Below, piece after piece: positions 1-64,000 of a DNA stretch of 64,000 nt. Position 1 is the stretch's first letter. Every line of letters starts with the position of its first letter. This stretch comes from Lishizhenia tianjinensis (GTDB lineage: Bacteria; Bacteroidota; Bacteroidia; Flavobacteriales_D; Crocinitomicaceae): positions 744,001-808,000 of the forward strand of contig NZ_FPAS01000001.1 of NCBI RefSeq assembly GCF_900116425.1, given 5' to 3'. The translations under genes and the position numbers were made by a program. The notes below the pieces were generated by a model. The model did no database searches and was not told the origin of the DNA. It was given only the letters and a program-made list of their open reading frames with translations.

Positions 1-456
1 GACTATACTAAAATAACCATCAACCATGTACTGAAGAGTTCCATCAATAACTTGGGAATGAACGCCGAAAAAGCCGATGTTCGTATCCTTAACAAACTAG
101 AGAAAGAATACTACATTAAAGGTATAAATGCCTATGTAGAGAGCATCTTCTTTAACTTCATTTCTAATGCTTTAAAATACAGGGATGTAAAAAAAGATAG
201 CTATGTAGAAATCTCCGCTGAGGAATTAGACAGATATATAGCGATAACATTCACAGACAACGGCCTCGGCATTAACTTGGAGAAACACAGAAATAAGCTA
301 TTTGGAATGTACAATACCTTCCACAAACATGCCGAAGCAAGAGGTATAGGGTTATTTATCACCCATAATCAGGTAGAAGCGATGAAAGGGAAAATTGAGG
401 TTAAAAGTGAAATAGGCAAAGGAACGTCGTTCACTGTTTATTTATTAAAAGCCTAA
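1..456 (+). CDS. Sensor histidine kinase, C-terminal ATPase part (5' end outside window)
   Basis: The frame is open from base 1, so the gene begins left of the window; 151 residues are visible. They form a GHKL/HATPase_c domain: N box NFISNALKYR at visible residues 52-61, G1 box DNGLGI at 86-91, G2 box GIGL at 115-118, and the closing strand KGTSFTVYL near 141-149. This domain binds ATP and phosphorylates the conserved His of a dimerisation helix that lies outside the window. The reading D-Y-T-K before the first in-frame NTG codon is consistent with the helix linking the two domains. The input domain and partner regulator cannot be seen. The last 26 bases overlap the end of the convergent gene on the other strand. 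Confidence 0.9.
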   Translation, partial: DYTKITINHVLKSSINNLGMNAEKADVRILNKLEKEYYIKGINAYVESIFFNFISNALKYRDVKKDSYVEISAEELDRYIAITFTDNGLGINLEKHRNKLFGMYNTFHKHAEARGIGLFITHNQVEAMKGKIEVKSEIGKGTSFTVYLLKA

Positions 457-805
457 CCCTTTTTCTCCAAAAATAATAAAGTAAAGCCCCTAAAAAATAG
501 CATAAAACATCCCAATAATCTTGGGTGTACATATTTGAATATTGATTTGGTAAAACGAATTCAAACAAAACTGTACAGAGCAAAAAACTAAAGAATACCT
601 GTGCGGCAGAAAGCTCTAATTGGGGTTGACCTTTGACCTTTCTTATGATCCAAAGCGACCAGGCGTTGATTAAAAAAAGGCAAACTAAATCTGAGAAATA
701 ATTCCGCACCATCCAAGGCAATTCTACGCCACTTTGCTTAAGCAAGTAATAAGAGAGGTACAAGAGGTTGCACGCCAGAAAAAGGGGGTGTCTTAAAATA
801 CTCAT
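431..805 (-). CDS. Small multi-pass membrane protein, unknown function
   Basis: This encodes 124 residues starting MSILRHPLFLACNLL. I chose the start at 805 because its ATG overlaps the TGA of the upstream gene (ATGA at 805-802), which implies translational coupling; a longer upstream extension would run well into that gene. Three or four hydrophobic segments are visible, including LVCLFLINAWSLWII, VFFSFLLCTVLFEFVL and WDVLCYFLGALLYYF, with a basic C-terminus (WRKRVRLLINKQ). I do not recognise the family. It probably works in the inner membrane with the zinc-ribbon protein encoded just before it. Confidence 0.6.
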   Translation of the reverse strand: MSILRHPLFLACNLLYLSYYLLKQSGVELPWMVRNYFSDLVCLFLINAWSLWIIRKVKGQPQLELSAAQVFFSFLLCTVLFEFVLPNQYSNMYTQDYWDVLCYFLGALLYYFWRKRVRLLINKQ

Positions 806-1092
806 GCAGAAGCTGCAATTGCCAAATAAAGCATGAACACTACCAAGCCCACATATATCCCCCATATCCCCATTACAATGTAGTACAACAAACGCACAAA
901 GGGATTTTTAGAATTACGGGTCTTTTCAAAAAAAACAGCAAGTTTTCCGGGAGGTTTTGGTTTTTGAATTCCATGCTTTGCAATGTATTTCTCCTCGCGT
1001 ATAATGTGTTCATTTAATAGGTTTCCACAATGCTCACAGTTAAATTCATCCGTTGACCATTGTTTACATGACTTGCACAAAATCTGTTTCAT
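802..1092 (-). CDS. Zinc-ribbon, single-pass membrane protein
   Basis: This encodes 96 residues. Two CxxC pairs, CKSC at 5-8 and CEHC at 19-22, make a short N-terminal zinc ribbon. A basic linker (QKPKPPGKLAVFFEKTR) follows, then one C-terminal membrane helix (YYIVMGIWGIYVGLVVFMLYLAIA). Its stop codon overlaps the start of the next membrane protein, so the two are likely made together. The job is unknown. The layout of a zinc ribbon facing the cytoplasm on a membrane anchor is common in small bacterial membrane proteins, but it does not identify a reaction. Confidence 0.65.
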   Translation of the reverse strand: MKQILCKSCKQWSTDEFNCEHCGNLLNEHIIREEKYIAKHGIQKPKPPGKLAVFFEKTRNSKNPFVRLLYYIVMGIWGIYVGLVVFMLYLAIAASA

Positions 1093-1187
1093 ATCCCTGC
1101 TGTTACTGGGCTATAAAAATAAAGATTAAAGCCTAATCAACCCTACAATTCTCGTGGGTATTAAACGAAAAAAAAGAACGATCAATT

Positions 1188-1224
1188 TATTTAGAATAAT
1201 TCTAAATACCTACCTCTAGGTATT
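1188..1224. promoter_or_regulatory. Two overlapping palindromes upstream of the TonB receptor (Fur-like operator candidate)
   Basis: There is a perfect 10-bp inverted repeat with a one-base centre: TATTTAGAAT (1188-1197), A, ATTCTAAATA (1199-1208). Its core has the 7-1-7 layout of Fur/PerR-type boxes. A second inverted repeat, AATACCT (1205-1211) and AGGTATT (1218-1224), overlaps its right edge and resembles DtxR/MntR-type sites more. A -7-like TACTTTG follows at 1247-1253, before the ATG at 1275. Because the controlled genes look like iron acquisition genes, metal-dependent repression is the natural reading; this is inference. Confidence 0.6.
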
Positions 1225-1274
1225 GCACTTGCTCTATTCAAGCCCTTACTTTGCACAAAAAATTAGCTGTAAAA

Positions 1275-3629
1275 ATGTTACGTTATTTAGGAGTTTTCCT
1301 TTTCTTAGTTTTCACCAACACGCTCTTGTCCCAAAACCTCACTGTTTATGGAAAAGTAAGTGCAAACGGGAAAGTCATAGAAAATGCTAAGGTAAATTTT
1401 GGCAATGGAAAAGGCGCATATACCACTGCTACAGGAACATTTGAAGTAAATGGACTCAATTCGGGTGAATATACTATACAAGTAAGCGCTTTTGGTTATG
1501 AAAACTTTACGGCGCGCATTCAATTGCTAAAGGATACTACCCAACTCTCCCCCTTTAATTTAACACCTATAAAAGACATAGAAGGGGTTACTGTAAGTGC
1601 AGAAACCGATACCAAAATTACCCAACAAGAAGCCTATAATGTCACAGCCATAGACTTAAAGCCTGTACAAAACCTAAATTTAAATGTAAATGAAGTTTTA
1701 AATGGAACACCTGGCATTCGCGTAAGAGAGTCAGGGGGAACAGGATCTGATTTTAGCTTTTCTTTAAATGGTTTTACAGGAAAACAAGTGCGCTTTTTTA
1801 TTGATGGATTACCAACGGATTATTTGGGACAAGCTTTCGGACTTAACATCGTACCTGTAAATTTATTGGACAGAATTGAAGTGTACAAAGGCGTTGTTCC
1901 CGTGCGTTTGGGTGCTGACGTTTTGGGAGGAGCTGTTAACATAGTCACCAAAAACAAGAGCAAAGATTTTGTTGATGCCAGTTACAGTTTGGGTTCTTTT
2001 AATACGCACAAAGCTGCACTAGTAGCAAGACATACCACGAAAAACAACTTTATCCTCAATGCCAGTGGTTTTTACACTTCTTCCGAAAATAACTATTTCA
2101 TGGATGCCTTTTTGGCCAATCCTCTAACGGGTGCTATAGACAAAGAGCCAACAAGAATTCAACGTTTCAATGATGCCTTTAGGAGTTCCACTGGGCTTTT
2201 AGAAATGGGGGTAGTCAATAAAAAATACGCAGATAGACTTTTGATAGGATTCATCGCATCTCAAACCTATAAAGAGATTCAGCAAGGAGCCAATATGACC
2301 AAAGTAGCAGGACACGTATTTACACAAGAGCGCACCTTCATCCCTACCCTAAAATACGCCAAGGAGGATTTGTGGCTAAAAGGTTTGGACCTAAAGGTTT
2401 CCGCCATCTATAGCGATAGGCAAGCCATTACTGTAGACACCAGTTCACGTATTTACGATTGGACGGGAAACTATACAGAAAAGGACTTCTCTGCCACTTC
2501 GGGTGAATTAAATTGGTATAAAAGCTATTTCACCTTTAATGACAAAGCTAGCTTGGTAACCAGTACTGTAGATTATGCACTAAACAAAAAGCACAGCTTT
2601 ACTTTCAACAACACTTTTTCTTGGTTTCAACGACAAGGTGAAGATACTTTGAGCTACAGCGAAGTTCCTTTCAGTAACCCAAACATTTTACAAAAGAACT
2701 TTATGGGCTTATCCTATAACCTCAACCTTTTGGACGGAAAATGGGAAAGTACGGCCTTTGTGAAATCTTTCCAGTTACGTTCTGTACTTTACCTAGATCC
2801 AGAATCTGAATACGAGGATTTTATTCGATCAGAGGCCAAACAAAATTATACGGGCTACGGAGCAGCTTCAACTTACCACATTCGCAAAAACCTGCAAGTG
2901 AAAGCATCTTATGAAAACGCTTATCGCTTGCCTGAAGGTTACGAAATTTTTGGTGACGGACTCTTGTTGAGAAGGAACTATGAATTACTCGCTGAGCAAT
3001 CGCAAAACTTCAACCTGAGTTTAGGCGGTAGTAAACAAGTAAAAACACATAAGTTTCAGGGAGAAGTTGGTTTCATTTACAGGCTTCCGCAAAACATGAT
3101 ACGAAGAGTGGCTGTTGGTATTGCCTCTCAATACCAAAACTTATTGAGCGCTCAGGTTACCGGATTAGAAATAGCTTTTAAATACACCTACAAAAAACGT
3201 CTGCACCTTGAATTGAACAGTACTTACCAAAACATGCTCAATACTAACCAATATAGTGCTGGTTTTGACGATCCATTGTATTTGGATAGAATCCCTAACA
3301 TCCCTTACTTCTTTGGGAATGGTAGCATCACTTTCAATTCGAAGGAATTTGGAAAAAAGGGCAATCATGTGAGCTTGCGCTGGCACAGCTTATTTGTGGA
3401 GGAATTTTATTTGAAGTGGCCGAGTCAAGGAGCTACCGAATTTAAAAACATTATCCCACGACAAATAGCGCACAACTTGTCTATCACTTTTAACGGAGGA
3501 AAAGGAAAATACAACTTGTCCCTCGCTTGCAACAACCTGTTTGACAGTAAGCTTTACGACAATTTTAAAATCCAGAAACCGGGAAGAAATTTCAATCTCA
3601 AATTGAGATACTACATCACAAAAAAATAA
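1275..3629 (+). CDS. TonB-dependent outer-membrane receptor, probably iron/siderophore
   Basis: This encodes 784 residues from the ATG at 1275, which directly precedes the signal peptide MLRYLGVFLFLVFTNTLLSQ; an upstream TTG would add only a poor leader. Residues about 22-105 are a carboxypeptidase-regulatory-like domain (GKVSANGKVIENAKV...FEVNGLNSGEYTIQ), typical of Bacteroidota receptors. The plug lies about 110-225, with VLNGTPGIRV, FFIDGLPTD and RIEVYKGVVPVRLGADVLGG. The rest is the 22-strand barrel, ending in an aromatic-type last strand (FNLKLRYYITKK). Energised by TonB-ExbBD, such receptors import scarce ligands through the outer membrane. The DUF4374 gene 10 bases downstream and the palindrome upstream point to iron chelates. 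The substrate cannot be read from sequence. Confidence 0.9.
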   Translation: MLRYLGVFLFLVFTNTLLSQNLTVYGKVSANGKVIENAKVNFGNGKGAYTTATGTFEVNGLNSGEYTIQVSAFGYENFTARIQLLKDTTQLSPFNLTPIKDIEGVTVSAETDTKITQQEAYNVTAIDLKPVQNLNLNVNEVLNGTPGIRVRESGGTGSDFSFSLNGFTGKQVRFFIDGLPTDYLGQAFGLNIVPVNLLDRIEVYKGVVPVRLGADVLGGAVNIVTKNKSKDFVDASYSLGSFNTHKAALVARHTTKNNFILNASGFYTSSENNYFMDAFLANPLTGAIDKEPTRIQRFNDAFRSSTGLLEMGVVNKKYADRLLIGFIASQTYKEIQQGANMTKVAGHVFTQERTFIPTLKYAKEDLWLKGLDLKVSAIYSDRQAITVDTSSRIYDWTGNYTEKDFSATSGELNWYKSYFTFNDKASLVTSTVDYALNKKHSFTFNNTFSWFQRQGEDTLSYSEVPFSNPNILQKNFMGLSYNLNLLDGKWESTAFVKSFQLRSVLYLDPESEYEDFIRSEAKQNYTGYGAASTYHIRKNLQVKASYENAYRLPEGYEIFGDGLLLRRNYELLAEQSQNFNLSLGGSKQVKTHKFQGEVGFIYRLPQNMIRRVAVGIASQYQNLLSAQVTGLEIAFKYTYKKRLHLELNSTYQNMLNTNQYSAGFDDPLYLDRIPNIPYFFGNGSITFNSKEFGKKGNHVSLRWHSLFVEEFYLKWPSQGATEFKNIIPRQIAHNLSITFNGGKGKYNLSLACNNLFDSKLYDNFKIQKPGRNFNLKLRYYITKK

Positions 3630-3639
3630 ATAAAAACAA

Positions 3640-4866
3640 ATGAAAAACGCGATTAAAATAGGTGCCTTGTCCCTATTAACAGTGAGCATGGTAGCCTGTA
3701 AAAAAGAAGATCCTAAAGACAATGTAGATAACAATGCGAATGCAAGCGGCTATGTTGTGGGATTAAGAAGTGCAGACGGTACGGCAGATTTTATTGTAAG
3801 CACACAAAGTGTAACTGAAGGTAACATATCATCAACCGGTATGGGTGTGGAACAAACGGGTTGGTGTTATTTTGCAGCTACAAACGACACGTATTTTGCT
3901 TTCAATTACACAGAAAATTTTGCTACGGCTTATGATGTGCAGAACGGCATGTTTACAGAAAAAGGTCAGTTTATTTTTGAACGTGTAGACCTTATGGAAT
4001 ATGATGCAGAAAGCGACGTATTATTCGGTATAGGAGCTCCATGGGGAGGTGGTGCATTTGATTGTAACTTCCAAATCATAGACCCTACAAGTGTTTCTAT
4101 TACCAGCAGCAATACACAAACCATTTACGCTCCTATGCACAATGGTACTCAAATTAATGTTTGGCCCAACGATATTTTATTGAAAAACGGAAAAGCATAC
4201 ATTCCTTTTTACCCGCTAGTTGGAGATACTTGGGAAACACCCATTACAGATACTGCTTATGTAGCCATCTACAGTTATCCAGATATGACCTTGCAAAAAA
4301 TTATCAAAGATGCACGTTCAACTCCTATAGGTTACTATGGAAACCAACCTGTAATTATGGAAGCGGAAAATGGAGACATTTATGCCTTAACGACAGCTTC
4401 TTATGCAGCAGGATATACCCAAGTTGACAATCCTTCTGGAGTCTTAAAAATTGATGGTGCAACGGATGAGTTTGACGCTTCTTTCTTTATGAATGTAGAA
4501 GACGACCACGGATACAGAGTAATGACGGGTGAGTATGCAGGAAATGGAAAAATTGTTGCCCGTGTTATTGAAGTGGCTACAGATGATGCTTCAGGAGTAG
4601 GATCTTGGGCTGGATTTACAACGGAAAACCCAATATGTAAAATTGCTATTATTGATGTAGACAATGAAACTTTCGAAATCGTAAACGATATTCCATTACA
4701 CGGTGGTCAGTACAAAACACCTTTCTTTAAAGAAAATGGAAAAGTAATGGTTTCTATTAACGATGGTACTTCAGCGGCAGTATATGCAGTAGATGCCTCA
4801 ACAGCGACGGCAACAAAAGGAGCAACTATAGGTGGCGGACAATTACAAGGTATTTTCAAATACTAG
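3640..4866 (+). CDS. DUF4374 family lipoprotein, partner of the TonB receptor
   Basis: This encodes 408 residues. A lipoprotein signal (MKNAIKIGALSLLTVSMVAC, acylated Cys 20) is followed by a repetitive, probably beta-propeller-like domain: YVVGLRSADGTADFIVSTQS, GVEQTGWCYF, GYYGNQPVIMEAENGDIYAL, PICKIAIIDVDNETFEIV. The order of motifs and the length fit DUF4374, which is usually encoded beside siderophore-type TonB receptors in Bacteroidota. It lies 10 bases after the receptor, so it is in the same transcript. It probably sits at the outer membrane and helps handle the ligand; the mechanism is unknown. A strong hairpin terminator follows. Confidence 0.75.
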   Translation: MKNAIKIGALSLLTVSMVACKKEDPKDNVDNNANASGYVVGLRSADGTADFIVSTQSVTEGNISSTGMGVEQTGWCYFAATNDTYFAFNYTENFATAYDVQNGMFTEKGQFIFERVDLMEYDAESDVLFGIGAPWGGGAFDCNFQIIDPTSVSITSSNTQTIYAPMHNGTQINVWPNDILLKNGKAYIPFYPLVGDTWETPITDTAYVAIYSYPDMTLQKIIKDARSTPIGYYGNQPVIMEAENGDIYALTTASYAAGYTQVDNPSGVLKIDGATDEFDASFFMNVEDDHGYRVMTGEYAGNGKIVARVIEVATDDASGVGSWAGFTTENPICKIAIIDVDNETFEIVNDIPLHGGQYKTPFFKENGKVMVSINDGTSAAVYAVDASTATATKGATIGGGQLQGIFKY

Positions 4867-4898
4867 CACCTCTTCTCTTTTTTTAGATAAACTTCAAA

Positions 4899-4934
4899 AA
4901 AATCCCACTTCTAAATGAAGTGGGATTTTTTTTA
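4899..4934 (+). terminator. Rho-independent terminator
   Basis: An 11-bp perfect stem AATCCCACTTC (4901-4911) / GAAGTGGGATT (4917-4927) has a 5-base loop and a T-run to 4933. An A-run precedes it, so it can also serve the convergent gene on the minus strand. Confidence 0.85.
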
Positions 4935-4971
4935 TATCCATGATATATTTTTTATCTAGGAATAGAAGTGT

Positions 4972-7900
4972 CTATTGAAGTACTACTTTGTAAACATTTA
5001 ATTCACCCTTTTCCATTAAGTGTAAAAAATAGATTCCCTTAGCACATGCCGACAAGTTTATCCTTATAAAACGATCAGACCTTTCCATCTCTGCATTACT
5101 CACACTCTTCCCTTCCACATTAAACAATTGAACAGAAATACCTGAAATATCAGTTGAAGCTTTAATGAAGACGTCATCTTGTGTAGGATTAGGAAATACT
5201 CTTATAGAAGTCAATTCAAGTTCATCTGTCGTCAGATAATCACAAAATTCATCTACAATTACAAAGACTTCAGACTCTTCTGTAGGACAGGCACCATTGT
5301 CTGCCGTATAGGTATAGATAAATTGGCCACCAACAGAACCCGAATTCAACTGATCATGCGTAAATGTATTCCCTTGAGCGTTTGTCCAATACCCTAGGCT
5401 ATCTGGTGTTCCGCCTAAGGCACTCAGTAAATCCATGGGTTCATTTTTACAGAAAACAGCCTGACCATTGGTACCTGCATCTGTTGGACCTAATACATGA
5501 ACTTCTACAACTAATGAATCTTGCAAACATCCTTTAGCCACATTAAATTGAACGTCATATACGCCTAAATTCATATTAGTTGTATAGATTGTTTCTCCTT
5601 GAAGAACAACACCTGGATCCAAGATGGACCAAGAAACAGTTCCATCATAACCACTCATTTCACTTGTAAGATTCACAGAATTACCTTGACAAACCAAAAC
5701 TTGATCTACGGTACTTAAAATTGGCGTTTGAACTTCAGACAATGTTAATTCAAAAGATCCCGTACTATTCATAAACCCCGAACTTACAGCTAAGTAATAT
5801 TCATCTCCTGGTACAAGATCACACACATATAAACCAGCGATTCCCGAGGGATAGGTACATTGTGGATTTGGGTTTATAGACTTCCAACCATAAGTTGTAT
5901 AAGTAGAAAAATCAGCACAATCCCCTACGCTAAACACTTCCGTCATCACTGAAAAATCAGCTTGACAAGGATCAATATAAACCGCCCCATTTGCTGGTGC
6001 AATAAATTTAAACCAAACAGAATGTTGCCCTCCAGTTAAAGGCTCTCCCGGTAATTTTGTTGCCCCATTATTTGAATAAATCGTTGACTGACCATTTACG
6101 GGTACATTAGTTGCACTACAACTATTATCATTTACATACGGTACAGTATAACTAAGAGGCCCAATCCATGGGTTATTTACACCTCCGCCACATTCTGTTT
6201 GTACGTAAACATCATACCTAAATCCTTCCGTTAAATTTAAAAAAGTATAAGGGTTTTGTTGCGTATTGAAAACGTTAACTACACTTGTATCCGGAATAAA
6301 ACCTGTGGTATCCATCACTATATTCCATGAGTTTTCTTGACCATTCGCTTGCCATTGAACCGTTAAACTAGTTGTATCATTTCCTAAAATACTTAGGTTT
6401 GAAATTGGAGGACAATAAAAATCGGTTTGTACATTAATAGGTCCTACTAAAGCACTAGTATCACTGTTTGAACAAACATTACTTATATAGATATCATATC
6501 CTGTATTGTCAATTAAACCATTCAAGGTATAAGGGTTATTAAGTGTTGAAACAACTGTTCCCGTTCCTGGAGTAAAATTAACAGTATCATATTCAATTAA
6601 ATACTCAACAGAAGGCATTACATCTATCCAATTCAACTCCAATGAAGTATCTGTTAAGTTCGTATACGTCAAACTATCTAAAGGCAAACAATTTGGTCCG
6701 GCGGTAATTGTTAAATCATCAAAAGTAAAATGTAAGCCTGCACTGTATGGCACATCTAATTCCTTTTTAAATCCAAACCTTAATTGTACTCTCCCCGAAT
6801 TGATTGGTAGATTAAATTTCTTTTCCACCCAAACATCACCGTAAGATTCATCTACTTTATCCAATAGAATCCAGGGGCCACCATTCCAACTATAATGCGT
6901 GGTAAAAACAGCACTATCCAGTGGTCCACCAAAGCCAGCATTGGCATATACGAAATAGGAAATTTCGGTTGACTCCACATTGTTCACATCAACAATCGGC
7001 GTATAGTAAAAACTAGTATCGTGATTTACATTAAGGAGGCCAGCTGGTACACCAACTGCTCCTCCACTTCCTGAATGATTACGACCTAAAGTCGTTGGCA
7101 AATAATAGGAAGAAGAAACAAAACTCACCAATTTACTATATGCATCTGTCCTCCAACAAGTTGCTGACCCAACAAGTGGAGTACTTGTAAAAGGCTCGAA
7201 ATACGGAGGTTGTATCGGTGCACAGTCAGTTTTTTCCCTTAATCTACCCAAAGCATAACTTGTATCTGACCCACAAAGGGTTGAAACATATACATCGTAT
7301 TGCGTGCCCGCTGTTAAATTGGTAATTAAATTAAAGGTGTCCGTGATAAGAACCGTATGTCCTGTACCTAATACGAAACTGGCCGTATCGTATTCCATCA
7401 CCCAAGGTCCAACCGCAAGACTATCCTCAAAATGAATCATCATTGAGGTATCATTCACAAATCCTCTAACTAACTTTTGCGGGGAACTACATGACTTTTT
7501 CTTCCTAATTTCCAACTCATCCCATACGAATTGATATTGATTAACACTGTAGGCATCTCCCATGTCGGCATAAAAGGCAAAACGCACGTAGCGATGATCC
7601 ATATATCCCAAATCGAGGGTAATATATTCACCTCTAAAATCAGGTACTGTTTCATGATCCCATACGTACAAAGAACTCCATGATTTACCATTATCATATG
7701 AAACTAAAAATCGTAAAGAATCATCCACTCCCAGCCCCGTTGTATATGCTTGATAACCAACTCCTTTACCGAAAACATGTAATTCTAGTTCATAATTTCC
7801 TGTATCACTAAAATCATAGGGTTCTGTTATCAACCATGCTTGTTCATCTTTGTAATCCCATGATAAAAAATTAAATTCAAGGGAACCATAAACATTGGTG

Positions 7901-9378
7901 AAATCATAGCTACTATAGCTATTAAAATACCATATAAAACCAGAATAACCAAAAGTTGTTGGGTGCTCTGTCCAATGCCCATCACTAGCCCTAGGCCAAC
8001 AATTATTAAAGGTATTGTTTAAGTCGTTGTAATAAGGAACCGGGATAGAAGCACAATCTGTTTTAAAACTTATAGGATAGATAAAATTACTTTGTTCTGT
8101 CGCTGAACAGTAGGTTTTAACATACAACTCATAATCGGTATTTGGAGTTAAATTAGGTAATTCAAAATTCCCTGTTGTTGATTGATAAGTAGTTCCATTG
8201 CCTAGCGTAAATCCAGGTAAACCATATTCAACCCATACTGGTAAATTACTATTCGCTGTTTGTAGCTGAACGAATTCACCTCCCAGAAAACTTACAGTAA
8301 TACTATCGGGTGAAGCAGCAGAAATCACCCTTTGTTTTAAGGTATCATTTTCAGGTACGTTATCCATTAAATTATTGGGAAGATACGTGAAGACCTCTAT
8401 AATATTTGTATCTGATAAAAAATTCGCATCTCCAAGATAAAACTGCTTAACATTGGGTGAAATGCTATCCATACTCATTGATTCAAGAGTATCATAAATC
8501 TGAACAGGTGTCTGTAAAACACCGTTTAAACGCCATCCAATAGAAAATGTATCCACCAATGTATTACCATAATTTTGAAGAGTCGCATATACAGGGTTTA
8601 TACCTGAACAAAAGAAATCTACTGAATCTATAGACACAACCTTCAGATCGTTGGCTTGAGGTACAATAAACTCATAGAATTGTAACTGATTAAAAAAAAC
8701 ATTACCTCCATTATCCGTTAGGTGTTCAATGTATGGTGAACCAGAAATTTGGAAAGCGGTAGAGTCATTCTTTTGAACTCCAATTGTAGTTGTTGATCCA
8801 TCCGTCGTTCCTGCTCCATCAACCATGTAAATATTATTCGTGCCTTCTTCCAAAACCAAAAAACTGGTATAGTGGCTAAAGTTTTCCAATTTCCAATGGT
8901 TAAATCGTAACCATAACTGTCTATTTGGAGCTGTACCTTTTACTTTGGAATAAATAGAATCGCCTACATAACCTTGATAATTACTAAACTTACCCCACAT
9001 TGCAGCAATCGTATTGTTCGGTAAATCAGGGTGAGGCAAAAGCGTATTATCTGCATTCAATGACGAATTAACCGCAGAACCAACCACAGATGCATCAAAG
9101 GTCAGCAAGTAATTTTTACTAATACAAAACTGGGTAACTGGTTGACCAAAAAATTCAAAATTAAAGGGTAATGTTTGAACAGAAGACCAATAATTGGTAG
9201 AGGTGCTTCCACCGTATGCGTAAGAAATAATAGGTGTCCATCCCGCTGTACTATATGCCTCAGCGGCGGTAATATTAAGTGTATCATTATTATCTATAGG
9301 ACCGTCGTGAACATATTCTTGCGCCCTTCCTAGAAAGTATAAGGGAAGGAAAATTAAGAGTAGTATGACCTGTTTCAT
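4972..9378 (-). CDS. Giant multidomain T9SS-secreted surface protein (fibronectin III, MAM-like domains)
   Basis: This encodes 1468 residues. After a signal peptide (MKQVILLLIFLPLYFLGRAQ) comes a globular domain of about 210 residues (FNFEFFGQPVTQFCISKN...NRQLWLRFNHW) like the N-terminal domain of other Bacteroidota surface proteins. A CARDB-like domain (about 240-350) is next, then alternating fibronectin type III units and MAM/jelly-roll-like units up to about 1110. The FN3 units carry the signature Y-E-L/D-V-Y-V/I followed by T-x-C. A putative peptidase-prepeptidase-like domain and two Ig-like domains lead to a T9SS type A sorting domain at about 1393-1468 (RVFPNPTQDDVFI...GIYFLHLMEKGELNVYKVVLQ). 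It is exported by Sec and T9SS and anchored on the cell surface, probably for adhesion or substrate binding. No catalytic motif was seen. It shares architecture with the protein at 44808-48002. Confidence 0.85.
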   Translation of the reverse strand: MKQVILLLIFLPLYFLGRAQEYVHDGPIDNNDTLNITAAEAYSTAGWTPIISYAYGGSTSTNYWSSVQTLPFNFEFFGQPVTQFCISKNYLLTFDASVVGSAVNSSLNADNTLLPHPDLPNNTIAAMWGKFSNYQGYVGDSIYSKVKGTAPNRQLWLRFNHWKLENFSHYTSFLVLEEGTNNIYMVDGAGTTDGSTTTIGVQKNDSTAFQISGSPYIEHLTDNGGNVFFNQLQFYEFIVPQANDLKVVSIDSVDFFCSGINPVYATLQNYGNTLVDTFSIGWRLNGVLQTPVQIYDTLESMSMDSISPNVKQFYLGDANFLSDTNIIEVFTYLPNNLMDNVPENDTLKQRVISAASPDSITVSFLGGEFVQLQTANSNLPVWVEYGLPGFTLGNGTTYQSTTGNFELPNLTPNTDYELYVKTYCSATEQSNFIYPISFKTDCASIPVPYYNDLNNTFNNCWPRASDGHWTEHPTTFGYSGFIWYFNSYSSYDFTNVYGSLEFNFLSWDYKDEQAWLITEPYDFSDTGNYELELHVFGKGVGYQAYTTGLGVDDSLRFLVSYDNGKSWSSLYVWDHETVPDFRGEYITLDLGYMDHRYVRFAFYADMGDAYSVNQYQFVWDELEIRKKKSCSSPQKLVRGFVNDTSMMIHFEDSLAVGPWVMEYDTASFVLGTGHTVLITDTFNLITNLTAGTQYDVYVSTLCGSDTSYALGRLREKTDCAPIQPPYFEPFTSTPLVGSATCWRTDAYSKLVSFVSSSYYLPTTLGRNHSGSGGAVGVPAGLLNVNHDTSFYYTPIVDVNNVESTEISYFVYANAGFGGPLDSAVFTTHYSWNGGPWILLDKVDESYGDVWVEKKFNLPINSGRVQLRFGFKKELDVPYSAGLHFTFDDLTITAGPNCLPLDSLTYTNLTDTSLELNWIDVMPSVEYLIEYDTVNFTPGTGTVVSTLNNPYTLNGLIDNTGYDIYISNVCSNSDTSALVGPINVQTDFYCPPISNLSILGNDTTSLTVQWQANGQENSWNIVMDTTGFIPDTSVVNVFNTQQNPYTFLNLTEGFRYDVYVQTECGGGVNNPWIGPLSYTVPYVNDNSCSATNVPVNGQSTIYSNNGATKLPGEPLTGGQHSVWFKFIAPANGAVYIDPCQADFSVMTEVFSVGDCADFSTYTTYGWKSINPNPQCTYPSGIAGLYVCDLVPGDEYYLAVSSGFMNSTGSFELTLSEVQTPILSTVDQVLVCQGNSVNLTSEMSGYDGTVSWSILDPGVVLQGETIYTTNMNLGVYDVQFNVAKGCLQDSLVVEVHVLGPTDAGTNGQAVFCKNEPMDLLSALGGTPDSLGYWTNAQGNTFTHDQLNSGSVGGQFIYTYTADNGACPTEESEVFVIVDEFCDYLTTDELELTSIRVFPNPTQDDVFIKASTDISGISVQLFNVEGKSVSNAEMERSDRFIRINLSACAKGIYFLHLMEKGELNVYKVVLQ

Positions 9379-9513
9379 ATCTTTAAGTAGTTAGTACAAT
9401 TAAGTAACAAAAGTAAAAACATTCCCTACATACTCCTAGTTTCCAAGCCTAAAGTAAAAGTTAGAGTTTCAAACTACTAATCTACCCCCCTGAAAACAGA
9501 TTCAATATATCCG

Positions 9514-12231
9514 TTATTTCGTACTACCTTCCACAAACGTTAAAATACTTTCTTTCGCCTCTTTTTGATTCTGTTTCCAATAACTGTAGCGCAAAGGAAA
9601 AGTTTCAATACCCGATCTTTTTAAGGTTTGGTACCTTTCTAGGCTAAAAGCTCCTTTGAATTTTCCGGGATATCCAATCAAATCAATGAAATAACTGCGT
9701 GCATCCTTCACCACCAAAACATCCAACAAACTTCCAGCTACGGGAAAAGAAGTATACACCTGCCCGAGTTTTCTACTTTCAATAAAACTTTGTACTTCAC
9801 GCTGAAATTCATCTTTCATGTCATCCCTTGTACTCTGTATATGCTGTTCTTTAAGATGTCTGATGTATTTAGCGATATAATCATCCTTTTTAAACACGTG
9901 TTCTTGCAGAGAATGAATGACGTATTGAAAAGATTTCGCTCGCGTAATAGCTACATTGAAAACTTCTGCTTTATTGAGGTGTAAAAAGGCGGAACTATGG
10001 GATGTGTCATCTACAACCACACTCATAATCACAATATCGCGCTCCGATCCTTGAAATTGATAGGGCGTACCACAGAAAAGCTTGAATTGCTTCATCTCCT
10101 CTATAGAAAACTCATCTTTTAATACGCGCTGTATAGCCTTAACCTGGACAGAAAAAGGTGAAATAACACCTATACTGGGTGGTGCTTGTAAACCTTTATA
10201 ACGAAGCGTAATTTCTTTTAACAAAGACCTAACCCTCTCTACCTCTTGTTCATTGACTCCTTCTTTGTTTCTTACTCCTTTAAGGTCTATAAGTTGAATG
10301 TTTTGCTCTCTTATATATGAAGGAGTTGATTTTATCACCTTCAACAATCCTTCATAGAAATGATCATTGCTAAAAGAAATAATGGACGGGGTTGACCTAA
10401 AATGTTCCTGTAAAAAACTCAATTGATTTTGAGAATGTAACTGGTGAACAAATAAATCCAAGACACTTCTCCCCCTATAGTCTAAGATTTTACTTTCAGT
10501 TAGTTCATACACCCTCCTTAAATTTTCTTGTGCATTTTTGGAAACAAAAGAATAATGCTTCAATTGATTAGGATCACCAACCACGACTGCTCTTTTGGCC
10601 CTGTACAAAGCCGGTAATGCTGTTGCAATATCACACTGGGTTGCTTCATCAATAATCACAAAGTCAAAGGCATTTTTTTGTAAGGGAAGTACGCTGTTTA
10701 GTTCTCCCAAATTTACGAGCCATAAAGGAAAAACTTTTAAAAGCTTTTCACTGTCTAACTGCTCCATTGCACTTTTCAACTGCGTAAAATTACTTTGATC
10801 TAATGCGTTGTAAAAGTTCGATAATACCTTTCTATGTTTAGAGATATTCTCACTTTTAAGTTCGGCTAATTTGAGTCGTGTAAATTCTTTAAGATTACTA
10901 TTAATGCGAAGATTTACCTGTTCTATCTTTTCTTGTAATCGCTGAATTTTTGCACCCGATAAAAAGGGACTTTCCAAATACAATTTCCGCCATTTACTCT
11001 TCCACCCTCCTAGTCCTTCTAAGTTAATCTTACAAAGCTCAAGTTCTCTTTCAACCTCTGTTTTAAAACTTTTTTCAAGTGTTTCCTTATTCCTGTATAA
11101 CCCCTTTAAGTTATAATCGCTACTATTTCCTTCATGCTTTCTATAAACACCATTCAAATAGCGCTTTAAACGAAACATTAAACTTCTCCTATACCGCGGT
11201 GAGGATGTATTCACCATGTAATCCTCCAGTTGAAATTCACGCGTTAACATCTCTCTTAAAACATCAACGGCTTGTTTACTCTTAGATACAAGCAATACAC
11301 TCTTATCATTTAAAAGTATATCCACAACCAAATTACTTATGGTATAGCTCTTACCCGTTCCAGGTGGACCAATAATTACAGAATTTGTAAAAGTAGAAGC
11401 GTTTAACACTGCTTTATTTTGCTCATCATTCAAACGCGTGGAAGCATAGTTATTATCCAAAGCAACGAGTGCCTTATCCTCTCCATTTAAGATATCTTCT
11501 AAACATGAACTCCACGTATTTAAGTTCTGCATAGATTCCAAATCATGCGAAACCTTTAAGCTATTGAGTGATTTATTCGCCACCACCGTGCATGCACCTG
11601 GTACAAATTTTAACCCTTCAATTTTCCCCTCAGAAAAGCTTCTACTTATTTTTTGTCTACTCCATACTTTAGGCATGAAAAGAAGCTCCTCCATTTCACA
11701 GCCTGTAAAATACCTGTCGAGCAAGGCAAACCATTGGTCAGACAAAATATCATTGGAATTTAACTTTAAAAACAAGGACTTTTCAAAATCATGTTTTGCA
11801 CCTGCATATTTCTCAGTTAATTTAGACAACACAGCAGGGTTAATCACACAGTTTTCGCGAGAAATCTGTAAATAACTCAAGTCCTCCTTATCTATAATTT
11901 CTGCTGGAAATAAAAGCAAAGGCGCAACCAATCGCTTGTCCTTTAACCATTCATTTTCCTGATATCCCAACAAATAAATAAAACCATAAAAGAGTTGGGT
12001 TTCCAAAGCATTAAAGCTTAGTTCTTTTTTTAACTCTTCAATTTTTGGCTGATGATAGGGTATCAATGGAAGCACCTCGTGTATCAATGCTTCTTCTCTG
12101 GTTTCAAACCACTTAAATTTATACTTCGTAGATAAAACATTATCTACCTGGAGAATTTGGTTATCCAATTGATAACAATCCTTGAGATAGGCGTAAAAAT
12201 CTTTGGGTTTAAACATAATACTAACTTGCAT
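9514..12231 (-). CDS. Superfamily 1 (Upf1/DNA2-like) helicase with possible C-terminal nuclease domain
   Basis: This encodes 905 residues. Helicase motifs are clear: Q-motif-like ARG/NDEQNKAV near 270, Walker A GPPGTGKS at about 288-295, motif Ia LLVSKSKQAVDVL, Walker B IIDEAT at about 526-531, motif III GDPNQL about 552-557, motif IV QEHFRS, motif V YQFQGSERDIV and motif VI NVAITRAK. A long helical insertion with coiled-coil character (about 330-520) separates motifs Ia and II. The last ~110 residues (EFQREVQSFIESRK...GSLLDVLVV...YFIDLIGYPG...RSGIETFPLRYSYW) resemble the small restriction-endonuclease-like module often fused to such helicases; the catalytic residues are not certain. GTG 12234, ATG 12231 and ATG 12216 are possible starts. 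The gene stands alone. Nucleic acid unwinding is secure; a defence role is inference. Confidence 0.8.
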   Translation of the reverse strand: MQVSIMFKPKDFYAYLKDCYQLDNQILQVDNVLSTKYKFKWFETREEALIHEVLPLIPYHQPKIEELKKELSFNALETQLFYGFIYLLGYQENEWLKDKRLVAPLLLFPAEIIDKEDLSYLQISRENCVINPAVLSKLTEKYAGAKHDFEKSLFLKLNSNDILSDQWFALLDRYFTGCEMEELLFMPKVWSRQKISRSFSEGKIEGLKFVPGACTVVANKSLNSLKVSHDLESMQNLNTWSSCLEDILNGEDKALVALDNNYASTRLNDEQNKAVLNASTFTNSVIIGPPGTGKSYTISNLVVDILLNDKSVLLVSKSKQAVDVLREMLTREFQLEDYMVNTSSPRYRRSLMFRLKRYLNGVYRKHEGNSSDYNLKGLYRNKETLEKSFKTEVERELELCKINLEGLGGWKSKWRKLYLESPFLSGAKIQRLQEKIEQVNLRINSNLKEFTRLKLAELKSENISKHRKVLSNFYNALDQSNFTQLKSAMEQLDSEKLLKVFPLWLVNLGELNSVLPLQKNAFDFVIIDEATQCDIATALPALYRAKRAVVVGDPNQLKHYSFVSKNAQENLRRVYELTESKILDYRGRSVLDLFVHQLHSQNQLSFLQEHFRSTPSIISFSNDHFYEGLLKVIKSTPSYIREQNIQLIDLKGVRNKEGVNEQEVERVRSLLKEITLRYKGLQAPPSIGVISPFSVQVKAIQRVLKDEFSIEEMKQFKLFCGTPYQFQGSERDIVIMSVVVDDTSHSSAFLHLNKAEVFNVAITRAKSFQYVIHSLQEHVFKKDDYIAKYIRHLKEQHIQSTRDDMKDEFQREVQSFIESRKLGQVYTSFPVAGSLLDVLVVKDARSYFIDLIGYPGKFKGAFSLERYQTLKRSGIETFPLRYSYWKQNQKEAKESILTFVEGSTK

Positions 12232-12358
12232 CACGAAAATAAAAATATAATCACTTTCCCCCTTGCAAACAAAGAATAAACCTTTATGGAGGCAACCCTA
12301 CGCCCCTGTGCACCATCTATATAAAAACACTATATTTAGTTAAACCAAAACTATTACT

Positions 12359-13519
12359 ATGAAAAAAACACTTGTACTTGCCCTAAGTCTTGGACTCGTT
12401 TTTCTTACTGCGTGTAAAAAGGAAATAGAAAAAGAAAGCGGCATAGAGGATGCTGGTAGAGTTACCGGTACCATTACGGCCCCAAACAATGTAACCACCA
12501 TACCCAACGCCCTACTTTTCATAGATTACGAAGGTGAAATTTATTACACCTATACAGATTCTAAAGGTTATTTCGAATTAGATGCTCCTGATGGTAAGCA
12601 CACGCTACATGTGCAAACGGGTGATGGATCCATCTTTAGAAACCAAACAGAAATAGAAATCAACGAAGGTAAAATTGTAGAAATCAACAACGCTGACTTA
12701 CGCTTAACTCAAGCCGCAAGCATCGCTTATGTTCCCGGAAACTACGATGAAATTGAAGCCATTTTAACCACGCTCGGTTACAATGCTACCCAAATTTCGC
12801 AACAAGATTTAGAAAACATCAACACCCTCTTAAACTACGATGCTCTTTTTATCAATTGCGCTTCAAGCTCTGCCAACATTACCCCAACGGCATGTCAAAA
12901 CCTAAATTCCTACGCCCTTAATGGTAACTCCATCTATGTGTCAGACTGGGCCGTGGCTTATCTCATCGGAACCAACACAGGGAACTGTGCAAATGCTCGC
13001 CCAGGTGGGTTTATCCAAGATAATCTTTTGTGTACTACCAAGAGTGGAACTACGGGACTTGTAAACAATTGCGTAATCAATAACACTGCACTCTCTACCT
13101 ATATCGGCACCTCTTCTGTAGATATAGATTTTGATTTAGGAAGCTGGGAAGAGATTCAAAACCTCGACAATACCTTCTGGGAAACCCTAGTGAGTTCACC
13201 TGCTGGAGATCCTTTGATGATACGCACGCAGGTTTTTGACACCACACACAGCGATTACCCAAGTGGAGTTTCAAACAATGGAAATAACGGTCAGTGGGTA
13301 ACCATTTGCCACATTCCTCCAGGAAATCCAAACAATCCCATTACCATTACAATCAATGCCAATGCACTGCAAACTCACTTGAACCACGGAGACAACATTG
13401 GCCCTTGTTCAGGTTCTGCAAGCGGAAACATATTATATACAGCCTTCCACAATCACCCGGGTGGTAACAATAACCCGCAAATGGAAGACATCATGGAATG
13501 GGTGATTCTTAACATGTAA
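12359..13519 (+). CDS. Lipoprotein with carboxypeptidase-like domain and ThuA/amidotransferase-like domain interrupted by a CHIPPGNP module
   Basis: This encodes 386 residues. The lipobox LTAC puts the lipidated Cys at 19. Residues 33-115 are a carboxypeptidase regulatory-like beta-sandwich (VTGTITAPNNVTTIPNALLF...YFELDAPDGKHTLHV). Residues 120-300 (SIAYVPGNYDEIEAILTTLGY...YDALFINCAS...VSDWA) look like a ThuA / glutamine-amidotransferase fold. That fold seems to resume at 357-386 with ILYTAFHNHPGG and EDIMEWVIL. Between them, at 317-350, sits a Cys-bounded insert (CHIPPGNP...HLNHGD...GPC), a motif I know from many secreted bacterial proteins. No catalytic triad is evident. It is probably anchored in the periplasm or outer membrane; its function is unknown. 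It forms its own transcription unit, closed by a terminator. Confidence 0.75.
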   Translation: MKKTLVLALSLGLVFLTACKKEIEKESGIEDAGRVTGTITAPNNVTTIPNALLFIDYEGEIYYTYTDSKGYFELDAPDGKHTLHVQTGDGSIFRNQTEIEINEGKIVEINNADLRLTQAASIAYVPGNYDEIEAILTTLGYNATQISQQDLENINTLLNYDALFINCASSSANITPTACQNLNSYALNGNSIYVSDWAVAYLIGTNTGNCANARPGGFIQDNLLCTTKSGTTGLVNNCVINNTALSTYIGTSSVDIDFDLGSWEEIQNLDNTFWETLVSSPAGDPLMIRTQVFDTTHSDYPSGVSNNGNNGQWVTICHIPPGNPNNPITITINANALQTHLNHGDNIGPCSGSASGNILYTAFHNHPGGNNNPQMEDIMEWVILNM

Positions 13520-13539
13520 GCAACAATAACCAATATCAG

Positions 13540-13582
13540 AACTCCTCTTTAGCTTCAAGTTAGAGAGGAGTTTTCTTTTTTT
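13540..13582 (+). terminator. Rho-independent terminator
   Basis: The stem AACTCCTCT (13540-13548) / AGAGGAGTT (13564-13572) is followed by a T-rich run. Confidence 0.75.
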
Positions 13583-13825
13583 GTAGTGACAAACACCCCA
13601 AAAATCTTGGGGTCGGGCTATCCCTCCTAGTCCTCTTCCAAAACACCTTTCTAAACAAGCTGCTCAAAAGCTTCTGCCGTCGCTTTCACCAGCTTTTTAT
13701 CAATGCTGTTTTGTTTTGCGGGCTATTCGTACTATCCCTATTTGATTATTCATTTTGTCGTTTCAAAAACACTCTCCTCTTGTATACTACAAAAAAGCTA
13801 TGTTTGATTTTCTTACTTTTGTAAC
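13583..13825. other. Non-coding stretch with a CCCCAA hairpin and a possible gene remnant
   Basis: Holds the hairpin ACCCCAA (13595-13601) / TTGGGGT (13607-13613), close in sequence to the hairpins repeated at 18.7-19.4 kb. On the minus strand, 13651-13722 reads as a 23-residue tail ending in a stop (ATAEAFEQLV at the end), which looks like the leftover 3' end of a lost gene. The promoter of the AraC gene lies at the right edge. Confidence 0.35.
13814..13821 (+). promoter_or_regulatory. Promoter -7 element of the AraC-type gene
   Basis: TACTTTTG matches the Bacteroidota -7 consensus TAnnTTTG exactly and ends only 4 bases before the ATG at 13826, so the transcript would have almost no leader. 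No convincing -33 TTG is placed at 19-21 bases. Confidence 0.5.
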
Positions 13826-14704
13826 ATGGAAAAGCAAAGAATTAAAGAAAGAGTTGCCTATAACAATGAATTAAAATTGAAGGGATTCAATGTATTCAAT
13901 ATTGAAGAAGACAATAAAGCTACTTTAAATTATAGTCGTAAAGACTTCTATAAAATTTGCTTAACCACAGGCCAGAGTAATATACACTATGCTGATAGAA
14001 CTTACGAACAAGAAGGTAGTATACTCTTCTTTGGAAACCCGCACATTCCTTATTCATGGGAAACCATAAGTTCTAGATACCAAGGCTATACTTGTTTGTT
14101 TACAGAAGACTTTTTAAATAAACACGAAAAATCCGAGAGCTTACTTCAATCTCCTTTCTTTAAGCTTGGCGGTACCCCCATCTTAAACATCTCTGAAGAA
14201 CAACGTTTGTTTTTAAATCAACTTTTCAAGCGTATGATTTCCGAACAAGCCTCTGATTATGAACACAAAGACGAACTCATTCGCAACTATATAGAGCTCA
14301 TCATACACGAAGCCTTAAAGATGCAACCTTCAGAACGCATAAAAAAGGAAAACAATGCATCCGAACGCCTAACAACAGTATTCTTTGAACTGCTCGAAAG
14401 ACAATTCCCTATTGAAAATGCCGAACACCCCCTTCAACTTAAAAGTGCACAAGATTACGCCAACGGCCTAGCTGTGCACGTCAACTCTCTCAATAGAGCC
14501 GTAAAAACAGTAACGGGTAAATCTACCAGCACACTCATACAAGAGCGTATTGCTAGCGAAGCTAAAGCACTCCTGCAACACACCAATTGGAACATTGCAG
14601 AAATAGGTTTTGCTTTAGGTTTTGAATATCCTACCTATTTCAACAACTTTTTTAAAAAACTTACCGGTACAACACCAAAATCTCATAGAGTAGAACATGT
14701 TTGA
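13826..14704 (+). CDS. AraC-family transcriptional regulator
   Basis: This encodes 292 residues. The N-terminal ~160 residues are a cupin-like sensory domain (SILFFGNPHIPYSWE fits the ligand-binding barrel of the AraC family). The C-terminal ~100 residues hold the double helix-turn-helix: SAQDYANGLAVHVNSLNRAVKTVTGKS is the first, and IAEIGFALGFEYPTYFNNFFKKLTGTTPKSHR matches the family signature of the second. It lies just upstream of, and in the same direction as, the cupin / hydrolase / cupin / DUF2255 / aldo-keto reductase genes, and is the likely activator of that operon. The inducer is unknown. Its own promoter element sits immediately before the start codon. Confidence 0.9.
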   Translation: MEKQRIKERVAYNNELKLKGFNVFNIEEDNKATLNYSRKDFYKICLTTGQSNIHYADRTYEQEGSILFFGNPHIPYSWETISSRYQGYTCLFTEDFLNKHEKSESLLQSPFFKLGGTPILNISEEQRLFLNQLFKRMISEQASDYEHKDELIRNYIELIIHEALKMQPSERIKKENNASERLTTVFFELLERQFPIENAEHPLQLKSAQDYANGLAVHVNSLNRAVKTVTGKSTSTLIQERIASEAKALLQHTNWNIAEIGFALGFEYPTYFNNFFKKLTGTTPKSHRVEHV

Positions 14705-14756
14705 TTTTTATAATTTTTGATTTGATTTTCTTTACCACCTCCCCTCCCTTTCCCTG

Positions 14757-14764
14757 TAAATTTG
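14757..14764 (+). promoter_or_regulatory. Promoter -7 element of the cupin/AKR operon
   Basis: TAAATTTG is a perfect TAnnTTTG, 30 bases before the ATG at 14795. The -33 position (TTTACC at 14731) is imperfect, as expected of a promoter that needs an AraC-type activator. Confidence 0.55.
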
Positions 14765-14794
14765 CAAGTAAGCTTAAAACAATACTTGTAAACA

Positions 14795-15295
14795 ATGAAA
14801 GGGAAAATCAAATACATCACACTACTTGCACTTATCATTGGTGCATGTACACATCAAAAAGAAGAAACAAATATTTCTACTGACAAACATGCTTCAGTAG
14901 CTCAACATGAAGACATTTGGCCACTCGGTCAAAAAGGAAGTGCTGAATTTTTCACCGGTGATGCCTACCATTATCCACTACATGCTCCAGACAGTATCTA
15001 CAATTCCCTTGTAGGAAATGTAGTCTTCCATCCAACAGCCAGAAGCAACTGGCATACACATCCAGGTGGACAAATATTAATCATTACTGCCGGTAAAGGT
15101 TACCATCAAATCGAAGGTCAACCCGTTGATACGCTGCACAAAGGAGACGTAGTTCACTGTCCACCCAACACCCGCCATTGGCATGGCGCTGCACCAGACA
15201 GTAGTTTATACCAAATGTACATCGTTCCCAAAACGGACTTAGGTATTGTAAACTGGCAAGAAGTCGTGACAGATAAAGAATATTACCAACAATAA
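14795..15295 (+). CDS. Periplasmic cupin lipoprotein
   Basis: This encodes 166 residues. The lipoprotein signal MKGKIKYITLLALIIGAC has the lipidated Cys at 18. The cupin core is intact: motif 1 WHTHPGGQILIITAGKGY provides the first metal His residues, and motif 2 GDVVHCPPNTRHWHGA provides the last His. Such small cupins bind a metal and act as isomerases, dioxygenases or sugar-binding proteins; substrate not predictable. It is a paralogue of the cytosolic cupin encoded two genes downstream (same WHTHP...HWHGA frame), so one operon makes a membrane-anchored and a soluble version. First gene of the operon. Confidence 0.85.
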   Translation: MKGKIKYITLLALIIGACTHQKEETNISTDKHASVAQHEDIWPLGQKGSAEFFTGDAYHYPLHAPDSIYNSLVGNVVFHPTARSNWHTHPGGQILIITAGKGYHQIEGQPVDTLHKGDVVHCPPNTRHWHGAAPDSSLYQMYIVPKTDLGIVNWQEVVTDKEYYQQ

Positions 15296-15307
15296 ACACA
15301 TCAAAAA

Positions 15308-16402
15308 ATGAAAAAACAACTTCTCATTTTATCTGCAAGTTTATTTGCCTTAGGCGCTTGCACAGAAAATAAAACGAAGCCATCAACCCCAGCTATAAAA
15401 GAAGAACAAGAAAATAAAACAACAGAAAACATGACAACAACAGTAGAACATTACACCTTTGAATTAAACGAAAATGTAAACAGAGCAAAAGTAAAATTCA
15501 CCAACCGTTACGGTATAGAATTAACAGGTGACTTATACACACCTAAAAACAGATCAGAGAAAATGCCAGCTATTGCTTTAAGTGGACCTTACGGAGCGGT
15601 AAAAGAACAAGCTTCTGGATTCTACGCCAACGAAATGGCCGCTAGAGGTTTTGTAACCATTGCTTTTGATCCATCATTTACAGGTGAAAGTGGTGGAAAT
15701 GTAAGAAATGTGTCTTCTCCAGATATCAACACAGAAGATTTAAACGCAGCGATAGATTTCCTTGGAACATTAAACTATGTGGATAAAGAAAATGTAGGTA
15801 TGATAGGTATCTGTGGCTTTGGTGGTTTTGCCTTAAACGCAGCTGCTGTAGACAAAAGAATTAAAGCGGTTGCTGTAGCGAGTATGTACGATATGTCGCG
15901 CGTTACCGCTCAAGGATACTTCGACAGCATGAAGGAAGAAGAACGCCAACAAATGCTAAAACAACTGAGTCTACAACGTTGGGCAGATGCTGAAAACGGT
16001 GAGCCTGCATTAGGACAACAAGGTTTACCAGAAGCAGATCAGTTGACGGGAGAAGAGCCAGAATTTGTTCAAGGTTATGTAAACTACTACAAAACAGACA
16101 GAGGATTCCATCCACGATCTATCAACTCAAACGGAGCTTGGACGGTTACTACACCTATTTCTTTAATGAATATGCCTATTTTAACTTATATTAAAGAGAT
16201 AGCTCCAAGACCAGTATTAATCATTGCCGGTGAAAATGCACACTCACGTTATTTTAGTGAAGACGCATACAAAGCAGCTAACGAACCCAAAGAATTGGTC
16301 ATCATTAAAGATGCGGTACACACCGATTTATACGATGGAGGTAAGAACAACTACATTCCTTTCAGTAAAATCGAAGGATTCTTTAATGAGAACTTAAAAT
16401 AA
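15308..16402 (+). CDS. Alpha/beta-hydrolase-fold lipoprotein with atypical nucleophile elbow
   Basis: This encodes 364 residues, with lipoprotein signal [18 protein letters not shown] (Cys 18). From about residue 60 it has a dienelactone-hydrolase-like alpha/beta fold: a strand-turn [24 protein letters not shown], and the elbow [21 protein letters not shown] at 167-187. The usual G-x-S-x-G serine is missing; C169 or no nucleophile remains. The C-terminal His region HTDLYD (about 340) is kept. Either it is a Cys-dependent hydrolase or a non-classical enzyme. The start follows 9 bases after the cupin gene. Periplasmic location is predicted from the lipobox. Confidence 0.8.
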
Positions 16403-16415
16403 AACACTCAATAGT

Positions 16416-16814
16416 ATGGAAATCACTAAAAACGGAATAATACCCTCTATGGAAGGACCAAAAGAATGGTTTACAGGATCTGTAAGAATCGATCCATTAT
16501 TCCCACAAAAAGAAGGAGCGAAAGCCAGTGGTGCTTTAGTAACTTTTGAACCTGGAGCAAGAACAGCATGGCACACACACCCAGTTGGACAAACACTTAT
16601 CGTACAATCCGGATTAGGATGGGTACAAAGAGAAGGCGGCCCTATAGAAGAAATAAAACCAGGAGACGTAGTTTGGTTCGAAGCAGGAGAAAAGCACTGG
16701 CATGGTGCCTCAGCTAAAAAAGCCATGAGTCATATAGCTATACAAGAAGAATTAGATGGTAGTGCAGTGACTTGGTTAGAACATGTTACGGATGAACAAT
16801 ACACTCAAAAATAA
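16416..16814 (+). CDS. Cytosolic cupin-domain protein
   Basis: This encodes 132 residues with no signal peptide. Cupin motif 1 ([20 protein letters not shown]) and motif 2 ([16 protein letters not shown]) carry the expected metal-binding His and Glu/Gln positions. It resembles the (R)-mandelonitrile-lyase-like / carboxymuconolactone-associated small cupins often found with aldo/keto reductases. It lies 13 bases after the hydrolase gene and shares one base with the next gene (TAATG), so all are co-translated. Confidence 0.85.
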
Positions 16815-17194
16815 TGGCAATGACAACGGATATATTAAAGGAAATAGATCAAAAAAATGATTTACACATAGCTCCCTACAAATCCGATGGGAAAACAACA
16901 GGGACCCCTACTTGGATTTGGGAGGTTTTGGTAAACGGTAATTTATATGTTAGAGCCTATAATGGAAAAACTTCTCGTTGGTATCAATCTGCCCTGGCTC
17001 AAAAAGCAGGAATAATTAAGGCTGCTGGTAAAAGTTTTAAAGTAGACTTTCAAGCCATTGTAGACCCTGCACTACTATCCAAAATAGATGAAGCCTATGA
17101 ATATAAATATGCTTCAAGCCCTTACCTCTACCCTATGGTAAGTCCGCGCACGAAAGCGGCCACAGTATTAATCACTTTAAAAGAAGAAATATGA
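16814..17194 (+). CDS. DUF2255 family protein
   Basis: This encodes 126 residues (the start could also be the second ATG at 16823). The pattern LHIAPYKSDGKTTGTPTWIWEVLVNGNLYVRAYNGKTSRWYQSAL followed by DEAYEYKYASSPYL and MVSPRTKAATVLI fits DUF2255, small beta-barrel proteins usually encoded beside oxidoreductases. Function unknown; flavin or substrate binding is only a guess. Its TGA overlaps the ATG of the aldo/keto reductase gene (ATGA at 17191-17194). Confidence 0.75.
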   Translation: MAMTTDILKEIDQKNDLHIAPYKSDGKTTGTPTWIWEVLVNGNLYVRAYNGKTSRWYQSALAQKAGIIKAAGKSFKVDFQAIVDPALLSKIDEAYEYKYASSPYLYPMVSPRTKAATVLITLKEEI

Positions 17195-18051
17195 TCTTAC
17201 AAGAAAAATATACCCTTTCAAACGGGGTACAAATACCAAAATTAGGTTTAGGAACATGGTTTATCGACAACGAAACTGTTCCTCAAGCCATTCAAGAAGC
17301 TGTAAAACTAGGATATAGACATATAGATACAGCTCAAGCCTATCAAAACGAAGAAGGTGTGGGAGAAGGAATAAAAAAAGCTGGAGTTGCCAGAGAAGAA
17401 TTATTCATTACTACTAAACTAGCTGCAGAAATAAAAAGCTACGACGAGGCTACTAAAGCAATCGATGAATCATTAGATAAACTAGGTTTAGAATACATAG
17501 ATTTAATGATCATTCACAGTCCAAAGCCATGGATGGAGTACCATGAAGAAGACAGACATTTTGACGGTAATATTGAAGCGTGGAGAGCTTTAGAAGATGC
17601 CTACAAAGCAGGAAAGATCAAAGCCATTGGTTTATCTAACTTTAAGCAAGAAGATGTTTCAAACATATTAAAAAACTGTACTATAGAACCTATGGTGAAC
17701 CAAATATTGGCACACATCACCAATACACCGAAAGCATTAATTCAATACTGTAAAGACAACAACATCTTGGTACAAGCCTATTCACCTATTGGTCATGGTG
17801 AGTTATTAAAAAATGAAGCTGTAGGTAGCATAGCGGATAAATATGGAGTGAGTATTCCACAACTAGGTATTCGCTATGATCTACAACTTGGATTACTTCC
17901 ATTACCCAAAACAGCTAATCCAAAACATATGGCCAACAATGCTGATGTAGATTTTGAAATTTCAGAAGAGGATATGCACACATTATACAACATGGATCCG
18001 ATCCAAGATTATGGTGAAGCAAGTGTTTTCCCAGTGTATTCTGGTAAGTAA
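17191..18051 (+). CDS. Aldo/keto reductase (AKR family 5-like)
   Basis: This encodes 286 residues. The NADPH-dependent (alpha/beta)8 barrel is shown by LGLGTWFID, HIDTAQAYQNEEGVGEGI, TTKL, DLMIIHSP and IGLSNF. The catalytic tetrad is present: D46, Y51, K76 and H109. The C-terminal LPKTANPKHMANNADVDFEI is the coenzyme 2'-phosphate region (the usual I-P-K-S reads L-P-K-T). It reduces aldehydes or ketones to alcohols in the cytosol. It is the last gene of the AraC-linked operon, translationally coupled to DUF2255 and followed by a strong terminator. Confidence 0.92.
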   Translation: MILQEKYTLSNGVQIPKLGLGTWFIDNETVPQAIQEAVKLGYRHIDTAQAYQNEEGVGEGIKKAGVAREELFITTKLAAEIKSYDEATKAIDESLDKLGLEYIDLMIIHSPKPWMEYHEEDRHFDGNIEAWRALEDAYKAGKIKAIGLSNFKQEDVSNILKNCTIEPMVNQILAHITNTPKALIQYCKDNNILVQAYSPIGHGELLKNEAVGSIADKYGVSIPQLGIRYDLQLGLLPLPKTANPKHMANNADVDFEISEEDMHTLYNMDPIQDYGEASVFPVYSGK

Positions 18052-18122
18052 ATTGAATTGAAAACACATTTCACAACTATTCTTCCGACCTTAAAAGTGA
18101 AATTGTTTTCATCAGAACCTTA

Positions 18123-18155
18123 AAAACCTCAGTCAAAAGACTGAGGTTTTCTACT
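18123..18155 (+). terminator. Rho-independent terminator of the cupin/AKR operon
   Basis: A 12-bp perfect stem AAAACCTCAGTC (18123-18134) / GACTGAGGTTTT (18139-18150) with an AAAA loop and a T-rich tail. Confidence 0.85.
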
Positions 18156-18288
18156 TTCAAAGCTTCATTCTAAAGGAGAAATCCTTACATTTCCATACTT
18201 ACTTACAAACACTCAAAAAAAACTTCATTTTTATTTAATTGAGTATTAACAAGTTGAAAAATAATTTGATTTTTTTCTTCAAAAACGC

Positions 18289-18318
18289 TTGCAGATTCAA
18301 ATAATTGACGTAATTTTG
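18289..18318 (+). promoter_or_regulatory. Promoter of the tRNA-Asp pair
   Basis: TTG (18289-18291), 19 bases, TAATTTTG (18311-18318): an exact Bacteroidota-type promoter, 44 bases before the first tRNA. The rest of the 311-bp gap from 18052 holds only the terminator upstream. Confidence 0.75.
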
Positions 18319-18362
18319 CACCCGTCTCCAAACGAGGAATGACACAAAGAAATAAGAAAAAC

Positions 18363-18440
18363 GGTCTGGTAGTTCAGCTTGGTTAGAATACATGCCTGTC
18401 ACGCATGGGGTCGCGGGTTCGAGTCCCGTCCAGACCGCCA
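18363..18440 (+). tRNA. tRNA-Asp (GTC), copy 1
   Basis: The acceptor stem GGTCTGG pairs with CCAGACC. The anticodon arm CATGC-CTGTCAC-GCATG puts GTC in the middle of the loop. The T arm is GCGGG-TTCGAGT-CCCGT. Discriminator G is followed by CCA in the DNA (18438-18440). Confidence 0.95.
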
Positions 18441-18479
18441 AGACACGAAGTTTAAACGTGTATAAAAAATGAAACAAAC

Positions 18480-18554
18480 GGTCTGGTAGTTCAGCTTGGT
18501 TAGAATACATGCCTGTCACGCATGGGGTCGCGGGTTCGAGTCCCGTCCAGACCG
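18480..18554 (+). tRNA. tRNA-Asp (GTC), copy 2
   Basis: Identical over all 75 bases to copy 1, with a 39-base spacer between them; here the CCA is not encoded (CAA follows). The two are co-transcribed from one promoter. Confidence 0.95.
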
Positions 18555-18557
18555 CAA

Positions 18558-18588
18558 AAAAGCTTCAAGTTTTCTTGGAGCTTTTTTC
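18558..18588 (+). terminator. Terminator after the tRNA-Asp genes
   Basis: The stem AAGCTTCAAG (18560-18569) / CTTGGAGCTT (18574-18583) with one G-U pair is followed by a T-run. Confidence 0.75.
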
Positions 18589-18607
18589 ATTTTTAAAAAT
18601 ATCCCTT

Positions 18608-18668
18608 TATGGCTGAAGGGCTAGAGAGTGTCGAAGAGTATCAATTTCTTCGGCACTTTTGTTTTTTA
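18608..18668 (+). repeat. Divergent first copy of repeat part B, terminator-like
   Basis: Carries the words TATGGCTGA and GAGTATCAATTTCTTCGG shared with the later B copies. Here the stem is still good: GTGTCGAAGA / TCTTCGGCAC followed by TTTTGTTTTTT, so this may be the parental terminator from which the other copies decayed. Confidence 0.55.
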
Positions 18669-18680
18669 TATAATCTCATT

Positions 18681-18835
18681 TTGGTTAAAACACATACCTG
18701 TCATCCCCAAGCATCTTGGGGACGAGTTCGAGTCCCGTCAAGACCGCCAAAAAAATACGCCTCTATGGCTGACGGAATAATCCCCAAGGCACTTGGGGAC
18801 TGAGAGTATCAATTTCTTCGGGATTTTTGTTTTTA
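18681..18835 (+). repeat. tRNA-Asp-derived hairpin repeat, copy 1 (parts A and B)
   Basis: Part A (18681-18748) is a tRNA-Asp remnant from the D loop (TTGGTTA) through CTGTCA, then a perfect hairpin TCCCCAAG-CAT-CTTGGGGA (18704-18722) in place of the anticodon 3' side and variable loop, then the T arm and acceptor 3' end with CCA. Part B (18754-18835) begins AATACGCCTCTATGGCTG, has a second hairpin TCCCCAAG-GCA-CTTGGGGA (18781-18799) and ends with the decayed terminator. Confidence 0.8.
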
Positions 18836-18903
18836 TAAAGTTTTTCCCACCTTACTCTACCACATACACTTCATTTCATTTACGATCATTCGCTCAATAT
18901 TTA

Positions 18904-19058
18904 GGCGGTAGAATACATGCCTGTCATCCCCAAGCATCTTGGGGACGAGTTCGAGTCCCGTCCAGACCGCCAAGAAAATACGCCTCTATGGCTGGAGGAA
19001 TAATCCCCAAGGCACTTGGGGACTGAGAGTATCAATTTCTTCTGCAATTTTGTTTTTA
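18904..19058 (+). repeat. tRNA-Asp-derived hairpin repeat, copy 2 (parts A and B)
   Basis: Same order as copy 1 and nearly identical: tRNA remnant 18904-18972 with the hairpin at 18927-18945, part B 18977-19058 with the hairpin at 19004-19022. The acceptor 3' strand CCAGACC matches the real tRNA better than copy 1 does. Confidence 0.8.
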
Positions 19059-19110
19059 AAACCGGAACATAGTTCGTAACTTTTTAATCAATCACTTAAT
19101 CTAACATAAA

Positions 19111-19371
19111 ATGAAACATTTTGTTTATATCCTATATTCAGAACTGCACGACAAGTATTACAAAGGATATTCAACAGCTCCTTACAAAAGACTCGAACAA
19201 CATAATACGGGAGAGAGTCGATATACGCGTACCTTTCTTCCATGGATAATAGTGTACCTAGAATTGTTACCCGATAAAACTTCAGCTTTAAAGCGTGAAA
19301 AATCATTAAAAAAATACGCTAAAAATCAGATTAAGGCGTTGATGTTATCTCCCAAAAAAAATTTGAATTAG
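19111..19371 (+). CDS. GIY-YIG nuclease family protein
   Basis: This encodes 86 residues, the usual length of the stand-alone GIY-YIG (YhbQ-like) family. The signature is FVYILYSELHDKYYKGYS (here VYI...YKG), followed by R-L-x-x-H-N-T-G (RLEQHNTGE) with the catalytic Arg position, and the acidic segment ALKREKSLKKYAKNQ that supplies the metal-binding Glu. It is expected to cut DNA with a divalent metal. Its stop codon (TAG at 19369-19371) lies on the first bases of a tRNA-Asp-derived repeat, and two more copies lie upstream, so the gene is embedded in the repeat cluster. Host role unknown. Confidence 0.9.
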   Translation: MKHFVYILYSELHDKYYKGYSTAPYKRLEQHNTGESRYTRTFLPWIIVYLELLPDKTSALKREKSLKKYAKNQIKALMLSPKKNLN

Positions 19372-19440
19372 TTAGAATACATGCCTGTAATCCCCAAGGC
19401 ACTTGGGGACTGAGAGTATCAATTCCTTCGGGATTTTAGT
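19371..19440 (+). repeat. tRNA-Asp-derived hairpin repeat, copy 3 (A/B fusion)
   Basis: GTTAGAATACATGCCTGT of the tRNA runs straight into the B-type hairpin TCCCCAAG-GCA-CTTGGGGA (19391-19409) and the B tail GAGAGTATCAATTCCTTCGGG. This is what a deletion between the A and B hairpins of one unit would give. Confidence 0.75.
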
Positions 19441-19511
19441 CCCCCCCTACCACATCTAGATATACAAATGCCATCATTTTTTTAGCACTCAAAAATTCCT
19501 TAACTTGTACT

Positions 19512-20000
19512 ATGCCTTTGAAACATCAAATAGTAGCAATTGTAATCGTCGGTTTGTTTAACTTTCTGAGTACCGCACAAACTTCTATTCGCGCCAACAC
19601 TATTTTCTTAGAGGGTAAAACTGGTAATGGAACCGTTGGTGTCGGTTTCGCCTCTATCAATTATGATAAACGTATTACTCAAAGAAAAAAAGCCAGTCTA
19701 AGAATAGGCTTTAGTAAAGATTTTGACTACAGCGTATTTGGTATTCCTACAAGCATACAATGGTTATCTCACCCTACGAAAAAACATCACTTCGAAGGTG
19801 GACTGGGCGTAACACATCGTATAGAGTTTTATGAAGGTAATACCAACTACGATCCGTTCTCCATGGTAACCTTACACTACAGATACACCGGAACCAAAGG
19901 AGTCTTTCTTCGTACCGGTTTAAACTATTATGGTTACAGCTGGGCAATATTTTACCCTGTAAATTTACACGCTACTTTCAGTTTAGGTTATTCCTTCTAA
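19512..20000 (+). CDS. Small outer-membrane beta-barrel-like protein
   Basis: This encodes 162 residues with a signal peptide (MPLKHQIVAIVIVGLFNFLSTAQ). The mature part has alternating hydrophobic strands with glycine turns (VGVGFASINYDKRI, FEGGLGVTHRIEFY, VFLRTGLNYYGYSWAIFYPVNLHATFSLGYSF) and ends in an aromatic residue, as BAM substrates do. It is probably an 8-stranded outer-membrane barrel; function unknown. Confidence 0.7.
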   Translation: MPLKHQIVAIVIVGLFNFLSTAQTSIRANTIFLEGKTGNGTVGVGFASINYDKRITQRKKASLRIGFSKDFDYSVFGIPTSIQWLSHPTKKHHFEGGLGVTHRIEFYEGNTNYDPFSMVTLHYRYTGTKGVFLRTGLNYYGYSWAIFYPVNLHATFSLGYSF

Positions 20001-20036
20001 ATTCATTCTCCATTAAATTTCCTATGCTTACCCAAA

Positions 20037-20084
20037 ATACCGAAAATGTGGTATTGAATTAAAGCTGCTTTATCTCCACCTTTG
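20037..20084 (+). promoter_or_regulatory. Promoter of the LuxR-type gene with shared upstream motif
   Basis: AATACCGAAAATGTGG and ATTGA form a motif (20037-20063) repeated before the imelysin operon. TTG (20054-20056), 20 bases, CACCTTTG (20077-20084) is a promoter-like pair with the same spacing as the imelysin promoter. Confidence 0.55.
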
Positions 20085-20112
20085 CTCTTTAGAAACAATC
20101 TAAATAAAAATA

Positions 20113-20742
20113 ATGAAAGTAGGGTTTATTGGTACGAATGAAGTTTTGGAAATAGGTCTGAGCAAACTTATAGAGTCTCGCGATACCAATAATACTGTCA
20201 TAAACCTAAATACCGTCAACACTGATCTGCCAGATATAGATCTACTGTTTATTGATTTCGGTTCTGATAGACAATTCGCCACTGAAAAATTGGCACAACT
20301 CACCATAAATTATACCTCTACCCCTATCATGCTCTACGTTTCTGAGCACAATCTTAAAACCGTAAAACAACTTCTTAGTCTTGGTGTTCAAAGTGTAATG
20401 ACCTACGAATGTGACTTTGACGAAATATACGAGTCTTTAGAATCTATTCTTAAAGGTGGAAAAGTGTATTGTAATAAAGTTTTGGAAGTATTACTCGAAG
20501 ATACCACCAAAGAAAACACTCTAAATTGCCTACCCGTACAACTCAGCAAACGCGAAATTGAAGTTCTGCAACTCGTTGTAAATGGTTACAGCAGTAAACA
20601 AATTGCCGAAGAACTTTTTTTAAGTTACCATACCATTAATACGCACAGAAAGAACATCCTAAAAAAAGTAGGGGTTAAAAGCGTTTCTGAACTCGTACTA
20701 TTTGCTCAAAGTACAGGTTTGATGAGTCTTGAAAATACCTAA
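20113..20742 (+). CDS. LuxR/NarL-type response regulator with degenerate receiver
   Basis: This encodes 209 residues. The receiver fold (1-120) has the phospho-acceptor position D48 in LLFIDFG and the beta4-alpha4 MLYVSEHN and LGVQSVMTYE segments. However, the usual acidic pair at the N-terminus is replaced by G-T-N-E, so phosphorylation is doubtful. Residues about 143-198 are a LuxR helix-turn-helix (LSKREIEVLQLVVNGYSSKQ, then IAEELFLSYHTINTHRKNIL). It is followed 57 bases later by the imelysin operon and shares a promoter motif with it, so it probably controls that operon and itself. Confidence 0.88.
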   Translation: MKVGFIGTNEVLEIGLSKLIESRDTNNTVINLNTVNTDLPDIDLLFIDFGSDRQFATEKLAQLTINYTSTPIMLYVSEHNLKTVKQLLSLGVQSVMTYECDFDEIYESLESILKGGKVYCNKVLEVLLEDTTKENTLNCLPVQLSKREIEVLQLVVNGYSSKQIAEELFLSYHTINTHRKNILKKVGVKSVSELVLFAQSTGLMSLENT

Positions 20743-20782
20743 AATGTGGGATTGACTTCACAATCAATTAATATGAACTTTG
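20735..20782 (+). promoter_or_regulatory. Promoter of the imelysin operon with shared upstream motif
   Basis: AATACCTAAAATGTGG and ATTGA (20735-20761) differ from the copy before the LuxR gene at only about 4 of 27 positions. TTG (20752-20754), 20 bases, GAACTTTG (20775-20782) gives a clear promoter 17 bases before the ATG. The motif starts inside the last codons of the LuxR gene. Confidence 0.65.
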
Positions 20783-20799
20783 CATAAAATTTACTTTAC

Positions 20800-21969
20800 A
20801 TGTACAAAATCTTCATAGTCATAACGGTATTAACAATTGGACTTACAGCCTGCACGAAACAAAAGGTAGCTTCACTTCAAACGGAATATCAACAAACGGT
20901 TGCCAAAATAGCTTACGCCAATTACAATGATGCATATCTTACAGCTGTAACTTTAAGAGAATCGATCAATGTTCTCATTGAATCACCCTCTCAAAACACA
21001 CTCGATGCAGCCAAAGAGGCTTGGTTAGCTGCAAGAGAAGCTTATGGTCAATCGGAAGTATTTCGTTTTCAAGAAGGACCTATTGATGACGTGAATGGTC
21101 CCGAAGGATTGTTAAATGCATGGCCTTTGGATGAAGCTTATATCGACTATGTAGATGGAAACACAACTGCTGGTATTATAAACGACCCAAGTATTGAAAT
21201 CACTCCTGAATTATTAGAAAATGCCAACGAAAATGGTGGTGAAAAAAACATATCTGTTGGCTACCACGCCATAGAGTTCTTATTGTGGGGACAAGATGAT
21301 GCCAATACAGCATTGATGACTCCAGGAAACAGACCTTTCACCGACTTCGTAACCGATGGAACGGGTACAGCAAGTAACCAAGACAGACGTGGTGAATACT
21401 TAAAAATATGTGCTGATTTGTTGGTTGATCATTTAGCTTACGTTAAAAATCAATGGGCTGAAAATGGCATCTACAGAAGGACCTTTATTGAAATGGATGC
21501 TAAGGCAGCAATAGATAAAATTCTAACCGGAATGGGTATACTTTCAAAGTCTGAATTGGCCTCAGAACGCATGTTTGTTGCTTTAGACAACCAAGATCAA
21601 GAAGATGAGCACTCTTGTTTTTCTGATAATACACATAGAGATGTTATCCTGAATGCTCAAGGTATTTACAACCTTTACTTTGGAACGTACACAACTATCG
21701 ATGGTCAAACCATTTCTGGAACTTCTATTCAAGACATCTTGGCAAAAGCGGAAAAAGACAAAGAAGAAAATTACACAGCTGTATTTACAGAAACATTGGC
21801 AGCAGTTAAAGAAATCCCCGCTCCATTTGACTATGCGTTAACACAAGAAGCAATCGGTGGAAATGGTCCAATTATGACAGCCATTAAAAAACTTCAAAAT
21901 CAAGGTAACGAGATTGCAAATTTAGCCTCGGACTTAGATTTAATTATTAGTACTGAATTACCAGAATAA
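20800..21969 (+). CDS. Imelysin family (M75/EfeM-like) lipoprotein, iron-uptake associated
   Basis: This encodes 389 residues with lipobox LTAC (Cys 18). The imelysin helical-bundle fold is marked by LDAAKEAWLAAREAYGQSEVFRF, the WPLDEAYID segment, and the family motif GxHxxE read as GYHAIEF at 154-160. A second repeat of the fold runs from about 245 to 389. Imelysin proteins (IrpA, ICMP, EfeO M75 domain) are periplasmic or surface iron-uptake components; the peptidase label is historical. It is the first gene of the operon with the di-haem oxidoreductase (1 base between them) and a second imelysin gene. Confidence 0.88.
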   Translation: MYKIFIVITVLTIGLTACTKQKVASLQTEYQQTVAKIAYANYNDAYLTAVTLRESINVLIESPSQNTLDAAKEAWLAAREAYGQSEVFRFQEGPIDDVNGPEGLLNAWPLDEAYIDYVDGNTTAGIINDPSIEITPELLENANENGGEKNISVGYHAIEFLLWGQDDANTALMTPGNRPFTDFVTDGTGTASNQDRRGEYLKICADLLVDHLAYVKNQWAENGIYRRTFIEMDAKAAIDKILTGMGILSKSELASERMFVALDNQDQEDEHSCFSDNTHRDVILNAQGIYNLYFGTYTTIDGQTISGTSIQDILAKAEKDKEENYTAVFTETLAAVKEIPAPFDYALTQEAIGGNGPIMTAIKKLQNQGNEIANLASDLDLIISTELPE

Positions 21970-21970
21970 T

Positions 21971-23362
21971 ATGAAAAAAATTGTAGGGCTTTGCCTTATT
22001 TCGGCAAATCTACTTTTACTCTCTTGTAACAAAGGCGAAGTAGAAACATATAGCATTTCGGCAGAAGAAATTAAAAGTGGAGGTGGGAACACAGTGTTCA
22101 ACACCTCCCAAAATGCTTTTGCCCAACCCAACCCTGACTTATCAGGTGATGAAGAGTTACTGTTTTTTGTCGGTAACTCTTTTTTCAATCAAAACTGGGT
22201 AACCTCCCCGGCCTCTACACAAGCTAGAGATGGTTTGGGTCCTTTGTTTAATGCACGTTCATGTTCGGGTTGTCACTTTAAGGATGGTAGAGGTGAACCT
22301 TTGCAAATGAACCAAGCTAACAGTAAAGGGTTTTTAATGCGTTTAAGTATAGATGGTACAGATGCGCACGGAGGTCCCAACCCCCACCCTATTTATGGTG
22401 ATCAATTGAATGAAAATTCAGTAGTCTTAAACGACCCTGCCGAAGGACAGGTGGAAGTAGTTTGGGAATACATTACCAAAACCTACGCAGATGGCACAAC
22501 CAAAGAATTGAGGAAACCTATTTACACCGTTTACGATGGCAATGGAGAAGTTATGACCAATACCAATTTCTCACCCCGTGTAGGACAACAAGTAATAGGT
22601 TTAGGTTTACTTGAGGCCATTTCAGAAACGGATTTAACTGCCTTAACTTCTGGCTTTGAAGAATTAGGAATTAGTGGTAAAGTGAACTACGTGTATAACC
22701 ACGAAACAGGCGAAACGGAGGTAGGAAGATTTGGTTGGAAAGCAAATCAACCCAGTATACGTCAACAAGTGGCTGGAGCATTTGTGGGAGACATGGGGAT
22801 AACCTCTCCCATATTTACTATGCAAAATAACACGCCGGGGCAACCTCAATATGACACCTTGGCCAACGGAGGCAACCCAGAAATTGAGGCAGATGATTTT
22901 GACAAGATGGTTTTATACTGTTCCAACCTAGCGGTACCTGCTCGAAGAAATACTGAGACAGAAAAGGTCATTAAAGGACAAAAGCTTTTCAATGAAATAG
23001 GTTGTGTGGCTTGTCATAACCCTAAATTCACCACTGCTTCTCATGATGATTTTCCTTATTTAGGAAACCAAACCATTTACCCCTACTCAGATATGTTATT
23101 GCATGATATGGGAGAAGGATTGGCAGACAACAGAACTGATTTCCTTGCTGATGGTAATGAGTGGAGAACGCAACCACTTTGGGGACTTGGACTTATCGAA
23201 AGAGTGAACGGTCACACCTTCTTGCTGCACGACGGAAGAGCTAGAGATATAGAGGAAGCCATCCTATGGCACGGCGGAGAAGCAACTATAGTGTTAGAAC
23301 AATTTATGCAATTAAACGCCGAAGACAGAGCAGCCGTATTGGCCTTTTTACAATCTTTATAA
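21971..23362 (+). CDS. Di-haem oxidoreductase family protein (DUF1111)
   Basis: This encodes 463 residues with lipobox LLSC (Cys 19). Two haem c sites are visible: CSGCH at 98-102 (with FKDGRGEP after it) and CVACH near 345-349. The stretch LHDMGEGLADNRTDF, EWRTQPLWGLG and FLLHDGRARDIEEAILWHGGEA is characteristic of the DUF1111 'thiol oxidoreductase' family, which is linked to imelysin genes. It probably transfers electrons at the periplasmic face, perhaps for iron redox handling. It lies between the two imelysin genes: the first ends 1 base before it and the second starts 2 bases after. Confidence 0.9.
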   Translation: MKKIVGLCLISANLLLLSCNKGEVETYSISAEEIKSGGGNTVFNTSQNAFAQPNPDLSGDEELLFFVGNSFFNQNWVTSPASTQARDGLGPLFNARSCSGCHFKDGRGEPLQMNQANSKGFLMRLSIDGTDAHGGPNPHPIYGDQLNENSVVLNDPAEGQVEVVWEYITKTYADGTTKELRKPIYTVYDGNGEVMTNTNFSPRVGQQVIGLGLLEAISETDLTALTSGFEELGISGKVNYVYNHETGETEVGRFGWKANQPSIRQQVAGAFVGDMGITSPIFTMQNNTPGQPQYDTLANGGNPEIEADDFDKMVLYCSNLAVPARRNTETEKVIKGQKLFNEIGCVACHNPKFTTASHDDFPYLGNQTIYPYSDMLLHDMGEGLADNRTDFLADGNEWRTQPLWGLGLIERVNGHTFLLHDGRARDIEEAILWHGGEATIVLEQFMQLNAEDRAAVLAFLQSL

Positions 23363-23364
23363 TT

Positions 23365-24408
23365 ATGAAAATCAAATTAATATTCGTCACTTCAATTCTA
23401 CTTGTATTTACAGCTTGCAAAAAAGAAGAGGAAACTACAGATGCTAAGGATTTTACTAAGTCAACCTTTCAAAAAGTGATCTTACCCCTACATAGCACTT
23501 TTTCGAATAAAGCTTTGGCTTTGCAAAGTTCTGTATTGAAATTTGAAACCGCTCCTACTGCTGAAAATCTTAATTCCCTTAAGCAAAATTGGCAAGCAGC
23601 CTATAGTAGTTACTCGCCAACAGAGGTTTTCAATATCGATAACATCAAAGACAACTATGCACACTTATACTTTCAAAAGTTTCCTATAGACACGCTGAAA
23701 GTGATCAGTAATGTCCATACTAATCCTAGCAATGCTATTGTTTCCTCCAATGCAAAAGGTCTTGGAGCAATTGAATATCTTTTATTCAGGAGTGCTGCCT
23801 TAGATTCCTTCCAGAATGAAGCCAATAATATTGTATACCTCAAAGCAATGACGAACGATATTGTGGACAAAGGAAATGAATTGCTTAGCATGTGGAAAGA
23901 GAACCAGAATAAATACGTCAACAACCAAGAAAGTGATGCGAGTAATGCATTTAACCAATTGGTGAATGGAATGATTCAATTTACGGAGAATCTAAAAATG
24001 CTCAAAGTCGGAAATCCTTTGGGGAAACAATCTCTTGACCATCCTGATCATTATTTGGCCCAAGCTCCTTTCAGCAACACTTCGGAAACTGGGTTGAATG
24101 AAGATTTTGAAATATTGGTAAAACTTTGGAATGGAAACAAAACTACTGTGCTAGATACGAGTGTAGGATTGGGAGAAATTGTGAAAGCAAAAAATGCGGA
24201 AGTTTACCAAGAAGTAAATACTATACTTGAAAAAATTGGAAAAGATCTATCCCTTCTTCCTGATGATTTAAATACTGCGTTTGAAAACATGGATGAAGCA
24301 CTAAATACGCTTTACGAAGACCTAAATGTTCTCTACACTTTACTAAAAGTAGATGTAAGTGCACAATTAGATGTTACCGTATTCATCTCTGATTTAGACG
24401 GAGATTAA
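23365..24408 (+). CDS. Second imelysin family lipoprotein, motif-degenerate
   Basis: This encodes 347 residues from the ATG at 23365, which gives a proper lipoprotein signal (MKIKLIFVTSILLVFTAC, Cys 18); a longer reading would overlap the previous gene by almost 100 bases with a non-signal leader. The fold matches imelysin: LNSLKQNWQAAYSSYSPTEVF, the FPID turn, and ALNTLYEDLNVLYTLLKVDV at the end. The GxHxxE motif reads GLGAIEYLLF, so the His is lost. It is probably a structural or accessory partner to the first imelysin protein. Confidence 0.85.
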   Translation: MKIKLIFVTSILLVFTACKKEEETTDAKDFTKSTFQKVILPLHSTFSNKALALQSSVLKFETAPTAENLNSLKQNWQAAYSSYSPTEVFNIDNIKDNYAHLYFQKFPIDTLKVISNVHTNPSNAIVSSNAKGLGAIEYLLFRSAALDSFQNEANNIVYLKAMTNDIVDKGNELLSMWKENQNKYVNNQESDASNAFNQLVNGMIQFTENLKMLKVGNPLGKQSLDHPDHYLAQAPFSNTSETGLNEDFEILVKLWNGNKTTVLDTSVGLGEIVKAKNAEVYQEVNTILEKIGKDLSLLPDDLNTAFENMDEALNTLYEDLNVLYTLLKVDVSAQLDVTVFISDLDGD

Positions 24409-24429
24409 AAGCTATCCAAATTATTACTC

Positions 24430-24460
24430 AAGCACAGTGTTTTCACTGTGCTTTTTTTGT
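24430..24460 (+). terminator. Terminator of the imelysin operon
   Basis: A 10-bp perfect stem AAGCACAGTG / CACTGTGCTT with a TTTT loop and a run of seven T. Confidence 0.85.
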
Positions 24461-24520
24461 ACTTATATTTTTATAAATCACAATAAAACCTTAAATTGTA
24501 GTAAGCTCAATACCAATGCT

Positions 24521-24709
24521 ATGCACTATTTTATATTCCTCGCGTATCTATTAGGATTAATGGCCATGCTTGCCGGGGTATCTTCTATTGCCTACGGTTT
24601 TTATGGAATGACGGTTAAAAAAAGAAGCAAAACGGCAGTTCTCTTTAGTTTATCTTTTGGCTTCATTATGCTCGCCTTAACCTTTACTTTGTTCAAACTA
24701 TTCTGCTAA
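24521..24709 (+). CDS. Small two-helix membrane protein
   Basis: This encodes 62 residues from the ATG at 24521 (MHYFIFLAYLLGLMAMLAGV). An upstream start would place the N-terminus on the preceding terminator. It has two hydrophobic segments separated by a basic KKRSKT loop. Family unknown; it is a plausible real small gene because the frame is compact and well placed between terminator and next promoter region. Confidence 0.5.
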   Translation: MHYFIFLAYLLGLMAMLAGVSSIAYGFYGMTVKKRSKTAVLFSLSFGFIMLALTFTLFKLFC

Positions 24710-24761
24710 CAAAGCGCAATCTCCCCTTTTTCTATTATCTTAGGTATTTATCACTAAAACT

Positions 24762-25199
24762 ATGATGGATAGAAATTTAAAGGTTGAAAAAAGTATAAGT
24801 ATTACTGCCAGTAAAGAAGAGGTTTGGGAAGTTCTCACTCATCCCGAAAAAATAAAGGTTTACCTTTTTGGTACGCAAACGCAAACAGACTGGAAGGTTG
24901 GCAGTCCTATTTCATTTACAGGTGAATACCAAGGAACCACTTATCACGACAAAGGAAATGTGCTGAGCAACGAAGCCTACCAAAGTTTAAAATACAATTA
25001 CTGGAGTGCAATGTCTGGTTTAGAAGATAATCCAGACAACTACTCTATTATTACTTATACTTTACATGAAGAAAGCTCGAACCAAATTCTTTTCACATGG
25101 AAACAAGAAGGTTTTGGATCAGTAGAAGGGCATGCACATACAGAGCAATTTCTACCCGACATGCTTAAAGTAATTAAAGAACTAGCAGAAAATAAATAA
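24762..25199 (+). CDS. SRPBCC / AHSA1-like ligand-binding protein
   Basis: This encodes 145 residues. The START/Bet v1-like fold is clear from VEKSISITASKEEVWEVLTHPEKIKVYLFG, DWKVGSPISFTGEYQG, KGNVLSNEAYQSLKYNYW and the C-terminal helix AHTEQFLPDMLKVIKELAE. Such proteins bind hydrophobic ligands or act as Hsp90-co-chaperone-like modules; ligand unknown. Single gene with its own terminator. Confidence 0.85.
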   Translation: MMDRNLKVEKSISITASKEEVWEVLTHPEKIKVYLFGTQTQTDWKVGSPISFTGEYQGTTYHDKGNVLSNEAYQSLKYNYWSAMSGLEDNPDNYSIITYTLHEESSNQILFTWKQEGFGSVEGHAHTEQFLPDMLKVIKELAENK

Positions 25200-25203
25200 C
25201 TCC

Positions 25204-25232
25204 AAACTGTCTTTTACAAGGCAGTTTTTTTG
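25204..25232 (+). terminator. Rho-independent terminator
   Basis: The stem AAACTGTCTT (25204-25213) / AAGGCAGTTT (25218-25227), with one G-U pair, is followed by a T-run. Confidence 0.75.
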
Positions 25233-25279
25233 TTTCTAGAAAGAAGAATCTTTTCTATTATTAACCTTAAACAAATACT

Positions 25280-25984
25280 ATGGATTTAACAACGGCAAAA
25301 GTAATAATTACAGGAGGAACAAGTGGAATTGGATATGCCATGGCAAAAGACCTAAAAGCGAAAGGTGCACAGGTTTTAATAAGTGGTAGAGATCAAATTA
25401 AAATTGATGCAACCATTAAAGAGCTGGGTGTTTTAGGCTTTAAGGCAGACATGAAAAGCGAAGATGAAATTAAAGCGCTCATCAACTACGCCAAAGAAAA
25501 AATGGGAGGCTTTAACGTATTGATCAACAATGCAGGGATGGGTATTTTTTCTGAGTTAACAGAAACAAGTACAGAAGATTTCAAAGAAGTATGGGAAGTA
25601 AATACTTTGGGCTTATTCATTGCTGGTAGAGAAGCGGCCAAACATTTTAAAGAGCAGCAGTATGGTAATATTATTAATATTAGCTCCTCATCGGGTGTAA
25701 AAGGTCATGCTAAAGGTAGTGCTTACTGTGCCAGCAAATTTGCTGTAAGCGGATTAACGGATGTTTGGAGAGCAGAACTTCGTCCCTTTAATGTTCGTGT
25801 CATGCAAATCAACCCGAGTGAAGTTGTAACGGAGTTCTTTTCTAAAATGGGAATGGAACAAAAAGTAGACGATAATAAACTAAGGGCCAGCGAAATTGCA
25901 CATGTAGCTACCAGTATGCTAGCCATGAATGATGTTGGTTTCATTACAGATGCAGCTGTATGGGCAACCAATCCGTGGAAATAA
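25280..25984 (+). CDS. Short-chain dehydrogenase/reductase
   Basis: This encodes 234 residues of a classical SDR: cofactor motif TGGTSGIG at 11-18, NNAG at 83-86, the catalytic Ser in INISSSSG near 134-139, Y149 and K153 in the YxxxK motif (YCASK). R37 after the second strand suggests NADP(H) preference. The closing IVxTxF-like segment reads VVTEFF. Substrate unknown; such proteins commonly act as 3-oxoacyl-ACP-reductase-like enzymes. Single gene; a hairpin follows at 26132. Confidence 0.9.
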   Translation: MDLTTAKVIITGGTSGIGYAMAKDLKAKGAQVLISGRDQIKIDATIKELGVLGFKADMKSEDEIKALINYAKEKMGGFNVLINNAGMGIFSELTETSTEDFKEVWEVNTLGLFIAGREAAKHFKEQQYGNIINISSSSGVKGHAKGSAYCASKFAVSGLTDVWRAELRPFNVRVMQINPSEVVTEFFSKMGMEQKVDDNKLRASEIAHVATSMLAMNDVGFITDAAVWATNPWK

Positions 25985-26131
25985 TTGAAGTCCAACCAGC
26001 GGTAAAACTGAAAATTCGTAAAGGAAAATCCCCCTATTTACAAGTGAACCAATGTTATACTGGAAAAACAAATTACATTTAGAGTAAGCAATTCTAAAGG
26101 CTTATTGAGTTTATTTTTAGTAATACCACCT

Positions 26132-26160
26132 AAAAGAGGAGTGCGCGCTCCTCTTTTTCT
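26132..26160 (+). terminator. Rho-independent terminator
   Basis: The stem AAAAGAGGAG (26132-26141) / CTCCTCTTTT (26148-26157) with a TGCGCG loop. It lies 148 bases after the SDR stop. Confidence 0.7.
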
Positions 26161-26233
26161 TTTCCATAAAGCGTTATTTCCACCTAAAAAAAGTATAACT
26201 TGAGGTACATATTTTAACCTTAATGTCCTTTGT

Positions 26234-26812
26234 ATGAAAAAAGTAGCACCCTTGCTTATTTTGGCTTTATCTCTCGGAATTATCTCTTGCAACAACCAAA
26301 ACCCAACAGTAGAAAAAGATAGTAGAAGTCAAGCGAAAGCCTTAACACCAGATGAAGTCCCACTGGAAGATAGAATCAGTGTTAATCTCATTGTAGAAAC
26401 CTTAAATAATAAACGCAAAGCAATAGAACAAAACTTACCCCAGCCCATCTCGATTAGTTCATCAGATTTAAGAGAGAAGGTTAAACAAAAATGGAGAAAA
26501 ATTGATTTCTACCAAATAGACAACGAGGTAGTTCGAATTAAGTCCTACCCCTACACCGAGATAAGCAAAAGAACTGAAGAATTTTATTTGGAAAAAGGAG
26601 AATTGTTTATGGCCATCATAGAAGATAATGGCGAAGGAGAAAGAGGTAAATCACTTCAAGAATTCGATAAAATCTATTATTTCCATGAGGGCGAACTCAT
26701 TCATGAAAAAACGAATGAAAAAGAAATCGAATACAGCATTAAAGATTCTGAAGGCGAGGAATTAATGCAAGAGGTAAGTGAATATTTAGACATTTATAAT
26801 AAAAGGAAGTAA
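26234..26812 (+). CDS. Lipoprotein of unknown function
   Basis: This encodes 192 residues. The lipoprotein signal MKKVAPLLILALSLGIISC has the acylated Cys at 19. The mature part is charged and contains a beta-rich segment (QIDNEVVRIKSYPYTEI, EEFYLEKGELFMAIIEDN, FDKIYYFHEGELIHEKTN). It looks like a small periplasmic beta-sheet protein. I do not recognise the family. It is followed by a terminator and is monocistronic. Confidence 0.65.
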   Translation: MKKVAPLLILALSLGIISCNNQNPTVEKDSRSQAKALTPDEVPLEDRISVNLIVETLNNKRKAIEQNLPQPISISSSDLREKVKQKWRKIDFYQIDNEVVRIKSYPYTEISKRTEEFYLEKGELFMAIIEDNGEGERGKSLQEFDKIYYFHEGELIHEKTNEKEIEYSIKDSEGEELMQEVSEYLDIYNKRK

Positions 26813-26821
26813 TTCATAACC

Positions 26822-26851
26822 AAAAGCACATCTACGGATAGTGCTTTTTTT
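26822..26851 (+). terminator. Rho-independent terminator
   Basis: The stem AAAAGCAC (26822-26829) / GTGCTTTT (26841-26848) is followed by further T residues. Confidence 0.65.
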
Positions 26852-26907
26852 TGTATCCTGACTTAAGTCATAAAATCCCCAACCTCCATGTCTTAATTTT
26901 GGTAGAG

Positions 26908-27312
26908 ATGAAAACGATAGAAACAAGAAAGGATGTGGAGCTACTGGTAGAACAATTCTACACAAAAGTACGTGCACACAAAGATCTAGGACCAATTTTC
27001 GCCCGTCACATACACGATCATGAATGGCCCGAACATTTGGAAAAGTTAAGTGACTTTTGGGAAACAAACTTGTTTGGCGTTAGAAAATTCAAAGGCAATC
27101 CAACACAAAAGCATTTGGCTGTAGACAACGCCCACCCTGGAGGAATGGGGCAAGAACTATTTGGTTACTGGCTACAATTATGGATAGCCACCTTAGACGA
27201 ATTATTTACCGGAGACCGAGCAGAAAAAGCAAAAGATGCCGCTAGAAACATAGCCCATATACAGTTTTTAATACTCTGGAAAGCTCAGCACAAAGTTCAA
27301 TCAGAATTTTAG
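26908..27312 (+). CDS. Group III truncated haemoglobin
   Basis: This encodes 134 residues from the ATG at 26908, preceded by GGTAGAG as a possible ribosome binding site; the open frame runs 57 bases further up without good cause. Group III features are visible: LVEQFYTKVRAHKDLGPIFA, WPEHLEKLSDFWETNLFG, VRKFKGNPTQKHLAVD, WLQLWIATLDELFTG and ARNIAHIQFLILWK. The protein binds haem and likely O2, NO or peroxide in the cytosol; the physiological role in this group is not settled. Confidence 0.88.
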   Translation: MKTIETRKDVELLVEQFYTKVRAHKDLGPIFARHIHDHEWPEHLEKLSDFWETNLFGVRKFKGNPTQKHLAVDNAHPGGMGQELFGYWLQLWIATLDELFTGDRAEKAKDAARNIAHIQFLILWKAQHKVQSEF

Positions 27313-27388
27313 TTTAACTAAAATAATTAGCTTACCTTTAATAGACACAAGCAACTATACCTGAAGCCTTTATCCTAAACTACATATT

Positions 27389-28354
27389 ATGAAGGCACTA
27401 CTACTTTTTGCACTTGCAGTTTTTGCGTTTACAGTAAACGCTCAAACTCTTTCCGATAGCACAACACTAGCAGACACCAACGTGTACAGACTGGTTACCA
27501 CCGATGGTGGTGAGTTAATCGGACAAATACTCTCTCAAAACGAAAGAGAAATTTACTTTAAAACTTCTGACGGGAGAAGAATATACATCCCACAATACAC
27601 CATTAAATCCATAGAAGTTATTGATCAAAAAAAATTTAACAACAAGGGTGAATTTATAGGAGAAGATAGATTTTCCACAAGGTATTTCCTGACCACAAAT
27701 GGATTGCCCATTCAAAAAGGAGAACATTACATACAGTGGAATCTTTTCGGACCAGACCTACAATTTGGAATAGGTGAAAATTTAGGTGTAGGAGTTATGA
27801 CCTCTTGGATAGGTTTGCCCGTTGTTGCCACGGTAAAAAAATCTTGGATAATCGGAGATAACTCTCAATTCGCACTTGGAGCACTTGCTGGAACTGGATC
27901 TTGGGCCCTGCCTGAATGGGGAGGTTTACTTCCCTTTGCCACCCTTTCTTTAGGGGATAGAACCAGAAATATAGCTTTTTCTGGAGGATATGGAGCCATT
28001 TTAAATGATGGTGAATTAGAAGGTCGAGTGGTTGCCAGCGTTGGTGGTATGATAAAAATTTCAACCAAATTAAGCTTGGTGTTCGACTCCTTCTTCCTTA
28101 TGCCTGGTGAAACGGAAACTAGAACTGAGACCTACTACAATCAAGTGTATAATCCGAATACTATGCAGTATGAAACACAACTCATTACCAATTCCTACGA
28201 GGTACAGAAAAGAGGTTTTGCTGTGTTAGTACCAGGTGTAAGATGGCATCAATCCGAAGGAAAGGCCTTTCAATTTGGTTTCTCCGGTATAATTTACGAT
28301 GGCGAAGTACTATCAGTTCCTATTCCTATGGTACAATGGTATAGAAGTTTGTAA
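27389..28354 (+). CDS. Secreted protein with SH3-like N-terminus and beta-barrel-like body
   Basis: This encodes 321 residues, signal peptide MKALLLFALAVFAFTVNAQ. Residues about 30-75 (YRLVTTDGGELIGQILSQNE, EIYFKTSDGRRIYIPQYTIKSIE) form a small Sm/SH3-like beta module common in Bacteroidota secreted proteins. The rest alternates glycine-rich hydrophobic strands (LQFGIGENLGVGVMTSWIGL, FALGALAGTGSW, IAFSGGYGAILND, FQFGFSGIIYDG), as in an outer-membrane barrel. Function unknown. Confidence 0.7.
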   Translation: MKALLLFALAVFAFTVNAQTLSDSTTLADTNVYRLVTTDGGELIGQILSQNEREIYFKTSDGRRIYIPQYTIKSIEVIDQKKFNNKGEFIGEDRFSTRYFLTTNGLPIQKGEHYIQWNLFGPDLQFGIGENLGVGVMTSWIGLPVVATVKKSWIIGDNSQFALGALAGTGSWALPEWGGLLPFATLSLGDRTRNIAFSGGYGAILNDGELEGRVVASVGGMIKISTKLSLVFDSFFLMPGETETRTETYYNQVYNPNTMQYETQLITNSYEVQKRGFAVLVPGVRWHQSEGKAFQFGFSGIIYDGEVLSVPIPMVQWYRSL

Positions 28355-28439
28355 GATCTTGTCTTGAAAAAGTAAGGAGAATAGAACTATAAACTAAATT
28401 ATTTCTATCTTCATCGGAGTAAAGTAATGGTTCACAATT

Positions 28440-29081
28440 ATGTTTATACTTAGAGTAACACTTTCTCTTTTTCTACTGCTTTTAATGGCGCCAACAACGT
28501 ATGGGCAATACCCATTAATCAAAAAAAGAAGAACGAGTATCTCTAGAATTAATGTGCATGAGCTCTACCCTTTTGGCACCATAACCTTTAAAGGAAAAAC
28601 ACAAACGGGTACGCAAAAAAACTATGTTGTTGAAGGCTATATGGGAGGTGTGGGCTACTCTTACGTTTCTGCCCAAAAGTTTAAAAAAATTGGTTTTGGT
28701 TTTGCCATAGAGCCCCAATACAACAATATCCTTTCTGATGCTTTGTACGGAACTCCCGTTCGCTTGCAAGATGTAAAGCTTCCACTCATGTTTAAAATCT
28801 CGAATGAAAACGATGCGGAGTTTGGTATCTATCCCTTCTTTAACAGTTTTAGCCTGGGCGCCTATACCAGTAGGAACCTTGCAATAACCCCAGAGCAAGC
28901 CATGAACACCTGGGATTATGGCCTTAGTGCGGCTCTAGAATTCGGACTCTTTTACCTCGATTTGAAATTTAATTACTTCTATAGCCTTAAACCTTTGAAG
29001 GATACAAATGCCGATGGTTATACCCGACAGCAAGTTTTTGCCTTTGGTTTAATGCTCCCTCTGCGCTTAAACAAGAAGTAA
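28440..29081 (+). CDS. Outer-membrane beta-barrel-like protein
   Basis: This encodes 213 residues, signal peptide MFILRVTLSLFLLLLMAPTTYGQ. Amphipathic strands VVEGYMGGVGYSYVSA, KKIGFGFAIEPQYNNIL, LPLMFKISNENDAEFGIYPF, GLSAALEFGLFYLDLKFNYFY and VFAFGLMLPLRLN suggest a barrel of about eight strands (porin family 'outer membrane beta-barrel'). Function unknown; single gene. Confidence 0.7.
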   Translation: MFILRVTLSLFLLLLMAPTTYGQYPLIKKRRTSISRINVHELYPFGTITFKGKTQTGTQKNYVVEGYMGGVGYSYVSAQKFKKIGFGFAIEPQYNNILSDALYGTPVRLQDVKLPLMFKISNENDAEFGIYPFFNSFSLGAYTSRNLAITPEQAMNTWDYGLSAALEFGLFYLDLKFNYFYSLKPLKDTNADGYTRQQVFAFGLMLPLRLNKK

Positions 29082-29145
29082 AATTCACCCTCTATCCTTG
29101 TAAGTTTTTTTTGGTGTATGCTCAAAATCACCTAATTTTAAGTCT

Positions 29146-29168
29146 CTGAAGAAATCTAGTTTCTTCAG
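29146..29168. promoter_or_regulatory. Perfect inverted repeat upstream of the cytochrome c gene
   Basis: CTGAAGAAA (29146-29154), TCTAG, TTTCTTCAG (29160-29168): 9-bp arms with a 5-base centre, ending 27 bases before the ATG at 29196. It lacks a T-run, so an operator is more likely than a terminator. Confidence 0.5.
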
Positions 29169-29195
29169 GCCACTTTTACACTAAAAACTACAATT

Positions 29196-29810
29196 ATGAA
29201 AACTACTCGCTATTACACGGTAGGACTATTAGCAATCGTATTGCTGGGTCTACAAAGCGCTTGTACTGATTATGCAGCAAGCAAGGAAAATCAAGAGGAA
29301 AAAGAAATAACTGCACTTCAAGAAGACAGTGATGCTGTTTTAAAACGAGGAGAATATTTGGTGATGACCATGGGCTGTCATGATTGCCATTCGCCGAAAA
29401 GGATGGGGCCTATGGGACCAGAGGTAATTCCCGAACTCATGCTTTCTGGTTACCATGGTGAAGAACTGTCACCGGTATTCGACAGCATTGCACTTCCGCC
29501 AGGATTTGCCGCTTTCTACCCAGATTTAACAGCCTCATCAGGACCTTGGGGTATTTCCTATGCTGCCAACTTGACTCCAGATGAAACGGGAATAAAATAT
29601 TGGACAGAAGAGCAATTTGGTAAAGCGATAAAAGAAGGTAAATTCAAAGGATTAGATGATACCCGTATGCTCCTCCCACCAATGCCATGGATGAATTTTA
29701 AAGATTTGGCAGATGAAGATTTACATGCCCTCTTTACCTATTTGCAAAGTATTCCACCGGTTGAAAACTTGGTACCATTACCAAAGGTGAATATGCCACC
29801 CATGGAATAA
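29196..29810 (+). CDS. Mono-haem cytochrome c lipoprotein
   Basis: This encodes 204 residues with lipobox QSAC (Cys 23). A single haem-binding site CHDCH at 61-65 is followed by a typical cytochrome c body: ANLTPDETGIKYWTEEQFGKAIKEGKFKG and MPWMNFKDLADEDLHALFTYLQSIPPV. Met residues in MLLPPMPWM supply the likely sixth ligand. This resembles c-type subunits found with alcohol or sorbosone dehydrogenases in the periplasm, but no partner gene is adjacent. An inverted repeat lies upstream and a terminator downstream. Confidence 0.88.
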   Translation: MKTTRYYTVGLLAIVLLGLQSACTDYAASKENQEEKEITALQEDSDAVLKRGEYLVMTMGCHDCHSPKRMGPMGPEVIPELMLSGYHGEELSPVFDSIALPPGFAAFYPDLTASSGPWGISYAANLTPDETGIKYWTEEQFGKAIKEGKFKGLDDTRMLLPPMPWMNFKDLADEDLHALFTYLQSIPPVENLVPLPKVNMPPME

Positions 29811-29820
29811 TATTAAAACT

Positions 29821-29850
29821 AAAGAGGAGGTTAATGCTTCCTCTTTTTTT
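29821..29850 (+). terminator. Rho-independent terminator
   Basis: The stem AAAGAGGA (29821-29828) / TCCTCTTT (29839-29846), then T-run. Confidence 0.7.
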
Positions 29851-29900
29851 ATGTATACCCCTATTAATCTTATCTTAGACGCAAATCAAAAATATCGTAT

Positions 29901-30197
29901 ATGAAAACCGTCTTATTTTCAACACTTCTCTTGGCTACAACTTTTATAGCTTCCTGCACCGTAAAAAGTGCGTGTACCAATATGGTAAAAGCTGAAGTTT
30001 TTCAGGGAATAGATGGGTGTGGGCTTCTTTTCAAATTACAAAATGGCAACATCTTAAATCCAACCAATTTAGAGGAAATGAAATTAGATGTGAAAGTTGG
30101 GAATATTGTAGACATTGCCTTTGAAAAGGTTGAAGTAATGAACATCTGTATGACAGGGGAAACTGTAAAACTAAATTGTATACAAATACTCGAATAA
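29901..30197 (+). CDS. Small cysteine-rich lipoprotein
   Basis: This encodes 98 residues with lipobox IASC (Cys 19) and further Cys residues in SACTNM, DGCGLLF, NICMTG and LNCIQ that may form disulfides. The body looks like a small OB-like barrel (GLLFKLQNGNILNPTN...VKVGNIVDIAFEKVE). It is similar in style to short lipoproteins annotated as hypothetical across Flavobacteriales. Function unknown. Confidence 0.65.
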   Translation: MKTVLFSTLLLATTFIASCTVKSACTNMVKAEVFQGIDGCGLLFKLQNGNILNPTNLEEMKLDVKVGNIVDIAFEKVEVMNICMTGETVKLNCIQILE

Positions 30198-30205
30198 ATA
30201 CGTGT

Positions 30206-30241
30206 AAAAAAGGGGCTGTACATATTGAACGCCCCTTTTTA
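30206..30241. terminator. Bidirectional terminator between convergent genes
   Basis: The stem AAAAAGGGGC (30207-30216) / GCCCCTTTTT (30231-30240) has T-runs on either strand and serves both the small lipoprotein and the ABC-F gene. Confidence 0.8.
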
Positions 30242-30258
30242 CTTATCAATATTGTGGG

Positions 30259-32151
30259 TTAAATAAACTCTGCCAACTCCATCCATCTATCGCTTTTCTG
30301 CTCAATTTCAGCAACCACTTCACCCAAACGTTTACTGGCTTCATTTAATTCATCAGAACTAACATCAGGATTCGAAAGTACAGCTGTTAACTTTTCCTTT
30401 TCTTCTTCTAGCTCCATGATTTCTCCATCCAAAGCTTCGAATTCTGTTTTCTCTTTGTAAGAGAGTTTTCTTTTTTCGACTACAGGTTTTGGTTGTTCAA
30501 CCACCTCTACTTTAGCTGCTACAGACTGTTCTTCTTTCTTACGCTGTCTGTTTTCTTCTTTTTCCTGTTTATCGGCTTCTTTTAAATGCTCTCTATAAGC
30601 TGTGTAGTTTCCAATGATATCTTTGATTTGCCCTTCTCCTTCAAAAACAAAAAGGTGATCTACCATTTTATCCATGAAATATCTATCGTGGGAAACAATA
30701 ATCAATGCACCCTGGAAAGTTCGCAAATAGTCTTCTAATACATTCAACACGAAAATATCCAAGTCGTTGGTAGGCTCATCCAGAATCAAAAAGTTAGGAT
30801 TCGCCATTAATACTGTCATCAATTTTAAACGACGTTTTTCACCTCCACTTAACTTATACACATAGTTATAGTGCATGTCGCGCGGGAATAAAAACTTCTC
30901 TAAAAACTGAGCAGCAGACATTTGACGACCTTTTTCTAAAGGAATATATTCAGCAATATCGCGTATCACGTCAATCACCTTCATATTCTCGTCCACTTGA
31001 ATGTTTTCCTGAGAATAATAGCCAAAGACCACCGTTTCACCTATCACTATCTTTCCTTTATCCAAAGACTCACGCCCCATGATCATGTTTAAGAAAGTAG
31101 ATTTTCCAGTACCGTTATTACCAACGATACCTAATCGTTCGTTACGTTTAAAAGTATAGGTTAAATCTTCTATAATTTTCTTGTCTCCGAAGGACTTTCC
31201 AATTTTATGTAATTCTAAAATCTTAGTTCCCAAACGCTCCATTTTCACCCCCAACTCCAACTCTTCTTTGTTGATGTTTTGCTTGGCTACTTTTTTCAGG
31301 TCGTGGAAAGAATCTATACGTGCTTTTTGCTTGGTACCCCTTGCCTTAGGTTGACGGCGCATCCATTCCAATTCCGTACGCATTTTACTGCGGGCTTTGG
31401 TTACCGTTGTCTCAAATTGCTCCTCACGCTCGGCTTTCTTCTCTAGATAATACGAGAAGTTTCCTTTGTATTTGTAGATGGTATGATCTTCTAATTCTAA
31501 AATAGTATCACAAACTACTTCTAAAAAGTACCTGTCGTGCGTTACCATTAGAATGGTAGATTTAGAAGTACCTAAGTATTCTTCTAACCATTCTATCATA
31601 TCTAAATCCAAGTGGTTGGTGGGCTCATCAAGGATAAGAAAATCGGGCTCAGCAATCAATACTTTGGCCAAGGCTACCCTTTTCTTCTGACCTCCAGACA
31701 ATACAGAAATTGGTAATTCAACATTATCTAGTTTTAATTTAGACAAAATCTGTTGCACTTTCACTTCTGTATCCCAGGCGTTCAATTCAGATATTTCAAC
31801 AAAAAGCTCTTCTATACGCTTTTCATCGTTCTCCTTCATGGCTTTGTTGTATTCTTTTACAACTTTTAATTTCGGAAGATCATGTTTAAAAACCTCTTCT
31901 ATAATGGTATGACTTTCATCAAGATTTTCAGCCTGTTCGAGGTAAGCCACACGTATATCTTTACGAAATACAACTCTTCCATCGTCAAAAGGCTCGCTAC
32001 CCAACAAACACTTCAATAAGGTAGATTTCCCCTTACCATTTTTTGCTACAATAGCCGCCTTTTGCCCTTGTTCTATACCAAAGGTCAGGTCTTCAAATAT
32101 TAATCTATCACCAAAAGTCTTGGTGAGGTTTTCAACAGATAAAAAATTCAT
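30259..32151 (-). CDS. ABC-F family ATPase (Uup-like)
   Basis: This encodes 630 residues: two ABC cassettes on one chain and no membrane segments. The first has Walker A AKNGKGKST (first Gly replaced by Ala), signature LSGGQKKRVAL and Walker B LILDEPTNHLD. The second has GNNGTGKST, LSGGEKRRLKL and LILDEPTNDLD. They are joined by the ABC-F linker rich in R/K/E (about 235-300). The C-terminal ~80 residues form a charged coiled coil as in Uup. ABC-F proteins bind the ribosomal E site and relieve stalled translation. It lies 4 bases after DUF4293, so the pair is co-transcribed away from rho. Confidence 0.9.
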   Translation of the reverse strand: MNFLSVENLTKTFGDRLIFEDLTFGIEQGQKAAIVAKNGKGKSTLLKCLLGSEPFDDGRVVFRKDIRVAYLEQAENLDESHTIIEEVFKHDLPKLKVVKEYNKAMKENDEKRIEELFVEISELNAWDTEVKVQQILSKLKLDNVELPISVLSGGQKKRVALAKVLIAEPDFLILDEPTNHLDLDMIEWLEEYLGTSKSTILMVTHDRYFLEVVCDTILELEDHTIYKYKGNFSYYLEKKAEREEQFETTVTKARSKMRTELEWMRRQPKARGTKQKARIDSFHDLKKVAKQNINKEELELGVKMERLGTKILELHKIGKSFGDKKIIEDLTYTFKRNERLGIVGNNGTGKSTFLNMIMGRESLDKGKIVIGETVVFGYYSQENIQVDENMKVIDVIRDIAEYIPLEKGRQMSAAQFLEKFLFPRDMHYNYVYKLSGGEKRRLKLMTVLMANPNFLILDEPTNDLDIFVLNVLEDYLRTFQGALIIVSHDRYFMDKMVDHLFVFEGEGQIKDIIGNYTAYREHLKEADKQEKEENRQRKKEEQSVAAKVEVVEQPKPVVEKRKLSYKEKTEFEALDGEIMELEEEKEKLTAVLSNPDVSSDELNEASKRLGEVVAEIEQKSDRWMELAEFI

Positions 32152-32155
32152 ACAA

Positions 32156-32731
32156 TTACCTTAAACGGTCTAAGCTTGAAATTAATTTTTGGTCTCTTCT
32201 TACACCTATATTTCCTAAGAAAATAAAAGCAACACTTAACACTAGTGCATAAAAAGCAAAACCAATATTTTTTGTCATTCCTTCTTCTCCTACCAAAGCT
32301 TCTAAATTACTTCCAGAAAGGTAGAACATAACCACCGTTGTTATTAAAGCCAACAGGGTGAAGAAAAAGGCCATACGTCCTAAACGAATTTGACGTTTGT
32401 AGTTTTTAAAACTCAACATAGCTCCTAAGGTTAGAAGCAAGAAAAGTATAGACAAGATATAAAATGGAAAACTCACTGTAGAGGTAGAATAGCTTGTTAA
32501 AATACTCCCCTCTTCCTTATTTAAATACTTGGTGAGCGCTTCTAATTTCTCTGGTGCTAAATTTTCACTTGAAGTTCCATTTACTTGAACCCCGTATGTA
32601 TTATAATGTGCGGTTAATTCAAAAGAGTCTGAAACATCACCCGTAAAGGTGTAAACATCTAAACCTAGGGTTAAAACTAAAAGACAAATTACGGCCAAGG
32701 CGTAGTAAATCGTTTGTATTCTTTGTAACAT
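32156..32731 (-). CDS. DUF4293 family membrane protein
   Basis: This encodes 191 residues with four membrane segments: YYALAVICLLVLTLGLDVY, FPFYILSILFLLLTLGAML, MAFFFTLLALITTVVMFYL and IGFAFYALVLSVAFIFLGNIG. The start MLQRIQTIYY and the end RRDQKLISSLDRLR fit DUF4293, encoded next to rho in many Bacteroidota. It is transcribed divergently from rho. Function unknown. Confidence 0.8.
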   Translation of the reverse strand: MLQRIQTIYYALAVICLLVLTLGLDVYTFTGDVSDSFELTAHYNTYGVQVNGTSSENLAPEKLEALTKYLNKEEGSILTSYSTSTVSFPFYILSILFLLLTLGAMLSFKNYKRQIRLGRMAFFFTLLALITTVVMFYLSGSNLEALVGEEGMTKNIGFAFYALVLSVAFIFLGNIGVRRDQKLISSLDRLR

Positions 32732-33094
32732 GCTTATTAAATTTTAAGCAAAGATAAACTTCCTTTAAAAGTCTACCCCTTCCCCCAAGGTTTATTTTTG
32801 GAGGAGCAAGACAATTTAACCCTAAACAGATTAGGCACAGGTACATGTGAAAAACAAGAATTCGTTGAAAAATATCTTATCTACTTTCCTTTATTGAGTA
32901 TAATTTGAGAAGAATATTTTCATAATCAACGACTTACATAGGAAGAATAAAAAAAACTGAATTTTAAATAAATATGAATTAATATTTGTATACTTGCAAT
33001 GTCTGCACAACCCACAACCTCATTGTGAGTTAGACAATTACTAGATTACTCAAGTATTATATAAAATCGATATTTTAAATCTCAATTCAACTTT
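32732..33094. other. Divergent intergenic region between DUF4293 and rho (363 bp)
   Basis: AT-rich. It probably holds the promoters of both directions and a long rho leader, which fits the autoregulated rho leaders known elsewhere. A poor -7-like TATACTTG lies near 32989. I see no gene, tRNA or strong hairpin in it. Confidence 0.4.
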
Positions 33095-34717
33095 ATGAAT
33101 AAAGCTGATTTAGCAGGAAAGAAACTTCCTGAATTACGCGAAATTGCGAAAACAATTGGTATTAAACGCGTTGAATCATATAGAAAGGCAGAATTAGTTG
33201 ACCTTATAACTGGAGATGTTCAACAATCAGATGAAGCTACTCCAGCTCCTGCAGAAGCAGCACCGCAAACGGAAAACAGAAACACGCCTATAGAAGTTAA
33301 AGAAGCTCCAGCACGCAGGAAACGTAAACCGAAAACGGAAACGGAAACAACTGAAAAACCAGCTGGAAGAATTTTAACGGCAGATAAACCTGAGCAAAAA
33401 GCACCTCAGAAAGACAACAAACGACCTGACAACCGCAATAACCAACGCAACGAGCAAAGAACTCAAAAAGAGAACAACGATAACGCCAACACTGCAAACG
33501 CACCAAGGCAACGTAAATCTAACGACAACAACCCGAATCAAGATCCAAACAAAGCTCCTCAAAAACAGAATAGAAAACAAAAAGAAGATAGATTCGATTT
33601 ATCTGGAATTGTTTCTGCTGAAGGTGTTTTAGAAATTATCCAAGATGGTTACGGTTTCTTAAGATCTTCTGACTACAACTACCTTCCTTCACCGGATGAT
33701 GTATATGTAAGTCATTCTCAAATAAAACTTTTTGGATTAAAAACGGGAGATACTGTTTTAGGAACGATTCGTCCTCCACGTGAGGGAGAAAAGTACTTCC
33801 CACTGGTAAAAGTAGATTCTATCAACGGTAGATCTCCTTCTTACATTAGAGATAGAGTTCCTTTCCAATACCTTACTCCTCTTTTCCCAGATGAGAAATT
33901 TAAATTAACGGGTCACGCACAAGAAAGTACTTCTACGCGTATCATGGATTTATTTGCTCCTATTGGTAAAGGTCAGCGTGGTATGATCGTAGCACAACCA
34001 AAGACGGGTAAAACTGTATTGTTGAAAGACGTTGCAAACGCAATTGCTGCCAATCACCCAGAGACTTACTTAATTGTATTGTTAATTGACGAAAGACCTG
34101 AAGAGGTTACAGATATGGCCAGAAGTGTAAATGCAGAAGTTGTTGCATCTACCTTTGATGAGCCAGCGGAAAGACACGTAAAAGTTGCCAATATTGTTTT
34201 AGAAAAAGCAAAACGTATGGTAGAATGTGGTCATGACGTATGTATCTTACTCGACTCAATTACACGTTTAGCCAGAGCATACAACACAGTATCTCCAGCA
34301 TCAGGTAAGGTATTATCTGGAGGGGTTGACGCCAACGCACTTCAAAAACCAAAACGTTTCTTTGGTGCGGCACGTAAGATAGAAAACGGTGGTTCTTTAT
34401 CTATCATTGCTACAGCCTTAACAGAAACAGGTTCTAAAATGGACGAAGTTATCTTCGAAGAATTTAAAGGAACAGGTAACATGGAATTACAGTTGGATAG
34501 AAAAATTGCCAACCGTAGAATTTACCCAGCCATTGATATTTTATCTTCAGGTACACGTAGAGAAGATTTATTGATGGACAAAGATGTTCTTCAAAGAATT
34601 TGGATCTTGCGTAAGCATTTGGCAGATATGAACCCTATCGAAGCCATGGATTTCATGAAACAACACATGCAAAATACCATGTCTAACGAAGAGTTCTTAG
34701 TTTCTATGAACGGCTAA
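33095..34717 (+). CDS. rho: Transcription termination factor Rho with disordered N-terminal insertion
   Basis: This encodes 540 residues, about 120 longer than the E. coli type. A Rho_N-type helix domain (1-42, [21 protein letters not shown]) is followed by a low-complexity insert rich in N, Q, K, P and E (about 43-165). Then come the cold-shock RNA-binding domain ([21 protein letters not shown]) and the hexameric ATPase with Walker [16 protein letters not shown], Walker [13 protein letters not shown], and the Q/R loops in [13 protein letters not shown]. It terminates transcripts by translocating along RNA. The insert is typical of Bacteroidota Rho and in some relatives supports phase separation. 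The next gene starts 8 bases later. Confidence 0.96.
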
Positions 34718-34725
34718 ATTGTAGT

Positions 34726-35292
34726 ATGAGACCAGCATTAAAATACGGACTCCTCTTCGCAGCAGGATGGATAGTCCTTAAAATGATTTTTAAAGCTTTG
34801 GGTATATTACAGGATGACTTGTTTGTACCTGGTTTAATCAACAACTTCTTTTTACTCTTGGCAATAGCTTTTGGGTTATACTTCGAAAAAAAGAAAGAAG
34901 GATTAGGTAATGGAACAGCTTTAAGTGATATAAAAAACGCAATGATAGCAGGTACACCTTATGCGGTAATTGTATCTGTTTTCATCTTTTTCTATTACAA
35001 GGATGTGTCTCCTGAATACGTAGAAAATAGAGCGCAAGAAAGAATAGACATGGTTTATAAAGCCATGCAACGCCCGGCCTATGTAGATAGCTTAAAAATG
35101 AGTGATGCTAAATACGCTGTAATGACCAATGAAGAAATCTATTCAGAAATGAAAGAAGGTATTCTAAGTTCATTCGATACAAACTTCTTATTAACTTTTA
35201 GTTTGTTGGGCTTAATCGTTTTGGCGGTAACCTATTCTATTTTTACCACAGTAATCTTTAGAAAAATACTCCTCCGGGATTATTATAAATAG
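34726..35292 (+). CDS. DUF4199 family membrane protein
   Basis: This encodes 188 residues with four hydrophobic segments (YGLLFAAGWIVLKMIF, LINNFFLLLAIAFGLYF, YAVIVSVFIFFYY, LLTFSLLGLIVLAVTYSIFTTVIF) around a central soluble part. The layout and position behind rho fit DUF4199. Co-transcribed with rho (8-base gap) and closed by a strong terminator. Function unknown. Confidence 0.75.
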   Translation: MRPALKYGLLFAAGWIVLKMIFKALGILQDDLFVPGLINNFFLLLAIAFGLYFEKKKEGLGNGTALSDIKNAMIAGTPYAVIVSVFIFFYYKDVSPEYVENRAQERIDMVYKAMQRPAYVDSLKMSDAKYAVMTNEEIYSEMKEGILSSFDTNFLLTFSLLGLIVLAVTYSIFTTVIFRKILLRDYYK

Positions 35293-35300
35293 TTATGTTT

Positions 35301-35338
35301 AAAGTCCTTCTAAAAAATTGGAAGGACTTTTTTTTTGC
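35301..35338 (+). terminator. Terminator of the rho-DUF4199 unit
   Basis: The stem AAAGTCCTTC (35301-35310) / GAAGGACTTT (35321-35330), then a run of eight or more T. Confidence 0.85.
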
Positions 35339-35686
35339 TTTCAACTTAACGTCCCTCCTCTTTTCTTGCCATAGCTAAAAAGGCACTCTACTCCACTTTC
35401 TTTTAGTAAGAAGTTTAATTTTCTTGTGTCATTTTCTGCTGAAGAATGATTTCAACGATGTAGATAGAAAATTGCGTTTATTCTCCAAGAATGGCCGTAT
35501 AAACACATTACATATATACTACCCAAAGATATCAAGCGCACTTTTTAAGACATAACCTCACTCCTATAACAAAGAGAAACAAACTTTGCTCATAAAGAAT
35601 TTCAAAAAAATAACTAGCTTTAAAGCACATAGACTTACAACCACCAATATTCTCTAGAATTCAGGCGGTTTTAAATACTTAAATTT
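35339..35686. other. Non-coding stretch before the attC-like cassette
   Basis: No gene or RNA recognised. A weak inverted repeat ACCACC / GGCGGT flanks 35640-35669. The attC-like hairpin begins at its right edge. Confidence 0.35.
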
Positions 35687-35719
35687 TAACAAGGTGTGTT
35701 TATACACTTGTTAGCACAT
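35687..35719. repeat. attC-like hairpin at the left border of the cassette
   Basis: TAACAAGGTGT (35687-35697) pairs with ACACTTGTTA (35704-35713) with one unpaired G, then GCACAT. The right half TATACACTTGTTAGCACAT (35701-35719) is the inverted complement, with one base missing, of the sequence after the gene (36259-36278). A hairpin with extra-helical bases and a GTTAG end is how integron attC sites look. Confidence 0.5.
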
Positions 35720-35725
35720 ATTAAA

Positions 35726-36247
35726 ATGACAGAACGATTAACAACATTATTTTTCCTTATTCTAACAGCATTTACGGCAAACTGTCAGGATTCGACAAAT
35801 TTTGAATTTTGGATTTCAGATTTAGATAAAGCTGGATATAGCAGAATGACTTATCACATAACTTCTGATTCTATTGTAGTTAAATCTGGCCCATATGACT
35901 TAATTTATTTCAGTAAGGATTATGAAAAAGACAAAGTTGTTTTCAGTACTAAGCTTGATTCTAATCAACAGAGCATGTTTTTTCAATTAGATACAAGTTT
36001 AAAGAATGACTCATTAAAACCTCAATACACTAACTTGTGTATAATGGACGGAATGATTCTTCATTTTCATTTTGAATGGGCAGACAAAAAAATTGGCACA
36101 ACTTTATCAAACTACTATTTGGAAAAAATGAGGCCATTTGTTGAATATGTGAATTCAATAGTTCCGACAGATTACAAAATTGGTTACGATAAGGAATGGT
36201 GCGAAGAAGGCATGAAAGATTGTCCTGATGACATGATTCTGGACTAA
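35726..36247 (+). CDS. Secreted protein of unknown function, cassette-borne
   Basis: This encodes 173 residues from the ATG at 35726; the N-terminus MTERLTTLFFLILTAFTANC is a lipoprotein-like signal (Cys 20). The mature part carries YHITSDSIVVKSGPYDLIYFSKD and a Cys pair near the end (EEWCEEGMKDC). I do not recognise the family. It is flanked by inverted attC-like halves and its composition is plain, unlike the neighbouring rho unit, so it may be a captured cassette gene. Confidence 0.6.
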   Translation: MTERLTTLFFLILTAFTANCQDSTNFEFWISDLDKAGYSRMTYHITSDSIVVKSGPYDLIYFSKDYEKDKVVFSTKLDSNQQSMFFQLDTSLKNDSLKPQYTNLCIMDGMILHFHFEWADKKIGTTLSNYYLEKMRPFVEYVNSIVPTDYKIGYDKEWCEEGMKDCPDDMILD

Positions 36248-36258
36248 AAAATAAAAAC

Positions 36259-36442
36259 ATGTGCTAACAAGGTGTATAGCCAATAGGGCGTTTGGAGATA
36301 AATTGAAAGTCCTGTTCTTTGAGCAGGCAACGTCAAAACAAATTTTTCACGTATAAAACAAAGAAAATTAAAAGTTAAAACGCTTGTTTTGGCTTAGTGG
36401 TAAATTGTAAGTGAAATTCTTCGTATCTGCCCTATTTTGGCC
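36259..36442. repeat. Long attC-like inverted structure after the cassette gene
   Basis: Left half ATGTGCTAACAAGGTGTATA (36259-36278) mirrors the sequence at 35701-35719. It continues into AGCCAATAGGGCG (36278-36290), which pairs imperfectly with TGCCCTATTTTGGCC (36428-36442, two-base bulge), giving a ~160-base hairpin. The outermost right half expected of a complete attC (TATACAC...GTTAGCAC) is not seen, so the far side appears decayed. Confidence 0.45.
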
Positions 36443-36498
36443 AGTCAAAACGTTGAAGACAATTTGAGAAAACTGCAAAATAAATTTGTTACAAAAAA

Positions 36499-36960
36499 AT
36501 GAAATTGAACGAATACTTAGCAAACCGACTAAAGGAAATATTCACCGAAGGGAAATGGGTTTTAGGGACGAATTTCAAGGAACAAATAATTGATCTTGAT
36601 TGGAAACAAGCCACTCAAAAAATAGATGACTTTAACACGATTGCTGATTTGATCTTTCACATAGATTACTACATAGCTGGCGTGAAAAAAGTGCTAGAAG
36701 GTGGAACACTGGACATTCGTGACAAATATAGTTTTGATTATTCCCTTATAAAATCTGAACAAGAATGGCAAAGTTTAGTGAACAAGTTTTGTCTTGACGC
36801 AGATGAATTTATCGAACTTGTTGAAAATATGTCAGAAGAAAAAATATTGGCTGACTTTGTAGATAAACAATATGGGACTTATTACCGGAATATTGACGCT
36901 ATGATTGAACACTCTTATTACCATCTTGGACAAATAATACTCCTTAAAAAACGAATTTAA
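36499..36960 (+). CDS. DinB-like / DUF1572 family protein
   Basis: This encodes 153 residues, all-helical. MKLNEYLANRLKEIFTEGKWVL, ADLIFHIDYYIAGVKKVLEG and AMIEHSYYHLGQIILLKKRI fit the four-helix DinB superfamily. The three His positions expected for metal binding can be read as H (IFHIDYY), H (EHSYYH) and H (YHLGQ). Possible thiol-dependent metalloenzyme; substrate unknown. It may be the second cassette of the attC-like array. Confidence 0.75.
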   Translation: MKLNEYLANRLKEIFTEGKWVLGTNFKEQIIDLDWKQATQKIDDFNTIADLIFHIDYYIAGVKKVLEGGTLDIRDKYSFDYSLIKSEQEWQSLVNKFCLDADEFIELVENMSEEKILADFVDKQYGTYYRNIDAMIEHSYYHLGQIILLKKRI

Positions 36961-37044
36961 TAACCCCCATTTACAAGGCAGAAGCCATATATACCAAAAG
37001 GGTTCACTTTAAATTCCAAAGCAAAATTCTTCAGAAAATTGGAC

Positions 37045-37080
37045 ATAAAAAAAGCCCCGAATAAAAATTCGGGACTTTGA
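37045..37080 (-). terminator. Terminator of the LamG surface-protein gene (minus strand)
   Basis: The stem AAAGCCCCGAAT (37051-37062) / ATTCGGGACTTT (37067-37078) has one mismatch. On the minus strand it is followed by TTTTTTTATG. Confidence 0.75.
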
Positions 37081-37115
37081 TTGCTAGAAAGTACTCTCTG
37101 CAATAGGAAAGAGTA

Positions 37116-40100
37116 CTATTCAACAATTACTCGTTCAACAGCAGTACCGTTGTTCCCATAAACGGTAACAAGGTAAACTCCTTTTGATGTGTTAAATAAA
37201 ACTAAGTTAACTACTGTTGCTGCTTGGAAATCGGTAGTTGAAATTACTTTTCCTTGAAGATCTGTAACCACAACTGTACCTGTATTCGCCTCATTAAATG
37301 CTATGTTAAACTGACCATTAGATGGGTTTGGATATACATTAAACGTTGAAGCGTTTTCTTGCTCTACCCCAACATTATCAATTGTAAAACAAGCTGAAGT
37401 ATCCACACAAACACCATTAGTTACCTCTAAGGCATAATCACCATTGGCTTGTGGTGTAAATGAAGCACCTGTTTGGTTGTTCACATCTGAATAATTGATA
37501 CAGTACAACCACTGATAAGTAGCGTTCGGACTTGTTTCATCAGCAATGAAAGTTCCGTTCGGGTAATCAAAAGTTACTCCGTTATCTACATTATCAATAG
37601 TAAGATCTAAGGTTACCACTGAATCACATCCTGCAACAGTTTGTAAAGTAGCTGTGTACTGACCTGAAGTTGTGTAGGTCATACCATCAGCAGCCCAAGT
37701 GTAAGTTGCACAAGCTACTTCTGTTTGCGTAGATGAAGTTGAAGAGTTAACAGTCAAATTCAAAATACGCGTAGAATCACATCCTCCAACTGAAGTAAAG
37801 TTTTCTGTATGCGTACCAGATGCAGTATAGGTCATACCATTTACTGGCCATGTGTAAGAATCACATGCATTAACGTTATCCGCAATTGTGTAATCTAAAT
37901 TGATCGTTAAATCTAAAGTAATTACAGAATCACATCCGTTGATGTTTGTTAATGTGTGTGTGTATTGACCAGACTGGAAGTAAGACTGTCCATTCTCTGC
38001 CCATGTGTAAATACCACAGTTACTCACAGTTTGCGTAACCGCATCTGAGTTATTGATCGTTAAGTCTAAGGTTACAACTGAATCACAACCTAAAGCATTT
38101 GGAATTGTATGCGTAGCTGTGTTGTTAGACGCTGTATAAGTAACACCATCTATCCATGTGTAAGAATCACAAGCTGTAATTACGTCTGTTCCTGAAGTTG
38201 GAAGTCCGATCGTTAAATCTAAAGTAACGATAGAATCACATCCATTGATGTTAGTTAAAGTTTCTACATACTGTCCAGATGTAGTGTACGTTTGGTTGTT
38301 TGTAGCCCACGTGTATGTGTTACAAGCCGTTACCGTTTCAGTAATCGCATCTGCTCCTAAAACAGTTAAATTTAAAACGATGATAGAATCACATCCATTT
38401 ACATTTGTTGTAGTTTCAGTGTAAAGTCCTGAAGTTGTGTAAGTCATTGAGTTCTCTGCCCAAGTGTAATCTCCACAAGATGTAACCGATGAGAAATTAG
38501 CATTCATACCAGAGGTTAAACCAGCTCCTACTACATAATTTGAAGCAGCACCCGTTAAATCCATGTTAGTAGCTGTTCCGTGGTTATTGTTTCCAGAGAA
38601 ATCATATACTGGATCAACACCTGTGTTATCGGCACCTGCAGAACCTTCGTTAAATGTGTAGTACGCCATTAATTCTGTTTGAGGACCACACAATTCGCTA
38701 TTCATAGAAGCTAAAAGTTCAGCTGGAGTTCTTGCAACATTCCAAATTCTTACTTCATCAATGTCTCCTGTGAAGTAACTAACACCGTCTTGTCTTCTAC
38801 CTATAGAAACGTTGGCAGCTGTACCTGTATTAACAGTAGAAATGTATTTCTTAGCATCTTCTACACCATCGATGTACAAACGAACCGTATCATTATCTGC
38901 AGGATCATAGGTTACTGCAACGTGGTGCCAGTTTCCATCATTTACAGCTGTAGAACCTACTACTCCATTACCGGCAACCTCTAAACGTATAGAGTTGTTT
39001 TGTAATACATTAAAGGTGAATCGTTGTCCGTTTCCAGTATTACCGTAATCCACGATAACTTGCTGATTTGTAGTAGTTGCATCTACCGTTGTCTTAATCC
39101 ATGCTTCAATTGTACGGGCTGCATCACCTGAAATACCTCCATAAGTAGTTTGAACATAGTCATCTACCCCATCAAAGTTCATGGCAGCATCATTAAATTG
39201 AACAGAAGAGCTTCCTACTGTAAAAGCAGTACATCCCGTTGTTTCTGTACAAGATCCATTGGTTAAGATTACCGCATAATTTCCACTTGCAGTTGGTGTG
39301 AAAGTTTGATTTGTTTCTCCTGAAATAACCGCATTACCATTGTCACAATCTATCCACTGGTAAGTAACACCTGTTTCCAAAGCTGTCAACGCAGATCCTG
39401 TATTAAGGATGTTAGTATTGAACGTTGGAATGGTTAAATCAATAGTAATCACCGAGTCACAAAATGCACCTGCAATTGTATCTTGGTAAATACCTGATGT
39501 TGTGTAGATATTGTTGTCTGGCGAAGTGTAGTCTCCACAGCTTGTTACCGTAATGGCATTTGTAGAAACTGGTCCATTTACAATACCTGTAATGTAATTT
39601 GACAATGAACCTGTCATACTAAAACCAGTACTAACAGTGTTTACACTTGTCGGTGTAATTTCATCCGTAATTGAAGTTATCGCAGTATTACTTGTACCTG
39701 CTGTACCTTCATTTAATTTGTAATATGCCTGAAGTGAAGATGGGAAAACACATAATTCATTGTTCATAGATGATTGAATCTCAACAAGAGATCTTACATC
39801 GTTATAAACACGAACTTCGTCCAAACTTCCGTCGAACATAGTGGTACTCGAACTATCCACACGCGTCCCTATCATAAAGGCCCCGCCTGTTACTGGAAGG
39901 TTTAAGGGTGTAGCAATATCACCTTGTGTATCCAAGGCTCCATCAACGTATAATTTGTATTTGTTAGTAGAGGCTGTAGCATCGTAAGTAACGGCAACGT
40001 GGTGCCAGTTATTGTCGGTTACGTTAACAGTCCCGGTTAGACCTCCTCCACCAACTTCTATTCTGATGTTGTCGTCTCCAGGGTTGATTTTAAATGAAAA

Positions 40101-40322
40101 ACGAGAACCTGGACTTCCCAATCCTCCCATGTCGGTTATAAACCTCTGCTGAGAATCGTAAGTAGCTTTTATCCAAGCCTCTACTGTTTTTGAACCCGAC
40201 GCCGTAAAGCCATCGTATTCGGTTGTAATGAAGTCATCGACCCCATCAAATTCCAATCCTGTTGATTGAGCAAATGCTCCTAAACTTAAACAGGTAAGTA
40301 CACTGGTAATTATTCTTTTCAT
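37116..40322 (-). CDS. Large T9SS surface protein with two LamG domains and GCDS repeats
   Basis: This encodes 1068 residues from the ATG at 40322, which gives the signal MKRIITSVLTCLSLGAFAQ. Two LamG/concanavalin-like domains (about 20-205 and 385-575; GLEFDGVDDFITTEYDG and AMNFDGVDDYVQTTYGG) are carbohydrate- or ligand-binding sandwiches. They are followed by about seven 40-43-residue repeats with the frame C-x-x-Y-T-W, Y-T-x-S-G, N-x-x-G-C-D-S-x-x-x-L-D-L-T-I (about 610-925), an Ig-like unit and a T9SS sorting domain (VYPNPSNGQFNI...GVYLVTVYGNNGTAVERVIVE). It is exported to the cell surface, probably as an adhesin. The second LamG and the repeats are near-copies of those at 53860-55995. 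Confidence 0.88.
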   Translation of the reverse strand: MKRIITSVLTCLSLGAFAQSTGLEFDGVDDFITTEYDGFTASGSKTVEAWIKATYDSQQRFITDMGGLGSPGSRFSFKINPGDDNIRIEVGGGGLTGTVNVTDNNWHHVAVTYDATASTNKYKLYVDGALDTQGDIATPLNLPVTGGAFMIGTRVDSSSTTMFDGSLDEVRVYNDVRSLVEIQSSMNNELCVFPSSLQAYYKLNEGTAGTSNTAITSITDEITPTSVNTVSTGFSMTGSLSNYITGIVNGPVSTNAITVTSCGDYTSPDNNIYTTSGIYQDTIAGAFCDSVITIDLTIPTFNTNILNTGSALTALETGVTYQWIDCDNGNAVISGETNQTFTPTASGNYAVILTNGSCTETTGCTAFTVGSSSVQFNDAAMNFDGVDDYVQTTYGGISGDAARTIEAWIKTTVDATTTNQQVIVDYGNTGNGQRFTFNVLQNNSIRLEVAGNGVVGSTAVNDGNWHHVAVTYDPADNDTVRLYIDGVEDAKKYISTVNTGTAANVSIGRRQDGVSYFTGDIDEVRIWNVARTPAELLASMNSELCGPQTELMAYYTFNEGSAGADNTGVDPVYDFSGNNNHGTATNMDLTGAASNYVVGAGLTSGMNANFSSVTSCGDYTWAENSMTYTTSGLYTETTTNVNGCDSIIVLNLTVLGADAITETVTACNTYTWATNNQTYTTSGQYVETLTNINGCDSIVTLDLTIGLPTSGTDVITACDSYTWIDGVTYTASNNTATHTIPNALGCDSVVTLDLTINNSDAVTQTVSNCGIYTWAENGQSYFQSGQYTHTLTNINGCDSVITLDLTINLDYTIADNVNACDSYTWPVNGMTYTASGTHTENFTSVGGCDSTRILNLTVNSSTSSTQTEVACATYTWAADGMTYTTSGQYTATLQTVAGCDSVVTLDLTIDNVDNGVTFDYPNGTFIADETSPNATYQWLYCINYSDVNNQTGASFTPQANGDYALEVTNGVCVDTSACFTIDNVGVEQENASTFNVYPNPSNGQFNIAFNEANTGTVVVTDLQGKVISTTDFQAATVVNLVLFNTSKGVYLVTVYGNNGTAVERVIVE

Positions 40323-40687
40323 ATATGTGGTTTTAACGTAGTGATCAATTTTACTTGACCACAACTTCCTTTAGCCTAGTTAAATGTCCATATGAAATGA
40401 CACGAATAAAACTTCTTTTCACTTCCTGAAAAAGGAAAACAGTTTCATTTTGATTTAATTTAAGTGGTAGGGTTAAAACTACTCAGTAAATAGATCATTT
40501 TGTGTGTTTCATATTTTAGTTACGGATGGAAACAAAATTCCACCTCATGGTTTTTAGCAACACAAAAGTATCTAAGTACATAAAAAAAGATGTTACAAAG
40601 GGGTAAACACATGGTAAACACACTTGACTAACAAGCATTTAAAAACGCATCAAGTGGTAAAAAAAGATTAAAAGAGGTAGTGTTTCT
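40323..40687. other. Intergenic upstream region of the LamG gene (365 bp)
   Basis: AT-rich, without a recognised gene, RNA or strong hairpin. It should hold the promoter of the LamG gene on the minus strand and the 3' flank of the TPR gene. Confidence 0.35.
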
Positions 40688-42448
40688 TTAGATATCCTTT
40701 AGGAATTCATAAAGTACAGTACCCTTTTCGACGCCTAACTTTTTACTAAGTCTGTGTTTGGAAACTTTTACAGAATCCGGTGTAATGGATTTAACGATGG
40801 AGATTTGTTTCGTGGTCAATTTTAATCGAATCAAACCACATAGTTTGATATCATTTTCTGTAAGGTTGGGGAATTTATTGTTGAGTTTAATAAAAAATTC
40901 ATCTCCCAATTGATCGATTAGTTTTTCCATTTCTAAGAAAGACTCGTCAATTTGAAGTTCATTATCAACAAAAAGTTTTATAGCCGATTTATCTTTGGCC
41001 TCTATCCCCTCCAGTTGGGTAATTCTCGTTTTTAAATCCTCTGCAAATTCTTTTTTACGTGCAAGGTTTAAAGTAGTCTCCGTTAATCGTTGCGATTGTC
41101 TTTCATTGGTAGCCTCTAACAATTCTTTTGATAAGCGTTGAATTTCATTCTTTCTTTTTAAACGATAAATCAGGAAGATAGCTACCACTACAATTAATAA
41201 GGCCAAGAGGGTAATCAACAAAAATCTAAAGCGCACCAAAGCCGTTTTTTGTTCTAAAAGCTTTATGTCCTCCTCCTGCTTGCGCGTTATCATCTGCTCT
41301 TCGTGCAATTGACTCTTAATTTTCAAATTTTGAAAACTAGATTTTGCCGCGTAAAGCTCTTCCATCTCCTCACCTCCGTACATGGATTCAAAAAGTCGGA
41401 TATACTTCTTGTTATACAAAAGCGCTTTATCGTAAAGCTTCATGGCTTCATAGGTATCACTAAAGCATTTGTAAAAGCTTAGGTTAATTTTCAACCACGC
41501 CTGAGAATTCGATTGTTTTACCTGGTCAACCTCCCTCAAATAATACAACGATTTCTGAAAATTATTGATCTCCAAGTTCAATTGAGCAACCTCTAACAAG
41601 GCTTTGGCAATGTAAATACTGTCTTGCGATTTTCTACAAAACCCCAAAACCTCTTCCCACAATACCAAAGCGCTATCGGTTTTTCCCAAGAAATATTTTG
41701 TATTTCCAATGTTTCCCAGCACGGTGGCCTTCATCAACAGACCTTTGGTTGTTGTATCTTTCACATAATATGAATAAGAGGCTTCAAATTCCCTGAGGGC
41801 AGCGTTATAGTCCCCTTCCTCTATGTACGTTATTCCTATGTTGTTTTTACCAAATGCAATTTCTCGCTCATCCAAATACTCCTCAGAAGATTTTAGATAT
41901 TCTTGGTAATATACACGGGCAGAATCCCACTGATTCAATTCTAAAAAGAGGTTACCTATGTAATGGTCCAAGATATGACCTTTATGATCTAATCCTTGCT
42001 TGTAAAGTTCTGATTGTTGTAATTTTCTTTGTACGATAGCCTCTTTGTACGCGCCTATACTGTGCAGGGCCAAAGCGATGCGGAAATGAATTCTGGGTGC
42101 AATTCCTTCATCATCTTTAAAATCGGGTTGTTCCTTTAACAACAAAGCTTCGTAAGCATTCTTTAAAGAAGCCTGGTATTCTTTTCTATGATAGTAAACA
42201 CTGGCTAGGTTCAACTGAAATTTAAGCGCATACATGAGCTCTCCTTTGTTCATCGCTCTTTGGTAGGCCTGATTGATATCTACTACCTTAGCATCCTTTG
42301 TCTGTTCGAAATATTCGGACAATTTTTCTAAACTCCATTCATTCACAGGAATCGTTGTCGCTTCACTTTCTTGAGCGCGAGCAAAAAGCAAGAATAAACT
42401 AAAAGCTATAAATAGGAATATTGCGTGCAATCGAACTATCATATTCAC
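40688..42448 (-). CDS. TPR sensor with membrane helix and C-terminal LuxR-type DNA-binding domain
   Basis: This encodes 586 residues. Signal or membrane start, then about eight to nine tetratricopeptide repeats (about 60-390; YKEAIVQRKLQQSELYKQGL, WDSARVYYQEYLKSSEEYL, YNAALREFEASYSYYV, KALLYNKKYIRLFESMYG). A membrane helix FLLITLLALLIVVVAIFLIY (about 400-420), a coiled coil (about 425-500) and a LuxR/GerE-like helix-turn-helix (LTENDIKLCGLIRLKLTTKQ, then ISIVKSITPDSVKVSKHRLSKKLG) follow. The TPR part is probably periplasmic and the HTH cytosolic. This one-component layout is common in Bacteroidota (SusR/PhyR-unlike TPR-LuxR regulators). A remnant of a paralogous tail lies 72 bases upstream. 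Confidence 0.82.
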   Translation of the reverse strand: MNMIVRLHAIFLFIAFSLFLLFARAQESEATTIPVNEWSLEKLSEYFEQTKDAKVVDINQAYQRAMNKGELMYALKFQLNLASVYYHRKEYQASLKNAYEALLLKEQPDFKDDEGIAPRIHFRIALALHSIGAYKEAIVQRKLQQSELYKQGLDHKGHILDHYIGNLFLELNQWDSARVYYQEYLKSSEEYLDEREIAFGKNNIGITYIEEGDYNAALREFEASYSYYVKDTTTKGLLMKATVLGNIGNTKYFLGKTDSALVLWEEVLGFCRKSQDSIYIAKALLEVAQLNLEINNFQKSLYYLREVDQVKQSNSQAWLKINLSFYKCFSDTYEAMKLYDKALLYNKKYIRLFESMYGGEEMEELYAAKSSFQNLKIKSQLHEEQMITRKQEEDIKLLEQKTALVRFRFLLITLLALLIVVVAIFLIYRLKRKNEIQRLSKELLEATNERQSQRLTETTLNLARKKEFAEDLKTRITQLEGIEAKDKSAIKLFVDNELQIDESFLEMEKLIDQLGDEFFIKLNNKFPNLTENDIKLCGLIRLKLTTKQISIVKSITPDSVKVSKHRLSKKLGVEKGTVLYEFLKDI

Positions 42449-42519
42449 AAAAATAAACTTCTTAAGCGCTCGTTGGAAACTAGAACTTAAAAATATTCTA
42501 AAGGGTAGTCTTCAAGGTG

Positions 42520-42590
42520 TTAAATCGCCTTTAAGTAATCATAAAGTATGGTTCCTTTTCTAAGTCCAATCCCTCCCTAAGAAACTAAGG
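42520..42590 (-). pseudogene. Decayed 3' end of a TPR-LuxR paralogue
   Basis: Read on the minus strand, 42567-42520 gives G-L-R-K-G-T-I-L-Y-D-Y-L-K-A-I-stop, matching the last residues of the gene next door (G-V-E-K-G-T-V-L-Y-E-F-L-K-D-I-stop). Upstream the frame breaks at a stop at 42579-42577, with L-S-F-L-R-like residues continuing in another frame. It therefore looks like a leftover of a duplicated or deleted copy. Confidence 0.65.
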
Positions 42591-42634
42591 TTTAATAAAA
42601 TAAGCATGTTTTAATTAGACCATATAACATCTAC

Positions 42635-43990
42635 TTAGCCAACAAGTTCTTCTGCAAGTTTCGCATAATCAACTCCATCGAAGTTTCCAGAACTCATCAT
42701 TAACAAAGCTACATTCTGCATGTTTTCTTTGCGAATCTCAGCTATAACAGCTTCACTCTGGGTATAAACTTCCACATTTCCTCCAAAGGCAGCCAACACT
42801 TCTTCCTTGGTAATCGGCGCTAGTTTTTTGTGCGCTACTACCTCGTGGTTAAAGTAAACAATGGCCTTATCCGCAGCCGCCATGGCTCCCTTGTATTGGG
42901 GCAAAAATTCTTTTTTCAAAGAAGAAAACGTATGCAATTCCATACAGGCTATTACCTTCCTATCTGCAAACTGTTCCTTTACGGCTTTGGTAGTGGCTTT
43001 CAATTTAGAAGGAGAATGAGCAAAATCCTTAAACATCACAAAATCTTCCTTTTCATAGACCTTCTCCAAACGCTTTCCAGCACCCGTAAAATCTTTCATG
43101 GCCGACAAGAATTCCTCATTGCGTATACCCATTTCTTGCGCTAAATACATAGCTCCCATAAGGTTTTGCAAGTTGTGGGCTCCAAAAATCTGTAAAGGAT
43201 AATCTTTACCCTCAAAGTGTAAAATACTTCCTGTTGGTGTAGAAGTATAAGCTGGTGTTTGATAGGCTTGTGCTTTGTAAGCTACCGAATTTCTCTCCCC
43301 TATCTTACGCACTTCTTCATCTTCTGTATTGTATACCAACACGCCACCAGGTACTATCTTTTCAGTAAATATTTCAAATTGTTCTACGTAATTTTCAAAG
43401 GTTGGAAACACGTTAATATGGTCCCATGCAATTCCAGAAATCATGGCCACATGCGGCTCGTATAAATGAAATTTTGGTCGTCTATCCAAAGGCGAACTCA
43501 AATACTCATCTCCTTCCAATACTATGGTATCCGCTTCATCACTCAACTTTACCATACAATCGTAACCTTCCAATTGTGCTCCTACCATGTAATCTACATT
43601 TTTGCCCAAGGCTTTCACCGCGTGCAATAACATAGATGTGGTGGTAGTTTTACCGTGAGACCCACCAATTACAATGCGCTTTTTATCCTTGCTTTTTTCA
43701 TAAATATATTCCGGATAAGAAAAAATGGGTAAGCCCAAAGCTTCTGCTTTCAACAATTCTGGGTTGTCCGCACGGGCGTGCATACCTACAATTACAGCGT
43801 CTAATTCTTCATGAATGTTATCCGTACTCCAACCAATAGTTTCTGGCAAAATTCCTTCTTTAGCCAACCTGGATTTCGAAGGCTCAAAAATTTCATCGTC
43901 AGATCCGGTTACCTTATCTCCCTTGCGCGAAAGTGCAATGGCTAAATTGTGCATGGCACTTCCTCCTATGGCAATAAAATGTACATTCAT
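42635..43990 (-). CDS. mpl: UDP-N-acetylmuramate:L-alanyl-gamma-D-glutamyl-meso-DAP ligase (Mpl), Mur ligase family
   Basis: This encodes 451 residues from the ATG at 43990 (MNVHFIAIGGSAMHNLAIAL); the frame stays open 260 bases upstream, but that part lies on a non-coding structured stretch and has no Mur similarity. Three Mur domains: Rossmann-like UDP-binding (GGSAMHNLA, GSDDEIFEP), ATP-binding with GGSHGKTTTTSMLLHA, EGDEY, GIAWDHINVFPTFE, and the C-terminal ligase domain (DFAHSPSKLKATTKAV, MELHTFSSLKKEF). Mpl reattaches the recovered tripeptide to UDP-MurNAc during peptidoglycan recycling. MurC is the alternative, but the short domain 1 and the FAHSPSK motif favour Mpl. No neighbouring cell wall gene. 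Confidence 0.88.
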   Translation of the reverse strand: MNVHFIAIGGSAMHNLAIALSRKGDKVTGSDDEIFEPSKSRLAKEGILPETIGWSTDNIHEELDAVIVGMHARADNPELLKAEALGLPIFSYPEYIYEKSKDKKRIVIGGSHGKTTTTSMLLHAVKALGKNVDYMVGAQLEGYDCMVKLSDEADTIVLEGDEYLSSPLDRRPKFHLYEPHVAMISGIAWDHINVFPTFENYVEQFEIFTEKIVPGGVLVYNTEDEEVRKIGERNSVAYKAQAYQTPAYTSTPTGSILHFEGKDYPLQIFGAHNLQNLMGAMYLAQEMGIRNEEFLSAMKDFTGAGKRLEKVYEKEDFVMFKDFAHSPSKLKATTKAVKEQFADRKVIACMELHTFSSLKKEFLPQYKGAMAAADKAIVYFNHEVVAHKKLAPITKEEVLAAFGGNVEVYTQSEAVIAEIRKENMQNVALLMMSSGNFDGVDYAKLAEELVG

Positions 43991-44340
43991 ATTCAAAATT
44001 TTTATGAAGATAAAAGAAATAAATAGTGCTGAAACTTCTCTCAAAAGAAGTACTTCATAATGGGCTGTTAAAAAGTGTATTTCTACGTGTGAGTTATTTT
44101 GTTGGCCAATTGCCGTAGAAAACGGCACTGGGTCATCCGTTCCTAGTAAAATTTCTTTGCGCCAAGTAGCTTTAAGGCTCCAGTGGGCTCCCTTCAGCAC
44201 TGCTTCAGGCCTAGCTAAAGTCGCCCCCTGCACCCAAAAGCTTCTAAGCACACAAAATTCTACTACCTCTCCTCCCCCTATTGGTTTTAATTTTTACTAT
44301 CTCATTAAAAATCATTACATTGAAGAAAAATATCAGAACT
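43991..44340. other. Gap with a GC-richer, structured stretch
   Basis: 350 bases between divergent genes. The middle part is richer in G+C than its surroundings and folds into a long hairpin (separate entry). A second small hairpin TGCCGT / ACGGCA lies at 44111-44127. The promoter of the gene at 44341 should lie at the right edge. Confidence 0.4.
44144..44265 (-). ncRNA. Candidate structured RNA with rod-like fold
   Basis: On the minus strand, GTGCTTAGAAGCTTT pairs with AAAGCTACTTGGCGC over 15 positions with two mismatches and two G-U pairs. The helix extends outwards (TAGTAGAATTT with AAATTTTACTA). Inside lies CAGTG / CACTG and a competing pairing of CTTTAGCTAGGC with GCCTTAAAG. An upstream GAATTTTG resembles the -7 consensus. 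It could be a 6S-like or unnamed RNA; strand and ends are uncertain. No protein similarity was seen. Confidence 0.35.
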
Positions 44341-44688
44341 ATGAAAATTCGAAACCTGCTCTTTCTAGGTACTTTAACACTTGCTTTGTTCGCTTTTAAA
44401 ACGAATGAAAACACGAAGTTAAGAACTGGAACTTTTGGTGGCAATGGTCAAAATGCACCTCAAATCATCCTTAAAAAGGATGGTACTTTTTCTTATAAAG
44501 ATTTGACCAATCAAAGAAAGCCCGTAGACACGCAAGGGAAGTATAGCATTAAAGGAGATAAGGTGATTTTTTCCGACTACCAGAGTCAAAACAAGCTGGA
44601 AAAGGAATGGAAAATAGTAAATGAGGGGAAATGTTTAAAGACCAAAAAGAACTTTGCCATTTACACCCTGTGCACGCAATGTGACTAA
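44341..44688 (+). CDS. Small exported protein of unknown function
   Basis: This encodes 115 residues from the ATG at 44341; the N-terminus MKIRNLLFLGTLTLALFAF is a signal peptide. The mature part is a small beta-rich domain (GTFGGNGQNAPQIILKKDGT, FSYKDLTNQ, GKYSIKGDKVIFSDYQSQN), typical of exported META/DUF-like sheets, with two Cys at the end (CTQC). I do not recognise a family. A strong terminator follows. Confidence 0.65.
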   Translation: MKIRNLLFLGTLTLALFAFKTNENTKLRTGTFGGNGQNAPQIILKKDGTFSYKDLTNQRKPVDTQGKYSIKGDKVIFSDYQSQNKLEKEWKIVNEGKCLKTKKNFAIYTLCTQCD

Positions 44689-44709
44689 TCCCGCTAAACT
44701 ATAAACTAG

Positions 44710-44744
44710 AAAGCTGACTTGAACGTACAAGTCAGCTTTTTTTT
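44710..44744 (+). terminator. Rho-independent terminator
   Basis: A 12-bp stem AAAGCTGACTTG (44710-44721) / CAAGTCAGCTTT (44728-44739) with T-run. Confidence 0.85.
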
Positions 44745-44807
44745 GGCCATAAAAAAAGGAGGAAGTTTTGCAACTCCCTCCCTTTGGTTAACTATATAAA
44801 CTCAGGA

Positions 44808-47800
44808 TTATTGAACAACTACTCTAAATGTTTTAGCTGTCGTTGCGTTATAAACCTCTACGAAATACACACCTGTTTCTAGTGTTGAAAGATCCACTTT
44901 CGATACACTATTTTGTGCCAAAGTTTCATTTCCATTTACCACTTTTTGTCCGTTCACATTGTAAACGATAAAGTTGAAACTTCCACTACTTGCATTGTTC
45001 GCTATATTCAATACACCTGTTGTTGGGTTAGGGTAAACTTCTAAACCTTCAAACACTGCATCTTCCACGTTCAATGCATTACACGTTGCATCTACTGTTA
45101 TCAATACGGTTGATGTATCTTCAGGACAAACTCCATTTCCTGTAATGTAATCGAAGTTAAACTGACCCGGAACAGATCCTGCATTGTAGTCATTCCCTTG
45201 AATCATAACATTAGATGGGTCGTACCAAGTACCTCCTAAATCTATTGTACCTGTTAAACCTTCAAATAAATTAAACTCTTGGTTCAAACAAAGAACTAAG
45301 TTACCACTCACTCCTGCTTGAGAAGGACCGTAAATTAATACCTCTTGCATTACGCTATCAGAAGCACATCCATCCACTACTTCGTACTCGAAAGTAAAGG
45401 TTTGGAACGCCAAAGTTTGCGTTGGGAAAATAGATCCACTAAAGTTTAAAGTTGGTGTTTCTTCATACCAAGTTCCACCCATTACATCGTAACCAGTAAT
45501 ACCATTGAATAAATCCACTGTATCTCCAGAACAAACTTCAATTAAACCTGTTGTAGTACCCGCTTCTGGATCTACATCACGCAATAAAATAGAGAATAAA
45601 CCTGTGTTAGAAGAAGATTCTGAATCGTGTACCAAGTAATAAGTTTGACCTACAGTTAAACCACACACACTAAAGTAAGGAGCATTAGAACTTCCGTCTA
45701 AAGCATCATCATTCGCTGCTACTAAATTGTAAGAAGAAAAACCGTTACAGTTAGATACTTCGTAAATAGCAATCTGTCCAGAGAAACCTTCATCTTTACC
45801 TGAGATGTAAACATTTCCACTTGTTGGTGCTGTAAATGTATACCATGTTGTAGCATCAAATCCACCAGCTCCCCATCCTGTTGTAGACTGGTAGTTTGTT
45901 ACCGGTGGTGCAGCATTTGCCTCATTGGCTTGTACTGTTGCTCCCACGTTGCTGAAGTAATGAACCTCTCCATTCACTGGAATTTCTTCTGCTAAACAAG
46001 AAGAATCATTGGTTAAAGGCATAATCACAGTAAGTGGTCCTACGAAGTAAGAAGTATCTGGTCCACAAACCGCTTGAAAATACACATCATATACTCCAGA
46101 TCCCATTAATGAAGCATCAAAAATTGTATCTGTAAAGTTGTTGTCTACAGCAACAGTAGTTCCTGTATACAAATCAAATCCGTGCATTCCATACTGAAGG
46201 TTAAACCCAGTTGAAGGGTATAAGCCCGTTCCAGAACTTTCTATCCAGTTCCACTCCAAAGAAATAGAATCATCCATCGTTGCAGAGGTCATTGGAATAG
46301 GGTTAGAACAATGTGGTAGTGTAGAAATTTGTCCTAAAAGACCAAAATCACTTTGTAAAACACCAGGAATACAATCTGCAAAAATGTACACATCGTAAGT
46401 AGTTACATCATCTAATCCGAAAATGTTAACGGTGCTATTAGAACTTGTTAAGGTACCTAATCCACCCGTAGCAGGATCAAATCCAACAGGACCATAAACT
46501 ATCGTCCAATCGTTTTCATTGGCCAAACCTGCATTCCAAGAAATAGATGCTGATGTTGCCGTAATTCCTGTTACAGAAAATCCTTCTGGCTTAGGACAAT
46601 CTGTGTAATAAAGATTCACACATGAATTATTTTGTAAGTAGTTTACATCGTCGTAAGATACCACTACTGGGTTGTAGTTTCCAGTGGCACCTATAGATGC
46701 AGACCCACCAAAGTCGTATTGTGCTTGAGAACCTCCAAATTCAACATCTTCATAAACAAAGAAAATCTCACCTGTAGCTTCATCAATTTGAGCTTGGAAA
46801 GTAATGTTTTGTCCAACAACCCCACTAAAGTGTGGACGCGTCTCCCATTGTACAATGAAAGTTCTATTTGGAGCAGAACCTACAGTTTGGTAGTAAACAG
46901 ATCCCGTTTCACTGTCTAAATCATCCCAGAAAGGATAGATTCCCGTATTGGCACCATTGATTGTTCCTCCCGTTGGTACAAAACCAGTAGCGGTTCCTAA
47001 AATAATACCACCATTGTTACCTATAGAAATATTGTTCACTGTTTGACCTTGGTAGAACAAAGCAAAAGGCAAGCTCACTCCTACGTTACCATCATCGGCT
47101 AAATTCTCAGATGTTCCTGTAGAAGAAATATCCACAAAACCTTGTGTTGGACAGTCAGGACGGTGATCCATAAACAATCCTTGACCATAAGTATTGATCA
47201 TTGCAGCACCGGCGTATCCACTTGTATCTCCAGGTGAACAAATATTTCTTACGTATACATCGTATTCCATATCTGCCGTTAAACCTTGAATTTCAAAAGG
47301 AAGTGCTGTTACAATTCCTGTTGTACCTGTTCCAGTACCCGGAGTAAATCCTACCGCACCATACTCGTATTGGTAACTCGCTGCAGTAGCATTAACATCA
47401 AAATCTAAAGTAGCCGTTGTTGTACCACTCATTACAGGGTGTAAGTTAGAAGGTGCTGGACAAGTAACTTGTTCTATTATCGACCAGTTTTCTATATACA
47501 TCCAGTAATCTCCTGTTGCCCAGTTAGCTTCCAACGCATAACGAACATTAGAACCCGCTGGCACTTCTACTGCCGTAGTAAAAGTAGATACCGTAGCACA
47601 GTTTGTTGAAGGTTGGTGATTGGTAGCATCGATAATTGTATCGGTTGCCCAAGTAGTTCCTCCGTCAATAGAGTGCTTTAACTCTAATGTACCGAATGTT
47701 GCTGGTGTGGCACCACCACCTGACCAGTTAATAATTTTGTAATCAAAGGAGATGTCTATTTGTCCCCCAGATGCAGGCTCATCATTGGTAATCAGGTCTG

Positions 47801-48002
47801 CATAGTTATACGTGGTATTATAAAGGTTTGCTCTAATTGCATTTGAACTACAAGTTGTTGTAGTAGTAGTTGCAAAACTAGTAGCACTAAAGTTCCCTGG
47901 AATTCCAGATGAAAAATCTTCATCTATGAAAACCTGAGACATTGCTGTTCCAGCACCCAAGCAAAGCGAGGTTGTTAAGAACAATTGTGTAAGTTTTTTC
48001 AT
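44808..48002 (-). CDS. Large T9SS-secreted surface protein with fibronectin III domains
   Basis: This encodes 1064 residues, signal MKKLTQLFLTTSLCLGAGTAMSQ. A jelly-roll/MAM-like domain (about 25-180) precedes FN3 units (CPAPSNLHPVMSGTTTATLD, ITATSASISWNAG, ...), a domain shared with the protein at 4972-9378 (DGNVGVSLPFALFYQGQTVNNISIGNNGGIIL), a putative prepeptidase domain (DDALDGSSNAPYFSVCGLTVG), two Ig-like units and a T9SS type A sorting domain at about 985-1064 (LEVYPNPTTGVLNIAN...GVYFVEVYNATTAKTFRVVVQ). Exported to the cell surface; probably adhesive. No catalytic motif seen. Confidence 0.85.
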   Translation of the reverse strand: MKKLTQLFLTTSLCLGAGTAMSQVFIDEDFSSGIPGNFSATSFATTTTTTCSSNAIRANLYNTTYNYADLITNDEPASGGQIDISFDYKIINWSGGGATPATFGTLELKHSIDGGTTWATDTIIDATNHQPSTNCATVSTFTTAVEVPAGSNVRYALEANWATGDYWMYIENWSIIEQVTCPAPSNLHPVMSGTTTATLDFDVNATAASYQYEYGAVGFTPGTGTGTTGIVTALPFEIQGLTADMEYDVYVRNICSPGDTSGYAGAAMINTYGQGLFMDHRPDCPTQGFVDISSTGTSENLADDGNVGVSLPFALFYQGQTVNNISIGNNGGIILGTATGFVPTGGTINGANTGIYPFWDDLDSETGSVYYQTVGSAPNRTFIVQWETRPHFSGVVGQNITFQAQIDEATGEIFFVYEDVEFGGSQAQYDFGGSASIGATGNYNPVVVSYDDVNYLQNNSCVNLYYTDCPKPEGFSVTGITATSASISWNAGLANENDWTIVYGPVGFDPATGGLGTLTSSNSTVNIFGLDDVTTYDVYIFADCIPGVLQSDFGLLGQISTLPHCSNPIPMTSATMDDSISLEWNWIESSGTGLYPSTGFNLQYGMHGFDLYTGTTVAVDNNFTDTIFDASLMGSGVYDVYFQAVCGPDTSYFVGPLTVIMPLTNDSSCLAEEIPVNGEVHYFSNVGATVQANEANAAPPVTNYQSTTGWGAGGFDATTWYTFTAPTSGNVYISGKDEGFSGQIAIYEVSNCNGFSSYNLVAANDDALDGSSNAPYFSVCGLTVGQTYYLVHDSESSSNTGLFSILLRDVDPEAGTTTGLIEVCSGDTVDLFNGITGYDVMGGTWYEETPTLNFSGSIFPTQTLAFQTFTFEYEVVDGCASDSVMQEVLIYGPSQAGVSGNLVLCLNQEFNLFEGLTGTIDLGGTWYDPSNVMIQGNDYNAGSVPGQFNFDYITGNGVCPEDTSTVLITVDATCNALNVEDAVFEGLEVYPNPTTGVLNIANNASSGSFNFIVYNVNGQKVVNGNETLAQNSVSKVDLSTLETGVYFVEVYNATTAKTFRVVVQ

Positions 48003-48328
48003 GTTTAATTTTGATTTATATGTGCCTCAAAATTACCCACGAGAAAGAGTACAACCTAGAAAAGCAAGCTAAATCTGTGAAATTTCAAGGGACAAATCGC
48101 GGACAAGTGTGAAATTTCAAACAATTAAAATTGAATACTATCAACCCTTAGTGTAAATCAACCTAGCGCATTACAAAAACATTAAACCTGTACGAATAAA
48201 ACATAAAGTAAATATTCTTTCAAAGAGCACAAATAAGCGCTTTACAAAGACATTTTTAAGCTTTTATAAAGAAGTCGTTAAAACTTTGAAAAACTCTTTC
48301 TAACTATGCACCGATTTTTGAAAGAAAC
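48003..48328. other. Divergent intergenic region (326 bp)
   Basis: AT-rich; holds the promoters of the T9SS protein and the MFS gene. No tRNA, gene or convincing hairpin was found. Confidence 0.35.
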
Positions 48329-49489
48329 ATGAACAATACCCTTAAAATATATCTGCTCACTCTCATTTGTTTTGTGGCTGGAACTTCAGAATTTGTAATT
48401 GTTGGAGTATTGGACAAAATAGCAGGTGACATAGGTATTTCTGTTTCTATGGCCGGACAACTCATTACAGTATTTGCCATTACCGCGGCACTCGGAACAC
48501 CTGTGGCCATCTATAGAATGCGTAAAATGAACCAAAAACATGTGTTAATTATCGCTTTATTAACCTTTACGTTAGGTTCTCTATTAATGACGCTAAGTAA
48601 AAACTTTAACCTTCTCTTACTGGCACGTGTAATTATGGCGTTAGGAATGGGGGTTTTTAATGTGTTGTGTTTTATTGTAGCTTCAGAACTTGCTCCCGAG
48701 CACAAGAAGGCAGGTGCTGTGGCTACCGTTACTGTGGGCTATAATGCCGCATTAATAGTTGGTTTACCTGTTGGGCGCATCATTACAGAGCATTTTGGAT
48801 GGCAAAGTATCTTTATAGGTACCAGTATACTTTCCTTGGCTTTCATAGCTCTTTTAGCCAAACACCTCCCCTCCTTTCCCGCAACTACCGTATTGCCTTT
48901 AAAAGATCAAATACGCGTGTTTAAGCGACCTATTATTGTATTGAGTTTGGCCATGTCTTTCTTTTGGATTTTGGGCTACTCCTCACTTTACTCTTACATC
49001 ACTCCCTTTCTTAAGGAAACATCTTTAATAAAGGAAAGTACCTTTAGTCTGGCCTTTCTTGCATTTGGAGTATCAACATTAATCGGTAATAAGTCTGGGG
49101 GGTATTTTGGTGATAGATTTGGAATACCCAACACCATCGCTACGAGTATGTTTATTCATTTAATTATACTCCTCACCCTTTCTTTATGTATAGGTACACA
49201 TCCTTACTTAACCATAATTCTTCTCATGGCTTGGGCTATGGCAGCATGGTTACCCGGTCCCTTATTTCGTTTCAGTATCATGAATTTATCGCATGAAGCA
49301 AAAAGCGTTATTCTAAGCATTTACAACTCCATTATTCAATTCGGTTTTGCTGTGGGTGCTGCTTTGGGAGGTTTGGAAATTGATACCATAGGTACGGGCT
49401 ATCTTTCTTGGACTGCCGCTGGTATAGTTGGTATCTCCTTCTTACTTACTTTAAAATATTGGAAGCAAAGAAAGAATGTGGAAGTTTAG
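48329..49489 (+). CDS. MFS transporter (DHA1/AraJ-like)
   Basis: This encodes 386 residues with 12 predicted helices. The start NTLKIYLLTLICFVAGTSEF matches the AraJ/YdhP/PbuE branch (the TSEF motif in helix 1). Further family marks are RVIMALGMGVFNVLCFIVAS, GAVATVTVGYNAALIVGLPVGR and GWQSIFIG, then GYFGDRFG in the second half. These proton-driven exporters move sugars, nucleosides or drugs across the inner membrane; the substrate here is not predictable. Single gene. Confidence 0.9.
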   Translation: MNNTLKIYLLTLICFVAGTSEFVIVGVLDKIAGDIGISVSMAGQLITVFAITAALGTPVAIYRMRKMNQKHVLIIALLTFTLGSLLMTLSKNFNLLLLARVIMALGMGVFNVLCFIVASELAPEHKKAGAVATVTVGYNAALIVGLPVGRIITEHFGWQSIFIGTSILSLAFIALLAKHLPSFPATTVLPLKDQIRVFKRPIIVLSLAMSFFWILGYSSLYSYITPFLKETSLIKESTFSLAFLAFGVSTLIGNKSGGYFGDRFGIPNTIATSMFIHLIILLTLSLCIGTHPYLTIILLMAWAMAAWLPGPLFRFSIMNLSHEAKSVILSIYNSIIQFGFAVGAALGGLEIDTIGTGYLSWTAAGIVGISFLLTLKYWKQRKNVEV

Positions 49490-50229
49490 CCTTTCCTCGT
49501 TCTTCTTTAATTCCACACCCAACATTCCACAATACACGAATTTCTGTAGTAAATCTCTCCAAAAAGAAGTAAAATTTCACAGTTAACCAGGTAATACAAC
49601 AAATTCAGCCCAGCTATTTTTCACTGAAAACTTCTTTCCAATAAGAATTCAAAAAAAATATTGAGGTTCTCAACTAATAAGTTATTGAACCAATTCAATT
49701 TCATAAACATAAGTAGAACAGTCGCCACCTCTTTTTTGGTCTTGTTTTCAACTAAAAAAAACACAAGGAAAACGCACTGACCACCCTAAAATTAGATGCT
49801 ACTCACCTTTGATTCAGCCCCAAAATAAGCTAAATTTAAGGGAAGAATTTTGCAGGACTTTCGATAAAGTCGAGAAACTTATTCTACCTCTTTTTAAGCG
49901 ATTCGAAGCTGCAATTTTCGTTTACTTTTTACAATAAACTTTCGTCATGGAACATCTATTGATTTCAATATTCAATCTGTCCTTGGGAAAGTTATGTCTT
50001 AAACCCTCAAATGCGTTAGCCCCAAGCTTCAGTAAATACCCCACTGTAATTACGCCCGCTAATGTGCTTGAAAAAATCTTGTTATTAGGAGAACAAAAAA
50101 AAACTTATGCGCTTGGATTATTTTATTTACCCCAAAACAATGTCAATGGCAACCACGCCCCCTTTTTTACATGGAGAGGTATGCTTTTTAATACCTCCTT
50201 AAACTTTACACACTTTAAAAAAAATAGTC
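49490..50229. other. Long non-coding stretch (740 bp)
   Basis: No gene with convincing coding character. An open frame from 49947 runs into the next gene in another frame, has no signal or domain, and looks accidental. A small dyad GACTTTCGATAAAGTC lies at 49858-49873. Otherwise nothing recognised. Confidence 0.35.
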
Positions 50230-52152
50230 ATGAAACGAATACGCACACTTGTACTTGTATCTATATTATTGGGAACAAATTCCTTTGCCCAAGATATATC
50301 CGTAGATGCTAGTTATGGAATTCAAGGAAGTAATACAGCAATCTTAAATTCCGCTATAGAAACCACGGCAAACTCCTTACTACAAAGCAATGGAAAACTT
50401 TTGGTGGTTTGTAAGTCGGTAGACTCCACCTACCTGGTTAGGTTTGATTCCAATGGAAACTTAGACCTTTCTTTTGCACAAAATGGGGTGTTAAATTTAA
50501 ACATAGCCCCCTTATTAATTTTTGATCCTTACCTGGCAAAACCCAGTATCCCCATTGGTCTTACCCAACAAAGGGATGGTAAAATATTGGTAAGTGCTCA
50601 AAACATCCTTCAACGTTTTTATGAAGACGGAAACATAGACCCGCTATTCGGAATTAATGGTCGAAGCGTTCTTCCCCTTGCTTCAGATCACCAATTTCCC
50701 TACTACAATGTAATTATAGAAAAAGAAGACAGGAACATCCTGGTTATGGGAACCCAAAACACGAATTTCAATTACTTTGTTTGGTGTGGAACAGGTGTTG
50801 GTGGACCAAGTATACCTACCTATATCTACAGCACACAAATTACCCCAAATGGAGCAATAGATATCAACTATGGTAACGAAGGATTATCTCATCCCATAGA
50901 AGCACCGCATAGCAGTTTAATAGCTGATTATAAAGTTCAGGCAGATGGAAAAATTCTCCTTCTTACCAATTACGCCAACAGTCAAGGAGCGGGAGATTAT
51001 GGTTGGCAACAACTCTACAGGTTTCAAACAGACGGAAGCATAGATAATTCTTTCGAAGCCTATAATCCCAATACCTTGAGCTATACCCAGCAAGGATATG
51101 CCATAGATCTTTTGTCTGACGGAAAAATAATTTGTGCTGGGCGTACTACCTTAAGTAACCATTACACCTTAACACGCTACAACACTGACGGTACTATGGA
51201 TGCTCAAACTAACGTTGTAAACATCCCTAACCGTATATTGGAACCCAGTATGTATCCTAATGCCATAGCCCTACATAGTTTAGACAACGATGATATAATT
51301 GTGGCTGCGGTAGACAAAGAAGCTTACTTCCCGGTTGACCCCAGAGCAGATACTGCGGTGGTCGTTTATTTCGACAGAGATTTCAACATTAAACACGAAT
51401 GTGAAATAGGTCCATTTAGAGCCGGAAAAGGTAATCCTTCTAGCCTGCAAATTCAGGAAGATGGAAAAATACTTATTGCAGGAATTCAAATCCAGCAACA
51501 AGTAAAAAGTATGTTCGTTTCACGCTACACCCCTCATGCGGTAGAAATCACTTATTTAGACATTACAGTTTGTGATTCCTACAACATAGGTAAACTTACT
51601 TTAGACAAACCCGGTTTGCACTTGGTGGTACTCAAAAAAGAAAATGGATGTGATAGCCTTATCGTTATAGATCTTACCATTGCTCCCCTCCATAGTGAAA
51701 TAAAACAAAAGGGTAATTTGCTAACGGCTCTGCCAGCGGGACATACCTATCAATGGATAGATTGTAAAACATCAACGCCTATAACTGGCGCTACGGCTCA
51801 AACTTTTAGACCAAGTGCACACGGTACTTACGCAGTGATCATCTCCTCTGAAAATTGTACAGAAATGTCAAACTGTTTAACCCATTTCCCATTAAACGTA
51901 CTTCTGGAATACGTGACGAATTCAAGAGTTTCTCCCAACCCTTCACAAGGTCAAATAAACATACAAACAGAACCCACTGAGGAGGATATAAGTATAGTCA
52001 TCACAAACACCATGGGACAAGTAGTTTACAAAACCCAAGTTGCTTATCAAGCCTCCATACCTCTGGACTTAAACCTTCCAGATGGCGTTTATATTTTAAG
52101 TATACACACCCTCAAGGGAATAGAAAGCAAAAAAATACTCATACAACGTTAG
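50230..52152 (+). CDS. T9SS surface protein with delta-60 beta-propeller repeats
   Basis: This encodes 640 residues, signal MKRIRTLVLVSILLGTNSFAQ. Several delta-60 repeats of about 55 residues are visible (SNGNLDLSFAQNGVLNLN, YEDGNIDPLFGINGRSV, QTDGSIDNSFEAYN, NTDGTMDAQTNVV with following DGKI or EDGKILIAG), a putative beta-propeller. One GCDSLIVIDLTI repeat and an Ig-like unit (YQWIDCKTSTPITGATAQTF) resemble parts of the LamG protein at 37116-40322. The C-terminus is a T9SS sorting domain (RVSPNPSQGQINI...GVYILSIHTLKGIESKKILIQR). Probably displayed on the cell surface. Confidence 0.85.
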   Translation: MKRIRTLVLVSILLGTNSFAQDISVDASYGIQGSNTAILNSAIETTANSLLQSNGKLLVVCKSVDSTYLVRFDSNGNLDLSFAQNGVLNLNIAPLLIFDPYLAKPSIPIGLTQQRDGKILVSAQNILQRFYEDGNIDPLFGINGRSVLPLASDHQFPYYNVIIEKEDRNILVMGTQNTNFNYFVWCGTGVGGPSIPTYIYSTQITPNGAIDINYGNEGLSHPIEAPHSSLIADYKVQADGKILLLTNYANSQGAGDYGWQQLYRFQTDGSIDNSFEAYNPNTLSYTQQGYAIDLLSDGKIICAGRTTLSNHYTLTRYNTDGTMDAQTNVVNIPNRILEPSMYPNAIALHSLDNDDIIVAAVDKEAYFPVDPRADTAVVVYFDRDFNIKHECEIGPFRAGKGNPSSLQIQEDGKILIAGIQIQQQVKSMFVSRYTPHAVEITYLDITVCDSYNIGKLTLDKPGLHLVVLKKENGCDSLIVIDLTIAPLHSEIKQKGNLLTALPAGHTYQWIDCKTSTPITGATAQTFRPSAHGTYAVIISSENCTEMSNCLTHFPLNVLLEYVTNSRVSPNPSQGQINIQTEPTEEDISIVITNTMGQVVYKTQVAYQASIPLDLNLPDGVYILSIHTLKGIESKKILIQR

Positions 52153-52204
52153 CCCAACTTACCAAAGTTGATGATAGATGAAACATTAAACACACAAACC
52201 GAAA

Positions 52205-52250
52205 ACAAACAACAAAGGCTGTCTCGTAAGGAGGCAGCCTTTGTTGTATC
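52205..52250. terminator. Shared terminator-like hairpin between convergent genes
   Basis: A 13-bp perfect stem ACAACAAAGGCTG (52209-52221) / CAGCCTTTGTTGT (52235-52247). T-runs are short, so it may work with Rho or simply bound both ends. Confidence 0.6.
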
Positions 52251-52268
52251 ATATATTCTGGGTTGGGG

Positions 52269-53648
52269 TTACTTTCCAATACAAAAATTAGCAAATATAT
52301 TCCCCAACAGATCATCGGTAGAAATTTCTCCTGTGATTTGACCGAGGTGGTAAAGGGCTTGGCGGATGTCCATGGCTACGAAGTCACCCGTGATGCCGGT
52401 TTCGAGTCCTTCTTTGGCTTTTTCTAAATCTGAAGAAGCTTTGATCAAATTATCGTAGTGACGAGCATTGGTAACGATGGTTGAATGCTCATCGAAGGAG
52501 TCACCTATGGAAATTTCATAGATGGCCGACTTCACTTTTTCCAAGTCCTGCTCATCTTTTCCGTAAATAAAGTGGAGCTCCACCCCTTCTCTTTTTACAA
52601 TGTTTGTTGTGATGTGCTCACGTGTTGCATCATCTATTTTATCATTCTTGGTCGCTACTACCAAAAGGTGTTTGGCAGCAGGCAATAAAGCAATGTCTTT
52701 GTTTACTTCTTCCACCGACGTATTCAAAGCATCAAACAAATAAACTACGGTATTGGCTTGTTCAATTTTTTGATGGGTACGTTCTATACCTATGCGCTCA
52801 ATTTCATCGCTGGCTTCACGTATTCCGGCAGTATCTATCAAACGGAAACTCACACCTTCTATATTGATGGTTTCTTCTATGGTGTCACGCGTCGTTCCAG
52901 GTATATCAGAAACAATGGCTCTCTCCTCTTGCAACAAACCGTTCAAAAGGGTAGATTTTCCAGCATTTGGTCGACCAACAAAGGCAACTGGAAAACCATT
53001 TTTAATAGCATTCCCCAAAGAGAAAGAACTCGCTAGTTTATTGGTATATTTCAAACATTTCTCTACCAATGCTTTCAATTGAGATCTATCGGCGAATTCT
53101 ACATCTTCTTCCGCAAAGTCCAATTCTAACTCCACCAAAGAGGCAAAGTTGATGAGTTCTTCACGCAAACCTTTTAATTCATTTGAGAATCCACCACGCA
53201 TCTGTTGCATGGCTACCTCGTGTGCTTTCGAAGATTGAGAAGCAATTAAATCTGCAATGGCTTCGGTTTGCGAAAGGTCCATCTTTCCATTGAAAAAGGC
53301 GCGCATAGAAAACTCACCAGGATTGGCCATTCTACACCCATTCTCCAACAAAAGTTGTATGATTTGCTGCTGAATAAAAACAGAACCGTGACAAGCAATT
53401 TCTGTTGTAGGTTCACCCGTGAAACTCTTTTTACCTTGAAAGACGTTAATCAATACTTCATCTATGATTCGGCCTTCAGCATTAACAATAGTTCCAAAAT
53501 GTGCGGTATGTGACGGAGCGTCTATCAAGGATTTGGAAAATATGCTACTGGTAATAGCAATAGCTTCTTCTCCCGAGACACGAATTACTGCGATAGCACC
53601 CATTCCGTTTGCCGTAGATAAGGCACAAATTGTTTCTGAACTATTCAT
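52269..53648 (-). CDS. mnmE: tRNA modification GTPase MnmE
   Basis: This encodes 459 residues from the ATG at 53648 (MNSSETICALSTANGMGAIAVIRVSG), the conserved N-terminus; an upstream extension is not conserved. It has the folate-binding N-terminal domain, a helical domain (about 120-215 and 380-455), the GTPase with GRPNAGKST, DTAGIR and TKND, and the C-terminal catalytic Cys motif CIGK. With MnmG it installs the cmnm5/mnm5 group on U34 of several tRNAs. Perfect -7 element upstream. Confidence 0.97.
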   Translation of the reverse strand: MNSSETICALSTANGMGAIAVIRVSGEEAIAITSSIFSKSLIDAPSHTAHFGTIVNAEGRIIDEVLINVFQGKKSFTGEPTTEIACHGSVFIQQQIIQLLLENGCRMANPGEFSMRAFFNGKMDLSQTEAIADLIASQSSKAHEVAMQQMRGGFSNELKGLREELINFASLVELELDFAEEDVEFADRSQLKALVEKCLKYTNKLASSFSLGNAIKNGFPVAFVGRPNAGKSTLLNGLLQEERAIVSDIPGTTRDTIEETINIEGVSFRLIDTAGIREASDEIERIGIERTHQKIEQANTVVYLFDALNTSVEEVNKDIALLPAAKHLLVVATKNDKIDDATREHITTNIVKREGVELHFIYGKDEQDLEKVKSAIYEISIGDSFDEHSTIVTNARHYDNLIKASSDLEKAKEGLETGITGDFVAMDIRQALYHLGQITGEISTDDLLGNIFANFCIGK

Positions 53649-53664
53649 ACTAAAAAATTTTGTG

Positions 53665-53672
53665 CAAAGATA
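53665..53672 (-). promoter_or_regulatory. Promoter -7 element of mnmE
   Basis: On the minus strand the sequence reads TATCTTTG, an exact TAnnTTTG, 17 bases before the mnmE ATG. The -33 element is not clear. Confidence 0.5.
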
Positions 53673-53859
53673 GGCTTTAGATTGAATTTGTACAGATCCT
53701 GAGTTGCTTATCACTCTATTTGTGTGAAGTGCAAGTGTTCATCCCCAAAAAAAGTTAGTTCGTGTTAAATATTAAGCTATTCATCAATTAATGTTAACGT
53801 TATGTTTACGTTTCTACAAAAGATGAACTAATTTTAGCGCAGAAAATAAATCAAACAGA

Positions 53860-55995
53860 ATGAAAAGACTATTACCCCTTGCATTTGCTACCTTTAGTTT
53901 AGGAGCTTTTGCCCAAAACACCGCGATGAATTTTGACGGTGTAGACGATTATGTACAAACCTCTTACGCTGGTATTTCAGGAGATGGGGCACGTACAATT
54001 GAAGCGTGGATTAATACCACTGATGATGCTACCCAAAGCGGTGGTCAACAAGTAATTGTAGATTATGGAAATACAGGTACTGGTGAACGTTTTACCTTTA
54101 ACATTTTACAAAACAACTCTATTCGTTTAGAGGTTGCAGGTAACGGAGTTGTTGGCTCTACAGCAGTAAATGACGGAAACTGGCACCACGTTGCGGTTAC
54201 TTACGACCCTGCAGATAACGATACGGTGCGTTTATACATAGACGGAGTTCAAGAAGCAAAAAAATACATCTCAACTGTAAATACAGGTACCGCTGCCAAC
54301 GTATCTATTGGTAGAAGACAAGACAACACAAGTTACTTCATGGGAGATATAGACGAAGTAAGAATTTGGAACGTGGCTAAAACACAAGCTGAGATTGCTG
54401 GGGCTATGAACAATGAAATTTGTCTTATCACTGCTGATTTAGAAGCTTATTTCAACTTCAACGAAGGTACTGCTGGAAATGATAACACAGGTGTTAGTTC
54501 AGTATTTGATTACTCGAACAACGGTGGAAATGGTACTGCAATGAACATGGATTTGACAGGTGCTGCCTCTAACTACGTTGCTGGTCCTACCCTTGTTTCT
54601 GGAATTAATGCAGGATTTGCTTCTGCAACTTCATGTGTAGATTACACATGGTCAGAAAACTCAACAACTTATACAACATCTGGTGTTTACACGGCAACTT
54701 CTACAAACATTGCAGGGTGTGACTCAATTATCGTTTTAGATTTAACAATCATTTCTCCAGACGCTGTTACAGAAACGGTTACTGCATGTAACACCTACAC
54801 TTGGGCTGCAAACAACCAAACGTATACTACTTCTGGACAACATGTGGCGACTTTAACAAACATTTTCGGATGTGATTCAGTAGTAACTTTAGACCTAACA
54901 ATTGGTTTACCAACAACGGGTACAGATGTAATTACAGCTTGTGATTCTTACACATGGATAGATGGAAACACATACACAGCGTCTAACAATACAGCAACTC
55001 ACACGCTTCCTAATTATTTAGGATGTGACTCTGTGGTTACTTTAGATTTAACCATCAATAATTCTGACGCGATTACACAAACGGTAGCTAACTGTGGTAT
55101 TTATACTTGGCCTGAGAATGGACAGTCTTACTTCCAGTCTGGTCAATACACGCACACTTTAACTAACGTATTAGGATGTGATTCAGTAATTACTTTGGAT
55201 TTAACCATCAACTTAGATTACACAATTACGGATAACATTAGTGCATGTGATTCTTACACTTGGCCAGTAAACGGTATGACTTACACTACCTCTGGAACGC
55301 ACACAGAATCTTTTACTTCTGCAGGAGGATGTGACTCTATTCGTAAATTAAACTTAACGATGAACAGTTCTACTACTTCTACGCAAACAGAAGTTGCTTG
55401 TGCTTCTTACACATGGCCAGCAGATGGTATGACGTACACGACTTCAGGTCAGTACACTGCCACATTGCAAACTGTTGCAGGATGTGACTCAGTGGTTACT
55501 TTAGACCTTACTATAGATAACGTAGATAACGGAGTAACTTTTGATTACCCGAATGGAACTTTTGTTGCTGATGAAACAGATCCTAACGCTACATTCCAGT
55601 GGTTGTACTGTATCAACATGTCGTTTGTAACCAACCAAACAGCAAACACATTTACTCCACAAGGAAATGGTGACTACGCTTTACAGGTTACCAATGGTGT
55701 TTGTGTAGACACATCAGCTTGTTTCTCTATAAACAACGTAGGTGTTGAAACAGAAAATGGAACAGCATTCAACGTGTACCCTAATCCAACAACGGGAGCG
55801 TTTAACGTTTCATTTAACGAAGCAAATGAAGGAACAGTAGTAATTACAGATCTTCAAGGTAAGGTTGTTTCTACAACTACTTTTGAAGCAACTACTTCAT
55901 TGGTATTAGACTTATCAAATGCTCCTAAAGGAGTTTACTTTGTTACTGTAAATGGTAAGAAAGGAACTGCAGTAGAGCGTATGGTTATTCAATAA
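53860..55995 (+). CDS. T9SS surface protein with LamG domain and GCDS repeats, paralogue of 37116-40322
   Basis: This encodes 711 residues, signal MKRLLPLAFATFSLGAFAQ. One LamG domain (about 20-205; AMNFDGVDDYVQTSYAG, NWHHVAVTYDPADNDTVRLY) is nearly identical to the second LamG of the minus-strand gene at 37116-40322. It is followed by about seven GCDS repeats in the same order (WIDGNTYTASNN, WPENGQSYFQSGQ, ...), an Ig-like unit and the T9SS sorting domain (VYPNPTTGAFNV...GVYFVTVNGKKGTAVERMVIQ). The close likeness implies recent duplication or gene conversion. Probably a surface adhesin. A terminator follows. Confidence 0.9.
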   Translation: MKRLLPLAFATFSLGAFAQNTAMNFDGVDDYVQTSYAGISGDGARTIEAWINTTDDATQSGGQQVIVDYGNTGTGERFTFNILQNNSIRLEVAGNGVVGSTAVNDGNWHHVAVTYDPADNDTVRLYIDGVQEAKKYISTVNTGTAANVSIGRRQDNTSYFMGDIDEVRIWNVAKTQAEIAGAMNNEICLITADLEAYFNFNEGTAGNDNTGVSSVFDYSNNGGNGTAMNMDLTGAASNYVAGPTLVSGINAGFASATSCVDYTWSENSTTYTTSGVYTATSTNIAGCDSIIVLDLTIISPDAVTETVTACNTYTWAANNQTYTTSGQHVATLTNIFGCDSVVTLDLTIGLPTTGTDVITACDSYTWIDGNTYTASNNTATHTLPNYLGCDSVVTLDLTINNSDAITQTVANCGIYTWPENGQSYFQSGQYTHTLTNVLGCDSVITLDLTINLDYTITDNISACDSYTWPVNGMTYTTSGTHTESFTSAGGCDSIRKLNLTMNSSTTSTQTEVACASYTWPADGMTYTTSGQYTATLQTVAGCDSVVTLDLTIDNVDNGVTFDYPNGTFVADETDPNATFQWLYCINMSFVTNQTANTFTPQGNGDYALQVTNGVCVDTSACFSINNVGVETENGTAFNVYPNPTTGAFNVSFNEANEGTVVITDLQGKVVSTTTFEATTSLVLDLSNAPKGVYFVTVNGKKGTAVERMVIQ

Positions 55996-56015
55996 TTGAA
56001 ATAGCTAAGCATATA

Positions 56016-56048
56016 AAAAGGGAGGATCAAATTGGTCCTCCCTTTTTT
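56016..56048 (+). terminator. Rho-independent terminator
   Basis: The stem AAAAGGGAGGATC (56016-56028) / GGTCCTCCCTTTT (56034-56046) with an imperfect tip and T-run; also usable by the convergent gene. Confidence 0.75.
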
Positions 56049-56060
56049 TGTAATCATTCA

Positions 56061-56486
56061 CTATCTATTTAAAAGCTTTTTTAAATCTGAGTATTTGATA
56101 TGCTGAAAAATGATTTGTCTATCCGCCAAGGGCAATTGGTGAAAACCTGTTTTGAAATAGACTTTAAAATGCGCGATGTAGAGTCTTTTATTAAATTCTT
56201 TAGGATTTCTTTCTATATCCGGAAATACGCTTAAAATCGTTTCTAATTCCACCTGTAAAGCTAGGGCCGTATTGTGCACCCATTGTTGACCTTCAGTGGT
56301 TAATTTCAACAGTATGCGCTGCTTAAAAAGAAATAGATAGCGTTCGCCAAGTTCTAGATAATAACTGGGCACTTTACTTTTATCGTTTTCCATTCGCGTA
56401 ATAAAGTCGACATGCCGCCAACGGAAGTAATCAATAGTTCCAAGGATTTTGGATGGTACGGGGTTAGGATTCAGGATTTCAATCAT
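56061..56486 (-). CDS. Small protein of unknown function
   Basis: This encodes 141 residues from the ATG at 56486 (a GTG at 56519 would add 11). It is helix-rich with aromatic and basic residues (GTIDYFRWRHVDFITRMEND, YYLELGERYLFLFKQRILLK, LYIAHFKVYFKTGFHQL). No signal peptide and no recognised domain. The frame is long for such AT-rich DNA and has normal codon use, so the gene is probably real. Confidence 0.55.
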   Translation of the reverse strand: MIEILNPNPVPSKILGTIDYFRWRHVDFITRMENDKSKVPSYYLELGERYLFLFKQRILLKLTTEGQQWVHNTALALQVELETILSVFPDIERNPKEFNKRLYIAHFKVYFKTGFHQLPLADRQIIFQHIKYSDLKKLLNR

Positions 56487-56658
56487 ATTGATGTAGTCAA
56501 AGAGTTTTCTAAATTTCACTTACAAGAAGTGGTTTTAATACTAAATTTCAACAAAAGGTTTAGTTTGTTAACTATTTAAAAATCAAGGGTTAAAAATAGT
56601 AATTAATTTTTAGTTTAAAATCTATTGACAATTTCTTTTAAAAAATGCCTTGAGGGTT

Positions 56659-56666
56659 TATATTTG
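56659..56666 (+). promoter_or_regulatory. Promoter -7 element of tRNA-Leu
   Basis: TATATTTG fits TAnnTTTG and lies 21 bases before the tRNA. The TTGACA at 56625 is 31 bases away, too far for the usual spacing. Confidence 0.45.
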
Positions 56667-56687
56667 CAGCCTGTTCTTTTAAAAAAT

Positions 56688-56770
56688 GCCCAGGTGGTGA
56701 AATTGGTAGACACGCAATCTTGAGGGGGTTGTGCACTACGTGCGTGCTGGTTCGAATCCAGTTCTGGGCA
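56688..56770 (+). tRNA. tRNA-Leu (GAG)
   Basis: The 83-base class II tRNA has acceptor GCCCAGG / TCTGGGC, anticodon arm CAATC-TTGAGGG-GGTTG with anticodon GAG, a long variable arm (TGCACTACGTGC) and T loop TTCGAAT. CCA is not encoded. Confidence 0.95.
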
Positions 56771-56817
56771 CTGAAAACAAAAAAGTAACTTTTTTTTAAT
56801 TTTTTCTTTAAAAAGGG

Positions 56818-56847
56818 TTGCTAATTAGAATTAATGTTGTAGTTTTG
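56818..56847 (+). promoter_or_regulatory. Promoter of tRNA-Lys
   Basis: TTG (56818-56820), 19 bases, TAGTTTTG (56840-56847): same architecture and spacing as the tRNA-Asp promoter. Confidence 0.75.
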
Positions 56848-56864
56848 CACCCGCAAACGCAAAC

Positions 56865-56937
56865 GATTCCGTAGCTCAGCTGGTAGAGCAATACACTTTT
56901 AATGTATGGGTCCAGGGTTCGAATCCCTGCGGGATCA
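56865..56937 (+). tRNA. tRNA-Lys (TTT)
   Basis: Acceptor GATTCCG / CGGGATC, anticodon arm ATACA-CTTTTAA-TGTAT with anticodon TTT, T loop TTCGAAT. CCA is not encoded. Likely target (attachment site side) of the integrase that follows. Confidence 0.95.
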
Positions 56938-56939
56938 CA

Positions 56940-56970
56940 AGAAGGCTTCCAATTTGGAAGCCTTTTTTTA
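56940..56970 (+). terminator. Terminator after tRNA-Lys
   Basis: The stem AAGGCTTCC (56942-56950) / GGAAGCCTT (56956-56964), AATTT loop and T-run. Confidence 0.8.
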
Positions 56971-57226
56971 TGCCCTAAAGTCAAACCGCGGTAAACAAAG
57001 GCAATCCAAATAAAAACACCTTTTGCACCCTGTTTCATTAAATACAAACAAAAACAAAGAAATAGAAGGTGTAATAGACCAAAAATAGACCACTCATTTT
57101 TTTCTATCTTGAAAAGAAATAACAACTCGAAAGTTTAAACTCTTCTTTTAGTCGTAAACGATAGCGCCATGTTTCAAACTAATACAAGAAAAGAAGGCTT
57201 TCGAAAATCTATTTATTCATTTCTGG

Positions 57227-58453
57227 ATGAAATCCAGAGATCTTGATGCTAAACAAGCAAAACCCATTTATGGAAGAATTACCTATGCAGGTAAACGTAA
57301 AGATTGGTCCACCAATATTAAAATCAATCCAAAAAACTGGAACAAGGGAAATACCTGTGTAAGTAATAAGGAAAAGAATTACTTCCAAATCAATCAACAA
57401 CTTCAAAAAATTAAAGAAGAACTAGAAAAGGTATATAGAGACCAACAAAGCTTGGATATCGATATTACCCCTTCGACCCTTTTCAATCAATACCAAGGAA
57501 AAGAGGATTACTCCAATAAAAAATCCATACTTGAAGTCTTCGAATACCACAACCTTCGCATGGTTGAAAAATCTAAAATTGGGAAATACTCACCCAATAC
57601 TATTAAACGCTATGAAATCACGCTCGAGAAAGTGAAACGATTCATTTCCTCAACCTATAAAAAGGAAGATTTCTATTTAGAGCATCTTAAGGTGCGTTTT
57701 CTGGTCGACTTCGAGCACTTTCTATTAACTACAGACAAAATAAGTATGAACACAGCCCACAAGTACATTAAAAACGTTAAGAAGGTTGTAAACTTCGCCA
57801 TAGCTATGAATTGGTTGGAAATAGACCCTTTCAAACAATTCAAATGCACCTATTCTAACCCGGACCGAGAAATATTAACGCAAGCCGAAATCAACACCCT
57901 TGCAAATACGCAACTACCCAATGAAAAACTGGAATCTGTCAGGGATGTATTTCTCTTTAGTTGTTACACCGGTTTTGCTTATTCTGATTTAGCCAACCTC
58001 ACAGTAGATGATATCTCCAAAGGGTTCGATGGTGATTTATGGATTTCAACCAACAGAACTAAAACGGGTACCAAGGAAAACCTTCCTCTCCTCCCTCCTG
58101 CTATGGCGTTAATTGAAAAATACAATGATCATGCTTGTAGAATTGAAAAAGGAAAGTTATTGAACGTATTCAGTAATCAGAAATACAACATTTATTTGAA
58201 AACGGTTGCTGAGCTCTGCAACATCAACAAAAAACTTACAACGCATACTGCCCGACATACCTTCGCCACAACAATTACCCTCACGAACGGTGTACCTATA
58301 GAAACCGTATCCAAAATGCTTGGCCACAAGTCCATCAAAACAACACAGATTTATGCAAAAGTAATAGAGACAAAAGTTTCTGCAGATATGAAGGCGTTGA
58401 AGGCAAAACTTTATCCTGGACAACAGAATGAGGAGAATTTTAAAATTGGGTAA
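57227..58453 (+). CDS. Tyrosine recombinase / integrase of a mobile element, N-terminus probably frameshifted
   Basis: This encodes 408 residues as open from the ATG at 57227. It has the Arm-like start (KPIYGRITYAGKRKDWSTNI), the SAM-like core-binding domain (about 95-205, YSPNTIKRYEITLEKVKRF) and the catalytic domain (about 215-390). Catalytic residues: K279 (RTKTG), H340 and R343 (HTARH), H367 (LGHKS) and nucleophile Y376 (TQIYAK). The first Arg position reads A251 in CYTGFAYSD, as in many Bacteroidota integrases. The expected N-terminus (M-F-Q-T-N-T-R-K...) starts at 57169 in another frame and runs to F-L-D-E; one base less near 57221-57224 would join it to FWMKSRD. Integrates next to tRNA-Lys, by inference. 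Confidence 0.9.
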   Translation: MKSRDLDAKQAKPIYGRITYAGKRKDWSTNIKINPKNWNKGNTCVSNKEKNYFQINQQLQKIKEELEKVYRDQQSLDIDITPSTLFNQYQGKEDYSNKKSILEVFEYHNLRMVEKSKIGKYSPNTIKRYEITLEKVKRFISSTYKKEDFYLEHLKVRFLVDFEHFLLTTDKISMNTAHKYIKNVKKVVNFAIAMNWLEIDPFKQFKCTYSNPDREILTQAEINTLANTQLPNEKLESVRDVFLFSCYTGFAYSDLANLTVDDISKGFDGDLWISTNRTKTGTKENLPLLPPAMALIEKYNDHACRIEKGKLLNVFSNQKYNIYLKTVAELCNINKKLTTHTARHTFATTITLTNGVPIETVSKMLGHKSIKTTQIYAKVIETKVSADMKALKAKLYPGQQNEENFKIG

Positions 58454-58538
58454 GCAATTAACTCCAAAGCTCATGAAACAACCATGAGCTTTTTTATTTT
58501 CTCAAAATTCCAATTAACTTCAATCAAAACTTGACGCC

Positions 58539-59318
58539 ATGAAGAAAGAATACATCATCATTGCAATACCGGGAATAGGATCACATGAAAGTGGTTTTTC
58601 AAAAGGGTTTGAAAAAGCTTTGAGAAAACATGCAATCAAATCTGAATTAGAATTCAACTTTCAAATTGAAGAAATACTCCCTTTTCATGAAACAGGAATT
58701 GACAAACTTCAAAAAGATCTATACAAAAGAACAGATGAAACACACAGAATATCAAATAAACTCAATCTTAGGACTTTTGTTTTAAGTGCCTTCGGAGATG
58801 CAGTAACCTTCGAAAGTGGTTCACACAAATCAGAATCAACCTATCATTGCGTTCACAATTACCTCAGAAAAAGAATCAATGAAATTCAAAACATAATCAA
58901 TGAGAAACCAAATACAGAGCTTATTATTGTAGCGGCTTCATTGGGTGTACATATTTTTTCTACCTACCTGTGGGACGCACAAAACGACAAAGGCATCTTT
59001 AGTAATGCTCCTTCGACTCAAAAAGAAAAACTATTCAATGTAAATCATATGTTTTCCTTAGGCTGCAACATACCTCTCTTTATCTCAGGTATTCCTGAAA
59101 AAGACATCAAACCAATTCAACCATTAAACCCTAAGTTTACCTGGTCCAATTATTACGACAAAGACGACATCCTCGGGTGGCCCCTTTCGAGTATTAACTC
59201 TGCCTATGCAAAGCTTGTCAACGACTATCAAATCAACACCGGCATCTTCGTAGGTTCGCATCTTAGGTATTGGGCAGATAAGGACGTGATAAAAGCAATA
59301 GTCAAAATGTTGAAATAA
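58539..59318 (+). CDS. Alpha/beta-hydrolase fold protein
   Basis: This encodes 259 residues without a signal peptide. The strand-turn IIIAIPGIGSHESGF (5-20) forms the oxyanion region. The nucleophile elbow AASLGVHIFSTYLWD contains S134. Asp is probably D208 or D210 in YYDKDDILGWPL and His is H241 in FVGSHLRYW. That is a complete triad, so it is likely a serine hydrolase, perhaps lipase- or esterase-like, in the cytosol. It is the first cargo gene after the integrase; its job on the element is unknown. Confidence 0.7.
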   Translation: MKKEYIIIAIPGIGSHESGFSKGFEKALRKHAIKSELEFNFQIEEILPFHETGIDKLQKDLYKRTDETHRISNKLNLRTFVLSAFGDAVTFESGSHKSESTYHCVHNYLRKRINEIQNIINEKPNTELIIVAASLGVHIFSTYLWDAQNDKGIFSNAPSTQKEKLFNVNHMFSLGCNIPLFISGIPEKDIKPIQPLNPKFTWSNYYDKDDILGWPLSSINSAYAKLVNDYQINTGIFVGSHLRYWADKDVIKAIVKMLK

Positions 59319-59462
59319 ACAATCCTTTGGAAATACCACCTTTTAATGCTGTTCAAAAAAAGAACACGACACTTAAAAAAGTAACAAAGTGTTACGTTTT
59401 GATTTAAATTCTATTATAACTACGTTCGTTCAAACCAAAATCAAAACCATTAAATCACTTTC

Positions 59463-60953
59463 ATGAAATTAAATTTCATTGACGCTACGCTTGACCGCCT
59501 AAAAGAGCCATTGGCCATCATTACAACTAAACATGACATTATTGAATTTTTAAAGCTGCAGAAGCTCAAATGCAAATACTATTTAAACGCGGAAATAGAA
59601 TTAAACCAAGAATCAGCACTCATCAAACAACTTTCTAAATGCAACGTTAAACATCCTTTCTTTAAAAATTCGCTATGCAACAATCGCTTGCCAATAGAAA
59701 ATCTAGGAAAGAACTATTCCATATTGATCAATGAAGTAAAGCTCATCAATAAAAAAATAGACTTGCATGGCTTTGAGTTAAATAACCAAGTACTAAACTG
59801 TGAACTTTCTTACCTAGAGGAATGGCAAAATGTCCCAGAAAATGAACTACACTTTTATTACGCCCAAGTTCATATCAAAAATAGCTACCTAAGTATTAAA
59901 AGAATTGTTGATCAAATCATGGTGAACACCAATCTAGACCATCAGCAGACTAAAAAACTGATTTCTCAATTGTATTTAAAGATCAACAGTTCCCTACAAA
60001 ATTTCAAGAGCAAATTTGGAAAGTCTATTGAAGAGTCTAAACTACAAGAAATGGAAATTGATGATTTCAGGTTTCTTATTCAGTTCTACATCCAAAAATT
60101 ACTCAAACACATAGAATTAAACTACCAAACGGTTCTTGATCATACCGTACCCATTCCTATGCGTTCTCAATTGCGAAACACGTGCGAACTTTTAGAAAAA
60201 CAAAATGAAATTTTGCAACGTACTTTGTCCCTTTCATCCGAAATAATTTCCTTAATAAAACTACCCTTTGAGCATATTAAAGAACTTGAAGCATGTCCTA
60301 AATTCTGTTTTTCCAAGGCATATTTTCTAATCAATTACATAGAAATATGGCACTATTACTCAGCTAAGCAAGCATTAACAGATATGCATGCCCTCGACAT
60401 CTGTATGCGTGCTAACCTTAACGCCAATCAACTCATTTCCTATTCAGGAGAATTTATCAAAGATCATTTAAGTAGAATTGACTCTTTCCAGGAGAAAAAA
60501 CTAGAACTCCACCGCTACATCAAAACCGTAAAGCAAATCCCTATTCAAAACAAGGAGTCCTACATCCCAGAAAACAAAAGCCTCAAAAAACACATCCTAA
60601 AATGGCTCAAAGAAGAACTCACTTTTGTAGATAAGGTCCTAGAACAAAGCGTCACCTTACAAATACCGGCACCCAACACTCCCCTTGAAGTCCCAAAAGA
60701 AAAACTAAACATCAACCTTACTAATCCAGAGATTGCCCTATTCTTTAGACTCATGGTTGAGACCAACTTAATTCAAACTTCGACACGAACTCAAATATTT
60801 GATTTTATAACCGACAATTTGAAAACAGAAACTTCAGAGAGCCTTTCAAAGGCAAATATTAAAAACAAGTATTACTCTCCAGAGCATACTTCTTTCGAAA
60901 CCGTAAAAAAGGCGTTGATTAATATGTTAGATGTATTGAAGAGGGATTTGTAG
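59463..60953 (+). CDS. Helical protein of the Bacteroidota mobile-element type (RteC-like C-terminus)
   Basis: This encodes 496 residues, largely helical, with no signal and no catalytic motif. The last ~80 residues (INLTNPEIALFFRLMVETNLIQ, RTQIFDFITDNLKT, NKYYSPEHTSFETVKKALINML) follow a pattern I know from the C-terminal ends of RteC-like and related proteins in Bacteroidota conjugative and mobile elements. The N-terminal ~400 residues contain several coiled-coil-like stretches and Cys residues but no known domain. A regulatory role on the element is possible; this is inference. Confidence 0.6.
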   Translation: MKLNFIDATLDRLKEPLAIITTKHDIIEFLKLQKLKCKYYLNAEIELNQESALIKQLSKCNVKHPFFKNSLCNNRLPIENLGKNYSILINEVKLINKKIDLHGFELNNQVLNCELSYLEEWQNVPENELHFYYAQVHIKNSYLSIKRIVDQIMVNTNLDHQQTKKLISQLYLKINSSLQNFKSKFGKSIEESKLQEMEIDDFRFLIQFYIQKLLKHIELNYQTVLDHTVPIPMRSQLRNTCELLEKQNEILQRTLSLSSEIISLIKLPFEHIKELEACPKFCFSKAYFLINYIEIWHYYSAKQALTDMHALDICMRANLNANQLISYSGEFIKDHLSRIDSFQEKKLELHRYIKTVKQIPIQNKESYIPENKSLKKHILKWLKEELTFVDKVLEQSVTLQIPAPNTPLEVPKEKLNINLTNPEIALFFRLMVETNLIQTSTRTQIFDFITDNLKTETSESLSKANIKNKYYSPEHTSFETVKKALINMLDVLKRDL

Positions 60954-61066
60954 TTTAAAAAGATTTTTATTTTAGCGGACTAAAAATTTAGGTACCTAAG
61001 TCAATTGCCGGTATAAAAGAAATAAACGCAATTGTGTTTTTACCTATGTTAACCGCAATAAAAATC

Positions 61067-62746
61067 ATGATAGAAAATTTACCCAAACAAATTGAAATAA
61101 AACAGCTTGCGAAGTTTAATTTCGGCGATATTGAAGCAAATGATGATGAATTATTGTTTGATAGCGTTTGTAAAACTTCATCCATATTAGAATTTGTTAC
61201 CGGTAAAAAGAACATTGTCCTTGGAGAAAAAGGAACGGGGAAAACAGCATTATTCAGGTTAATTCGAGAAAACAAATTAAAATTTCAACCGAAAAATGGC
61301 TACAAGGATATTATCATACCGGTAGAAGACAATTTCCAATACAAAAATGTAAAAAGTAAACTGCTCAAATTAATCCAAACGGATGATGAAGATGAAATAT
61401 TTAAGTTTCAGGTAGTTTGGGAAATATTTTTATTTAGAAAGATTGCAACCAAACTGAATCAACTGGACCATGTACTTCCAAGAGACATCAAGGAAGGTAT
61501 CGAATTAGCAGGAAAAGTATTTAATGATCAAGGTTTTGAAAACTTAATACGATCTAAAAAAACTCTTGGGGTTAAATTATATGACACACCAACAAGTATT
61601 CTTCCTGATTTTTACATCTCATCTGAACCTGTTGTATCTGAGGAAAGGATTAGAGAAGAGTCAATGGAAAGACTTGAATTAGATCTTGATAAATATAAAA
61701 CTGCGATTAACCAATATCTGATTAAAAATCAATTCAACGTAATAATTATAATTGATCGTTTAGATGAATTTGTTAGTAAATCCTCAATTCCTATTCAATT
61801 GCAAATGCTTGAAGCATTGATTGCAGTAGAAAGAGAGTACAATCGTCATTCAAATATTGAACTCAAAATATTTCTTCGAGACGACTTATTTAAACAATTA
61901 TCATTTGAAGGTATTGGTTATGATAAGGTGATATCAAAAAAAGTTGATTTAGCCTGGACTCCAGATAAAATTCGTGAATTTATTGCCAAAAGGATATATC
62001 TCAACTACAAACAGATATTTAATTTAGACCATCTCACACTACATGTTGATCAAGAAACATTAGAGATTGACACATCAATTGATTCTGATAGTTACGTTCG
62101 CCCAATATTTTGTGTTAGATGGTATCGTGCATTAATAAAAAAAATAAATCCACAACACTACGCCCAAAAATTTCCAAGAAAAGTAAATCTAAATGATAAG
62201 CTAAATCGTCAGATTATTCTTTCAATATTTCCACGATATGTAGAGTTCAAAAACGAAGAGGGTAAATTGATAGAGGTAGACATTTTCGATTACTTCGCAA
62301 ATAACTTCAATTTAGGTACTGGTAATACAATACCAAGGTTAATCCTAATCTTTCTAAAAAAATGGTTAGCTATAACAACCAATTATTACATGGAAAACCC
62401 TGATCAAATGCCTGTAAAAAGAAATGAACAGGGCTGTTTTGAATTAGTACGAAGTGGATTTTTTGAAAGAGCCTTTGAAGAATTTAAAAATGAAATACAC
62501 TTGAATTTTGCCAAGCTAAATCCAGAGTTCGAGTCTCAGATTAAGCTTTTCAAAGAAAGGATTGGATATAGATATACATTTAGAGCTAAAGAACTAAAAG
62601 GACTTTTAGGTATTACTGAAGATGAAGATTTATACCACTTTTGTAATTACCTCCTGCACATTGGTTATTTACAAAGAACTAATAGTACTACCACAATAGA
62701 GAATATGAAATTTGAACTTCCACATATGTTTAGAAATATTAAATAG
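61067..62746 (+). CDS. P-loop ATPase, Sll1717-like family
   Basis: This encodes 559 residues from the ATG at 61067 (an upstream ATG at 61046 is possible). Walker A is GEKGTGKT at 53-60, Walker B VIIIIDRLDE at 225-234, and a sensor-like strand KIFLRDDLF lies about 267-275. The arrangement (long insert between A and B, then helical C-terminal half) fits the Sll1717-type STAND/AAA-like ATPases often seen in defence islands. No signal or membrane helix. Stop to the next ATG is 102 bases. Together with the nuclease-like gene downstream it makes a plausible two-component system in the integrase island. Confidence 0.75.
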   Translation: MIENLPKQIEIKQLAKFNFGDIEANDDELLFDSVCKTSSILEFVTGKKNIVLGEKGTGKTALFRLIRENKLKFQPKNGYKDIIIPVEDNFQYKNVKSKLLKLIQTDDEDEIFKFQVVWEIFLFRKIATKLNQLDHVLPRDIKEGIELAGKVFNDQGFENLIRSKKTLGVKLYDTPTSILPDFYISSEPVVSEERIREESMERLELDLDKYKTAINQYLIKNQFNVIIIIDRLDEFVSKSSIPIQLQMLEALIAVEREYNRHSNIELKIFLRDDLFKQLSFEGIGYDKVISKKVDLAWTPDKIREFIAKRIYLNYKQIFNLDHLTLHVDQETLEIDTSIDSDSYVRPIFCVRWYRALIKKINPQHYAQKFPRKVNLNDKLNRQIILSIFPRYVEFKNEEGKLIEVDIFDYFANNFNLGTGNTIPRLILIFLKKWLAITTNYYMENPDQMPVKRNEQGCFELVRSGFFERAFEEFKNEIHLNFAKLNPEFESQIKLFKERIGYRYTFRAKELKGLLGITEDEDLYHFCNYLLHIGYLQRTNSTTTIENMKFELPHMFRNIK

Positions 62747-62848
62747 TTCGGCTAACAACAAATAAACAAAAGCGCCAAAACGATTATATTTAAAAAGTCG
62801 CATTTGCCTATTTACAAATCGTTAAATAGAACTAACCAACACTCAAAA

Positions 62849-63928
62849 ATGACACTTGATCAGAAATTACTTAAAGAAATCGACAAAGATCTAACTACTG
62901 AACTCAGGGCTAGACAGGATTATATAATGGAAAAGCTAAGGGTTCGTTTAAATCAAGACCGGTATTCTTTTCAAAGATTCAATGGTCTTTTTGGAGGCAA
63001 GAACAACACATATGTAGATAGTGTTAGAACTCAATTCACAGACTTCAATGATTTCTACTCTCAATGGTTAAAGGGGGTGACTGATCATTATGAGGAGCGC
63101 TACTACAATGGTAAAGCAGTTAACAACCATAATGCTGTACTATTAAAAGACGCGGAAATAGAAAAGTACGTTAGAATATTTCTTGAAAGAAACTTTTACA
63201 GAAACCTGAAGGAGCGCACTAGGAGTAAGCCAGATGAACGACTTTGGACCATTTGGTTTGGTTACAACTTAGTTTTTGGACTACTAATTGCTCCAAGGTA
63301 CATTCAAGGAGTGTGGAATAATGACAAAAGCGAAATACGTCGTGTTAACTACAAATACTGGACACTGGGTCATGTAATCTCCGAAGGGTTCGTTGATAAC
63401 AATACAGATTCAACATTCAAAATAAGGAACCTTAGAGAGTTCGAAGCGGTCTACATCTCAATCCTTAAACAACTATCAAACTCGCAATATGAAAAGGAAA
63501 TTTATGATCGATACATCCAGTATCTAAAGGATTCTACTAATTATTTGGAAGAACCTTTGTTAATTCCTGAGTTACGATATAATGGACTAGATAAAAAACA
63601 TAAGTATCGCGTCGATTTCACGGTACTAAATGCACACACCATGGATTATGTTGGATTTGAAATCAGCCCAGCTTCTTCACATATGAGTGTCTTAAAATTA
63701 AAGGAAAAACAAAAAGCGGTAAATGAAGAGTTGAGTATTAAATGGGGAAAGGAAATGGACAAACGAAACGACTATTTTAAGGATTTCGGAATAACCATTA
63801 TTACATTCACTGATGAATCTCTTATGGATATAGACAATTGTTGGCTACAAATTGAGAACATACTTAAAAGAAGGGCAAATGAGAAGACCAGTGTGAGAGC
63901 TGAACTCGCTAGAATAGCATCCATATAA
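62849..63928 (+). CDS. Putative PD-(D/E)xK nuclease-like protein
   Basis: This encodes 359 residues from the ATG at 62849; a TTG at 62804 gives a poorer start. The N-terminal ~230 residues are helical (DLTTELRARQDYIMEKLRVR, EKYVRIFLERNFYRNLKERT) with no known domain. The C-terminal part reads like the nuclease core: E241 in IPELRYNG, D256 in YRVDFTVL, E271 in VGFEISPASSH, then helical KLKEKQKAVNEE and strand FGITIITFTDES. The usual Lys of E-x-K is Ser273, so activity is uncertain. It follows the ATPase gene in the same direction and is probably its effector partner. I do not recognise the pair as a named system. Confidence 0.55.
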   Translation: MTLDQKLLKEIDKDLTTELRARQDYIMEKLRVRLNQDRYSFQRFNGLFGGKNNTYVDSVRTQFTDFNDFYSQWLKGVTDHYEERYYNGKAVNNHNAVLLKDAEIEKYVRIFLERNFYRNLKERTRSKPDERLWTIWFGYNLVFGLLIAPRYIQGVWNNDKSEIRRVNYKYWTLGHVISEGFVDNNTDSTFKIRNLREFEAVYISILKQLSNSQYEKEIYDRYIQYLKDSTNYLEEPLLIPELRYNGLDKKHKYRVDFTVLNAHTMDYVGFEISPASSHMSVLKLKEKQKAVNEELSIKWGKEMDKRNDYFKDFGITIITFTDESLMDIDNCWLQIENILKRRANEKTSVRAELARIASI

Positions 63929-64000
63929 CAACAATTTAGCAAAATAGAGCAGATAAGGCTCGAGATTTGAGCTACTTCACCTATTTTGGTGCGTCACTCC

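Follow-up and report, generated by a model that had tools for sequence, protein, structure and literature searches.

What is a gene for a small nuclease doing among broken copies of a tRNA gene? The question is raised by a stretch of 64,000 nucleotides from Lishizhenia tianjinensis, a member of the Crocinitomicaceae (the window: contig NZ_FPAS01000001.1, positions 744,001 to 808,000; all features located in it below are on its forward strand). The locus begins with two intact tRNA-Asp(gtc) genes called by ARAGORN (18363–18440 and 18480–18555). CCA is encoded in the DNA after the first gene and is absent after the second. A group I intron in the tRNA anticodon loop is ruled out, as both genes are uninterrupted. 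Directly 3′ of the second gene stands a hairpin that resembles an intrinsic terminator (18556–18587, from inverted repeats and alignment), and beyond it lies a palindrome-free region (18595–18665; ATGGCTG...GTATCAA..., with a stem and a T-run) that was delimited with repeat families, alignment and counterparts in relatives. The first-pass annotation, whose part B of the repeats corresponds to this region (region B below), had described an intact tRNA-Asp pair followed by three tRNA-Asp-derived copies with a perfect hairpin, and both ARAGORN and the repeat and hairpin searches agree.

Displaced copy 1 (18681–18748) runs from the D-loop to the 3′ end of the acceptor, and a palindrome replaces its anticodon 3′ side. 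Displaced copy 2 (18904–18971) was recognized from repeats and alignment, and copy 3 (19368–19440) is a shortened one that lies 3′ of the GIY-YIG gene and includes that gene's stop codon. The two full repeats (18686–18838 and 18909–19061) are 153 nt long and 93% identical, and each consists of a 5′-truncated tRNA-Asp and then the region found behind the tRNA. Within the copies are five perfect hairpins, TCCCCAAGnnnCTTGGGGA, built as TCCCCAAG-N3-CTTGGGGA: TCCCCAAG-CAT-CTTGGGGA in displaced tRNA copy 1 (18704–18722), TCCCCAAG-GCA-CTTGGGGA in region B of copy 1 (18781–18799), and one each in displaced tRNA copy 2 (18927–18945), in region B of copy 2 (19004–19022) and in copy 3 (19391–19409). The hairpins at 18781–18799 and 19004–19022 are the second ones that had been noticed in part B of each full unit. 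By eye, copy 3 takes its left flank from the tRNA palindrome, whereas its loop and right flank match the B palindrome, and it looks as though a deletion had removed what lay between these two hairpins. The terminator-like hairpin of 18556–18587 is seen behind none of the displaced tRNA-Asp copies in the window and thus was probably brought in by the element. The hairpin and B had both been proposed as sequences to seek in relatives. Of 150 genomes of the family, 15 contain the hairpin in the form TCCCCAAN5TTGGGGA; comparison identifies B as native sequence behind tRNA-Asp, and its counterpart in related genomes does not have this hairpin.

Direct repeats of a tRNA 3′ end that flank a gene resemble att sites, and the locus could be read as what is left of a genomic island of the integrase type that used the tRNA for attachment, with the nuclease as cargo. 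The only open reading frames of at least 60 aa between the window repeats are the GIY-YIG gene and three of 64–77 aa without a Pfam match, with no site-specific recombinase among them by Pfam. This content, together with a layout that is short and alike at many isotypes, makes an island remnant highly improbable. The same Pfam search of these reading frames found no Y1 HUH transposase gene between the window palindromes.

The GIY-YIG gene (19111–19371; PF01541, E 1.8e-14) lies between copies 2 and 3, and its TAG is inside copy 3, as had been noted. It encodes 86 aa. The catalytic residues of the GIY-YIG domain are Tyr, Tyr, Arg and Glu; in the window protein Y6, Y17, R27 and E63 are invariant across 34 diverse aligned sequences, and both domain and residues place it in the GIY-YIG superfamily. 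By sequence, the nearest structures are the UPF0213 entries 1ywl (E 7.8e-8) and 1zg2 (E 2.8e-6). The AlphaFold model (pLDDT 92.2) has as its nearest folds, in order, 1zg2, 1ywl, Slx1 and then the I-TevI catalytic domain, with E <0.001 for the first only. The gene is freestanding: it lies outside both intact tRNA genes and adjoins its presumed target, a pattern that is general in the survey described below. In several nuclease clades the reading frame runs on into the tRNA copy, which encodes the C-terminal tail; in the Val type that is common, translation stops in the loop of the palindrome.

This layout is seen a second time in the genome, at tRNA-Val. There, on contig C3, the genome's other small GIY-YIG gene, whose product is 37% identical to the window protein, follows two tandem tRNA-Val(tac) genes and two tRNA-Val-derived copies and precedes a further copy, and in these copies the anticodon arm is TCCCGAT-GCA-ATCGGGA. 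A 53-nt stretch made of the tRNA-Val 3′ end and terminator occurs exactly twice, after the second intact tRNA and after the gene. Repeats around GIY-YIG genes at other tRNAs, which the first-pass annotation had named as support for its idea, are therefore found at tRNA-Val here and at many tRNAs elsewhere in Bacteroidota. The arrangement is probably best explained as a minimal mobile element of the freestanding homing endonuclease type that has a tRNA gene as its target and would consist of a terminator, a gene for a GIY-YIG nuclease of 80–105 aa, and a 5′-truncated tRNA copy with a palindromic anticodon arm.

The association with tRNA genes was surveyed across the family, in which 82 of 150 genomes contain a match to the window protein. 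The 89 loci surveyed (29 returned by the search of other genomes and 60 fetched, the window's own genome being set aside) leave out other, mostly lower-scoring matches among those listed. A same-strand tRNA ends at most 700 nt upstream of the gene in 58 of these loci, at 22–125 nt in the 52 where it lies within 150 nt and at 151–700 nt in 6; a tRNA lies at most 40 nt downstream in another 6. Eight loci are at contig edges, and 17 fall outside every tRNA class despite enough flank. All 60 tRNAs adjacent to the gene are on the same strand and none on the opposite one, and a control gene from the window, encoding a LuxR-type regulator, has no tRNA at any of 29 loci. The 17 unclassified loci include L081 and L107, with a tRNA 133 and 90 nt downstream; these Leu loci are mirrored, with a degenerate copy, the gene and then the intact tRNA. 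Others, such as L046 and L123, carry tRNA pieces by eye. Four more (L060, L096, L097 and L131, from genomes G049, G026 and G055) are in a transposase context: in L131 the GIY-YIG gene splits an IS91-type transposase gene, with PF14319 and PF04986 on opposite sides by Pfam, and the context of the remaining three was judged from flanks similar to those of L131. Here, members of the nuclease family occupy a target other than a tRNA. In L096, L097 and L131 the ends carry short inverted repeats, CCCCGTTAGAAAT / ATTTCTAACGGGG.

These data bear on another account, in which the protein is a cellular nuclease that is co-transcribed with tRNAs and serves their processing, surveillance or dosage, the hairpin copies being RNA with a regulatory or structural role. 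A tRNA-linked host gene fits the same-strand order of tRNA and gene (median distance 56.5 nt in the 52 close cases) and the maintenance of perfect stems while loops vary. It is nevertheless quite unlikely, given that the gene is patchily present, that copies are decayed or truncated, that the isotype differs between clades and relatives have the same tRNA without the gene, and that some members lie within the IS91-type transposase gene where no tRNA is called.

How far the putative mobile element extends was followed with an Asp-clade alignment, which retrieved 68 loci from named records. Among the 45 loci of named Bacteroidota, an upstream same-strand tRNA lies within 150 nt in 20 and within 1300 nt in 10 more, and the rest are 8 contig edges and 7 loci without an upstream tRNA. 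The 30 tRNAs are Asp(gtc) in 29 cases and Ser(gct) in one, and the loci include members of the Flavobacteriaceae, Owenweeksiaceae, Crocinitomicaceae, Cryomorphaceae, Weeksellaceae, Chitinophagaceae, Sphingobacteriaceae and Saprospiraceae. The 19 loci from other named phyla comprise 14 without an upstream tRNA (one of them, L176, has a tRNA 131 nt downstream), 4 at edges and a single one with tRNA-Asp, in a MAG labelled Kuenenia that is perhaps misbinned; the 4 loci without a phylum comprise 3 with no tRNA and 1 edge. The association with tRNA is therefore typical of the Bacteroidota members in this sample and not of small GIY-YIG genes generally. The first-pass annotation had also proposed rRNA loci as sites, an extension that found no support: no rRNA is near the gene among Rfam matches (20 loci at the gathering threshold and 20 at E 0.3). 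With the Asp-clade alignment, no relative was confirmed in viral contigs; 21 phage records have less than 60% identity.

The displaced tRNA ends recur as well. Of 84 loci, 63 have behind the gene a remnant of the locus's own tRNA 3′ end, scored as a match to its 3′ 40 nt above shuffles, compared with 2 of 74 far windows; in 21 none is detected by this measure. The 84 loci include the genome's own two and the Kuenenia MAG, and 9 further loci had insufficient sequence; the window itself falls below the threshold because copy 3 lacks the tRNA 3′ half. Across 79 loci, matches of at least 85% to the own tRNA cover the acceptor 3′ strand in 52%, the T arm in 35%, the terminator in 33%, the D arm in 10%, and the anticodon arm and acceptor 5′ strand in 1% each (shuffled, 0). 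Thus, the remnants retain the 3′ part and almost never the anticodon arm. In the 61-nt window before the T arm, 34 of 67 remnants have a perfect hairpin with arms of at least 7; dinucleotide shuffles give 1.05 (maximum 4), and the surroundings of intact tRNAs give 5 of 67.

The sequence of this hairpin varies with the tRNA. When arms of at least 6 are counted, 17 of 22 hairpins at tRNA-Asp start with TCCCCAA; at tRNA-Met, 8 of 15 start with TCCGTC and 2 with TCCGCC; at tRNA-Val, 4 of 5 contain CCCGAT; at tRNA-Leu, both start with TCCCGAT; at tRNA-Asn, 3 of 4 start with TCCCG; and the rest differ. Fourteen distinct Asp-type copies share one junction, TCA|TCCCCAA...TTGGGGA|CG, with a variable loop. 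The eighth pair is G-C in 8 of them and C-G in 3, and the other 3 have a 4-nt loop on seven pairs. These copies were chosen by tRNA-flank pattern, perfect hairpin and TCCCC, so that the shared start is partly built in; the junction, loop and eighth pair are independent of the selection pattern. Comparison across loci suggests that the palindrome in the anticodon arm is often typical of its nuclease clade.

The nuclease clades in turn follow the isotype. In a tree of 90 proteins (the genome's own two included and one duplicate removed, with many forks unresolved), the 68 labelled rows have 14 isotype states and require 16 changes. With the 22 unlabelled rows as a state of their own, 33 changes are required compared with 58.2 when shuffled, and none of 200 shuffles is as low, a score that is helped by near-copies. 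Each protein clade thus appears largely to keep to one tRNA isotype. The Asp-clade tree is too poorly resolved (3 of 38 branches starred) to establish transfer between families.

Beyond these loci, the window palindrome pattern has 25 sites at no more than 2 mismatches in its own genome, and the reversed pattern has none. The Asp-type palindrome is found in 10 of the 11 genomes that have an Asp-clade gene (a score of at least 74 bits against the window protein), compared with 5 of 139 others (Fisher p 3e-11), and 25 of its 45 sites lie within 700 nt of such a gene; the other 20 lie elsewhere, 8 of them in the window's genome. The Met-type palindrome, present in 28 of 80 genomes, is dispersed, with up to 16 sites in one genome, and it goes less closely with the Met-clade gene (11 of 15 genomes with the gene and 17 of 65 without, the presence of the gene being taken from examined loci only). 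Palindromes therefore accompany elements and are not confined to them. Near some contig ends (G045:C13:106-495 and G118:C241:58-437), Met- and Asp-type palindromes recur every 110–130 nt, a series that suggests longer tandem arrays that break assemblies. In the window's genome, Asp-like palindromes also lie within stems of Flavo-1-like intergenic elements (L008, L014-L016, L025, L028, L031 and others), which are below the Rfam threshold or alike only by eye. As an identification of these hairpin stems, Flavo-1 RNA was rejected, with at most 35.9 bits against a gathering score of 42. REP-like mobile hairpins were likewise rejected as the whole explanation, since junction and arms track the nuclease clade.

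If the unit moves, sites without it are expected, and they were sought at two tRNA genes of a related genus. The tRNA-Val site was matched in 12 of 14 genomes and its tRNA called in 11, of which 6 are occupied, 1 is decayed (G087) and 4 have no gene. The occupied sites are those of G095, G029 and G058, of G079 and G132 with another nuclease type, and of G009 with a third type and no remnant. One tRNA-Val site (L204-L211) is thus held by different GIY-YIG types within one genus, and elements may replace one another there. A second copy of terminator and gene start in G079 and G132, 96–97% identical over 88–102 nt, is a decayed older unit. The gene-free sites of G117 and G045 have no tRNA remnant within 1.5 kb; those of G069 and G103 carry a scar, with the remnant 233 nt and 1224 nt downstream. 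Upstream, G103 shares a kilobase of flank at 74%, G045 two pieces, and G117 and G069 about 250 nt around the tRNA. At tRNA-Asp, among 13 genomes of the genus with the tRNA called, 3 are occupied (G117, G069 and G111), 9 are free of gene and remnant, and G132 is ambiguous, its site being at a contig end, and carries the gene once more on a piece where no tRNA is called. Here mostly about 150 nt upstream are shared and the outer flanks mostly are not, no tRNA-Asp remnant is seen in occupied G117 and G069, and the counterpart of the window's region B appears palindrome-free. Sites without the gene therefore exist (tRNA-Val, 4 of 11; tRNA-Asp, 9 of 13), but two of the four at tRNA-Val are scarred and flanks are incompletely shared. 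A pristine empty allele with fully shared flank was not found among the 11 tRNA-Val and 13 tRNA-Asp genomes.

The closest view of an insertion comes from gene-free G103 (L209) and occupied G095 (L204). When the two are aligned, the tRNA of G103 with its terminator and flank matches the displaced copy and what follows it in G095 (191 of 234 aligned bases identical); within the tRNA the anticodon arm is changed, besides single substitutions and the 5′ end. The native 3′ end thus appears to be displaced downstream, as in mORF-like elements. In G095 the terminator type of G103 stands behind the displaced tRNA copy, and the terminator after the intact tRNA is of a different type that is common to G029, G058, G079, G132 and G087. 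This second terminator looks imported, and the comparison of the two aligned loci favours insertion with displacement; within G095, import is indistinguishable from duplication because the tRNA 3′ halves of its intact and displaced copies are identical. As a pristine empty allele G103 is ruled out by a tRNA-end scar 1.2 kb on and a DUF6000 gene. In this genome (L209, 2549-4135), two copies of the tRNA-Val end with its terminator and flank stand 1.2 kb apart on either side of the DUF6000 gene, and the far copy fits G095 about as well as the near one. Repeats of this kind can therefore exist without a nuclease gene, whether lost or never there.

G103 also suits another explanation, by which unequal crossing-over multiplied tRNA genes and their neighbourhood around an old neighbouring gene and independent REP-like palindromes later settled in the spare copies. 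The gene between the repeats of G103 does not encode a nuclease, tandem copies of tRNA and gene are common, Met-type palindromes are dispersed, and similar palindromes occur in the Flavo-1-like stems of the window's genome; in addition, passages of PMC13096335 report that SegB drives segmental amplification of a tRNA region. Conversely, in several families palindrome sequence and tRNA junction go with the clade of the nuclease, and few genomes without an Asp-clade gene have the Asp type; moreover, the intact tRNA of G095 is followed by a terminator that other occupied genomes share and that is unlike the one after the displaced copy. Crossing-over as the origin of the whole arrangement is therefore judged unlikely.

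For the homing-type element, what comparison of genomes brings out is recurrent isotype-matched placement, an intact tRNA, 3′-end remnants, presence or absence of the unit, and tandem accumulation. A mobile or recombining unit that uses the tRNA end, as first suggested, gains support from the recurrent layout and the gene-free sites. That the nuclease drives the movement is what its conserved catalytic residues, the match of clade and isotype, and the precedents point to. Speaking against this reading are the 21 loci with no detected remnant, the 17 that fall outside every tRNA class, the scars in gene-free G103 and G069, and the palindromes that lie away from any element. In the proposed route, the nuclease would cut the tRNA gene, and repair with element DNA across the tRNA 3′ half would restore a complete tRNA with the element's terminator upstream, the old tRNA 3′ end being pushed downstream. 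Tandem arrays could arise from repeated insertion or from unequal recombination between tRNA copies. The best guess for the palindrome is that it would remove the cut site from the element's tRNA copy and prevent that copy from acting as a tRNA; it may also serve as a binding site for the nuclease or as a branched-DNA site. The intact tRNA beside the gene should remain open to cutting; the model therefore requires that expression be tight or the tRNA protected, and no sign of such protection of the neighbouring tRNA from cutting was found in this sequence analysis.

A more ambitious reading, offered tentatively and with rather more doubt than belief, is that these are autonomous bacterial elements of a few hundred base pairs that form a previously undescribed class, each clade having its own isotype and palindrome. 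They would use the palindrome for entry into the tRNA gene, as branched or cruciform DNA because of the Slx1-like fold, leave a working tRNA and build tandem arrays, and the dispersed palindromes would be their non-autonomous offspring. The family of elements itself is real, widespread and, as far as the literature search reaches, undescribed: titles and the starts of abstracts of open-licence PMC papers contain no description of isotype-matched clades, tRNA displacement or an anticodon-arm palindrome. If the homing-type reading is true, tRNA genes are colonized, besides by integrases, by homing-type nucleases barely above one domain in size, and entry into an essential gene is solved by leaving the tRNA intact. 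It would also account for tRNA fragments, tandem tRNAs and small GIY-YIG genes behind tRNAs in Bacteroidota. The isotype-matched clades offer a natural set for how a single GIY-YIG domain reads DNA, and the paired palindromes a testable link among Slx1-like branched-DNA nucleases, hairpins and mobility.

Several known systems share parts of this arrangement. By sequence and fold, the closest proteins are the UPF0213 and Slx1-type GIY-YIG domains (PDB 1ywl, 1zg2 and 6seh); unlike the Bacteroidota elements, 18 of the 19 small GIY-YIG loci of other named phyla have no upstream tRNA (4 of them at contig edges). In REP/RAYT systems, a nuclease-type gene is flanked by palindromes and more palindromes lie elsewhere in the genome. 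The present loci also have a nuclease gene with flanking palindromes and others elsewhere in the genome, but the unit is without a Y1 transposase and its palindromes are inside tRNA copies. HNH homing genes in tRNA clusters are described in passages of a Mycobacterium paper (PMC6582537). For phages T4 and T6, the corresponding passages of PMC13096335 implicate SegB in breaking sequences that contain tRNAs and state that it promotes the amplification of a segment made of tRNA and segB, with no favoured tRNA isotype. As described there, SegB is likewise encoded by a freestanding GIY-YIG gene next to tRNA genes. Unlike phage SegB as it appears in those passages, the elements described here are in bacterial chromosomes, encode single-domain proteins, fall into isotype-tied clades and have displaced tRNA copies with a clade-typical palindrome. 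Passages of PMC3630166 describe mORFs of Allomyces and Glomus mitochondria (hybrids of atp6, atp9, cox2 and nad3), which encode LAGLIDADG endonucleases or, in atp9, a GIY-YIG endonuclease; an mORF brings a replacement 3′ end to the invaded gene, and the native 3′ end is displaced downstream (PMC3630166). On that description, the two arrangements share an endonuclease ORF and the displaced native 3′ end of an invaded gene (PMC3630166). Whereas mORFs, as portrayed there, invade mitochondrial protein genes, the genes invaded here would be bacterial tRNA genes; a palindrome replaces the anticodon arm, and the tRNA 3′ part is indistinguishable from that of the resident gene.
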